A DNA stretch of 35,319 bases, from the IMG/VR virus record IMGVR_UViG_3300038701_001387, positions 1 through 35,319 of that record. One strand, written 5' to 3'. The position numbers and the translations under genes were made by a program. The notes under the pieces were generated by a model, which searched no databases, was not told where the DNA came from, and worked only from the letters and a program-made list of their open reading frames with translations. Source of the DNA: a virus. Below are positions 1-35,319 of the stretch, piece after piece (the first letter of the stretch is position 1; every line of letters starts with the position of its first letter).

Positions 1-2
1 AG

Positions 3-128
3 CTATACCAAGAAATACTTTATCTTGAGCATTTTTATAATGGTGGATGGGTAGTTGAGAACGTGTTGCCACATTATCAACCTTTAATTCCAGCACAACA
101 AATAGGGCGTCATTTGTATTGGTCTAAT
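3..128. repeat. Terminal direct repeat, left copy (circular closure)
   Basis: Bases 3-128 are identical to 35191-35316 (126 bp). The two bases to the left (AG against CC) and the base just after (T at 129 against C at 35317) differ. Joining at this overlap restores one uninterrupted reading frame, so the overlap marks a circular or circularly permuted molecule of about 35,188 bp. The length is what a short-read assembler leaves at a closed circle; a real terminal redundancy of exactly this size is less likely. Confidence 0.93.
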
Positions 129-344
129 TTTGATGTAGGAAACTACAAAGAGCCTAGTCCTAACAATTTCATAAATATGTGTACCACGTCAGCTAAGCAA
201 AAGCTTATGGATTGGTTGGGAATACAATACGAAGAAAATATCTACTACGGCAACAATCATTGCCCTGCTCAAATTTTAAGAAACTGTGTTCACCCAAATG
301 AAGGGTTGGCAATTTTAAATGCATATCGTGGAGGTAGTAAATGA
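3..344 (+). CDS. Mini DNA C5-cytosine methyltransferase, C-terminal part (continues from 34921)
   Basis: These bases encode the last 113 residues of a protein whose first 90 residues lie at 34921-35190. The joined protein is 203 aa. This half holds the ENV motif (motif VI, E109-N110-V111 of the joined protein) and near the C-terminus a motif X-like RNCVHPNEGLAIL. C5 methyltransferases transfer a methyl group from S-adenosylmethionine to cytosine. About 70-80 residues separate ENV from motif X, so there is little room for a normal target recognition domain. The stop overlaps the next ATG (ATGA at 341-344), so the two genes are coupled. Bases 1-2 disagree with the other contig end. Confidence 0.8.
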   Translation, partial: LYQEILYLEHFYNGGWVVENVLPHYQPLIPAQQIGRHLYWSNFDVGNYKEPSPNNFINMCTTSAKQKLMDWLGIQYEENIYYGNNHCPAQILRNCVHPNEGLAILNAYRGGSK

Positions 345-1255
345 CGCACATAATAGAATTTCCACTTCATATAGGTGATTTCCTTTCAGGAACTCTTCAC
401 ATGGACACATTAGAGAAGGGTGCTTACATCATGTTAATTGTTGCTCATATGCAAGCAGGCGAACAAGGTCTTCCAAATGACGATAAAATGTTAGCTAGAA
501 TTGCAGGTGTAACACCTAAAGTTTGGAGCAGAATAAAACCTATCCTTGCCGAAAAGTTCACCATTAACGAAAACTTTTGGGAACAGAAAAAATGCATTGA
601 GGTGCTCCGAAATATTTCGCAAAAAAGTTCCAACGCAAGAGCTAAAGCATTGAAAAGACACAATACAGGTGATGCTACAGCAAAGCCACAGCAGAGCTGC
701 AGCAGTGCTAACCATAAACCAATAACCAATATAAAAAATAATATAAAAAAGAATGAAGTTTTACAGGTCGATAAATCACCACCTGACAAGGATGAAAATT
801 ACGGCGATTACGATTTTAACGATTTTTGGGATGTCTATCCACGCAAGATAGGAAAAGGTGCCGCTAGAGCAGCTTGGTTAAACCAAATTAGTTTTCACGG
901 GGCTGCACCGGAAACGATGTTTAACGCAGCAAGGAACTATCGACAGCAAGAGCTTGATACGGAGGAAAGGTATATCAAAACACCTGCAAAGTTTTTATCT
1001 GAGCAGAGGTATCTGGATGAAAGTCTAAACGTAGAGCCACCTAAACCGCTTGATCTAAAACAATACCCTGAATGGCAGTGGCCTATCATCAAGAAGTTGG
1101 GAGAGCAGCAAGCTAAGACATGGTTTGAGAACAGTAGGCTTGAAGGAAAAACCCTAATGGTTCCTGACAAGGTGAAGAAAAACTGGATACAGGAGCGTTA
1201 TGTTTCTGGCGGAAAATTCAACGGAATATTTAACCAAGTGGAGGTAATGGCATGA
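341..1255 (+). CDS. YdaU/DUF1376-family phage replication protein
   Basis: The 304-aa product begins with a DUF1376 (YdaU) domain, about residues 4-90, with the typical opening FPLHIGDFLSGTLHMDTLEKG and a winged-helix-like pattern. A low-complexity linker (about 100-150) follows, then a C-terminal part with DFWDVYPRKIGKGAARAAW, a motif common in phage replication proteins of the O/DnaD kind. YdaU proteins sit in phage replication modules and probably bind DNA near the origin; the exact role is not established. Its ATG overlaps the methyltransferase stop, and its TGA overlaps the next ATG (1252), so it is in the middle of a tightly packed early operon. Confidence 0.75.
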   Translation: MTHIIEFPLHIGDFLSGTLHMDTLEKGAYIMLIVAHMQAGEQGLPNDDKMLARIAGVTPKVWSRIKPILAEKFTINENFWEQKKCIEVLRNISQKSSNARAKALKRHNTGDATAKPQQSCSSANHKPITNIKNNIKKNEVLQVDKSPPDKDENYGDYDFNDFWDVYPRKIGKGAARAAWLNQISFHGAAPETMFNAARNYRQQELDTEERYIKTPAKFLSEQRYLDESLNVEPPKPLDLKQYPEWQWPIIKKLGEQQAKTWFENSRLEGKTLMVPDKVKKNWIQERYVSGGKFNGIFNQVEVMA

Positions 1256-1545
1256 GTGATTTTAAATCGGCTTTGGAAAGGTTTGACAGCATACTCACTA
1301 AATCCGAACCAGACGCAAATGGAAAGATTTTAGGAAGGTACGGAAAGCCCTTTATGCGTGATGATGAAATAGCAAACGTCAGGAAAGCCCTACGCATTGC
1401 CGATAGATTGCAGAGTGGGCAGTTTAATTTAGATGGCATAAACTTCCCATTGCCTAATATTCATAACCAGTTTCAGGATTATGAAATACAGGACTTTCTT
1501 GAGCAAGTGGCCGCCCAGATGATTAAGGAGGTAAGTGATGACTGA
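1252..1545 (+). CDS. Small phage protein, paralogue of the gene at 23523-23759
   Basis: This 97-aa protein of unknown function opens MSDFKSALERF and carries ALRIADRLQSG and AAQMIKEV. The same three blocks occur in the 78-aa product at 23523-23759 on the other strand, and one block is 33 bp identical in DNA. The ATG overlaps the stop of the DUF1376 gene. The last codons overlap the next gene, whose GTGATGAC start context is also shared with the paralogue. Soluble, no membrane segment or recognised domain. Probably an accessory gene copied between the two early operons. Confidence 0.65.
   Translation: MSDFKSALERFDSILTKSEPDANGKILGRYGKPFMRDDEIANVRKALRIADRLQSGQFNLDGINFPLPNIHNQFQDYEIQDFLEQVAAQMIKEVSDD
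1386..1418 (+). repeat. 33-bp exact inverted copy of 23626-23658
   Basis: This stretch encodes the shared ALRIADRLQS block of two paralogous small genes. The identical 33 bp is found as reverse complement at 23626-23658. A second shared stretch ends each gene (around 1510-1540 and 23520-23545). Identity at silent positions suggests recent duplication, gene conversion or independent gain from related phages. Confidence 0.9.
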
Positions 1546-1981
1546 AGCAGCAAAGATTTTAGAGTTAATAGAAAACGTTGATCCAAAGGATACGGATACG
1601 CTTGATGAGATTGATGTTCAGGTTTGGTGTTGGCTAAACAATTATACTTTAGATGTGTACGATGACGTTGAATATGGATATTTCAAAGTAAAAGAAAACC
1701 CAGAAGAAGAATATAATATAGGCGAATATGAGTTTTTATACGAAAGCGACAAAGAGAAATATCATCAGAAATATTACACCCGTTCACGTGATGCGCTGAA
1801 AAGCATTAGGCCAGAGGGGTGGAGAGTAGATATTGCCCAATCTTCTGAGCATAAAGACTTTAGGTGCATTCTCGTAAATGATGAATGTAGGTGCCAAGGC
1901 GGCAAATATTTACCAACAGAAGAACTTGCAGAGCTTCATTCGATTATCCAAGCCATTCAATGGGAACGAGAGAATAAATAA
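1538..1981 (+). CDS. Hypothetical phage protein (147 aa)
   Basis: An acidic soluble protein of unknown function. It contains VQVWCWLNNY near residues 27-36, TRSRDALKSIRPEGW near 80-94, and LPTEELAELHSIIQAIQWER at the end; this pattern is familiar from small accessory proteins of proteobacterial phages. The ATG at 1538 follows AAGGAGGTAAGTG, so it is preferred to the GTG just before it. The start overlaps the end of the preceding gene by 8 nt. No catalytic motif is visible. Confidence 0.65.
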   Translation: MTEAAKILELIENVDPKDTDTLDEIDVQVWCWLNNYTLDVYDDVEYGYFKVKENPEEEYNIGEYEFLYESDKEKYHQKYYTRSRDALKSIRPEGWRVDIAQSSEHKDFRCILVNDECRCQGGKYLPTEELAELHSIIQAIQWERENK

Positions 1982-1997
1982 AACTAACGGGGGTGTT

Positions 1998-2453
1998 ATG
2001 AAAGAAGAGAATCCACAAGCAATCACAGTAGATAAAATCTGGGTAAGTCAGCACAAGCAAGAGGATAGATCTAGGCGTAAAGTCGATGCTGTTGTGTTTC
2101 AAGAGATGACAAGCGACATGGAGGATATGGTCGATAAGATACAGAAATGGTCAAAATTCAAAGACTCAGTTGAGGGATACGTGACCATGAAGTTTTCTGA
2201 CGCTCCTTCAGGTAAGGGGGATCCTGACGCACCCCTGTTAACTGTAATGCAAGTGGAAAAATTTAGAGAAGATATGATTAAGGAGGGGCAAGAACGACTA
2301 TGGCTTTGTGCAACAGATTATTTTGTAGATGGCTGCACCGTGCGAACAATAGAGAAGGGTCGAAGAATGAGGAATGGTACAGCAAAGAAGGCTATCTTAG
2401 ATTGCTTAAATGAATTCTGTATTTTTGCGGGCAGAGGCAACCAGTTTAAATAA
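1998..2453 (+). CDS. Hypothetical phage protein (151 aa)
   Basis: The function is not recognised. The ATG at 1998 has the strong ribosome site ACGGGGGTGTT; a longer reading from 1878 would run over the preceding gene and is rejected. The product is charged, with KFSDAPSGKGDPDAPLLTV in the middle and a basic C-terminal part (EKGRRMRNGTAKKA). It sits directly before the LexA-like gene and the candidate late promoter, the place where lambdoid phages keep their late antiterminator or activator, so a regulatory role is possible but unproven. Confidence 0.6.
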   Translation: MKEENPQAITVDKIWVSQHKQEDRSRRKVDAVVFQEMTSDMEDMVDKIQKWSKFKDSVEGYVTMKFSDAPSGKGDPDAPLLTVMQVEKFREDMIKEGQERLWLCATDYFVDGCTVRTIEKGRRMRNGTAKKAILDCLNEFCIFAGRGNQFK

Positions 2454-2469
2454 AACTAGAGGGGGAGAA

Positions 2470-2685
2470 ATGAAACCATTAACCGAGAAACAGCGAAAAC
2501 TATATGATTTTATAAAAGCGTATTACGACGAGAATAGAATAACCCCAACTTATGAGGAGATGGCAAAAGCTATAGGTGTTAAATCCGTAAGTTCAATCCA
2601 TGTTCACTTAAAATCTATGGCTATGAGAGGCGCTGTTGAGTGGGTTGCAGGTAGCACTAGATCGATAAAATTACTACTTAATTAG
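2470..2685 (+). CDS. Stand-alone LexA-type winged-helix DNA-binding protein
   Basis: The 71-aa product matches only the N-terminal DNA-binding domain of LexA: LTEKQRKLYDFIKAYY (4-19), TPTYEEMAKAIGVKS (25-39) with the recognition helix SVSSIHVHLKSM (39-50), and a short wing. The Ser-Lys peptidase half of LexA is absent, so it cannot be inactivated by RecA-stimulated self-cleavage. The ribosome site AGAGGGGGAGAA sits right before ATG 2470. It is the last gene before the late promoter region, so it may control that promoter, or compete with host LexA for SOS boxes; both are inferences. Confidence 0.72.
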   Translation: MKPLTEKQRKLYDFIKAYYDENRITPTYEEMAKAIGVKSVSSIHVHLKSMAMRGAVEWVAGSTRSIKLLLN

Positions 2686-2688
2686 AAG

Positions 2689-2708
2689 TTTCGCTATTGT
2701 TTCGCTAT
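2689..2708. repeat. Two direct repeats TTTCGCTAT, 11 bp apart
   Basis: TTTCGCTAT occurs at 2689-2697 and again at 2700-2708, one helical turn apart, about 21-40 bp upstream of the -35 box of the candidate late promoter. The position suits an activator or antiterminator binding site. Confidence 0.5.
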
Positions 2709-2728
2709 ATCTTCTATGTTTGTTCGTA

Positions 2729-2766
2729 TTAACCGGGGACAGTAAGCATAGTATATTTATTATACT
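2729..2766 (+). promoter_or_regulatory. Candidate late promoter with overlapping palindrome
   Basis: TTAACC (2729-2734), a 17-bp spacer and TATATT (2752-2757) form a sigma70-like promoter pointing into the late genes. A palindrome AGTATA-TTTAT-TATACT (2750-2766) covers the -10 box and could be an operator. Transcription would start near 2764 and meet the terminator at 2808-2838 after about 70 nt. This copies the layout of pR' and tR' in lambdoid phages. Confidence 0.5.
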
Positions 2767-2807
2767 GGTATTAGTTATATCAGTGACGAGATAGTAAAAG
2801 TTACAAG

Positions 2808-2838
2808 ATGCTCCGTTCGAAAGTTCGGGGCATTTTTT
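2808..2838 (+). terminator. Rho-independent terminator before the late operon
   Basis: ATGCTCCG (2808-2815) pairs with CGGGGCAT (2826-2833) with one G-T wobble, around a 10-nt loop, followed by a run of T to 2838. It ends early transcripts after the LexA-like gene, and lies just downstream of the candidate late promoter, so late expression would need antitermination or read-through. Confidence 0.8.
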
Positions 2839-2849
2839 ATACCCTAAGT

Positions 2850-2905
2850 CCTACGATAACCAACTTACCCCCGTTATCACGTAGGCCGCCGCATTTCTCG
2901 CGGCG
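2850..2905 (+). other. Two stem-loops in the late leader
   Basis: CCTACGATAAC (2850-2860) pairs with GTTATCACGTAGG (2873-2885) with a two-base bulge. Immediately after, CGCCGC (2887-2892) pairs with GCGGCG (2900-2905). Together with the terminator they make three stem-loops in 100 bp upstream of the first late gene. They could be part of an antitermination signal or a packaging site for the nearby terminase. Confidence 0.5.
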
Positions 2906-2921
2906 AACGGAATTTAAAGGC

Positions 2922-3074
2922 ATGAGTGAAAAAGTAGAAGTTACAGTTTGTCCTGTAAGGGCCGCTTATGGCTACGGCATGAGTCCAGACATGGAGTATC
3001 TAAGGGATTTGTATATCGAGTTCCGACCTCCACGAAGAGAGAGCATAGAGTTTAACCGCAACAAGAAAGATTAA
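2922..3074 (+). CDS. Small hypothetical late protein (50 aa)
   Basis: A short protein of unknown function, starting MSEKVEVTVCPVRAAYGYG, first gene after the late leader stem-loops. The ATG at 2922 follows TTAAAGGC. A longer reading frame that begins inside the terminator at 2808 is rejected. Tyrosine- and proline-containing, no known domain. Confidence 0.5.
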   Translation: MSEKVEVTVCPVRAAYGYGMSPDMEYLRDLYIEFRPPRRESIEFNRNKKD

Positions 3075-3079
3075 AGCAA

Positions 3080-3352
3080 GTGTCTAACGTAGTTAAGTTT
3101 CCAGACGGCGAGAAGGAAGAGAATAAACACAAAGACTACGAAGTGCCGCATGATGCAACGATAGATGCTGAAGAGTTTATAGATTACGTGATGGAGAATC
3201 CAAACGTCGAAGAGGCGATAGTGATTGTAAAATATACAGATCATCACATTCACACAGAAGTTACACACGAGTTAACGGAAGACGCAAAAGACTTGATGGA
3301 TCTAACAATCCTTCAGATGAGCTTCCACGATATGACTTCAAACGATAATTAG
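3080..3352 (+). CDS. Small acidic hypothetical protein (90 aa, GTG start)
   Basis: This starts MSNVVKFPDGEKEEN from a GTG at 3080, five bases after the previous stop. It is strongly acidic with a histidine-rich patch (YTDHHIHTEVTHE, about 52-64). No known domain. The VVKFPD opening is common in small phage and proteobacterial proteins. It precedes the terminase genes and may be a late accessory protein. Confidence 0.55.
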   Translation: MSNVVKFPDGEKEENKHKDYEVPHDATIDAEEFIDYVMENPNVEEAIVIVKYTDHHIHTEVTHELTEDAKDLMDLTILQMSFHDMTSNDN

Positions 3353-3364
3353 AAAGATAGATAG

Positions 3365-3646
3365 ATGACTTGTTACGTGAACTGGATGAGAGATAACCAG
3401 GGTAACCCAAACATGGAGGGAAATCCTGCGCAACCTTATGATACGGGAGATTCCCCTTTAGCTGCTACAGCGGATGGAGATGCAGCTGAATATGCAACGG
3501 TTTGGTCTACGGTAGCCTACAAGGTGAAAGCAACAAACTTATTAAATCCCAAATCGGATGATGTTGAAGCGGTTTATCCAGCAGGCCATGTCGTCCAGAT
3601 ACCAAACATCACAGCAGAAACACAGATAACAGTAACAGAATTATAA
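3365..3646 (+). CDS. Hypothetical protein upstream of terminase (93 aa)
   Basis: The product is predicted soluble and beta-rich (WSTVAYKVKATNLLNP, HVVQIPNITAETQITVTEL), with many Thr, Ala and Asp residues. It could be a small virion or decoration-like protein, but no family is recognised. The ribosome site is weak (AGAAAGATAG). It lies 25 bp before the terminase small subunit gene on the same strand. Confidence 0.55.
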   Translation: MTCYVNWMRDNQGNPNMEGNPAQPYDTGDSPLAATADGDAAEYATVWSTVAYKVKATNLLNPKSDDVEAVYPAGHVVQIPNITAETQITVTEL

Positions 3647-3671
3647 TTTAACAGCCGGAAAGGAGAAATCC

Positions 3672-4124
3672 GTGGCACGACCTCCAAAATACGAAACTCC
3701 AGAAGAGATGGAGCGTATAATAGATTTATATTTTTTAGCTTGTAAGTCTAACCAGACAGAAGACACATCTCCGCTAGGGGAATTGAGCGATGAGGAAATG
3801 GAGCTAATTAATAGCTTTGGTAATCCGGTTGTTCCTACAGTTTCAGGACTAGCTTTTGCATTAGGTATGAGTAGGCAAGCGTTATTAGATTACCAAAAAA
3901 AGGATGAGTTTCTTGACACAGTAAAAAGAGCTAAGCAGCGAATTGAGTTAGAAGTAGAACAAAGGCTGTTTGGTAATAGTGTTACTGGGGTCATTTTCAA
4001 CCTGAAGAATAACTTTGGATGGAAGGATAAGATGGAAACTGAACATAGCGGTAATGTTGGTTTAAGTCATATTTTGGATGATATTGATGGGCGAAGCTCA
4101 GGATTACCGGACGCTTCAGAGTAA
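3672..4124 (+). CDS. Terminase small subunit (P22 gp3-like DNA-packaging protein)
   Basis: The 150-aa protein starts MARPPKYETPEEMERIIDLY from GTG 3672 behind AAAGGAGAAA. It has a central helix-turn-helix region (PTVSGLAFALGMSRQALLDY, about 56-75), a helical part, and the sequence IFNLKNNFGWKDKMETEHSG at about 112-131. These are the hallmarks of the gp3-type small terminase, which recognises the packaging site and brings DNA to the large subunit. It overlaps the large subunit gene, the usual order. Recognition site unknown; headful packaging is likely for a P22-type phage. Confidence 0.85.
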   Translation: MARPPKYETPEEMERIIDLYFLACKSNQTEDTSPLGELSDEEMELINSFGNPVVPTVSGLAFALGMSRQALLDYQKKDEFLDTVKRAKQRIELEVEQRLFGNSVTGVIFNLKNNFGWKDKMETEHSGNVGLSHILDDIDGRSSGLPDASE

Positions 4125-5625
4125 GTTAGCCGACAGGAGGTGGAGGTTAAATAACCTTTACTACATCAAAGACAAAGCTGGTCGGAAAACGCTGTTCAGA
4201 ATGAATTGGGCTCAGGAGTTCTTGTTTGAGAATATCTGGTTCTTTAACGTCATTCTTAAGGCTAGGCAGTTAGGGTTCACGACATTCATCCTGATTTACT
4301 TTTTGGATGCCTGCTTGTTTAATTCGGATCACTCTGCGGGAGTGATAGCGCATAACCTTGAAGACGCCAAGAAGCTATTCAAGGATAAAGTTAAATACGC
4401 TTACGATAATTTGCCTGAATGGTTGAAAGAGCAAAGGTCAGCAAAATCTGATAGCGCCAGAACTTTAGAGTTCATAAATGGTTCTAGTATTTACGTTGGA
4501 ACTTCACTTCGTTCAGGTACCTTGCAGAAGCTTTTAGTTTCTGAATACGGAAAAATATCCGCTAAATATCCTGAAAAGGCTAAGGAAGTTAAGACTGGAG
4601 CTCTCAATACGATTGAGGCAGGTCAGCAGATATTTGTAGAGTCTACGGCAGAAGGTAAGGTCGGCGAGTTCTTTGATTTGGTTGAGAGAGCTAGAAAGCT
4701 TGCAGACTCTTTGAAAAAACTAGCAAGGCTTGAGCCTAAATTCTTCTTCTTTCCGTGGTGGAGGAATTCTAGTTACAGGGCGAACGAAGAAGAAACAGAG
4801 CACACAGTCATTACTGAAGAATATTCAAAGTACTTTGATGAGCTTAGTGAACAGGGGATTGAATTAACAGGCTCTCAAAAAGCTTGGTATGTGATTAAGG
4901 CGGAACAACAGGGTGATGATATGATGCAGGAGTATCCGTCAACTCCAGAGGAGTCTTTCCAAGGATCGTTAAAAGGGGCGTATTACACCAAGTCAATGAA
5001 GCACGTGAGGGAAAATGGTCAAATATGCCATCTTCCTTATGATTCACGTTTCGGGGTCTACACTTGGTGGGATTTAGGCTTAAACGATCAAATGGTTGTT
5101 TGGTTCTATCAAAAGATAAACGGCAGGCACTGCTTTATTGACTATCATGAGAGTGACTCTGAAGGATGGGAGTATTACGCCAATATGCTGAAAGAAAAGG
5201 GTTATAATTATATAGCTCATAACTTTCCTCATGATGGTAATAAACGAGTACGCGGGAAGCAGGTTTTCACAGACAGGCAAATAGCTCAAGAATGTGGGAT
5301 TAGGCCTGTTAAGATTACTCCGAGAACTTCTAACACTCACGATGACGTGGTGAAGATATGTGCTCCAGTTCTTAAGAATTGCTGGTTCGATCAAGAGAAA
5401 TGCTCACAAGGTATTCTTCACCTAGATAACTACAAAAAGAAATACAGTAGGGCCGATCAAATGTTCAGGAAAGAGCCTGAGCATAATGAGGCGTCGCATG
5501 GGGCAGATGGTTTTAGAACGTTTGCAGTAAATGCGGACAAGATCGGACTAGAAAACAACGAAACCACTAAAGTAAACCGAAGTAGGCCACAAAGACGTGG
5601 GACTGCTACTTCATGGATGGGTTAA
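4087..5625 (+). CDS. Terminase large subunit (packaging ATPase and nuclease)
   Basis: About 512 aa; ATG 4087 (MGEAQDYRTLQ) or 4078 are both possible, neither with a strong ribosome site. The ATPase domain has the phage-type Walker A region LKARQLGFTT (about 55-64) and the Walker B-like region LLVSEYGKIS. The C-terminal RNase H-like nuclease domain starts at YTWWDLGLND, with its first catalytic aspartate, and ends with the conserved HGADGFRTFAV. It drives DNA into the prohead through the portal and makes headful cuts. The size is like P22 gp2 (499 aa). The stop overlaps the portal start (TAATG). Confidence 0.9.
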   Translation: MGEAQDYRTLQSKLADRRWRLNNLYYIKDKAGRKTLFRMNWAQEFLFENIWFFNVILKARQLGFTTFILIYFLDACLFNSDHSAGVIAHNLEDAKKLFKDKVKYAYDNLPEWLKEQRSAKSDSARTLEFINGSSIYVGTSLRSGTLQKLLVSEYGKISAKYPEKAKEVKTGALNTIEAGQQIFVESTAEGKVGEFFDLVERARKLADSLKKLARLEPKFFFFPWWRNSSYRANEEETEHTVITEEYSKYFDELSEQGIELTGSQKAWYVIKAEQQGDDMMQEYPSTPEESFQGSLKGAYYTKSMKHVRENGQICHLPYDSRFGVYTWWDLGLNDQMVVWFYQKINGRHCFIDYHESDSEGWEYYANMLKEKGYNYIAHNFPHDGNKRVRGKQVFTDRQIAQECGIRPVKITPRTSNTHDDVVKICAPVLKNCWFDQEKCSQGILHLDNYKKKYSRADQMFRKEPEHNEASHGADGFRTFAVNADKIGLENNETTKVNRSRPQRRGTATSWMG

Positions 5626-7670
5626 TGGACAAAAACAAAAAAGAATTACTGGACCGTGTTAAGTCGCGGTTCACAGCTATGCTTGACTACTACGAGCCAG
5701 AATACCGTCGAGGACAAGAAGACTTTGACTTTCTAATGGGTGAGCAGTGGGAAGACGCAGAAATTGAAGTGCGTAAAAGTGATAGCCGACCCTTTCTGAA
5801 GAGGAACTTAATGATGCCGTTCTCGGATCAGGTTGTGAACGCAGCTAGAGAAACAAGGCCATCCATTAGAGTATCGCCCGTTGATGATAAGGGTGATGTT
5901 GATACTGCTGAAGTTTTTAAGGGGATGATTCGTAACATTGAAAGGCAGTCTAAAGCATCAATTGCTTATGATACGGCGGTGCAAAACTCTGTAGCAACAG
6001 GCTATGGGTGGTTGCGTGTTAATACAGCTTATGTATCAGCGACCAGCTTTAATCAGGAAGTGAAAATCGAGGCTGTACCTGATTGGCGCTCTTGTATGAT
6101 TGATCCTAAGTCCGAGTTGCCAGATGGTAGCGATGCAGAAGATGGCGTTGTCTACACAGATATTGATAAAGATGATTTTAAGATTCAATACCCAGATGCA
6201 GACCTAGTTGATTTCGAAGAGGCTGAAGAAGAAGGTTGGACGCAAGACGATAAAGTTAGGTTAGTTGAGTACTTCTATAAGGATTATGAAGATACAAAAA
6301 TTCACGAATGTTTTATGCGTGATGGCACTACAAAAGTTCTTACTGGGGCGCAGTTGAAGAATGAGCATGATGTGGTCACTATTCTTCGTGATAGAGATAC
6401 AAAAGTACACAAAGTTAAGTGGTGTAAAGCGTCTGGTGCCGAGATATTAGAAGAAACAGAATGGTTAGGGGATTATATCCCGCTTGTTCCAGTATACGGC
6501 AAGCTTGTTTGGAGAGATGGGCGTAAGCAATCGTATTCATTAATTCATCAGGCAAAAGACAGCCAAAGATTGTTAAATGTAGTTATTACAACAATAGCAG
6601 AAATTGTTGGTAGTCAACCAAAGAACCAGCCTTGGGTAGGAGCATCCGGTCAATTTGATGCTGATTCAGGATGGGAGGATTGTAACTCACAGAATTATGC
6701 TTACCTACAATACAAGCCGGTTATGGCAGAGGATGAGTCGGGTCAGTCATACCCTGTTCCGCCACCACAAAAAGCCCAGCCATTACAGGTTAGCCCTACT
6801 CTATTCCAACAAGAAGCTACTGCAACACAGAGTATTAATGCTTCACTTGGTATGTTTGATGAGAACAGAGGTAATGAAAGCAATGCTATTTCTGGTGTTG
6901 CTATTCGCTCAAGACAACTACGTGGAGATAAAGCGACATTCCACTTTATCGATAACTTAGCCTCTTCCATCCGCCATACGGGTGTAATTGCCGTAGATAT
7001 AGTTCCGAAGGTATATAATCAGGCTCAAGTTGCACGAATTGTTGGTGAAGATGGTAAAGAGAAGACAGTAAACATCGATCCTCAAGCAGTCACAGATAAA
7101 ACAAAAGGCATCTATAACATTCATGCAGGTAAGTATGACGTTGATGTAGATATCGGCCCATCATACGCAAACCAGCAGCAAGAGTTTGTCGATATCATGA
7201 AAGAGCTAATTAGAGTTCAGCCAGAGCTTGCAAATGTGACTGGCGATAAACTGATTGAATCAATTGGCGGTCCATATGCGGATATTATCGCAGACCGTAT
7301 TAGAGCACTAAACCCATTATTACTTACAGATGATCCAGTAGGAGAACAGATTAAAGTTCTAGAGCAGAAATTAGCTCAGTCTGAAGACAAGGTCATGACG
7401 CTACACGCAGCGTTAGAGGATAAGCAAAAGAACGAAGAGTTTGAAAACGAACTCAAGTTAGGAGAATTACACGATAAGAAAGCAAACACTCAGATAAAAC
7501 TCATGGATACGATGTCTAAGATTGACGAACGTAGCAATGAAGGAGTGACAGATGAGAGGGTTGCCGACTTAGCCGAAGCCATTATGGAGGTCAACCAAAA
7601 GGTCGACATGATGAGCCAACCAGTAATTCAGGCAAGTGGTCAGCCTGAAGAAGGCTTTATAGCCGAGTAA
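5625..7670 (+). CDS. P22-like portal protein
   Basis: The protein has 681 aa from ATG 5625 (MDKNKKELLDRV); an in-frame ATG at 5613 would add four residues. It matches P22-type portals (gp1, 725 aa): an N-terminal stretch RFTAMLDYYEPEYRRGQEDF, FLMGEQW, the RPSIRVSPVDD block, GYGWLRV and VPDWRSCMIDP, and a long C-terminal coiled-coil region (EQIKVLEQKLAQSEDK, about 590 on) that suggests a helical barrel. The portal forms the 12-subunit ring at one capsid vertex through which DNA enters and leaves. Neighbours are terminase and scaffold, in the P22 order. Confidence 0.9.
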   Translation: MDKNKKELLDRVKSRFTAMLDYYEPEYRRGQEDFDFLMGEQWEDAEIEVRKSDSRPFLKRNLMMPFSDQVVNAARETRPSIRVSPVDDKGDVDTAEVFKGMIRNIERQSKASIAYDTAVQNSVATGYGWLRVNTAYVSATSFNQEVKIEAVPDWRSCMIDPKSELPDGSDAEDGVVYTDIDKDDFKIQYPDADLVDFEEAEEEGWTQDDKVRLVEYFYKDYEDTKIHECFMRDGTTKVLTGAQLKNEHDVVTILRDRDTKVHKVKWCKASGAEILEETEWLGDYIPLVPVYGKLVWRDGRKQSYSLIHQAKDSQRLLNVVITTIAEIVGSQPKNQPWVGASGQFDADSGWEDCNSQNYAYLQYKPVMAEDESGQSYPVPPPQKAQPLQVSPTLFQQEATATQSINASLGMFDENRGNESNAISGVAIRSRQLRGDKATFHFIDNLASSIRHTGVIAVDIVPKVYNQAQVARIVGEDGKEKTVNIDPQAVTDKTKGIYNIHAGKYDVDVDIGPSYANQQQEFVDIMKELIRVQPELANVTGDKLIESIGGPYADIIADRIRALNPLLLTDDPVGEQIKVLEQKLAQSEDKVMTLHAALEDKQKNEEFENELKLGELHDKKANTQIKLMDTMSKIDERSNEGVTDERVADLAEAIMEVNQKVDMMSQPVIQASGQPEEGFIAE

Positions 7671-7702
7671 AACGACCACTATCCAACATTAAAGGTAATA
7701 GA

Positions 7703-8641
7703 ATGGAAAACGTTGAAGGCGTAACGGCCGAAGAAACGACAGCGGTGGAGTCTGTCGAAAATCAAACTCCTGAAACACAAGCCGAAGATAACGGCGAAAC
7801 AATTGCTGAAGAGTCAAATGAATCTACGACGCAGGAAACTGTAGAGGATAAGGCTGAAGAAAACGACAAAGAGCTTCAAAAGCTAATTAGCGATAACCCG
7901 AAGCTTAAAGAATATATCGAGAAGCAGAAAACAGAAGCTATTGATAAGAAAGAGTCGAGGCGTAAAGCTGCTCTAAAGCAAAGCAACGAGAGCATATTAA
8001 AGCTCCAAGAGAGCTTAAAACAAAGGGATGCTGAGATAGAGAAATATCGTGCAGCACAAGATCCCGAAGAGCTTGATATAAATGATTTTGAAACCGAAGA
8101 CGAGTACCAGCTAGCTAAACTCAAGAAGGAACTCAAAGAGGAAACTAATTCCGAGAGGCTTGAAGAGGCAGAAGAGGCTCGTAACGCTGAGCAACAAGAA
8201 ATGGTTCGTATCGCTCGTGAGAAATTCTCAGAGCAAGAACAAGAAGTTTCTAGCCAAAATCCAGATTACGCAGATAACGCAAAGGTGTTTGAGAGTTATG
8301 CAGGAATGGTTGATCCAAACGATCCTGGATTCCAAGCATTTGCTAATTACCTCGCATATCAATCGGAGAATGGTCCAGCACTAGTCAATCACTTGGGTAA
8401 AAACCCAGAAAAGATTGAGGCGTTGTTCGGTAAACCACCAGCATTTATTGAACAGAAAATTCAAGCGTATGAAAAAGAGATTCAAAGCGCTCCCAAACCT
8501 CCTGCACCTAAGCCGTCACTTCCTGAACCGCCAACCCCAGCAAAAGGCGCGGCAACTCCGAAGGTTGATCCTAAAAAATTAGATGACACGGACACCTACA
8601 TGAAGTGGCGAAATTCACAACTTAAAAAGAAAAGGAGCTAG
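7703..8641 (+). CDS. Scaffolding protein (P22 gp8-like)
   Basis: The 312-aa product is highly charged and mostly helical: an acidic N-terminal 55 residues rich in Glu, Thr and Asn, a long coiled coil (about 80-175), a proline-rich hinge (APKPPAPKPSLPEPPTPAK, about 269-287) and a basic tail ending YMKWRNSQLKKKRS. A basic C-terminal coat-binding element is typical of P22 scaffolding protein (303 aa). It organises coat subunits into the prohead and then leaves. It sits between portal and coat genes, its usual place. Confidence 0.82.
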   Translation: MENVEGVTAEETTAVESVENQTPETQAEDNGETIAEESNESTTQETVEDKAEENDKELQKLISDNPKLKEYIEKQKTEAIDKKESRRKAALKQSNESILKLQESLKQRDAEIEKYRAAQDPEELDINDFETEDEYQLAKLKKELKEETNSERLEEAEEARNAEQQEMVRIAREKFSEQEQEVSSQNPDYADNAKVFESYAGMVDPNDPGFQAFANYLAYQSENGPALVNHLGKNPEKIEALFGKPPAFIEQKIQAYEKEIQSAPKPPAPKPSLPEPPTPAKGAATPKVDPKKLDDTDTYMKWRNSQLKKKRS

Positions 8642-8644
8642 TAA

Positions 8645-9853
8645 ATGACTAGTAACACATTACTCACTATAGATCAGGTGACGAACGAAGCTCTTCGTAT
8701 TCTTCACCAAAAACTAAACTTTGTAGGTTCGATTAACCGCCAGTACGACAACTCTTTTGCTAAAAAGGGTGCAAAGATTGGTTCTAACCTACGTGTGAAA
8801 TTACCACCTCGCTATACATCAGCGACTGGTGCGACATATACGCCAAACGATACTGTTGAGAACTACGTAAACGTACCATGTTCTACGCAGCGTCATGTTG
8901 GTATGGATTTCACATCAAAAGAGCTAACGCTTGATATTGATGCTTTTGCTGAAGAGTTCTTGGAGCCAGCTATGGCACAGCTTGCTGCTGACATGGAAAA
9001 GGATGCTTTCAGTATGTATAAAGATATTGGTGCTCAAGTTGGTACAGCGGGTACTACACCAAACTCTTTCAAAACACTTGCACAGGGTGCTGGTAAAATC
9101 CGAGAGAATGGTTTGGTTGGTGATGATAGCTTATGCGCTATTCTGAACGTAGACTCACATATTGAAATGGCTGATGCCCTTAAGGCGTTACAGAATCCAA
9201 ATAAACAGATTGGTGACAACTACAAGAAAGGCCTTATTGTTAACGAAACAGGTGGCTTCAGTAAGATCTACGAAAACACAATGATCCCTGTTCATACAAA
9301 CGGTTCAATGGGCGGAACTCCTCTTGTTGATACATCTTCAGCTGCTGATGGCGACACTACAATTCATATTGATGGTGTTACATCTGGGAATACATGGACA
9401 AAAGGTACTGTATTTACAATTAATGGCGTTGAAGCTGTTCACCCAGAAACACGTCAGAGCACAGGCAAACCTTATCAGTTTGTTGTTAAAGCTGACGTTA
9501 CTTTCACAGGTGGTGAGGCTGATGTTTCAATTGATGAGATTCAGTCTACAGGCAACTTTAAGAACATCAGCAGCCTTCCTGCTGATAATGCAGCTGTAAC
9601 AGTTGTTGGTTCTGCTGACACTGGTTATGCCCAGAACTTAGCTTTCCACAAAGATGCATTTGCTTTTGTAACTGCTGACCTTGTGAACCCTGCTGGTTCT
9701 GTTGAGTTTGGTTCTCAGAAAAACTATGACGGTTTATCACTTCGTATTGTTCGTCAGTACGACGCGAGAACAGACGAGTTCATTACACGTGCAGACGTTC
9801 TTTACGGTTTTGCAACTCTGCGTCCAGAACTTGCTTGTCGTATCACAGCTTAA
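8645..9853 (+). CDS. Major coat protein (P22 gp5 family)
   Basis: The 402-aa protein fits the P22 coat family (gp5, 430 aa): N-terminal LTIDQVTNEALRILHQKLNF, the VKLPPRYTSATGATYTPND region, HVGMDFTSKELTLDIDAF and EEFLEPAMAQLAADMEKDA. Residues about 228-330 (threonine- and glycine-rich, from VDTSSAADGDTTIHIDG) match the position of the inserted I-domain of P22 coat, and the chain ends TRADVLYGFATLRPELACR. It builds the HK97-fold icosahedral shell. A stem-loop follows the gene. Confidence 0.88.
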   Translation: MTSNTLLTIDQVTNEALRILHQKLNFVGSINRQYDNSFAKKGAKIGSNLRVKLPPRYTSATGATYTPNDTVENYVNVPCSTQRHVGMDFTSKELTLDIDAFAEEFLEPAMAQLAADMEKDAFSMYKDIGAQVGTAGTTPNSFKTLAQGAGKIRENGLVGDDSLCAILNVDSHIEMADALKALQNPNKQIGDNYKKGLIVNETGGFSKIYENTMIPVHTNGSMGGTPLVDTSSAADGDTTIHIDGVTSGNTWTKGTVFTINGVEAVHPETRQSTGKPYQFVVKADVTFTGGEADVSIDEIQSTGNFKNISSLPADNAAVTVVGSADTGYAQNLAFHKDAFAFVTADLVNPAGSVEFGSQKNYDGLSLRIVRQYDARTDEFITRADVLYGFATLRPELACRITA

Positions 9854-9860
9854 TTTATCG

Positions 9861-9884
9861 AGCGCATCCTCTAGGGGGTGCGTT
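9861..9884 (+). terminator. Stem-loop after the coat gene (partial terminator)
   Basis: CGCATCC (9863-9869) pairs with GGGTGCG (9876-9882) with one wobble. The T-run is poor (TTCTC), so it is more likely an RNA-stabilising or attenuating hairpin that lets the coat message be made in excess over the tail genes. Confidence 0.5.
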
Positions 9885-9906
9885 CTCATAAGTTAAGAGA
9901 GGTTCT

Positions 9907-10611
9907 ATGGCTAAAGCAAGAGATATAATTAAAGCAGCCTTGAGAAAAATAGAGGTTTTAGGTTCTGGGAAGGATCTATCTGCAGAAGACGCTAGCGATG
10001 GGTTAGAGGCGTTAAATGGGATGATCTCTGCGTGGTCTGTTGAAGGTGCAATGATCTACACAGAAACCAAAGAAACCTTTAATTTAACCTCTAATAAAGG
10101 AAGTTATACGATTGGTTCAGGGGGTGATTTTGATACTACACGCCCCACAAAGATTGATGCTGCATATGTTCGACACGGTGGCGTTGATTATCCACTCACT
10201 ATTGAGGGTAAGAATGATTATTCAATCATCTCTGACAAGGAATCTACAGGTATCCCTAGTAAACTTTATTACGATGAAAACTATCCTTTAGGGAATATCT
10301 ACTTATGGCCTGTGCCTTCTGGATCAATGGAAATTACATTGGTTACTGAGAAGCCTTTAAGTGAATTCAGCTCATTAAACACTGAATTTGCGATGCCCCC
10401 TGAATACAAAAGGGCGCTTATCTTTAATTTGGCTGTCGAGATATCTCCTGAGTACGGAAGAACTCCTCATCCAAATGTTTCAGCGATAGCAAGAACCTCC
10501 AAGAGCGTTGTGAAAACGCAAAACAGACGTAACGACAAAAAGACAGTTGCTATTGACAGTGCTTTTGTTTCTGCGGGCAGTTTTAACATTCGTACAGGGC
10601 GATATAATTAA
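9907..10611 (+). CDS. Tail accessory factor / head-completion protein (P22 gp4-like)
   Basis: The 234-aa product opens MAKARDIIKAALRKIEVLGSG and has DGLEALNGMISAWSVEGAMI (about 32-51), the signature of P22 gp4-type adaptors. It also has YLWPVPSGSMEITL and the conserved MPPEYKRALIFNLAVEISPEYG. This protein binds under the portal ring after packaging and makes the platform for gp10. P22 gp4 itself is shorter (166 aa), but related phages have proteins of about this size. The ribosome site is AAGAGAGGTTCT. The stop overlaps the gp10 start as TAATG. Confidence 0.85.
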   Translation: MAKARDIIKAALRKIEVLGSGKDLSAEDASDGLEALNGMISAWSVEGAMIYTETKETFNLTSNKGSYTIGSGGDFDTTRPTKIDAAYVRHGGVDYPLTIEGKNDYSIISDKESTGIPSKLYYDENYPLGNIYLWPVPSGSMEITLVTEKPLSEFSSLNTEFAMPPEYKRALIFNLAVEISPEYGRTPHPNVSAIARTSKSVVKTQNRRNDKKTVAIDSAFVSAGSFNIRTGRYN

Positions 10612-12026
10612 TGAAAATTCCAGTAGTTGGTCCGTCTTACCAGATGGACGCGTTGAGCTTTGATGTTCAGCGTTCAATCAATTTATATCCTCTGATATCT
10701 GAAGTGCAGAGCAGTAAGGATGTGGTTGCACTGCGTAAGTGCCCTGGATATAAGCATTACACAACAGCTGGCGGCGGCCCCATTAGAGGCGCTATAGTCG
10801 TTAGCGGACGAGCTTTTGTAGTGTCAGGCTTTGAATTATATGAGATTGAAGCAGATAAGAGCACTACACTAAGAGGAACTCTTAACACAGGCTCTAGGAC
10901 AGTTTCTATCGCTGAGAATGGGACTCAAATTCTGATAGTTGATGGAGTGAATGGTTACACATTCGAATTAAGCTCTAACAGCTTTACACAGATTAGCGAT
11001 CCTGACTTTCCTAATGGCGCAACTATCGTTCGTTTTATGGATGGGTATTTCATTGTAAATAAACCTAATGGGGCAGCGTTCGCTATTTCTGCAATTAACG
11101 ACGGTTCGTCATGGGATGCTTTAGATTTTGCTGTAGCTTCTTCTAATCCAGATGATCTAGTTAGTTTAATTACTGATCGAGGGAATTTATGGCTGTTTGG
11201 AAACATTTCTACAGAAGTATATCGAAATACTGGTGCTTCTTCCTTCCCATTTGAGCGTATTGGCGGAGCTGTCATACAAACGGGCTGTGAAGCGCCTCAT
11301 ACAGTGCAAAAAGTCGATAATACAATCGTCTGGTTGGGTGTTGATGAGCAGGGAAGAGGGGTTGTTTGGAAAGCCGATGGCTACAATGCTAGAAAAATAT
11401 CAACGCAAGCGATAGAAACCAAGATAGCGGACTCAGACATAAGAGAAACGTCATATGCTTGGGTTTATCACCAACAAGGACATGTTTTTTACTGTTTACA
11501 GGTCAGTGGTTTAGATACAACTCTTGTATATGATTTCGCTGTTCAGCAATGGCACGAAAGAAGCTTCCAAAACGAAACGTTAAATCTAAAAGAGCAGCAT
11601 AGAGGTTCATGTCATATCTTTTTCGACAACAAAAACCTTATTGGAGATAGCAAAAGCGGTAAAATCTATGAGCTTTCTTTAGAATACTATGATGATGACG
11701 GCGATGAGATGGTTTGGGAAAGAATTTCACCCCATTACGATCAAGAGAAACGTTTGATTTCACACAGCACTTTAGAATTAGACTGTGAAACAGGAAGAGG
11801 TCTTGTTTCGGGGCAGGGTTCTGATCCAAAGATCTCGATGTGCTATTCCGATGATGGTGGGCGCACATGGTCAAATGAGCTTTGGAGAAGCTTAGGTAAA
11901 TTAGGCGAGTACAGCAAGAGGGTTGCTTGGCATCGTCTGGGGTCATCAAGAGATAGAGTTTATAAATTCAGGGGAAGTGATCCAGTGTTTTTTCAAATGA
12001 ATGAGGCTTATTTAAATGGGGCTTAG
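10611..12026 (+). CDS. Packaged-DNA stabilisation / neck protein (P22 gp10-like)
   Basis: With 471 aa it has almost the same length as P22 gp10 (472 aa). The N-terminus IPVVGPSYQMDALSFDVQRS plus INLYPLISEV is the classic start of this family, and the rest is beta-propeller-like with many short Gly-Asp turns. gp10 forms a hexameric ring below gp4, plugs the portal and receives the receptor-binding proteins. It starts on the gp4 stop and its end overlaps the next small gene by 11 nt. Confidence 0.88.
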   Translation: MKIPVVGPSYQMDALSFDVQRSINLYPLISEVQSSKDVVALRKCPGYKHYTTAGGGPIRGAIVVSGRAFVVSGFELYEIEADKSTTLRGTLNTGSRTVSIAENGTQILIVDGVNGYTFELSSNSFTQISDPDFPNGATIVRFMDGYFIVNKPNGAAFAISAINDGSSWDALDFAVASSNPDDLVSLITDRGNLWLFGNISTEVYRNTGASSFPFERIGGAVIQTGCEAPHTVQKVDNTIVWLGVDEQGRGVVWKADGYNARKISTQAIETKIADSDIRETSYAWVYHQQGHVFYCLQVSGLDTTLVYDFAVQQWHERSFQNETLNLKEQHRGSCHIFFDNKNLIGDSKSGKIYELSLEYYDDDGDEMVWERISPHYDQEKRLISHSTLELDCETGRGLVSGQGSDPKISMCYSDDGGRTWSNELWRSLGKLGEYSKRVAWHRLGSSRDRVYKFRGSDPVFFQMNEAYLNGA

Positions 12027-12198
12027 TGAACCACCAACACAAGATCGAATTCAGAAAAATGGGCTATTTCCTCAAACGTGGATTTTATGGTTCGATGAGC
12101 TGTTTAAAGAAAGCGAAAAGGGGCACACAGGAACCTTTACTAATGCAGATGGCGATACAGTCACTGTTGTAAACGGAAAAATCACGGACGTTTCTTGA
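12016..12198 (+). CDS. Small structural protein with a fibre-like tail (60 aa)
   Basis: A short protein opening MGLSEPPTQDRIQKNGLFPQ. The C-terminal half, GTFTNADGDTVTVVNGKITD, is a beta motif that often ends phage tail and fibre proteins. It lies where P22 has the tail needle gene (gp26), but it is far too short to be a needle. It starts inside the gp10 gene and its stop overlaps the TTG start of the next gene. Probably a minor virion component. Confidence 0.6.
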   Translation: MGLSEPPTQDRIQKNGLFPQTWILWFDELFKESEKGHTGTFTNADGDTVTVVNGKITDVS

Positions 12199-12656
12199 AG
12201 ACACGTTACGCAGAGCTTAAGGATCTTGCTGAGGTATTGGAGCTTACTTGGCGAGGATATAAAGAGCTGGAAAGCATAGCTCCAGTTAAATATAAGCCAG
12301 ACCTTTTATATAAGGAAGTAATCCTTCCATCGTGGCGTAGAGCGCCATGCGTTTTATTAGAAAAAGAAAACCAAATAATTGGTATGTGGGGATTAACCAC
12401 TTATCGAGTGCATGGGTCAACTGATTCAATATTGGCTGACTACATGTTCTATATCATTCCGGAGCATCGATCCTTAAAAGCGGTCGAAGCCCTCAAGAAG
12501 GCAGTTATCAGCGTTGCCGATCAATTTAATTTAAACATGAAACTTAGTTACTTATTCACCGATAAGAAGGACGCCCATATCAAGCTTTTTGAAAAAGTGG
12601 GTTTCAAGGTCACGGGTGTATTGGGAACATACGAAGGGAATAAAGATGTCAAGTAA
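12195..12656 (+). CDS. GNAT-fold acetyltransferase-like protein inside the head operon
   Basis: The 153-aa protein starts MKTRYAELKDLAEVLELTWR from TTG 12195, overlapping the previous stop. It has the GNAT fold pattern: a first helix-strand unit, IIGMWGLTTY as the central strands, ADYMFYIIPEHRSLKAVEAL at the acetyl-CoA site, and HIKLFEKVGFKVTG at the end. The usual R/Q-x-x-G-x-G/A loop is replaced by RSLKAV, so acetyl-CoA binding may be altered or lost. Acetyltransferase-like genes at this point are known in P22-like phages; a virion or host-modifying role is possible. Confidence 0.65.
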   Translation: MKTRYAELKDLAEVLELTWRGYKELESIAPVKYKPDLLYKEVILPSWRRAPCVLLEKENQIIGMWGLTTYRVHGSTDSILADYMFYIIPEHRSLKAVEALKKAVISVADQFNLNMKLSYLFTDKKDAHIKLFEKVGFKVTGVLGTYEGNKDVK

Positions 12657-13581
12657 AGGCGGCGGTGGTTTTGATGCTGGTCCTATGTTGGAATACGGCG
12701 ACAAAGCATTAAACTTACAAAAAACAGTATATGAAGATGGGTTAGAGAGAACAGAGCCTTATTACCAAGGCGGTACGTCTGCTCTAAATGCCCTTTTAGA
12801 TAGAATGGGTCTTCAGGGTGGAAGTGTTCAGTCCAGAGATCAAATCTATAACGACATTAAAGATCAGTATACGACTCAAACTTCAGTAGCTGGGGATGGG
12901 TACTATAGAGCGCCAGATGGACGTATGCTGACGATGGATGAGGCCTTAGCAGAAGAAGCAAAGAGTAGGGTTGGTTATGGCGGCTTTACGGGCTTAAGTG
13001 AAGAGAAGAAAGGACAGCTTCTTGACGACTTTGGCTATTCACCATTTCAAACGCAGCAATCTACTACTGATTATAATGCATTAAATGCAGCTGTTGATGC
13101 TCGGATGGCGGAACAAGGTGAAACACCCGAAGGATACGGTTCGTTATTGGAGCCATTCTCATTAGATAAGTTTCGTGCAGACCCTGGATATGAATTCAGA
13201 TTAAGCGAAGGTAATAAAGCTATCGAACGTGCAGCTGCATCAAGAGGACAGTACTACGACCCATCAACTGTGAAAGCTTTGACCGAACATAACGCGGGCA
13301 TGGCTGACCAGACATATGATAAGGCTTTCGATCGTTATAACATTGAAAACAACAATACCTTTAACCGATTGGCGTCTATTGCGGGCATTGGTCAAAATGC
13401 TAATGCACAGACTATCAGCGCAGGACAGAATTACGCTAACCAAGCAGGTAATATTTACGGTCAGATGGGTAATGCCATTACTTCGGCACAGGTTGCGAAA
13501 GCATCACAGCCTAGCATGTTTGATTCATTGCTGAACTTAGGCGGTCAATTAGGGTCTGCGTACTTAACAGGTGGGTTTTAG
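12646..13581 (+). CDS. Ejection / DNA-transfer protein (P22 gp7-like)
   Basis: The 311-aa protein starts MSSKGGGGFDAGPMLEYG at ATG 12646 behind GAAGGGAATAAAG; this overlaps the end of the previous gene. It contains FRADPGYEFRLSEGNKAIER (about 179-198) and AAASRGQYYDP, then helical NNNTFNRLASIAGIGQNAN and a glycine/alanine-rich end. This PGYeFRlseG-AASRG pattern is common in proteins annotated as phage DNA transfer protein. Such proteins are carried in the virion and enter the cell envelope ahead of the DNA. It is the first of three ejection genes in a row. Confidence 0.75.
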   Translation: MSSKGGGGFDAGPMLEYGDKALNLQKTVYEDGLERTEPYYQGGTSALNALLDRMGLQGGSVQSRDQIYNDIKDQYTTQTSVAGDGYYRAPDGRMLTMDEALAEEAKSRVGYGGFTGLSEEKKGQLLDDFGYSPFQTQQSTTDYNALNAAVDARMAEQGETPEGYGSLLEPFSLDKFRADPGYEFRLSEGNKAIERAAASRGQYYDPSTVKALTEHNAGMADQTYDKAFDRYNIENNNTFNRLASIAGIGQNANAQTISAGQNYANQAGNIYGQMGNAITSAQVAKASQPSMFDSLLNLGGQLGSAYLTGGF

Positions 13582-13589
13582 GAGAAGAT

Positions 13590-14684
13590 ATGACTTTTAA
13601 ATTAAATACAGATGTTTTTCTTCATGGCGCTAATCAGCAAAACCAAAAACAAAATAGGCTGTTTGATAGTATTGCTAGAGGCCTTGCTTACGGACAGCGT
13701 AAACAGGCTATGGATATGCGAGAGCGCCAGTTAGCGGCAAAAGCTAATGATCCTAAAAAACTAGCTGAGGCTGGCATGATGAAAGCTGCTCAGGGCTTAC
13801 CTATTCCACCTCAAGAACACGCTGCCATGAAAGTTTGGCAAGCGCAGCAACGTCCAACCATCAACCCTACAACAGGTGAAATGTTAGGTGCTCCGGATAT
13901 TTTTAAGTCTTTAAATATTGGTGGCGGTCAACAGGCTCCCATGGAGCAACCTTCTCAACAACCACCAACGTCTAGTGTTTTAGAAGCAATCATCCCTCAA
14001 GTAGAAGGGAAAGATCCAACAGGTATGGCAAACACCCCTAAAGGGCAAATGAAACAGTTTGAAACCAATGAGGCGATTAGGAAGAAAAAAGGTGAGGCGA
14101 ATATTGAGGCCCAGAAAAAGCTAGATGAAAAGTTTATTAATGATGTTTACGTCCCGTTTAAGACAGGAGGGTTCGCGGATAATGAAAAGCAACTTAACCA
14201 AATAAACGAGGTTAAAGACAGTCTTAAGGAGAAAAATATTACGGGAGGCTTGAAAGGGTATCTGCCTACAGCAATAAGAGGGATGAATCCAGCATGGGAA
14301 GACTCTGTGGATGCACAAGAAAAAGTTGAAGAAGTCGTTCAAAGAAATCTTAGAGAAGTACTTGGCGCTCAATTTACTGAAAAAGAAGGTGAGCGTCTTA
14401 TTAGTCGTGCTTATAACCCAAGACTTAGCGAAGAGGTGAATAAGAGCCGTGTAGATGCTCTTCACAAAGCAATGTCTGAGGCGTCAGAGGCAAAAAAATC
14501 CGCAATAGAATATTTTGAAAATAATGGAACTCTTAACGGCTGGGAAGGAGTACAGCCCTCCCATGACAGCATTAACGACAGATTTGATGAGCTAACCAAA
14601 GGAAATAAAACACCTAAAAAGCTCTCTGATATGACGGTAGAAGAGCGAAAAGCATTGTATGAGCAGTATGTGAAGGGGCGCTAA
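13590..14684 (+). CDS. Putative ejection protein (P22 gp20-like position)
   Basis: The 364-aa product is rich in Gln, Lys and Ala and largely helical (MDMRERQLAAKANDPKKLAE, about 47-66), with a proline/glutamine-rich linker (about 112-135). No membrane segment or catalytic motif is visible. Position between the gp7-like and gp16-like genes, similar length and composition to second ejection proteins, and tight junctions (8 bp before, TAATG after) support a role as an internal virion protein delivered with the DNA. Sequence similarity to P22 gp20 itself is not obvious by eye. Confidence 0.6.
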   Translation: MTFKLNTDVFLHGANQQNQKQNRLFDSIARGLAYGQRKQAMDMRERQLAAKANDPKKLAEAGMMKAAQGLPIPPQEHAAMKVWQAQQRPTINPTTGEMLGAPDIFKSLNIGGGQQAPMEQPSQQPPTSSVLEAIIPQVEGKDPTGMANTPKGQMKQFETNEAIRKKKGEANIEAQKKLDEKFINDVYVPFKTGGFADNEKQLNQINEVKDSLKEKNITGGLKGYLPTAIRGMNPAWEDSVDAQEKVEEVVQRNLREVLGAQFTEKEGERLISRAYNPRLSEEVNKSRVDALHKAMSEASEAKKSAIEYFENNGTLNGWEGVQPSHDSINDRFDELTKGNKTPKKLSDMTVEERKALYEQYVKGR

Positions 14685-17092
14685 TGGAGCAACAATTATC
14701 CTTACTTGAAAAAAAGTATCAACTTCCTAATGGTCTTCTAAACGCGGTCATGATGGCTGAGAGTGCAGGTGATCCGAATGCAGTTTCTCCTGCAGGCGCT
14801 CAAGGCTTGTTTCAGTTCATGCCAGATACAGCTAAGGCATATGAAATCGATCCTTTTGATCCCAATCAGGCGGCGGAAGGTGCTGCTAGAATGTATTCTG
14901 ACTTATCAAAACAGTTTGATGGTGATCTTCATAAAATGCTAGCGGCTTACAATTGGGGATCAGGTAACGTTGAAAGAAAGGGCATGGATAGAATGCCTGA
15001 AGAAACACGCAACTATATCCCTAAAGTTATGAATGCCATGCCTAAAGAAGAGGGCTTATCACCTGAAGATATAAAAGCTCTAGAGGCTGAGTTTGGCGGG
15101 CAGGAAGAATTTTCTCTAAGTGATGAAGATATAGCGGCTTTACAGACCGAGTTCGGAGAAGAAAACTCTGGCATGGATAGGGTTAAGGCAGGTTCTAGAA
15201 CTGCAATGCAGGGACTAACATTTGGGGCGGGAGATGAGATTCAAGCGGCTATAGGAACATTACCAGTATACGCCTTGAAAAACATGTTTACAGACGATAA
15301 AGTGACGCTAAGTCAAGCTTATGACGCGTTATTAGGCATGTCACGGGAGGAGCTGGAAAAAGCTCGTAAAGATTACCCAGTGCAGTCATTTGCTACAGAA
15401 ATTGCAGGCGCAATACCAACGGGGGCTGGTGCTGCAACTCAACTATCAAAGGTAGGAAAGTTAGCTAAATATGTCAGACCAACAACATGGAGAGGAGCCG
15501 CGGCAACTGGTACGGTATCGGGGGCAGCTTATGGATTTAACTCTAGCTCTGAAGGCTTACAAGAAAGACTCAAGGGAGGGGCTATTGGCGGCGTTGCCGG
15601 GGGCGCTCTTTCTCCTGTGTCTGTGGCTTTGGCCCGAGGAGGTAAAGGCGCAGTACAAGGCGCTAGGAACCTTCTTTCAAAGTCTTCTGGAGAAGCTGTA
15701 GAGCAAACCTCTAAACAAATTGATAATTTACCTATGGCTTCATCTAATGGTGATACTGTTAGAATGCCAACTGGTGCCGCTACAGGTAATGTGAAGATGA
15801 TGAGAGCTGAGGAAGCCGCTCGTCAAGGCCTTCTTGGCGATGAACATCAAGCTATGATTTCTCAAGTAGATGATTTGTTCAAAACTGACGTTAAGCAGGC
15901 GGTTAAAGTCTTATCTGGAGGAGTTGATAACTCTGAAGATATTCTCGCAGATGGTATTAACAAATTTAAACGCCGTGCAGATGCTGAAAAACGATTAGCG
16001 TCAGGCTTAATTAAATCAAGAAATGATAAGATAGTAAAAGCTCAAGTTCAGAGGGACTATGTTAAGGATACACTTATCAAAGATGTAGAGGAATTAGCTT
16101 TAGATCCAAACAACCGACCTTTCTTCTCAACATCATCTAGTAATGATTTAAAGGAAAGAATGGCTTATCTGTACCAAACGGTAGGCAAGAAAAAAGACAA
16201 TATAGATTTTGTTGATTTAGCTGGTTGGAGAGCTGATGTGGGCGCTTATGCACGTTCAAAAGCGGGTCAGCAAGAAGGTGTGATCGCTAATCAAGTTGCA
16301 AAGCAATATGATAACTGGTTAGACGGAATGTCACGCGAAGCATTGAAGGGCGGCGATGATGATTTAGTCGAAACAATCTTTAATGCCAATAAAAAATACG
16401 CTCAATTCAAATCAAAATACGGAACTAATAGGCTTTCTGGTCAGTCCAAGATTGTAGAAGACATTATTAATAAGGACGAATTAACACAGACTCAGTTAGT
16501 TAACTTAGCTTTTGGAAAAAATCTAAAAGGTAAAGATGCTACAGGGCAGGTTGTGAAAAGAATGTTGTTTGCGGTTCCTAAAGGGAGTAAGCGTTCAGCA
16601 ATGCAATCCGATTTCCGGGGCGGTTTGATTATGCGTGCTTTTGAAGGAGCAGAAACACCGAATGGATTTAAACTCTCTAAACTTCGTAATGAATTAAATA
16701 ATGTTCGAAAAAGTGAGGCGTATAAAAATTATTTGTCAGAGCCAGAATTTGATACGGCTTTAAATGGTCTAATTAAAGATATTGATAAGTATGCCGATGC
16801 GACAACTCGTCGAGATGTTTATAGTCCATCAGGGCCATTGATTTTACGTGCAGTAGATGGGCTTCTAAGTGCTGGAGGCTTTATTTCATCCCCATTAGGA
16901 GGACGCATGCTTACTGAGCCTATGAAAGGCATGGTTAAGCAAGGAAAGATGGCCCCTGACAGACGATTGGTAGAAAAATCCCTACAATCACTTTCTAAAA
17001 AATTAATCAAAGATCACAGTAAAGCACATTTCTACGGTGCGGTCGGATCGGCTCCGGCTTCCAATCAAATAATCGAAAAAATAAAGGAATAA
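14684..17092 (+). CDS. Large ejection protein with lytic transglycosylase domain (gp16-like)
   Basis: The 802-aa protein starts with an SLT/lysozyme-like domain (about 1-125): catalytic Glu26 in MMAESAGDP, then SPAGAQGLFQFMPDTAKAY, and AAYNWGSGNV. This domain cuts the glycan strand of peptidoglycan to let the ejection channel pass. Then come two acidic repeats (LSPEDIKALEAEFGG and LSDEDIAALQTEFGE, about 125-165), a glycine/alanine-rich hydrophobic part (about 250-330, GAAATGTVSGAAYGF) that could insert into membrane, and a long helical C-terminal part. P22 gp16 (609 aa) is the functional counterpart. Its ATG overlaps the previous stop. Confidence 0.8.
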   Translation: MEQQLSLLEKKYQLPNGLLNAVMMAESAGDPNAVSPAGAQGLFQFMPDTAKAYEIDPFDPNQAAEGAARMYSDLSKQFDGDLHKMLAAYNWGSGNVERKGMDRMPEETRNYIPKVMNAMPKEEGLSPEDIKALEAEFGGQEEFSLSDEDIAALQTEFGEENSGMDRVKAGSRTAMQGLTFGAGDEIQAAIGTLPVYALKNMFTDDKVTLSQAYDALLGMSREELEKARKDYPVQSFATEIAGAIPTGAGAATQLSKVGKLAKYVRPTTWRGAAATGTVSGAAYGFNSSSEGLQERLKGGAIGGVAGGALSPVSVALARGGKGAVQGARNLLSKSSGEAVEQTSKQIDNLPMASSNGDTVRMPTGAATGNVKMMRAEEAARQGLLGDEHQAMISQVDDLFKTDVKQAVKVLSGGVDNSEDILADGINKFKRRADAEKRLASGLIKSRNDKIVKAQVQRDYVKDTLIKDVEELALDPNNRPFFSTSSSNDLKERMAYLYQTVGKKKDNIDFVDLAGWRADVGAYARSKAGQQEGVIANQVAKQYDNWLDGMSREALKGGDDDLVETIFNANKKYAQFKSKYGTNRLSGQSKIVEDIINKDELTQTQLVNLAFGKNLKGKDATGQVVKRMLFAVPKGSKRSAMQSDFRGGLIMRAFEGAETPNGFKLSKLRNELNNVRKSEAYKNYLSEPEFDTALNGLIKDIDKYADATTRRDVYSPSGPLILRAVDGLLSAGGFISSPLGGRMLTEPMKGMVKQGKMAPDRRLVEKSLQSLSKKLIKDHSKAHFYGAVGSAPASNQIIEKIKE

Positions 17093-17094
17093 AA

Positions 17095-18402
17095 ATGGCT
17101 AAAACAGCTCCTTTCTTCCGTCAACAGTTCTTTGACGGAAACGGTGACCCTTTGTCCAATGGGTTTCTATATACTTATGAGGCGGGGACAACGACTGCTA
17201 AGGCAACATATACTGACTCAAGTGAAACAATTAGTAATACAAATCCTATTGAATTAGACGCTAATGGGGTTGCTGATATTTGGTTAGGTAACGGTGCTTA
17301 TAAGTTTGTATTAAAAGATAGTTCTAATTCAACTGTTCAGACAGTCGACAATATTTTAGGGGATAGTACTATTGGTTTTAATGGAAGCGTATCTGAAATT
17401 TCTTCAAACTTAGCGTTAACTACCGATTATCAAAATGCCTTAATTGCAGGTTCTGCGACTCTTAATTTAACGCTTTTATCTGCCTCTAGTGCGGGTGAGG
17501 GGTTTGTTTTTACGGTATTAAATATTGGTTCAGGCACAATAACTATAGATCCAGATTCCGCAGAAACAATCAATGGGGCTTCTACGTTGGAGCTTTCAGC
17601 TAATGAGTGGGCTATCGTCACATGTGACGGTACAAACTGGAGAGCTTTATCTAATACAGGAACAAAGAATAATTTAAGCGCTTCTGCAGCACCAACCGTA
17701 AACGATGATACTGATGATGGATATGCTCCTGGTTCTATTTGGGTGGATACAACAGGCGATGAGGCTTACCGATGTGTTGATGCGACAGCAGGAGCGGCTG
17801 TTTGGTTAAACACAACTCTTACAATCGATGATTTAGGAGCTGTTGTTACTAAGGGCGCTGATACAGATTTTACAACACCAACAGACGATAACGTCCCGAC
17901 TACGCTTGCAGTCAAGAATGAGATTGATGCCAAAACTTCAAACCTCCAAACGGCCGTAACATTAACAACTCAAACAGAAGTGGATTTCTCTTCTATTCCT
18001 GCGGGAGTAGAAGAAATTAAAGTTTTTATTGTTAATGGGTCGTTGAGTGGAACAAGCGATATAATGGTTCAAATCGGCGATAGTGGTGGTTTTGAAACGT
18101 CTGGTTATGTTGGGAACGTATCAAATGATAGCGGCAGCTCAACTTCTTATACGAACGGGTTTCATTTAACTCAAAATATAACCAGCTCTCCGGATGTGGT
18201 TCAAATTTCAGCCACACTAAACTTGGTGGATGCTAGTACGAATACGTGGGTAATTCACGGTGGATATGCAAGAACAGATAATTCTCATACAGGCGAAACT
18301 ATAGGCTCTAAATCCTTATCAGGCACTTTAGATAGCATTAAAATTACTGCAGTTAATGGAACAGACCAGCTAGACGCAGGCGTTCTGAACGTGAGGTACT
18401 AA
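17095..18402 (+). CDS. Tail fibre / receptor-binding protein
   Basis: The 435-aa protein has an N-terminal virion-attachment module: FFRQQFFDGNGDPLSNGFLY, TYEAGTTTAKATYTDSS, LDANGVADIWLGNGAYKFVL (1-80). This module opens many podovirus and siphovirus fibres and spikes. The middle (about 100-190) is a beta-rich repeat ending in GTNWRALSNTG, and the C-terminal half, from WLNTTLTIDDLGAVVTKGAD on, is Ser/Thr/Gly-rich and ends GTDQLDAGVLNVRY, as expected for a trimeric fibre tip. It lacks a visible enzyme motif. It probably docks to gp10/gp4 and makes the first host contact. Confidence 0.75.
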   Translation: MAKTAPFFRQQFFDGNGDPLSNGFLYTYEAGTTTAKATYTDSSETISNTNPIELDANGVADIWLGNGAYKFVLKDSSNSTVQTVDNILGDSTIGFNGSVSEISSNLALTTDYQNALIAGSATLNLTLLSASSAGEGFVFTVLNIGSGTITIDPDSAETINGASTLELSANEWAIVTCDGTNWRALSNTGTKNNLSASAAPTVNDDTDDGYAPGSIWVDTTGDEAYRCVDATAGAAVWLNTTLTIDDLGAVVTKGADTDFTTPTDDNVPTTLAVKNEIDAKTSNLQTAVTLTTQTEVDFSSIPAGVEEIKVFIVNGSLSGTSDIMVQIGDSGGFETSGYVGNVSNDSGSSTSYTNGFHLTQNITSSPDVVQISATLNLVDASTNTWVIHGGYARTDNSHTGETIGSKSLSGTLDSIKITAVNGTDQLDAGVLNVRY

Positions 18403-18593
18403 TGCCAGATAAAGTTATACAGGTAAGCACAGGTACTACTTACACTTCAGGGATCGGTTCAGTTCTAGTTTGGGCTGCTGGCATAGATTGGCTTGCTATA
18501 ACAGGTGTTGTTGTCGCAATTGGCGGTTTCTTGGTCAATTGGTACTACCAACACAAAAGATACTTACTAGATAAGCAAAAAATCAAAAAATAA
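18402..18593 (+). CDS. Holin (HP1-like, small)
   Basis: The 63-aa protein has a short polar N-terminus, a hydrophobic stretch about 18-50 (SVLVWAAGIDWLAITGVVVA and GGFLVNWYYQ) with one or two membrane segments, and a basic tail HKRYLLDKQKIKK. The TSGIGSVLVW...GGFLVNWYYQHKR pattern resembles holins of Haemophilus phage HP1 and relatives. It makes the inner-membrane lesion that allows SAR endolysin activation. It overlaps the fibre stop (TAATG) and heads the lysis cassette. Confidence 0.75.
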   Translation: MPDKVIQVSTGTTYTSGIGSVLVWAAGIDWLAITGVVVAIGGFLVNWYYQHKRYLLDKQKIKK

Positions 18594-18608
18594 TCCGAAA
18601 GGATATAT

Positions 18609-19403
18609 ATGACATCAAATCATAATGGGACAACTGCGCCCAAAATTCTCCTATGGGACATCGAAACTATGAAGATGCGTATTGAAATGGATACGTACTC
18701 TTTAAAACAGTTTTCTAAGTATCTTCGTTATCAAGATATAACTAGACCAGTGACTATATTCTGTGTTGCTTGGCAATGGCTGGGGCAACCAATTGTTTCT
18801 TCTACATCTGTTTTAAATGATCCAGAGCGTTTTGATAAATGTCATTGGGATGATTATCACGTTGTAAAAACGATACATCAATTAATAGAAGAGGCAGATA
18901 TCATTGTAGCCCATAACGGCGATAACTTCGACTGGAAGGTGTTTAACGCACGTTGTCTTTACCATGGTTTTAAGCCAGCTAAGAAGCCACTTATGATTGA
19001 TACGCTTAAAATAGCGCGTAAAGAGTTCAAGGTAGAATCCAATACTCTTGGCTATCTATGTAAGTTCTTAGGTGTTGAAGATAAAATGCACTCACCAAAT
19101 TGGGATAAGATCGCCCAAGGGGATATTGATGAAATCGCAGAGGCTGAAAAGTATTGTCGAGGCGATATACGTTCATTACGAGGTGTTTATGAGAAGCTTA
19201 GGCCTTTTGCCACTAGCCATCCTAACTTTAACGTATTTAAGAATGCGGAAGAGATGGGCGGTTGTCGTCATTGCGACTCTGTGAAGCTCATGAAACGAGG
19301 CTTTGTCTATACCAAGGCTGGCAAGTACCAGAGATACCAGTGTTTAGAGTGCGGAACATGGTCACAAAGTAAGAAAAACCTAATCAAGGTAGATATTCGA
19401 TGA
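18609..19403 (+). CDS. DnaQ-fold 3'-5' exonuclease with C-terminal zinc ribbon
   Basis: The 264-aa protein has an RNase H-like exonuclease domain: Exo I LLWDIET (D17, E19), Exo II AHNGDNFDW (N103, D108), Exo III YCRGDIRSL (Y182, D186), all acidic residues present. Residues 219-248 carry two CxxC pairs (C219/C222 and C245/C248), a zinc ribbon. Such enzymes remove 3' nucleotides from DNA or RNA. A start at ATG 18609 follows CCGAAAGGA. It lies between holin and endolysin, far from the replication genes, and its stop overlaps the endolysin start (ATGA), so it is expressed late. Its role there is unknown. Confidence 0.82.
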   Translation: MTSNHNGTTAPKILLWDIETMKMRIEMDTYSLKQFSKYLRYQDITRPVTIFCVAWQWLGQPIVSSTSVLNDPERFDKCHWDDYHVVKTIHQLIEEADIIVAHNGDNFDWKVFNARCLYHGFKPAKKPLMIDTLKIARKEFKVESNTLGYLCKFLGVEDKMHSPNWDKIAQGDIDEIAEAEKYCRGDIRSLRGVYEKLRPFATSHPNFNVFKNAEEMGGCRHCDSVKLMKRGFVYTKAGKYQRYQCLECGTWSQSKKNLIKVDIR

Positions 19404-19876
19404 ATTTTAATAAGAGATTGTTAGGCGGTGCCTTAGTTGGTGTCGTCGCTATAGCTGGGCCCTTTATTCAAGGATGGGAAGGTAGAAGTCTGACGGCTTA
19501 TTTGGACCCTGTAGGCATTGCAACGATATGTGATGGAGAAACTGAAGGCGTTTATTTAGGACAGGTTAAAACTCACCAAGAATGCGATGAGATGACCAAA
19601 AGGAGGATCACAGAGTTTGCTGAACAGGTAGATGATTTAGTGAAAGTAAAAATGCCTGAGTCACGCCATGCAGCCCTCACAAGCTTTGCTTACAACGTAG
19701 GAATTACAAACTTTAAACGATCAACACTTCTTAGAAAACTAAACGCAGGCGACACGGTTGGCGCATGTAATGAGTTAAGCCGTTGGGTATACGCTAAGGG
19801 CGTGAAATTAAGAGGGTTGGTTAGAAGAAGGGAGGCGGAGAGAGAGCTATGCTTACAACAAGATTATACCTATTAG
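19400..19876 (+). CDS. SAR endolysin, GH24 lysozyme
   Basis: The 158-aa protein has an N-terminal signal-anchor-release segment (RLLGGALVGVVAIAGPFIQ, 6-24), weakly hydrophobic with Gly/Ala, then the GH24 catalytic triad: Glu27 (GWEG), Asp36 (AYLDPVG) and Thr42 (GIATICDG), followed by FAYNVGITNF. It cleaves the MurNAc-GlcNAc bond of peptidoglycan. The SAR segment exports it through Sec, holds it in the inner membrane inactive, and frees it when holin depolarises the membrane. Its 3' end overlaps the Rz gene by 28 nt. Confidence 0.9.
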   Translation: MNFNKRLLGGALVGVVAIAGPFIQGWEGRSLTAYLDPVGIATICDGETEGVYLGQVKTHQECDEMTKRRITEFAEQVDDLVKVKMPESRHAALTSFAYNVGITNFKRSTLLRKLNAGDTVGACNELSRWVYAKGVKLRGLVRRREAERELCLQQDYTY

Positions 19877-20064
19877 GCGGAGCTGTGGCTTTGCTATTGG
19901 CTACACATCTATGGGCTTATTTAGAGGGTAGAAGTTCAGCAAGGAATAAAGAATTAAAAACTCAAGTAGAACAAATCCAACAAAAGAGGAGTTTAGAAAA
20001 TGAAATTGCAACAATTGACGATGTTGATCTTGATGAGCGTCTTTCTCGTTGGATGCGCGACTAA
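19849..20064 (+). CDS. Rz: Rz-like inner-membrane spanin
   Basis: The 71-aa protein has an N-terminal membrane anchor (LYLLGGAVALLLATHLWAYL, 6-25) and a periplasmic helical, charged part (RNKELKTQVEQIQQKRSLEN, 32-51), the layout of an i-spanin. ATG 19849 follows GGGAGGCGGAGAG inside the endolysin gene. The Rz1-like gene is nested in another frame at its 3' end. Together they fuse inner and outer membranes in the last step of lysis. It is shorter than lambda Rz (153 aa). Confidence 0.8.
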   Translation: MLTTRLYLLGGAVALLLATHLWAYLEGRSSARNKELKTQVEQIQQKRSLENEIATIDDVDLDERLSRWMRD

Positions 20065-20176
20065 CTCCTGTGCTTGGGTAGAACCTATTTACCCGTCAAA
20101 GCAAGATGTTTTAACACGTGGAACAAAACAGCAGATCGTTATTCATAACGAGAGCTGGGAAAGATTTAACAAATAA
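20000..20176 (+). CDS. Rz1: Rz1-like outer-membrane lipoprotein spanin
   Basis: A 58-aa gene in the +1 frame, starting inside the Rz gene and ending 112 nt beyond it. The product has a lipoprotein signal peptide MKLQQLTMLILMSVFLVGC, with lipobox LVGC cleaved before Cys19, and a short mature part containing a proline (EPIYPSKQDVL), as in o-spanins. It would be sorted to the inner leaflet of the outer membrane and pair with Rz. The nested arrangement is the classic embedded Rz/Rz1 type and shows that the host is Gram-negative. Confidence 0.82.
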   Translation: MKLQQLTMLILMSVFLVGCATNSCAWVEPIYPSKQDVLTRGTKQQIVIHNESWERFNK

Positions 20177-20184
20177 GGATTACC

Positions 20185-21753
20185 ATGAATTTAGGACTAG
20201 GATTAGGTTTTATCAAAACCGTAAAATCTATTGCGGTTGCCGACCCATCAAAGACATATATTAGCTTTGCTGTATTTGGGTCTTCAAATGCGGGTGGGAC
20301 ACAACATATAAATAGCAGCATTTTTACAAATCAGATTGACACGTTTGATTCTACTAAAGAGTTTCGTTTAAGCGACTTAGGCGTTCGTGAAACATATAGC
20401 GATCCGGTCAATAACCACACAGGCGCTTCTCCATATACATCATTAAATGAAGATATGCGTTATGGCCCTATGGCTCAGTTGGTTAAAGACCTTAGTGCGG
20501 GGACATCAAAATCAATCATCGTTGCTTCAGGTGCAGAATCTGCTGTTCCATATGTTAGTGGTGGATCGCGTTGGACAGATAGAAACGCTGCGGATCCGGA
20601 TGATATGACGACACGTTATGGTCAGGTCTTAACACGTATTCAAGAACTAGAAACTTTCACAGGTGAAAACTTAGACTTCTTAATTGTCCCTGATCCTGGT
20701 CGAGATGCAGGGGTTGGAAATACTGCTTCTGGCGTGGTGAATGCAATGATCCAATTCTGTAACGATATCCGCTCTGACTTGGGGTATAACGTACCTATAT
20801 TGGTTGCAGGACTTGGCCCAACACCTGACGGTTTTGCATTTGGGACTTATACGACTTGGGAAACAATTAAAACTGAGATGCGTTCGCGTTTAGAACAGAG
20901 CGTTTCAAACTTACGTATTATCGATGATGCGGATGATGGAAATACACTGAATGGTCAACTTCAGTGGCAGCTTCCTTGGGATAGTGGAACGGACACAGGA
21001 ACATTCCAAATCGGGGAAACTTTAACTGGAGGCACAAGCGGAGCGACAGGTATTGTTAGTTTATTCAACTACGGCGTAAGACAAGTTTACGTTGAAGATA
21101 ATTTAGGTACTGCATTTGTTGATGGGGAGGTTGTAACAGGTGGAACGAGTGGAGCAACCGCAACTCTTGATTTATCTAGTGGTGCTGTAACTGTTCACTA
21201 TAATACTGAGGGCTACAATAATAGAGGTTCTGCTTATAAGACGGTATTACAGGAAATTCTAATTACTGACGATCCAGTGGGAGCTGTAGACCCAGATGGT
21301 GCAAACAACCCATCTACTACAGATGCTATAGATAATGGGGTTAATGGAACTATTACAGCTTCTAGTAACTTCTCAGGGTTCCCAGCAACTAATGCTGTTG
21401 ATGGTAACGCAACAAGTGGCAATCAATGGATATCTTCAACCAACGCTAACCCTCAATGGTTGAATTATGAGTTCAATAGTCCAATTCAAATTAACAAATA
21501 TACGGTAGCGGTTTTCACAACAAATCGTGGACCGACTAACTTCATATTACAGGGGTCTAATACAGGAGTGTTTGGTGGAGAAGAGGTTGATTTAGATACT
21601 CGTTCCGGCGTGACATGGGTGAGTACAGTTGCTCAAACTTTCACCTTTACGAATGCAAATACGTACACTCATTATAGGCTTCTTGTGAATGAAACTGTGA
21701 ACGCAGGACAGTATACAGATGTGGCTGAATGGGAGCTTATTGAAGCTTCTTAA
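20185..21753 (+). CDS. Tail spike with SGNH esterase and discoidin-like domains
   Basis: The 522-aa protein starts with a virion-binding stub MNLGLGLGFIKTVKSIAVAD, then an SGNH/SASA-like esterase domain: FAVFGSSNAGG (Ser34 as likely nucleophile in GxSN), VASGAESAVPYVSGG, VPDPGRDAG and a possible His in VHYNTEGYNNRGSAYK. Two similar blocks, GETLTGGTSGATG and GEVVTGGTSGATA, form an insert before that motif. The last 140 residues match an F5/8 type C (discoidin) sugar-binding domain (FPATNAVDGNATSGNQWISS, PQWLNYEF). It probably de-acetylates surface polysaccharide during adsorption. It lies after the lysis genes, where P22-type phages often keep their exchangeable spike. Confidence 0.75.
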   Translation: MNLGLGLGFIKTVKSIAVADPSKTYISFAVFGSSNAGGTQHINSSIFTNQIDTFDSTKEFRLSDLGVRETYSDPVNNHTGASPYTSLNEDMRYGPMAQLVKDLSAGTSKSIIVASGAESAVPYVSGGSRWTDRNAADPDDMTTRYGQVLTRIQELETFTGENLDFLIVPDPGRDAGVGNTASGVVNAMIQFCNDIRSDLGYNVPILVAGLGPTPDGFAFGTYTTWETIKTEMRSRLEQSVSNLRIIDDADDGNTLNGQLQWQLPWDSGTDTGTFQIGETLTGGTSGATGIVSLFNYGVRQVYVEDNLGTAFVDGEVVTGGTSGATATLDLSSGAVTVHYNTEGYNNRGSAYKTVLQEILITDDPVGAVDPDGANNPSTTDAIDNGVNGTITASSNFSGFPATNAVDGNATSGNQWISSTNANPQWLNYEFNSPIQINKYTVAVFTTNRGPTNFILQGSNTGVFGGEEVDLDTRSGVTWVSTVAQTFTFTNANTYTHYRLLVNETVNAGQYTDVAEWELIEAS

Positions 21754-21771
21754 AAAACATTTTCCAAAAGT

Positions 21772-21792
21772 CTACCAGAACAACTGTTCTGA
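21772..21792 (+). repeat. Palindromic element flanking attP, left copy
   Basis: CTACC-AGAACAACTGTTCT-GA follows the spike stop by 18 bp. An inverted copy with one base difference is at 21973-21993. The two copies frame the tRNA fragment. Likely integrase or excisionase arm sites; the core GAACN4GTTC also looks like a LexA box of the Gram-positive type. Confidence 0.6.
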
Positions 21793-21832
21793 CTTAGCTT
21801 ATTAGTTAATTTTGTGAAAGTAAGGGTGACAG

Positions 21833-21876
21833 TGGTGCCCGGGGAGAGAATTGAACTTTCGACACGGGGATTTTCA
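21833..21876 (-). other. attP: attP core: 3' half of a tRNA-Phe gene
   Basis: Read on the minus strand this is the tRNA-Phe sequence from the anticodon (TGAAAATCCCCGTGTCG) through a T-arm with loop TTCAATT and the acceptor end CCCGGGCACCA. The anticodon-arm part equals that of E. coli tRNA-Phe(GAA). Only the 3' half is present, so it is not a working tRNA gene; it would rebuild the host gene after integration. The integrase gene lies next to it. The T-stem has one A-C mismatch. Confidence 0.88.
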
Positions 21877-21972
21877 GCTTACTATGAACCTCTGTAACTA
21901 TAGGAATTCTGCGAATCTTAATTTGGAACAAACGGAAATAAACCGTAAACAAAGAAAGAACATCAAATATTA

Positions 21973-21993
21973 TCAGAACAATTGTTCTGGTAG
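21973..21993 (-). repeat. Palindromic element flanking attP, right copy
   Basis: On the minus strand this reads CTACC-AGAACAATTGTTCT-GA, 3 bp after the integrase stop; the central 16 bp form a perfect palindrome. It is the inverted partner of 21772-21792. Each copy thus lies just after the last gene of one of two converging operons, in the sense direction. Confidence 0.6.
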
Positions 21994-21996
21994 CAC

Positions 21997-22938
21997 TTAT
22001 AGAACATCTCCAGCATTTCTTAGATAGTCAGGAGAGTATCGTGCATATACCCTTTCTGTAATTATAGAGTTTGTGTGCCCGAGAAACTGGGCTATTTCAG
22101 ACATACTTATTCCAGCTTCAGCCATCCATACAGCCGCCGTATGTCTTAAAACGTGCGGCGAAATCTTTAATCCTGCCTTTTTAGCGTTTCTCATGAACGC
22201 CCACCTAATAGATTTAATCGGTTTATCATTAAACGCTATGACATGGTCACATGTTCGCCCCTGGTAAGCTTCTTCTAAATATGGGAGTAACTTCTTACTA
22301 ATAGGAACAATTGCACGGCCTTTATTTCCATGATCTCCTGTAGAGTATTTTATCAGCCCGCGTTCAAAATCAACACGGTCCCATGTGAGTTCTAATATCG
22401 CTGAGGATCTTGCGGCAGTATATAGCGCTATCAGCGTAAATAGTTTTACATGTGGCGTTTCAATAACCTCAATTAGCTTATTAAATTCTTCTCTTGTTAG
22501 ATATCGATCTCTCGGCGGTGCAGCGGGTGGAATATAAAATACGGCTTCAGTGTTTGGATAGAAGTATCTGATTGCCGCCCTAAGAGCCACGAGTTCATTT
22601 TTAATTGTGGTTGTTACAACGCCTTGCTCTAGGCGTTTCTCAGTATATCTTTTACAGACATCTCTATTGATTTGGTGAGGGCGTAAGTCACCTAACTGCT
22701 TACAAATTTGTTTAAGCTTACACTTGGCTTCTCTAAGCCCCTTTAGTTCGCTTTTTTCTTCTGCCCATCTATCGGCTATATCATTGATGGTTTCAGGGTT
22801 TTCATACCTTGAGCGTTTTAGAGCTTCAAAGTTTCTTTTTGCTATTGAGAAATCATCGGTACGAAGGGAGATACGTTTTTGCTTGTCGTCTTCCCACCAT
22901 TCCGCATGGTATTTGTTTCTATATTTAATGATACGCAT
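21997..22938 (-). CDS. int: Tyrosine-recombinase integrase
   Basis: The 313-aa protein has an N-terminal arm-binding region (MRIIKYRNKYHAEWWEDDKQ, 1-20), a core-binding SAM-like domain (about 50-135), and the catalytic domain with Arg177 (TAARSSAILEL), a likely Lys206, H262-x-x-R265 (PHVLRH), His288 (GHTN) and the nucleophile Tyr298 (ERVYARYSP). All catalytic residues are present. It recombines attP with a host tRNA-Phe gene to insert and, with the excisionase, remove the prophage. Its first 97 bp overlap the upstream excisionase gene in another frame. Confidence 0.93.
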   Translation of the reverse strand: MRIIKYRNKYHAEWWEDDKQKRISLRTDDFSIAKRNFEALKRSRYENPETINDIADRWAEEKSELKGLREAKCKLKQICKQLGDLRPHQINRDVCKRYTEKRLEQGVVTTTIKNELVALRAAIRYFYPNTEAVFYIPPAAPPRDRYLTREEFNKLIEVIETPHVKLFTLIALYTAARSSAILELTWDRVDFERGLIKYSTGDHGNKGRAIVPISKKLLPYLEEAYQGRTCDHVIAFNDKPIKSIRWAFMRNAKKAGLKISPHVLRHTAAVWMAEAGISMSEIAQFLGHTNSIITERVYARYSPDYLRNAGDVL

Positions 22939-23117
22939 GATTTTTCTTTCTCAAATCTCAACGCCTCGCGATGAGGTATTCTAATAAGAGGCTTTGTCTT
23001 GGTTCCTACATCTATATATTCTTTTATTTCGCCTCGCTCTATCCAATTTCTAACAGTTCTTGGTGTTACATCCCAATATTCTGCGAATTGTGTAACGCTA
23101 TATGGTTTTGGATTCAT
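22842..23117 (-). CDS. xis: Excisionase-like winged HTH protein (AlpA/Xis type)
   Basis: The protein (91 aa from ATG 23117) has an N-terminal MerR-like/HTH_17 domain: YSVTQFAEYWDVTPRTVRNW (about 5-24) and IERGEIKEY, then a beta wing. This is the usual shape of small phage excisionases, which bend attachment-site DNA and steer integrase towards excision. An ATG one codon earlier (23120) is too close to AAAGGAAAG. The last 32 residues are read from DNA that also encodes the start of integrase, and are probably dispensable. Confidence 0.75.
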   Translation of the reverse strand: MNPKPYSVTQFAEYWDVTPRTVRNWIERGEIKEYIDVGTKTKPLIRIPHREALRFEKEKSCVSLNIETNTMRNGGKTTSKNVSPFVPMISQ

Positions 23118-23140
23118 CATCTTTCCTTTCTAATTATGGC

Positions 23141-23194
23141 GGGGCTGGCAGGGCGAACCATAACTGTATAAATCCTGTTTATACAAACAGCCCC
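23141..23194. promoter_or_regulatory. Nested inverted repeats upstream of the excisionase gene
   Basis: GGGGCTG (23141-23147) pairs with CAGCCCC (23188-23194). Within it TGTATAAA (23165-23172) pairs with TTTATACA (23178-23185) around 5 bp. The element fills the gap between a DUF551 gene and xis on the minus strand. It could be an operator, Xis-binding site or RNA structure controlling xis-int. Confidence 0.5.
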
Positions 23195-23199
23195 ATAAA

Positions 23200-23523
23200 C
23201 TATTTAATCTCCTTCGGTGGTTCTGGTAACGGCATCCAGCGGGTTGGCTGATTTGTAAGCAAGCCCTGATACGTTCTCCATCCATCATCAAAACCGTAGC
23301 CAACCGTTACGTATCTTCCTTCGTGAGGTGGAACAGCCTTACCTTGCAGTAAAATTTCAGTCCCATCCTTCGGCGCGGTTGATATATCTTGCCATTGCGG
23401 TACAAGGTCAGCGCGTATGTATTTTGTCGTAATTTCCCCACCCGTTAGTTGATGTGCGTTATTCCAAAAACAACCATATTCGTTGCTTTTGCCTGCGTAT
23501 ATTTCTTCTGGCATATCTGTCAT
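23200..23523 (-). CDS. DUF551-family phage protein
   Basis: The 107-aa protein carries the DUF551 signature WQDISTAPKDGTEILL (about 44-59) and ends TRWMPLPEPPKE. The family is found widely in small accessory genes of temperate phages; its function is not known. The ATG overlaps the stop of the upstream gene (TGATG). It is the last of a run of overlapping accessory genes before the xis regulatory element. Confidence 0.75.
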   Translation of the reverse strand: MTDMPEEIYAGKSNEYGCFWNNAHQLTGGEITTKYIRADLVPQWQDISTAPKDGTEILLQGKAVPPHEGRYVTVGYGFDDGWRTYQGLLTNQPTRWMPLPEPPKEIK

Positions 23524-23759
23524 CACTCAACCTCCTTAATCATCTGTGCGGCTTCGCATAATTTTCTATGTTTCATATCTGAAGATTGCGCCGCTATTCC
23601 TTGACCTAATATTTTATTTAAATCACCACTCTGCAATCTATCGGCAATGCGTAGGGCTCTTAAAAAAAGATCTTTGTTGATAGTGAGCCAGGTTGTTAAG
23701 TCGCCGTTATTATTGGCGCGTTCGTAACCTTCCAAAGCCGCTTTAAAATCGTGCGTCAT
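23523..23759 (-). CDS. Small phage protein, paralogue of the gene at 1252-1545
   Basis: The 78-aa protein of unknown function starts MTHDFKAALEGYERANNNG and contains ALRIADRLQSG and AAQMIKEVE, matching the product at 1252-1545 on the plus strand. 33 bp of DNA are identical, and the downstream junction AAGGAGGT...GTGATGAC is also shared. It overlaps the genes on both sides by 1-4 nt. The N-terminal half differs more than the rest. Confidence 0.65.
   Translation of the reverse strand: MTHDFKAALEGYERANNNGDLTTWLTINKDLFLRALRIADRLQSGDLNKILGQGIAAQSSDMKHRKLCEAAQMIKEVE
23626..23658 (-). repeat. 33-bp exact inverted copy of 1386-1418
   Basis: This is the minus-strand partner of the exact repeat in the paralogous gene at 1252-1545; it encodes the same ALRIADRLQS block. 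See also the shared junction at 23520-23545. Confidence 0.9.
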
Positions 23760-23929
23760 TTTATAATCTCCTTAACTTTTATCTCACTAACTTCTTCAGG
23801 CTTAAGCCAATATATTCCGTATTCTGTTTTAATCGCAATTGCCACTAAAGGATCATAGAACCATTCATATGGTTTTCCATCTTCAGCGCCTGTTACAATG
23901 GCCTCTCTCAACTGTTCTTTATCTGTCAT
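23756..23929 (-). CDS. Small hypothetical protein (57 aa)
   Basis: The protein starts MTDKEQLREAIVTGAEDGKP at ATG 23929 behind TGGAGGTTAAA. It reads AIAIKTEYGIYWLKPEEVSE near the end and is soluble. No domain is recognised. The stop overlaps the next start (ATGA). Confidence 0.55.
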   Translation of the reverse strand: MTDKEQLREAIVTGAEDGKPYEWFYDPLVAIAIKTEYGIYWLKPEEVSEIKVKEIIK

Positions 23930-24135
23930 TTTAACCTCCACTCGATTTCAAATGGCGCAAATGTGCATCCAACATATAAGGATGTACAACCCATGATAAA
24001 AAGCACGAGAATAATCACTGCTTCCTCTAACTCCATCTTTCCACCCCAAGCTCGACCTACTAGGAAACACACAATTGACATGACCAAGAAGTACACTCCC
24101 GCAATGATTGTCACTATAAATCCTATCCAAGCCAT
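23926..24135 (-). CDS. Small membrane protein (two helices, 69 aa)
   Basis: Two hydrophobic helices are visible: IGFIVTIIAGVYFLVMSIVC (about 4-23) and AVIILVLFIMGCTSLYVGCT (about 38-57). The function is unknown; a small inner-membrane protein in a phage early operon may affect host membrane functions or superinfection. ATG 24135 overlaps the upstream stop. Several residues at the C-terminus overlap the following gene's ribosome site. Confidence 0.6.
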   Translation of the reverse strand: MAWIGFIVTIIAGVYFLVMSIVCFLVGRAWGGKMELEEAVIILVLFIMGCTSLYVGCTFAPFEIEWRLK

Positions 24136-24569
24136 CACTCTCCTCCTAATGCTTTGCGGATTATGAGGTCTAATCTCTCAAATTCTTCACGATCATAATC
24201 ATTCTCAAAATCTTCAACGAACTCTTGCAGATCGTTGTATGCCTCAAGCGCCTCGCTGTTATCTTTAGGTTGTGAGAGGTAGCCTTGTTGTGCGAGGTGT
24301 GCTAATGCGAAAAGCAACATTTGTGGTTTATGCTCTTGATCTAAACGCATGTGAGCTTCTGATATTTCAGTGTACAAATTCTCAGCATCACCACTTTCAG
24401 CGGCACGGGTGTTCATTGTCTTGCAGATAAGTTCCGCTCTATCTTCGCAGTCAATTTCTTGAACCAGATATTTTCCAGTATTAGCGTCCAGTATTTCAAA
24501 ATGGCTATGCTCTCCGTTACAGGCGAAACGCTCCACAACTATCCAATCACACGGCTTTAATTTAGTCAT
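24135..24569 (-). CDS. Hypothetical phage protein (144 aa)
   Basis: An acidic, soluble protein opening MTKLKPCDWIVVERFACNGE. The N-terminal half is beta-rich (HFEILDANTGKYLVQEIDCE); the C-terminal half is helical and acidic (QEFVEDFENDYDREEFERLD). Function not recognised. ATG 24569 has GGGAGGCG at a workable distance; the ATG directly before it is too close. Confidence 0.55.
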   Translation of the reverse strand: MTKLKPCDWIVVERFACNGEHSHFEILDANTGKYLVQEIDCEDRAELICKTMNTRAAESGDAENLYTEISEAHMRLDQEHKPQMLLFALAHLAQQGYLSQPKDNSEALEAYNDLQEFVEDFENDYDREEFERLDLIIRKALGGE

Positions 24570-24783
24570 CATCGCCTCCCAGTTCTGAATATTTCTTAGG
24601 TGGTGTTACGTGATCTTCTATCATTGCGTCAGGCGCATATTCCCTTACGAGATCAATGGATACTTCACACGCATGCTTATTGTTCAGCAGTGGGGACTGC
24701 ATGATGGTTTGACCGTTCTTAATAGTTAGAACGAAATAGAACTTCCCATCCTTAGTTTTTCTAATGTAGAACTTAGGTTTCAT
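24562..24783 (-). CDS. YegP/DUF1508-like small protein
   Basis: The 73-aa protein starts MKPKFYIRKTKDGKFYFVLT at ATG 24783 behind GGGAGGAATA, and continues IKNGQTIMQSPLLNNKHACE. This single repeat resembles the DUF1508 (YegP) beta-beta-beta-alpha unit, whose role is unknown. A longer upstream extension lacks a ribosome site. It begins at the stop of a 33-aa membrane peptide. Confidence 0.6.
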   Translation of the reverse strand: MKPKFYIRKTKDGKFYFVLTIKNGQTIMQSPLLNNKHACEVSIDLVREYAPDAMIEDHVTPPKKYSELGGDDD

Positions 24784-24884
24784 TATTCCTCCCACCAATT
24801 CATAATAGGAGCTTGTTGCCACACCTTAAAAAGGGTAAGGCCAACCGCACCTAATATTATAAAGATCAATAGTAAATAACTCAT
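24783..24884 (-). CDS. 33-aa single-pass membrane peptide
   Basis: A short gene with a good ribosome site (AGAGGTGAAGAA). The product MSYLLLIFIILGAVGLTLFK plus a tryptophan-rich end is one membrane helix. The start overlaps the upstream stop (ATGA) and its stop overlaps the next start (TAATG), so it fits the operon exactly. Function unknown. Confidence 0.55.
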   Translation of the reverse strand: MSYLLLIFIILGAVGLTLFKVWQQAPIMNWWEE

Positions 24885-25009
24885 TTCTTCACCTCTAGCT
24901 TGACCACTTTAAGTTCAGGGCCGTTTGAGTATCCTTCTTGCTCACTTGCTCTCTTCATTAGTTCCGATGCGGCTAGGCGCAAAGAGTCTGCGTATTCTTG
25001 TCTAGTCAT
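24881..25009 (-). CDS. Small hypothetical protein (42 aa)
   Basis: A short helical, charged product, MTRQEYADSLRLAASELMKR then EQEGYSNGPELKVVKLEVKK. ATG 25009 follows AGGGGTAAGCT, and the gene fills the space between the repeat-protein gene and the 33-aa membrane gene with ATGA overlap. No known domain. Confidence 0.5.
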   Translation of the reverse strand: MTRQEYADSLRLAASELMKRASEQEGYSNGPELKVVKLEVKK

Positions 25010-25012
25010 AGC

Positions 25013-26242
25013 TTACCCCTTAAAAAACTTTTTGAATTGATCGTGTCCATACTGGCCTTCCGTTAAGGCGATGATCTCTTTAATCGTGTATTTATCCTTT
25101 ACCTTCTCTTGGTTTTCGATAAATGCTTTGACACCGTACTCACACGCCCCTGTAATAACTCGGTACATTTCGATAAGCTCTGGCACTGTATGTTTGCTGT
25201 TAAGTTTTAGCCCTTCATATTCACTTTTATCTCTATCTCCAATTTTGTAGATCAGATTTTCTCGGGCTTTTTTAATTGTGCTTCCGTGCGCTGATTTACC
25301 ATTGTCAGTTACGAGGTAAACAATGTCGCCCTCATCATTTTTAAGCTTTCTTACATTGCCTCGTGTCGATAAAACTCTATGGAATAGCCCATCGGTATAA
25401 TCGACCTCAACCCACTCACCACCTTCAACGATGTACCAACAGTCTGGTTTTAATAGTTTACCGTCCACAATGTCAGCTTTGCCACCAACAGGAATTAACT
25501 TATCGTCTTTTCTTGCGTATTCAGATGCCATGAGTAAATTACCCATGTCACCCTTTACGGCGGCACGATAACCTAATGCTGAACAAGCGCTGTAGTCACC
25601 AGAGCTTGCGGCTGTACTGGAGTTACCAGAGCTAGCCGCTTTACTGTAGTAACCAGAGCTTGCGGCTTTACTGTAGTTACCAGAGCTTACGGCTGTACTG
25701 GAGTCACCAGAGCTAGCGGCTGTACTGTAGTAACCAGAGCTTGCGGCTGTACTGGAGTTACCAGAGCTTGCGGCTTTACTGTAGTCACCAGAGCTTGCGG
25801 CTGTACTGTAGTCACCAGAGCTTACGGCTGTACTGTAGTCACCAGAGCTTGCGGCTTTACTGTAGTCACCAGAGCTTACGGCTGTACTGGAGTTACCAGA
25901 GCTAGCCGCTTTACTGTAGTCACCAGAGCTAGCGGCTGTACTGTAGTAACCAGAGCTTGCGGCTTTACTGGAGTTACCAGAGCTAGCCGCTTTACTGTAG
26001 TAACCAGAGCTTGCGGCTTTACTGTAGTTACCAGAGCTTACGGCTGTACTGGAGTCACCAGAGCTAGCGGCTGTACTGTAGTAACCAGAGCTTGCGGCTG
26101 TACTGTAGTCACCAGAGCTTGCGGCTGTACTGGAGTAACCAGAGCTTTTGTGTTCTTTTTCGGTTTGTTTATAGAATTCGTTAAAGTCAGTTGTAGCTAA
26201 CTTAATTAAATCTTTTATGTCTTGTGTGAATATATCAGTCAT
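25013..26242 (-). CDS. Nonapeptide-repeat protein (409 aa)
   Basis: The product (MTDIFTQDIKDLIKLATTDF start, ATG 26242 behind AAGGAAAAGAAA) has a 30-residue helical head, then 20 full and one degenerate copies of a nine-residue repeat SSG[YDN][YS]S[TK]A[AV], then a globular part of about 180 residues (CWYIVEGGEWVEVDYTDG, and HTVPELIEMYRVITGACEYG). The repeat resembles YadA-head or other beta-solenoid coils, one turn per nine or eighteen residues. The C-terminal part resembles uncharacterised domains of phage early proteins. No signal peptide, so probably cytoplasmic. The function is unknown. Confidence 0.75.
   Translation of the reverse strand: MTDIFTQDIKDLIKLATTDFNEFYKQTEKEHKSSGYSSTAASSGDYSTAASSGYYSTAASSGDSSTAVSSGNYSKAASSGYYSKAASSGNSSKAASSGYYSTAASSGDYSKAASSGNSSTAVSSGDYSKAASSGDYSTAVSSGDYSTAASSGDYSKAASSGNSSTAASSGYYSTAASSGDSSTAVSSGNYSKAASSGYYSKAASSGNSSTAASSGDYSACSALGYRAAVKGDMGNLLMASEYARKDDKLIPVGGKADIVDGKLLKPDCWYIVEGGEWVEVDYTDGLFHRVLSTRGNVRKLKNDEGDIVYLVTDNGKSAHGSTIKKARENLIYKIGDRDKSEYEGLKLNSKHTVPELIEMYRVITGACEYGVKAFIENQEKVKDKYTIKEIIALTEGQYGHDQFKKFFKG
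25580..26146 (-). repeat. 27-bp tandem repeat array, about 21 copies
   Basis: The array encodes SSG[YDN][YS]S[TK]A[AV]. Copies differ at a few fixed sites. Units 3-7 (YYSTAA, DSSTAV, NYSKAA, YYSKAA, NSS-AA) recur as units 16-20, a higher-order duplication. Such an array is prone to slippage and copy-number change. Confidence 0.93.
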
Positions 26243-26531
26243 TTTCTTTTCCTTGCCTTGCGTACCCGCCAATATCATCCCAATGGTCTTTGTGCTTTGG
26301 GTTGCCGTTCACGATGCGGCTAACTTTTACCAAGATCATTTCTAGAGATTCTCTTTGTGGAGGCGATATTTGCCCCCATTTTTCACCTTGGCGAATAGTT
26401 TTTTTAAGCTTCTGCGCCATAGCCGATTGAAAGCCAAAATCACCGTGTGTTGATTGACGAGATTCTAAAATATTTCCAACCTCGTCTGGCTTGCTTTCTC
26501 GTATTAGTTTTCCCGTCATTGGATCGTGCAT
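26235..26531 (-). CDS. DUF6378-like phage protein
   Basis: The 98-aa protein begins MHDPMTGKLIRESKPDEVGN and contains ILESRQSTHGDFGFQSAMAQ, RESLEMILVKVSRIVNGNP and DHWDDIGGYARQG. This arrangement (THGDF, then KxxRIxxG, then DxxGYA) is typical of small phage proteins grouped as DUF6378 and resembles a MazG-like helical fold. Nucleotide hydrolysis is possible but not shown. It overlaps the repeat-protein start by 8 nt. Confidence 0.65.
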   Translation of the reverse strand: MHDPMTGKLIRESKPDEVGNILESRQSTHGDFGFQSAMAQKLKKTIRQGEKWGQISPPQRESLEMILVKVSRIVNGNPKHKDHWDDIGGYARQGKEND

Positions 26532-26552
26532 CTTAATTCCCTTTAAAAGTGA

Positions 26553-26629
26553 ATGAGCCGTATATCACAGCCTTGTGGCTCATCCGATTATTGAGGTAGT
26601 TCGGGCATTGAACTATACTGTGACCTCAA
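26553..26629 (-). other. Two adjacent stem-loops in a 124-bp gap of the left operon
   Basis: ATGAGCC (26553-26559) pairs with GGCTCAT (26577-26583). Next to it TTGAGGT (26591-26597) pairs with ACCTCAA (26623-26629), and inside that TAGTTC (26597-26602) pairs with GAACTA (26610-26615). No T-run follows on either strand. Candidate regulatory RNA structure, antitermination site or origin element. The gap holds no gene. Confidence 0.5.
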
Positions 26630-26655
26630 ATCCCTCTATTTATTGCCCTTTAGTC

Positions 26656-27090
26656 TTACCCATTCTTCCACTCTAAAAACTGCGCCTGTAGTCGCTTAAA
26701 CTTCTTGCCTGCATCCGTACCTTCGATAAGTTCGGAACATGATTGAATGCCGCAATAGTGTTTAATCATTTCTTCCGTTGTATAATCGTTACTGTAATTC
26801 TTTGCTGACGCTAAAAACCCCCTGGCTATCTCATCTTTTGCCATCATTTTTGCTTGCCCTGCGTATGATTTACGGTCAGGAACTTTTGGTGTTTCATCAT
26901 CGTTTAGGGGAACTATGACGCACATATAACGTTGACCCATTTGATCTCTAATCAATTCCATTGGTAGGTCGTCTGGTTGTATTGTCAGTGTTACCTTAGA
27001 TGCACCAGACTGTAGTTGTGAGAACCCGTCCTTCTTGGCTTCAAACTTGTAACAAACATCTTTTGCAACCTCTGCTTCAAACTCCCCCAT
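26656..27090 (-). CDS. Hypothetical protein of the recombination cluster (144 aa)
   Basis: The product starts MGEFEAEVAKDVCYKFEAKK behind GGAGGTTTTACA. It has a beta-rich front part (ASKVTLTIQPDDLPMELIRD, YMCVIVPLNDDE) and a helical C-terminal part (TTEEMIKHYCGIQSCSELIE). Related sequences occur in phage recombination or replication modules. It lies directly downstream of HNH/DUF968-like, SSB and Rad52-like genes and overlaps the first by 14 nt. No catalytic motif is clear. Confidence 0.6.
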   Translation of the reverse strand: MGEFEAEVAKDVCYKFEAKKDGFSQLQSGASKVTLTIQPDDLPMELIRDQMGQRYMCVIVPLNDDETPKVPDRKSYAGQAKMMAKDEIARGFLASAKNYSNDYTTEEMIKHYCGIQSCSELIEGTDAGKKFKRLQAQFLEWKNG

Positions 27091-27394
27091 TGTAAAACCT
27101 CCATGCTTTAATCTTCATTTCTTCTAACGGCTTGCCGTACAAACTCTTTGCTAATTCTGTAGCGTGCCAAACACCCTTGTATTGTTCGTGAAAGCTAACT
27201 TCTCCCATGTTGTGCTGTTTTCTGTGACAGCTCTGGCACATGGGTATGGTGTAACAATCGCTAGGCTTCAAACCCATTCCCCCGTCGGTTGAGTAACGAA
27301 TGTGGCAGGCCTCAACATTACCCTCACACTCGTTACTCATATAAAGGCAGGGTAGTTGCCTAATATTTTCTAGATGTTTGTTATCTCTAATCAT
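27077..27394 (-). CDS. DUF968/HNH-like zinc-binding nuclease
   Basis: The 105-aa protein carries CLYMSNECEGNVEACHIRYS (about 16-35), GGMGLKPSDCYTIPMCQSCH (about 38-57) and RKQHNMGEVSFHEQY. The paired Cys and His residues (CxxC near 53-56, H57, H61) and the GG-G-KP-D segment are those of DUF968/YbcO-type HNH nucleases, which act on DNA in phage recombination. Neighbours are SSB and Rad52-like genes. Start and stop overlap adjoining genes. Confidence 0.7.
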   Translation of the reverse strand: MIRDNKHLENIRQLPCLYMSNECEGNVEACHIRYSTDGGMGLKPSDCYTIPMCQSCHRKQHNMGEVSFHEQYKGVWHATELAKSLYGKPLEEMKIKAWRFYNGGV

Positions 27395-27852
27395 CAGAAT
27401 GGTATTTCATCTTCGAGTTGTGATGGTGTTTGGTTGCTTGCCATGTCATGAAGACCTGCTTCACTAACACCATCTTGATTAGCTGGCGTTTGCTGATTAT
27501 TTTCTCTACTATCCAACATTTTGATTTCACCGCGATAGGGACGTAAGACAATCTCAGTCGTATATTTCTTCTGACCGTCTTGCTCCCATGAGCGAGTTTC
27601 TAGCTGCCCTTCGATATAAATCTTTGAACCTTTTTGAAGGTAGTTTTCACAGACATTCATTAAGCCTTGGTTGAATACAACAACGCGGTGCCATTCTGTT
27701 TTTGATTGACGCTCACCTGTTTCTTTATTCTTCCAGCTTTCAGATGTTGCGATAGATAGATTGCATACCTTATCGCCTGATTGCATTGTTCGGACATCTG
27801 GCGCATCGCCTAGATTCCCAATCAACGTTACTTTATTTACTGATCCTGACAT
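27394..27852 (-). CDS. ssb: Single-stranded DNA-binding protein
   Basis: The 152-aa protein has a full OB-fold: VNKVTLIGNLGDAPDVRTMQ, VCNLSIATSESWKNKETGER, TEWHRVVVFNQ, YLQKGSKIYIEGQLETRSWE (about 5-108). A flexible linker follows and the conserved acidic tip DEIPF. It coats single-stranded DNA and recruits repair and replication partners through the tip. It is set beside the Rad52-family annealing gene, the usual pairing in phage recombination modules. Confidence 0.93.
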   Translation of the reverse strand: MSGSVNKVTLIGNLGDAPDVRTMQSGDKVCNLSIATSESWKNKETGERQSKTEWHRVVVFNQGLMNVCENYLQKGSKIYIEGQLETRSWEQDGQKKYTTEIVLRPYRGEIKMLDSRENNQQTPANQDGVSEAGLHDMASNQTPSQLEDEIPF

Positions 27853-27854
27853 GT

Positions 27855-28217
27855 TTAGTTTCCTTTCGCTTTAAACATTATTGTGTACCCACCGTTATCC
27901 ATCACGACGCCCTTAACAGGGGTATCTAATTTCATAGCGGCGTTTATTTTTGATTTATCGATCTCTTTCTTTACCTTCATGAACTCTTCAGGAATGAGTG
28001 ACGCATCTTTGATGATTGGCTTTGGTGAAACCTTTCTGATGTGAATACCCAAGTCGTCGTAACAGACACCTTCTTCAAAATGTTCGTGAATGATTTTTGC
28101 TTTAACGTCTTCCTTCATCGCTTCGTGCGTTTTGATAACGGAGTCTATTTCACGCTTTTTCTCTTTTAGTTTGAAGATAACGTCTTCAATATCTATGTAC
28201 TCTTGCCCTAAGCTCAT
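27855..28217 (-). CDS. Gp157-like protein of the recombination module
   Basis: The 120-aa protein has an N-terminal helical half (IEDVIFKLKEKKREIDSVIK) and a C-terminal half KPIIKDASLIPEEFMKVKKE, KSKINAAMKLDTPVKGVVMD. The IPEEFxKVKKExDKxKINxAMK region is typical of the Siphovirus Gp157-like family, which is often beside SSB and annealing genes. The exact role is unknown. It overlaps the upstream gene as ATGA. Confidence 0.7.
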   Translation of the reverse strand: MSLGQEYIDIEDVIFKLKEKKREIDSVIKTHEAMKEDVKAKIIHEHFEEGVCYDDLGIHIRKVSPKPIIKDASLIPEEFMKVKKEIDKSKINAAMKLDTPVKGVVMDNGGYTIMFKAKGN

Positions 28218-28939
28218 TGCGCCATTCCTTGAATTGGTTCTCTAAGAAGTTTTTCAGCGTTTTGGGCTATGCTTGATTGGCGCTCTTTTTCTTTAAGCTT
28301 GTCTTGAATAACTTTACCGATTGTTCTTTGTTGCTCTTCGGTCATTCTTGAGCGTTGAGCTATAGCTTTTTCTCTAGCGGCATCAAGCTTTGCTTTGCTT
28401 GTTGCTTCTTCTATTTCTTGTTTAAGTCCCAGAAATTCCTCACCAGTAAATGGGGTGTTTTTTTCAACTGGCTTAGTTTTAGGTTTAGCGCCCCTTACAA
28501 TATCCCAAGGATTAGCTGTAAATTTACTAAAACGCTGCTTGCCGCTTTTGTCTGTGTAAGTTTCACAAGGAACCCACGGCGTTTTTACGTCGTATAGGTA
28601 TCTTCCAATACCCCACAAAACAGCGGCTCTTTTCATTGCATCACTGATGGCGCCTTTTTCGGCCTCTACTTGTGTATCTCCAGCACCGTTTGCTTTCCAG
28701 ATCCATTCACCGCCTATTTTAATTCCAATCTCTGCGATTGTTTTGCTTTCGGCTTGTGAGTATCTAACTTGCCAATTGGCAGGGCCACAAACATCGTCTA
28801 AACGCTCCATAACGTCACGCGCGTCGATGTAAGCTAGAGCTAGTGCTTTATCTCCAGCTTTAGTTAGGGTTTGCGCTCTCCAACTGACAATCGATTCAGG
28901 AAAAGGTTCTTTTAATTTATCTAGTTCTATCTCTGACAT
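28214..28939 (-). CDS. Rad52/Rad22-family single-strand annealing protein
   Basis: The 241-aa protein has the phage Rad52-type core: ALAYIDARDVMERLDDVCGP (about 33-52), NWQVRYSQ, GEWIWKANGAGDTQVEAEKG (about 77-96) and SDAMKRAAVLWGIGRYLYDV (about 98-117). Charged helical C-terminal part. Such proteins form rings that anneal complementary single strands during phage recombination. It partners with SSB, Gp157-like and HNH proteins encoded next to it. ATG 28939 follows TAGGAGGTTAAA. Confidence 0.88.
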   Translation of the reverse strand: MSEIELDKLKEPFPESIVSWRAQTLTKAGDKALALAYIDARDVMERLDDVCGPANWQVRYSQAESKTIAEIGIKIGGEWIWKANGAGDTQVEAEKGAISDAMKRAAVLWGIGRYLYDVKTPWVPCETYTDKSGKQRFSKFTANPWDIVRGAKPKTKPVEKNTPFTGEEFLGLKQEIEEATSKAKLDAAREKAIAQRSRMTEEQQRTIGKVIQDKLKEKERQSSIAQNAEKLLREPIQGMAQ

Positions 28940-28940
28940 T

Positions 28941-29330
28941 TTAACCTCCTATGATTGCGTAGAAACCAAGCGCTATGCCTGTTACTCCAATTGCTAATGC
29001 ACAAAAACTAATGAATTGTTCGACTGATTTTCTTCTGATTGCTTTACGTCTACTTCCTTTGCGACTTTTATAAGCAAGGCCGAAAGGTGATCTATTTGCA
29101 GTTGCTGGGATGCTAATGTCTGCTCCAGCTTGTACACTTGATCCTGTAAACTCTGTTTTTCTATCGCTTCTTGTATCACTGTTAGGTCGTATACTTTTAT
29201 TTTGTTGTTCCCTGACATAGCGTTCCCTTTCTAGCTGTGCTGTTGTTTTTGCTTTGATTGATTGATAGCCACCTCGCGGATAAGGCCGCGTCATTTTAGG
29301 GGCGTCTGTTATTCCTGTGATGTTAATCAT
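28941..29330 (-). CDS. Hypothetical protein with C-terminal membrane helix (129 aa)
   Basis: The protein starts MINITGITDAPKMTRPYPRG at ATG 29330 behind AAAGGGGGAGTC. It is basic and low in structure up to about residue 100 (RKGSRRKAIRRKS) and then has one membrane helix (FISFCALAIGVTGIALGFYA, about 106-125). The same DNA encodes a 74-aa coiled-coil protein in another frame (28994-29218). Either or both may be real. The function is unknown. Confidence 0.5.
   Translation of the reverse strand: MINITGITDAPKMTRPYPRGGYQSIKAKTTAQLERERYVREQQNKSIRPNSDTRSDRKTEFTGSSVQAGADISIPATANRSPFGLAYKSRKGSRRKAIRRKSVEQFISFCALAIGVTGIALGFYAIIGG
28994..29218 (-). CDS. Nested coiled-coil protein (74 aa)
   Basis: The frame starts at ATG 29218 behind AAAGGGAACGCT, a good ribosome site. 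The product is soluble and forms a heptad-like helix (AIEKQSLQDQVYKLEQTLAS, QQLQIDHLSALLIKVAKEVD, about 18-57). It lies fully inside the 129-aa gene in a different frame. The regular coiled coil and its own ribosome site make it a candidate true gene. Confidence 0.45.
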   Translation of the reverse strand: MSGNNKIKVYDLTVIQEAIEKQSLQDQVYKLEQTLASQQLQIDHLSALLIKVAKEVDVKQSEENQSNNSLVFVH

Positions 29331-29680
29331 GACTCCCCCTTTGCTTTTGCGATTGCCTTATGCGCCTTATCCCATGCGTCAAAATATATTGGGTGAGGTT
29401 CTTTATATTCACGCTCCCAATTTTGGTAAACAATAACCTCTTCCAAAGCCTCAAGCAGTTCTTTATTTATGTCTTTAAGCTTGTCGCGTTCTGCCGCGGT
29501 TTCAGGCGCGGCGGCTATGAGGTAAGCGTTGGCTTCTTCCTCTCCTGGATATTGTGGATGTGCATCAACTAAACATACTGGAATTCTTCTGTGGTACTTT
29601 GTCCTGTCGTCAGCTGATATTTTAATTGGCTTCCCCATATGAGGAGCGTAAAGCCAAGGCCCTCGTGTATGCTGCCCCAT
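29327..29680 (-). CDS. Hypothetical phage protein, ANAYLIAAAPE type (117 aa)
   Basis: The product opens MGQHTRGPWLYAPHMGKPIK and contains EEEANAYLIAAAPETAAERD (about 47-66), followed by a helix EALEEVIVYQNWEREY. The GPW...ANAxLIAAAPE...LLEALE pattern is frequent in small accessory proteins of temperate phages. No function is established. It overlaps the genes on both sides by 1-4 nt. Confidence 0.65.
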   Translation of the reverse strand: MGQHTRGPWLYAPHMGKPIKISADDRTKYHRRIPVCLVDAHPQYPGEEEANAYLIAAAPETAAERDKLKDINKELLEALEEVIVYQNWEREYKEPHPIYFDAWDKAHKAIAKAKGES

Positions 29681-29991
29681 TACTTCCTCACAAACTCGAC
29701 GATGTTGTCGTTCTCTGGTTGTTGCATGGCACGCACGCCTAATATCTCAATAACCTCCTTGCAGAAGCTAGGTGAGGTTAGGTCAGATGCTCTGATGTGA
29801 AGTGGCTCACGCTGTTGTGCGACCTCCATATCAAGCTCTTGCGTCACTTCGTTGATGATTTCTAAAGCGGCGCGAACTTCTTTTGCTTTGTTCTTGTGTC
29901 CGTTTGACTCAAGCAAGTTTAAAAACTCAGTTGTCCAAACATTCATTTGTCCGCCATAGTTGGCTAAATTAATTAATCCAGTTTTGTTCAT
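29680..29991 (-). CDS. Hypothetical early protein (103 aa)
   Basis: The product starts MNKTGLINLANYGGQMNVWT and is helical (VRAALEIINEVTQELDMEVA, about 39-58), ending QQPENDNIVEFVRK. No known domain. It is the second gene after the PL-type promoter and its stop overlaps the next start. Confidence 0.55.
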   Translation of the reverse strand: MNKTGLINLANYGGQMNVWTTEFLNLLESNGHKNKAKEVRAALEIINEVTQELDMEVAQQREPLHIRASDLTSPSFCKEVIEILGVRAMQQPENDNIVEFVRK

Positions 29992-29993
29992 GA

Positions 29994-30215
29994 TTACCTT
30001 CCCATTGCTGTTTGCATTTCATTCCAGATAACAGGCCAAGTGATTTCCTCAGCCTCTTGCATGGTTAGGCCAAGTGCTTTGTAAGCACCGTGCCAATCCA
30101 CTTTGTTAACAAGTTCATGATTGCGGGCGTGGTTTGAACCGAAGTTGTTTTCGTTCAAATCGTGTTGCGTGCGAATTGCCGCTAGCTCTGTGATTTGTTG
30201 ATTTGTAAGTTTCAT
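29994..30215 (-). CDS. First gene of the left early operon (73 aa, unknown)
   Basis: ATG 30215 (MKLTNQQITELAAIRTQHDL) lies about 35 bp after the operator-promoter at 30250-30298, with AAGGG upstream; a TTG two codons earlier is possible. The product contains WHGAYKALGLTMQEAEEITW and is soluble and acidic. No domain recognised. Its position corresponds to early regulators such as lambda N, but similarity to N is not seen. Confidence 0.55.
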   Translation of the reverse strand: MKLTNQQITELAAIRTQHDLNENNFGSNHARNHELVNKVDWHGAYKALGLTMQEAEEITWPVIWNEMQTAMGR

Positions 30216-30249
30216 GTTCAATGCCCTTGTTCATGTTGTTAAGAGCATA

Positions 30250-30298
30250 TTCACAAATTGTGAACATAAAGTCAATAAAAATATTTACAAAATGTGAA
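30250..30298 (-). promoter_or_regulatory. OL/PL: left operator pair and promoter
   Basis: TTCACAAATTGTGAA (30250-30264, perfect palindrome) and TTTACAAAATGTGAA (30284-30298, two changes) are 34 bp apart. Between them, on the minus strand, TTGACT (30275-30270) is a -35 box reading left into 30215. The -10 box is not obvious (GAATAT at 17 bp). The same set occurs at 33332-33380. Confidence 0.82.
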
Positions 30299-30345
30299 CT
30301 TTTTCCTTCCCACCAGCAAAACCGCGCGTTATAATGGGTGTATAA

Positions 30346-30364
30346 AGAGGGGTTTTTACCCTCT
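30346..30364. other. Perfect 6-bp stem-loop
   Basis: AGAGGG and CCCTCT pair around GTTTTTA. A TATAAT box (30330-30335) with TTCCCA 17 bp upstream could start a plus-strand transcript through it. No long T-run follows. A small RNA or regulatory stem is possible. Confidence 0.35.
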
Positions 30365-30434
30365 AAAACTAAAAAATAGCGAAAAACTACTATTACTAGT
30401 AATTAAGAATGATCCAGAGTATCAGCTTATTAAT

Positions 30435-30465
30435 AAAAAAGAGCCGCCCTGTTGTGGGGCGACCC
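30435..30465 (-). terminator. Rho-independent terminator of the immunity-region transcript
   Basis: On the minus strand GGGTCGCCC pairs with GGGCGGCTC (two wobbles), followed by TTTTTT (30440-30435). It ends leftward transcription from the repressor side after the 50-aa HTH gene and keeps it out of the PL operon. Confidence 0.82.
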
Positions 30466-30515
30466 TAGATAATTTAAACTACTATTTAGAAATTGATTCT
30501 ATAATAGTATGAGTG

Positions 30516-30668
30516 TTAACCGTAGTGGCCTTGTTTCACTTCAGAAACGCGACCTTGGTTAACGTTTGCGAGAGCCGCGATTTGGTGTTGGAAGTAAAGT
30601 CCAGTGTTCAGCAAAAACTTTATTTCCTTCACCTTATCCGCTGTCATACGCTCAGATTTCTTCATCAT
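30516..30668 (-). CDS. Small HTH protein (50 aa), Cro-like candidate
   Basis: This short gene (ATG 30668 or 30665, AGAGG upstream) encodes MMKKSERMTADKVKEIKFLL then NTGLYFQHQIAALANVNQGR and VSEVKQGHYG. The segment from about 27-45 (QHQIAALANVNQGRVSEVKQG) fits a helix-turn-helix like those in small phage regulators and HNH homing enzymes. It lies alone between a structured non-coding stretch and the terminator. It may be an antirepressor or co-regulator; this is inference. Confidence 0.6.
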   Translation of the reverse strand: MMKKSERMTADKVKEIKFLLNTGLYFQHQIAALANVNQGRVSEVKQGHYG

Positions 30669-30694
30669 TAAGATAAATCCTCTTTCATTGTGGA

Positions 30695-30773
30695 GGGCTA
30701 ACGTTTAACGATTTAGTGATTGTCGCTAACTGATTTTACAATTCACGACAAGTGATTGAAGGTGTGTTAGCCC
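30695..30773. other. Nested inverted repeat in a 205-bp non-coding gap
   Basis: GGGCTAAC (30695-30702) pairs with GTTAGCCC (30766-30773); inside, TTGTCG (30720-30725) pairs with CGACAA (30746-30751). AGTGATTG also occurs twice (30715, 30751). The rest of the gap up to 30873 has GGCGG/CCGCC and GTGGG/CCCAC short stems but no gene. Candidate regulatory RNA or operator cluster for the HTH gene. Confidence 0.45.
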
Positions 30774-30873
30774 ATGACACCTACTATTATTAGTGTTACC
30801 CGATTCGCTACTAGAGTCGAGTCATGTTCATGTTTAGTTCTTTTGTATTACAGTGGCGGTGCCGCCGTGGGGG

Positions 30874-31440
30874 TTAACCCACAGCAGCTTGGGGAAATTC
30901 TTCATTAGCTGGTTGATATCCGAGCACACGCATCTTTAATTGAGATTTGTAGTAATCTACAAGCGTGTCCGCGTTAAAATCAGATGTACCCCAAACAACG
31001 GTGTCATGCTTTTCAAATAAGTCTTTAAACATCATTTCAAAAAATGGCTTTCCTAATCCATTTCCTCTCTGTCCTTTGAACAGGGCAAGGTTATGAATTT
31101 CTATTGTAGATTTGCTTTGAACAATATCATTGAATTGAGAGAATATAGCACTAGGCGGCCCGATAAGGGCATAGCCTATAGGCGCTTTATTTTTTCTTAA
31201 TACCCTTAGTCTTGTATCTGGGTGTGATAATAAGGGCATCATCGCTTCTTCTTGGTGAGCTTCGATTTTATCCCACTGGACACCTGTTTCAATTTTCTTA
31301 ACAAGGGCTGAGAAGTTTTCCCATGTAGGTTCAATTTCAGCGTAATCTAAGCCAGGCCAAGCTTTAGCGAAGTGCTCAGATAGCACGCCAGCTTGCCAAT
31401 CTCTTTTAAATATTGCTAAAAAGTGTTTGCCGAAATTCAT
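30874..31440 (-). CDS. GNAT N-acetyltransferase paired with an Xre sensor
   Basis: The 188-aa protein has the GNAT core: beta strands RLRVLRKNKAPIGYALIGPP (about 77-96), IEIHNLALF, and motif A QRGNGLGKPFFEMMF (R-x-x-G-x-G type acetyl-CoA loop, about 122-136), then NADTLVDYYKSQLKMRVLGY. A long helical N-terminus (1-75) may bind the substrate. The ATG overlaps the upstream Xre gene stop (ATGA), so both are made together. The acceptor is unknown. It lies in the immunity region and is not a usual phage gene, so it is probably a lysogenic-conversion gene. Confidence 0.78.
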   Translation of the reverse strand: MNFGKHFLAIFKRDWQAGVLSEHFAKAWPGLDYAEIEPTWENFSALVKKIETGVQWDKIEAHQEEAMMPLLSHPDTRLRVLRKNKAPIGYALIGPPSAIFSQFNDIVQSKSTIEIHNLALFKGQRGNGLGKPFFEMMFKDLFEKHDTVVWGTSDFNADTLVDYYKSQLKMRVLGYQPANEEFPQAAVG

Positions 31441-32084
31441 GGCTCAAATGCCTCGTTTTCCCATGATTTTTCAAAGAAATGACGCATTTGATCTGCCGTA
31501 TCTTTTTGGTCAATCACAACAGCAAGAACATCATTATTGTCAAAATTTAGAAACGCTATTTTAGAACCGTAGATGTATATAGTTTTATCGCTAAACAATT
31601 CTTCTGGTAGCCATTTGTACGAGCAATAAGAAGATCCAAGAAAGGAATCGTCCCCTTCTTTTACAACGACCCTAAAGGTGAAACGCTCAGATAGTTTTAA
31701 CATCCTCTCTAGGTGCATATCCAAGAAGTCTTTTCCTAGTGCATTTAAGACAAGATCCGATACACCATTATAAAGCCAGATATCAGTTTGTTTTTCTGAT
31801 TTAACAGTATTGTAAATATCGGTATAAAATTCTCGAAAGCCGTCAGTCCCTCGGTATTCTCTAACGCCAATAGGGGCCTTCCTAACGCCTTGACCGTCTA
31901 TGAACTCTAGCCCATGCCCCTCATAATAGAGCTGCAGGGTGGCTAAAGTTTGGGCGTTGCCTTTACTCTTTTCGTTTTCAATTTTTGAAAGAGTGGCTTT
32001 ATCTATCGAGCAATCCTCACAAACCCTTGACTGGTCTAGGTTTAAGTGCGCTCTGGCCTGTCTGAGCTGGGCTGCTGTAATCAT
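31437..32084 (-). CDS. Xre-family regulator with C-terminal PLD/TrmB-like sensor domain
   Basis: The 215-aa protein has an N-terminal Xre HTH (MITAAQLRQARAHLNLDQSR, CSIDKATLSKIENEKSKG, 1-45), then YYEGHGLEFIDGQGVRK, typical of proteobacterial Xre regulators. The C-terminal domain (about 78-210: FREFYTDIYNTVKSEKQTDI, IWLYNG, FTFRVVVKEGD, IYIYGSKIAFLNFDNNDVLA, MRHFFEKSW) resembles the PLD-like effector domain of TrmB-type regulators. It likely senses a small molecule or modified substrate. It has its own divergent promoter region (32085-32204) and is coupled to the GNAT gene. Confidence 0.72.
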   Translation of the reverse strand: MITAAQLRQARAHLNLDQSRVCEDCSIDKATLSKIENEKSKGNAQTLATLQLYYEGHGLEFIDGQGVRKAPIGVREYRGTDGFREFYTDIYNTVKSEKQTDIWLYNGVSDLVLNALGKDFLDMHLERMLKLSERFTFRVVVKEGDDSFLGSSYCSYKWLPEELFSDKTIYIYGSKIAFLNFDNNDVLAVVIDQKDTADQMRHFFEKSWENEAFEP

Positions 32085-32204
32085 AAAAACACCATTTATA
32101 TTGCGTTTAATCCATATTTATTAATTTTTTTAACGCCTTATTAACCTTTTGTCTATAAAAATGTTGAAACTTAATTATGAAAACAGTGCTGGGGAGCAAC
32201 TAAA
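32085..32204. promoter_or_regulatory. Divergent AT-rich promoter region
   Basis: The gap lies between the start of the Xre gene (left) and the 97-aa gene (right). It is very AT-rich with several TATA-like boxes (TATAAA at 32154) and two TTATTAA copies at 32118 and 32138, 20 bp apart, a possible regulator site. No -35/-10 pair is certain. Confidence 0.4.
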
Positions 32205-32498
32205 ATGAGTAACACTTTAAGAAAAATAGAAATGACAGTGTTTTGCGCGGAGCAGGACGATAACTACGAAGTTAGCTACTTTGATGTAAAAGAAGTTAAC
32301 GATGAGCTAGCGAAGGCCAAGACCAGAGTAAAGAAGAGTATTGGCGGCGTTCGCGTGATTTACAGACAAAAAGAGATATTTGAATACAAATTCACTAGAG
32401 ATTGGGATGAGTATAAGGATCTGCGTCGTAAATCCAACATGCTAACAAGCCGCTTTATTAAGCAGTGCGAGAACAGGGCAAAGAAATATAGAGGTTAG
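32205..32498 (+). CDS. Hypothetical protein of the immunity region (97 aa)
   Basis: The product starts MSNTLRKIEMTVFCAEQDDN and is basic at the C-terminus (FIKQCENRAKKYRG); the middle has strands and helices (YEVSYFDVKEVNDELAKAKT, GGVRVIYRQKEIFEYKF). No known domain. The ribosome site GGGGAGCAACTAAA is good. It is the only plus-strand gene inside the immunity region, transcribed away from the Xre gene and converging with the lipoprotein gene 1 bp away. It might counter the repressor or be a third part of the Xre-GNAT cassette. Confidence 0.55.
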   Translation: MSNTLRKIEMTVFCAEQDDNYEVSYFDVKEVNDELAKAKTRVKKSIGGVRVIYRQKEIFEYKFTRDWDEYKDLRRKSNMLTSRFIKQCENRAKKYRG

Positions 32499-32499
32499 A

Positions 32500-32994
32500 T
32501 TAGTAACTATTACAATGAACTGTATTTCCAATTGCAGAACATGACGTATAAGTCGGCTGGTTATTCTGCAGTGAGTTTGTAAAATCTTGCCAAGCTCTTT
32601 GTTGATTAGCTTGTCTTTGGGCAAACACGGCATCTTGTTGAGCCTTTATTGATAAAATGGCTTCACAATCTAGTTTTCTTTTGTTTTTTTCTTTTGTAAA
32701 GGCATCTCTGCCTATTTTAGTGGTGCCATTCATCCAAATTGTACAGACTTCAACGTTTGTAGATTTTGATGCAAGGTTTCTATAGGAGTGTGTTAGCACT
32801 TTTGTACAGTTGACTTTTCTATTCTTCACGGCTTTATCAACAGCGTCAATTTGATACTTTTGGTGATCCAAACACAAAGCTAGCTCCGACACTTCATTCA
32901 GCTGGTCTTCATTCATACCAAAAGTTAAGGGCTTGTTAGTTGTGGCTTGGCAAGCTGAAACAGCTAGCAATGATAAAAACAGTAAATATTTCAT
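32500..32994 (-). CDS. Prophage lipoprotein (164 aa), candidate superinfection-exclusion factor
   Basis: The protein has a lipoprotein signal (MKYLLFLSLLAVSACQATTN, lipobox AVSAC with Cys15). The mature part is helical with several cysteines and ends in a Tyr/Ser/Cys motif, YTSCSAIGNTVHCNSY, common in small outer-membrane lipoproteins. The ATG sits 1 bp after the repressor stop, with GAGGAATAAT as ribosome site, so it is expressed with the repressor in the lysogen. Phage lipoproteins expressed this way often block adsorption or injection by related phages; this role is inferred. Confidence 0.7.
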   Translation of the reverse strand: MKYLLFLSLLAVSACQATTNKPLTFGMNEDQLNEVSELALCLDHQKYQIDAVDKAVKNRKVNCTKVLTHSYRNLASKSTNVEVCTIWMNGTTKIGRDAFTKEKNKRKLDCEAILSIKAQQDAVFAQRQANQQRAWQDFTNSLQNNQPTYTSCSAIGNTVHCNSY

Positions 32995-32995
32995 A

Positions 32996-33304
32996 TTATT
33001 CCTCGTGAACTTTTAATAAATCATCGATCGCCTTCTGGATGTGATCGGGGGCTGTTTGGTATCTTTTTACCAAGTCGCTAGTTTCTTCAGTAGCTATGGT
33101 CTGCGGATCTACAAACAAATGCCATACTGGGATATTTAATACACGAGAAATTTCAGTTATCCATACTGAATGAAACTTTCTTTCTCCTGATAACAGCATA
33201 CTTACTTGGCCCTTAGAGCAATCAAGCAGCTCTGCAAGCTTTTCCTGGGTGATCTGAGCTTCTTTAAGAACCTCTTTAAGGCGCCAATCTTTCATAAATA
33301 ACAT
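32996..33304 (-). CDS. Short Xre-type phage repressor
   Basis: The 102-aa protein (ATG 33304; ATG 33295 is also possible) has an N-terminal HTH: WRLKEVLKEAQITQEKLAEL, LDCSKGQVSMLLSGERKF (about 7-44), then VWITEISRVLNIPVWHLFVD and a helical end TAPDHIQKAIDDLLKVHEE. A GTG at 33370 would start inside the operator and is rejected. There is no LexA/CI-type peptidase domain, so induction cannot go by self-cleavage. It is flanked by the OR/PR operators and is the natural ligand of both operator pairs. Confidence 0.8.
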   Translation of the reverse strand: MLFMKDWRLKEVLKEAQITQEKLAELLDCSKGQVSMLLSGERKFHSVWITEISRVLNIPVWHLFVDPQTIATEETSDLVKRYQTAPDHIQKAIDDLLKVHEE

Positions 33305-33331
33305 AGAAGACAATCCTGACTTTCTAAACAA

Positions 33332-33384
33332 TACACAAATTGTGAACTTTTGCTCTTGACTAATATTCACAAATTGTGAACAAT
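33332..33384 (+). promoter_or_regulatory. OR/PR: right operator pair and promoter
   Basis: TACACAAATTGTGAA (33332-33346, one change) and TTCACAAATTGTGAA (33366-33380, perfect) lie 34 bp apart with TTGACT (33356-33361) between; a -10-like AACAAT at 33379-33384 is 17 bp on. It faces right into the early genes and copies the OL/PL layout. The repressor gene starts 28 bp to the left, so the same sites can control the repressor promoter. Confidence 0.82.
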
Positions 33385-33406
33385 GTCATCAAGTCATGGA
33401 GATGGC

Positions 33407-33552
33407 GGAGTAGGGGTACTCCAAAGTTGGGATTCGTTGGCGGGAACATTCTCTTATGGAAGGAGAACTATTAAGTGGGCCAACGGATTCCCTGCTTCTC
33501 CCTTATGGAAGGGGAAAAGAATTTGAAATGGATACCCCCCGCACTTGGCGGA
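33407..33552 (+). other. Multi-stem leader of the right early operon
   Basis: The 230-bp stretch before the first gene holds a perfect hairpin GGAGTA-GGGG-TACTCC (33407-33422), two similar hairpins sharing CTTATGGAAGG (about 33449-33467 and 33492-33516), and a G/C-rich stem CCGC/GCGG (near 33528-33550). No convincing gene fits. Possible antitermination (put/nut-like) or regulatory RNA. Confidence 0.45.
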
Positions 33553-33613
33553 GGGCATCACTGTTTGGGGGTAAGCCCACATATAGCAACTTTATCATGT
33601 GGAATTCACATAA

Positions 33614-33880
33614 ATGTATAATGAAACGCAAAATTTATTATTAAACGCTTTCCCCAAGGGGTATTGGGAGACGGTAAAAGTTTACGTTGAACGAGTTTCA
33701 AAAGAAACTGGCGAAGCGATCTCATACATTCACGACCTTTATTACAACCGAGCGAAGCTATCAGCTTTTGCGCGGCAACATCTTATTCATCTGGCATCCG
33801 TCAGAGAGCAATCCAACAAAGACGACAACCAACTAAACCTGTGGGGGGACCATGAGCGGAACAATCATTACTACATTTGA
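33614..33880 (+). CDS. Small hypothetical early protein (88 aa)
   Basis: The product MYNETQNLLLNAFPKGYWET... is helical and tyrosine-rich (YVERVSKETGEAISYIHDLY, AFARQHLIHLASVREQ) and ends NHYYI. No family is recognised. It is the first clear gene of the right early operon, after the structured leader. The ribosome site is weak. The stop lies just before the nuclease gene. Confidence 0.55.
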   Translation: MYNETQNLLLNAFPKGYWETVKVYVERVSKETGEAISYIHDLYYNRAKLSAFARQHLIHLASVREQSNKDDNQLNLWGDHERNNHYYI

Positions 33881-33888
33881 GGCACAAC

Positions 33889-34203
33889 ATGCCGAATAGA
33901 TCAAAAGATAAAGGCTCAAGAGAAGAGCGTGACGTTGTTAATTATCATCGCGAGTTAGGTATACCCGCAAACAGAACATTAGAAGCGGGAGCACGTTCTG
34001 ACGGCTCTAACACATGGGACGTTGATATTCATTACAGAGGACTAGATCACGTGCCACTGATTGGCGAATGCAAGGTTAGAGGTGATGGCTTTAAGCAGCT
34101 TTACACATGGTTGGGAGAAAATGATTTCCTCACCGTAAGAGCAGACAGGCAGGAAAGACTTTACGTCATACCGCAAAGAGTTTGGGAACTATTAATCAAG
34201 TAA
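33889..34203 (+). CDS. PDDEXK nuclease, Holliday-junction-resolvase-like
   Basis: The 104-aa protein starts MPNRSKDKGSREERDVVNYH. It has the PDDEXK core: Glu in the first helix (E12/E13), TWDVDIHYRG with Asp44, and LIGECKVRGDGFKQLYTWLG with E60-x-K62, then RLYVIPQRVWELL. This small form resembles phage Hjc-like resolvases and VRR-NUC enzymes, which cut branched DNA. ATG 33889 has GAGG 6 bp upstream. It lies in the DNA-metabolism cluster with two methyltransferases. Confidence 0.75.
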   Translation: MPNRSKDKGSREERDVVNYHRELGIPANRTLEAGARSDGSNTWDVDIHYRGLDHVPLIGECKVRGDGFKQLYTWLGENDFLTVRADRQERLYVIPQRVWELLIK

Positions 34204-34219
34204 TTCATCAGGGGGAAAC

Positions 34220-34705
34220 ATGAGTGAACTAAGGCAGGGTGTAGGCGAAAGTAACGAATGGTATACGCCATTGTTTATTTTTGAAGCTTTGGGAGTAACC
34301 TTTGATTTAGACCCTTGCGCTCCTAACAAAGACCATTGGACGCCAGCTGCAAAATTTTACACCAAAGAGGATGACGGACTCTCACAAGATTGGAACGGAT
34401 TTGTATTTATGAATCCTCCATTTGGCGGAAGAAACGGACATGTTCCTTGGTTAGAAAAGTTTATTGAGCACTACAATGGCATTGCAATAGTAAGGGCTTA
34501 CACTTCATCAGCTTGGTGGCATGAATACATTCCAAAATGTACAGGGGTTCTGTTTCCTAAAGGTAAAACTAAGTTCATTAAACCAGATGGCACCATAGGA
34601 GGCTCTCCTTCTTCAGGCGTCGCCTTGCTCGCTTGTTCAGGCTATGCAGCAGAGATTTTAAAACAATCAGGGTTAGGCATATATATGGAGCAGGCGACAG
34701 TATGA
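34220..34705 (+). CDS. Dam-type DNA N6-adenine methyltransferase
   Basis: The 161-aa protein belongs to the phage N-6-adenine methyltransferase family (Dam, PF05869 type): NEWYTPLFIFEALGVTFDLD (about 12-31), DPCAPN, FYTKEDDGLSQDW and the catalytic FMNPPFGG (NPPF 65-68), then PKGKTKFIKPDG and SPSSGVALLA. It uses S-adenosylmethionine to methylate adenine, probably shielding phage DNA from restriction or marking it. Start ATG 34220 follows CAGGGGGAAAC. It ends inside the next small gene. Confidence 0.88.
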   Translation: MSELRQGVGESNEWYTPLFIFEALGVTFDLDPCAPNKDHWTPAAKFYTKEDDGLSQDWNGFVFMNPPFGGRNGHVPWLEKFIEHYNGIAIVRAYTSSAWWHEYIPKCTGVLFPKGKTKFIKPDGTIGGSPSSGVALLACSGYAAEILKQSGLGIYMEQATV

Positions 34706-34914
34706 ACGACAAGATAGACGAAATACTAGAAGAAGTTACCAAGAATTATTCTTGTACCGTTCAGCAATTAAGAAGCCCTCAAAGAGCTTCACATTTGGTT
34801 AAAGCCCGTAGAAGGGTAAGCCGCAAGTTAAGACAACAAGGGATGTCCTATCCCCAAATAGGAAGAGTACTCAATAAAGATCACACAACAATTATTCATC
34901 ACTTACGGGGGTAA
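34702..34914 (+). CDS. DnaA domain IV-like DNA-binding protein
   Basis: The 70-aa protein starts MNDKIDEILEEVTKNYSCTV at ATG 34702 and ends with the DnaA box-binding helix-turn-helix: KARRRVSRKLRQQGMSYPQI and GRVLNKDHTTIIHHL. Only domain IV of DnaA is present, without ATPase. It could bind DnaA boxes at the phage origin or compete with host DnaA. The DUF1376 replication gene lies two genes further along the circle. It overlaps the Dam gene by 4 nt. Confidence 0.82.
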   Translation: MNDKIDEILEEVTKNYSCTVQQLRSPQRASHLVKARRRVSRKLRQQGMSYPQIGRVLNKDHTTIIHHLRG

Positions 34915-34920
34915 GTCATA

Positions 34921-35319
34921 ATGAAAGTATTAAATCTGTATGCGGGCTTAGGCGGTAATAGAAAGCTCTGGAAAGATGTTGAAGTTACGGCTGTAGAGCA
35001 AGACCCGAAAATAGCCAAGGTTTATCAAAGGTTATTTCCAAACGATAAGGTCGTAATAGGTGATGCCCATGAATATCTTTTAGCACACTCTGGAGAGTAT
35101 GATTTTATTTGGTCTAGCCCACCATGTCAGACGCATTCAAAGATGGCTAAAGCTACCAGGCACAAACTAAAACGGTATGTTGATTTATCCCTATACCAAG
35201 AAATACTTTATCTTGAGCATTTTTATAATGGTGGATGGGTAGTTGAGAACGTGTTGCCACATTATCAACCTTTAATTCCAGCACAACAAATAGGGCGTCA
35301 TTTGTATTGGTCTAATCTT
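34921..35319 (+). CDS. Mini DNA C5-cytosine methyltransferase, N-terminal part (continues at 3)
   Basis: The reading frame starts MKVLNLYAGLGGNRKLWKDV (motif I, NLYAGLGG), goes on with TAVEQDP (motif II), IGDAHEY (motif III) and SSPPCQTHS (motif IV; catalytic Cys69 in PPC), and runs off the window. Through the terminal repeat it joins bases 3-344 to give a 203-aa enzyme. The frame continues into the overlap to 35319 without a stop. It is shorter than standard C5 methyltransferases (usually above 300 aa). It follows the DnaA-like gene by 6 bp. Confidence 0.85.
   Translation, partial: MKVLNLYAGLGGNRKLWKDVEVTAVEQDPKIAKVYQRLFPNDKVVIGDAHEYLLAHSGEYDFIWSSPPCQTHSKMAKATRHKLKRYVDLSLYQEILYLEHFYNGGWVVENVLPHYQPLIPAQQIGRHLYWSNL
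35191..35316. repeat. Terminal direct repeat, right copy
   Basis: Identical to 3-128 over 126 bp; base 35317 (C) differs from 129 (T), which would change Phe to Leu in the methyltransferase. Marks the closure point of the circular map. Confidence 0.93.

Follow-up and report, generated by a model that had tools for sequence, protein, structure and literature searches.

The IMG/VR virus record IMGVR_UViG_3300038701_001387 contains a gene with a long array of 27-bp units, and the nonapeptides encoded by these units are nearly identical to each other, differing only at a few set residues. This raises the question of what keeps these residues diverse in an otherwise uniform array, and what the protein that carries them might do for the phage. 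The analysis started from the window, which is the whole stretch of 35,319 nucleotides (positions 1 to 35,319 of the record), and was extended to related arrays in viral contigs.

The array gene and its surroundings

The gene is an ORF on the minus strand at positions 25013–26242 and encodes a protein of 409 residues, which consists of an N-terminal helical segment, the nonapeptide array, a linker and a conserved C-terminal domain. Its start is probably the ATG at 26242 and not position 26278, because the sequence AAGGAA (26254–26249) is located 6 nt ahead of the former and the homologues of the protein open with the same methionine, that of MTDIF. The N-terminal segment (26147–26242) is conserved among the relatives of the window type according to alignments A1 and A2, and the AlphaFold2 model predicts helices at residues 7–17 and 20–36. 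The linker (25388–25573) contains the sequence GYRAAVKGDxGNLLMASEY, which is common to the window-type relatives (alignments A2 and A3). The C-terminal, or tail, domain (25016–25387; match to profile A4 at 25019–25387) carries the motifs HGxTIxxA and YRxxTGAC.

A search of the whole window with TRF revealed a single array with a period of 27 and 20.7 copies at 25590–26147. Read on the minus strand, it is composed of 20 complete SSGxxSxAx units (26146–25607) of the form SSG[YDN][YS]S[TK]A[AV], which is the number of full nonapeptide copies that the sequence-only reading had claimed. A diverged 21st unit, SSGDYSACS, is located at 25580–25606 and runs into the linker. The residues that differ between the units are those at positions 4 (Y, D or N), 5 (Y or S), 7 (T or K) and 9 (A or V). 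Two silent sites, the third nucleotides of codons 8 and 9, are also variable in the array DNA. Units 3–7 (25958–26092) and units 16–20 (25607–25741) represent the two copies of a duplicated block. Units 3–6 are exactly identical to units 16–19, whereas units 7 and 20 are one nucleotide apart (K/T), so that the five-unit duplication reported earlier holds exactly for four units and nearly so for the fifth. When the unit order was shuffled, an exact four-unit block appeared in 1 of 2000 shuffles and a block of five units with no more than one mismatch in 0 of 2000. The duplicated block in the window array is non-random. Exact DNA scans of viral contigs found no close relatives of the window array.

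The array gene of this 35-kb virus record sits in a run of minus-strand genes. Its start is overlapped by the end of the upstream DUF6378 gene (26235–26531; Pfam PF19905, E 2.4e-7), and the same run contains a gene for a single-strand binding protein-like product (27394–27852) and an Erf-like recombination gene (28214–28939). The unannotated neighbour genes were named by reading their sequence. A homologue of the ssb-like gene is found near the related locus L004, homologues of the erf-like gene near L004 and L027, and an annotated ERF gene near the relative in Tetrasphaera phage TJE1, a cultured phage that carries the C-terminal domain. The neighbours of the array gene in other phages are recT-, ssb-, erf-, YqaJ-, RuvC-, helicase- or primase-like genes. 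The proposed placing of the gene in an early operon is supported by both sets of neighbours. The early run is headed, as judged by eye, by a helix-turn-helix gene and, after it, an acetyltransferase-like gene (30874–32084, minus strand). On the plus strand, at 34220–34914, an adenine-methylase-like frame (34220–34705) is followed by a frame resembling the DNA-binding end of DnaA (34633–34914), likewise by eye.

The predicted structure of the array consists of one five-residue strand per unit, with positions 4 and 5 placed in the turn and position 7 at the start of the strand. The pLDDT of this AlphaFold2 model is mostly 83–89 and lower in the last units. The model agrees with the beta-solenoid that had been proposed from the sequence; however, AlphaFold2 is documented to yield confident but unrealistic beta-solenoids from repeat sequences (PMC11795689), and a solenoid fold of the array is therefore regarded as suggestive only. 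The linker and the C-terminal domain were modelled well, with a pLDDT of 88.6. A fold search of the PDB with the full model and with the C-terminal model gave nothing at E ≤ 0.001, and the C-terminal profile had no match by sequence among solved structures. The sole sequence match among solved structures, Spt5, reflects low complexity only and was rejected.

Unit turnover and diversification at set codons

A first scan of viral contigs, for which repeat peptides were used as bait, gave 38 loci; when the C-terminal part outside the repeats served as the anchor instead, 25 loci were obtained. Turnover of the units is evident from pairs of closely related loci. L084 and L085 are 99.2% identical over the 618 nt after the array, yet their arrays, both located inside contigs, contain 20 and 12 units, respectively, in a different order. 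The arrays of L090 and L092 (96.9% identical) differ in a like manner. L027 and L028 share 5.1 kb of identical sequence and differ only inside the array, where both contigs end, while L058 and L063, with 93% identity upstream, have wholly different arrays. Where the flanks are fully identical (L017–L019; L092 and L096), the arrays are identical over the shared part, and the sole difference between L139 and L144 (99.9% identical) is a unit at the contig edge of L144. Judging from these sequences, the change of the array is fast, but it does not take place at every transmission. The expansion and recombination suggested in the sequence-only reading are backed by the non-random block duplication together with the relatives, among which neither the number nor the order of the units is constant.

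Many viral assemblies break at this gene. Among 50 virus records, 22 have a contig end no further than about 650 bases from the C-terminal domain on its array side, compared with 3 that end within 1 kb on the other side. This is expected, since short reads cannot resolve repeats. L009 and L066 come from opposite ends of a single contig and overlap within the array gene, yet their arrays and a few residues differ, owing either to mixed variants or to an assembly fault.

The variability of the units was compared in 43 distinct related viral arrays with 439 units in total; not all of the 43 are independent, as a few share one contig or one near-identical phage. The silent sites are uniform within the arrays, and the consensus units of different arrays are separated by 0.83 differences per silent site, which is near saturation. 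The first nucleotide of codon 4 and the second nucleotide of codon 7 are variable in all 43 arrays, and the second nucleotide of codon 5 in 38 of the 43. Mean heterozygosity at these three coding positions is 0.507, compared with 0.049 at the fourfold-degenerate sites of the same units, and it exceeds that of the fourfold sites in each of the 43 arrays (Wilcoxon p ~1e-8). At the second nucleotide of codon 7, an alternation of A and C, a transversion that mostly gives T or K, is found in 41 of 43 arrays. The bases one or two away from the variable sites are nearly constant, including the adenines at nucleotide 2 of codon 4 and nucleotide 1 of codon 7. Since these nearby bases are conserved, gene conversion or a regional mutation rate is insufficient to explain the pattern, and selection or base-targeted change is needed.

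The same pattern is seen both in the window-type arrays found through the C-terminal part and in other protein architectures, when each is taken separately. In Dulem virus 31 the core of the unit is different (SSGxxAxLA), yet the same three positions are variable. This shows that set residues are diversified far above silent sites, and that this diversification recurs on several scaffolds. The four variable residues named from the window sequence are present there, and in the relatives diversification goes far beyond the silent sites. The sequence of Dulem virus 31 (PP511318.1, locus L040) is circular, 35.8 kb long and contains exonuclease and replisome-organiser genes; its taxonomy line, Microviridae, does not fit this size and gene content.

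Within the units, the combination Y-Y at positions 4 and 5 is depleted (18 observed, 34 expected), and Y-K at positions 5 and 7 is enriched (96 observed, 79 expected). No order or period rule was found between units: one of the 36 lagged tests was nominally significant, which was due to rare residues. Charge balancing across the arrays is weak at best (r = 0.33). Unrelated control arrays were sought in the same loci, and the matches were mainly other reading frames of the same arrays, giving no clean external control.

Protein architectures and the conserved C-terminal domain

At least three protein architectures contain the nonapeptide array, namely the window type, the DUF7666 type and a type that matches YdhT of E. 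coli nearly end to end. In the phage proteins of the second type, DUF7666 (PF24703) precedes the same array, with L012 scoring above the cut-off. The window protein does not contain this domain and has no match in Pfam up to E 1. It matches PHROG 4433 (E 1.8e-23) and PHROG 27197 (E 3e-19), both without an assigned function, over the array and the linker; its C-terminal domain, in contrast, is outside the coverage of either family. No match to the known anti-phage defence proteins of PADLOC was found up to E 0.1. The YdhT model NF007410 scored 62.2 bits with the window protein, through the repeats only, against a curated cut-off of 300 bits. YdhT has nine-residue repeats of the same type, and the phage protein of L017 matches it nearly end to end; however, its repeats are old and diverged, its N- and C-terminus are different, and its length is near-constant in E. 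coli, where 80% or more of the protein is present, at an identity of at least 95%, in 5362 of 5426 genomes. The gene itself, ydhT of E. coli K-12 (b1669, L042:5748–6560), is a distant relative whose length is nearly unchanged in almost all E. coli. At L013:4584–6173, an SSG array of about 30 units is found on an unrelated N-terminal part of about 150 residues that starts with MCDFHSIV.

Other repeat proteins were also considered. The RTX nonapeptide and ice-nucleation proteins have beta-solenoids built of short-period repeats, and a short period, which in RTX is likewise 9 residues, is shared by the window array. The calcium motif of RTX proteins, GGxGxDxUx, is absent from the window unit. Bacterial ice-nucleation proteins have 16-residue tandem repeats (PMC9418140), and such repeats are absent from the window protein, whose period is 9 residues. 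The 33–35-residue repeats of TAL effectors have two variable residues and do not correspond to a nine-residue unit with three to four variable positions. No C2H2 zinc finger was found in the window protein by Pfam, and the unit lacks the residues of such fingers. By the tests made, the window protein belongs to an uncharacterised phage family and is not a YdhT, DUF7666, RTX, TAL, zinc-finger or diversity-generating retroelement (DGR) protein. No account of this system was found in the papers searched on DUF7666, YdhT and hypervariable phage repeat proteins.

The C-terminal 124 residues form a domain that is found at 172 places in viral contigs, usually once per virus, and the genes encoding it are often located in replication or recombination modules. 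In bacteria, the C-terminal profile was found in 1 of 398 genomes (one phylum). The domain is joined to the SSG array and to ASSGxxAx[VL] arrays, to the leucine-rich-like LPDNLTVGG[SY]L[DY]L[RES]G and SIPEGFNPTVGG[SYG]L[DY]L arrays, and to the eight-residue CTF[KD]T and V[VE]A[RW] arrays. Besides SSG, at least five other repeat types are present on this domain, and the periods overall are 8, 9, 18, 20, 21 and 22 residues. These arrays vary at fixed positions: among 44 of them, a set that partly overlaps the 43 arrays described above, 23 have no silent variation, and pN exceeds pS in 35. The residues that recur at the variable positions across arrays are Y, S, D, N, K, R, E, W, H and G.

Three records contain two genes with the C-terminal domain each, bearing different arrays (L103; L072 and L076; L051 and L011), and the copy in the L076 region holds a stop codon. 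Open frames with variable GxGx repeats (x being D, Y, S or N) and few silent changes are present at L003, L087, L088 and L147; these glycine-alternating frames may represent another array type or alternate frames. At L023, an SSG array is adjoined by a further frame whose 12-residue repeats, of the SQL[NYG] type, show no silent variation.

A putative binding module and the alternatives

Repeats that are nearly identical and differ at set residues, forming a scaffold on a constant part of the protein, are known from TAL effectors and from the variable receptors of lampreys, although the repeat length and the fold differ from those of the window array. A parallel in the mode of evolution is offered by the PRDM9 zinc fingers, in which concerted evolution of the repeats is combined with positive selection at set contact residues (PMC2779102). 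Similar to these arrays, the phage repeats are homogenised at silent sites and diversified at set residues. The likeness is restricted to this mode, as the fold is unrelated and the window protein has no zinc fingers. As PRDM9 likewise combines a uniform scaffold with diversity at set positions, we propose, with about even confidence, that this early protein, a member of a large undescribed phage family, has its variable part in the array, which acts as a putative fast-evolving binding module on the conserved C-terminal domain. The array would be one of several elongated repeat scaffolds joined to this domain. Duplication, loss and reshuffling of units keep the array DNA uniform, while two to four set residues of each unit remain diverse, probably through selection; the annealing recombinases of these modules (Erf/RecT) may help the reshuffling. 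We infer that the variable residues are exposed and together make up a binding face, with which each phage would present its own combination of residues to a changing partner. This partner may be a host factor, as the sequence-only reading had suggested, or a defence protein, or else a rival element encountered early in infection. The conserved C-terminal domain would couple this binding to a constant action.

The main rival explanation, which we regard as rather unlikely, is that heterogeneity as such is selected for the sake of folding or solubility: mixed exposed residues would prevent mis-registered folding, amyloid-like stacking and aggregation of a rod that serves as spacer or scaffold. 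The lack of a consistent rule of unit order fits mere heterogeneity, but it is also compatible with a code, as a strict code needs no such rule. The rival is further favoured by the several different scaffolds that serve the same C-terminal domain, and by curli-type and other amyloid-like repeats among the low-scoring fold matches, a weak similarity. If solubility alone mattered, however, there would be no reason for all arrays to vary at the same three positions and between the same alternatives, nor would one expect skewed frequencies such as those at position 7 of L005 (T 11, K 1) and L008 (K 13, T 1).

It is improbable that the arrays are simply young and subject to drift, with uniform silent sites left by recent expansion, purifying selection on the core and variable residues that are merely free. 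Many arrays are clearly young, 14 of the 43 having no silent difference at all, and in any one array the few segregating sites could all be coding by chance. Fourfold sites should be equally free, yet 28 of 182 are polymorphic, compared with 124 of 129 for the three coding positions, and the same positions still vary in the more silently diverged arrays of L117 and L103. There is an equally small chance that we are dealing with a virion or surface component, i.e. a fibre, an adhesin or an ice-binding type of protein with ordinary structural repeats. Solenoids are common in fibres, and low-scoring matches to collagen-like adhesin models were obtained; in many phages, however, the neighbours of the gene serve replication and recombination, and in the window it lies apart from the virion genes. 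By eye, the N-terminus of the protein does not look like a signal peptide. Least probable of all is mutation directed at set bases, or a hotspot there, as in DGRs, since, although A is among the alternatives at several variable sites and the changes are confined to single bases, the neighbouring adenines hardly vary, the same alternatives are found in different codon contexts, and the 35-kb record, which may be incomplete, has neither a reverse-transcriptase motif in its long open frames nor a template-like copy elsewhere.

The proposal of a binding module on a conserved domain can tentatively be taken further. It is possible, though less likely than not, that phages of many environments share a common early 'receptor' family, in which one conserved effector domain bears interchangeable scaffolds. 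Each scaffold would hold the phage's own combination of binding residues, with selection maintaining their diversity and recombination reshuffling them. Such a family would be the phage counterpart of lamprey receptors or PRDM9 fingers, directed against host or rival factors. If this is true, a widespread and unstudied phage gene family evolves like the fastest recognition proteins, and its targets would constitute a new layer of phage–host or phage–phage conflict. It would also explain why viral assemblies often break at the array gene, which may have helped the gene to be overlooked.
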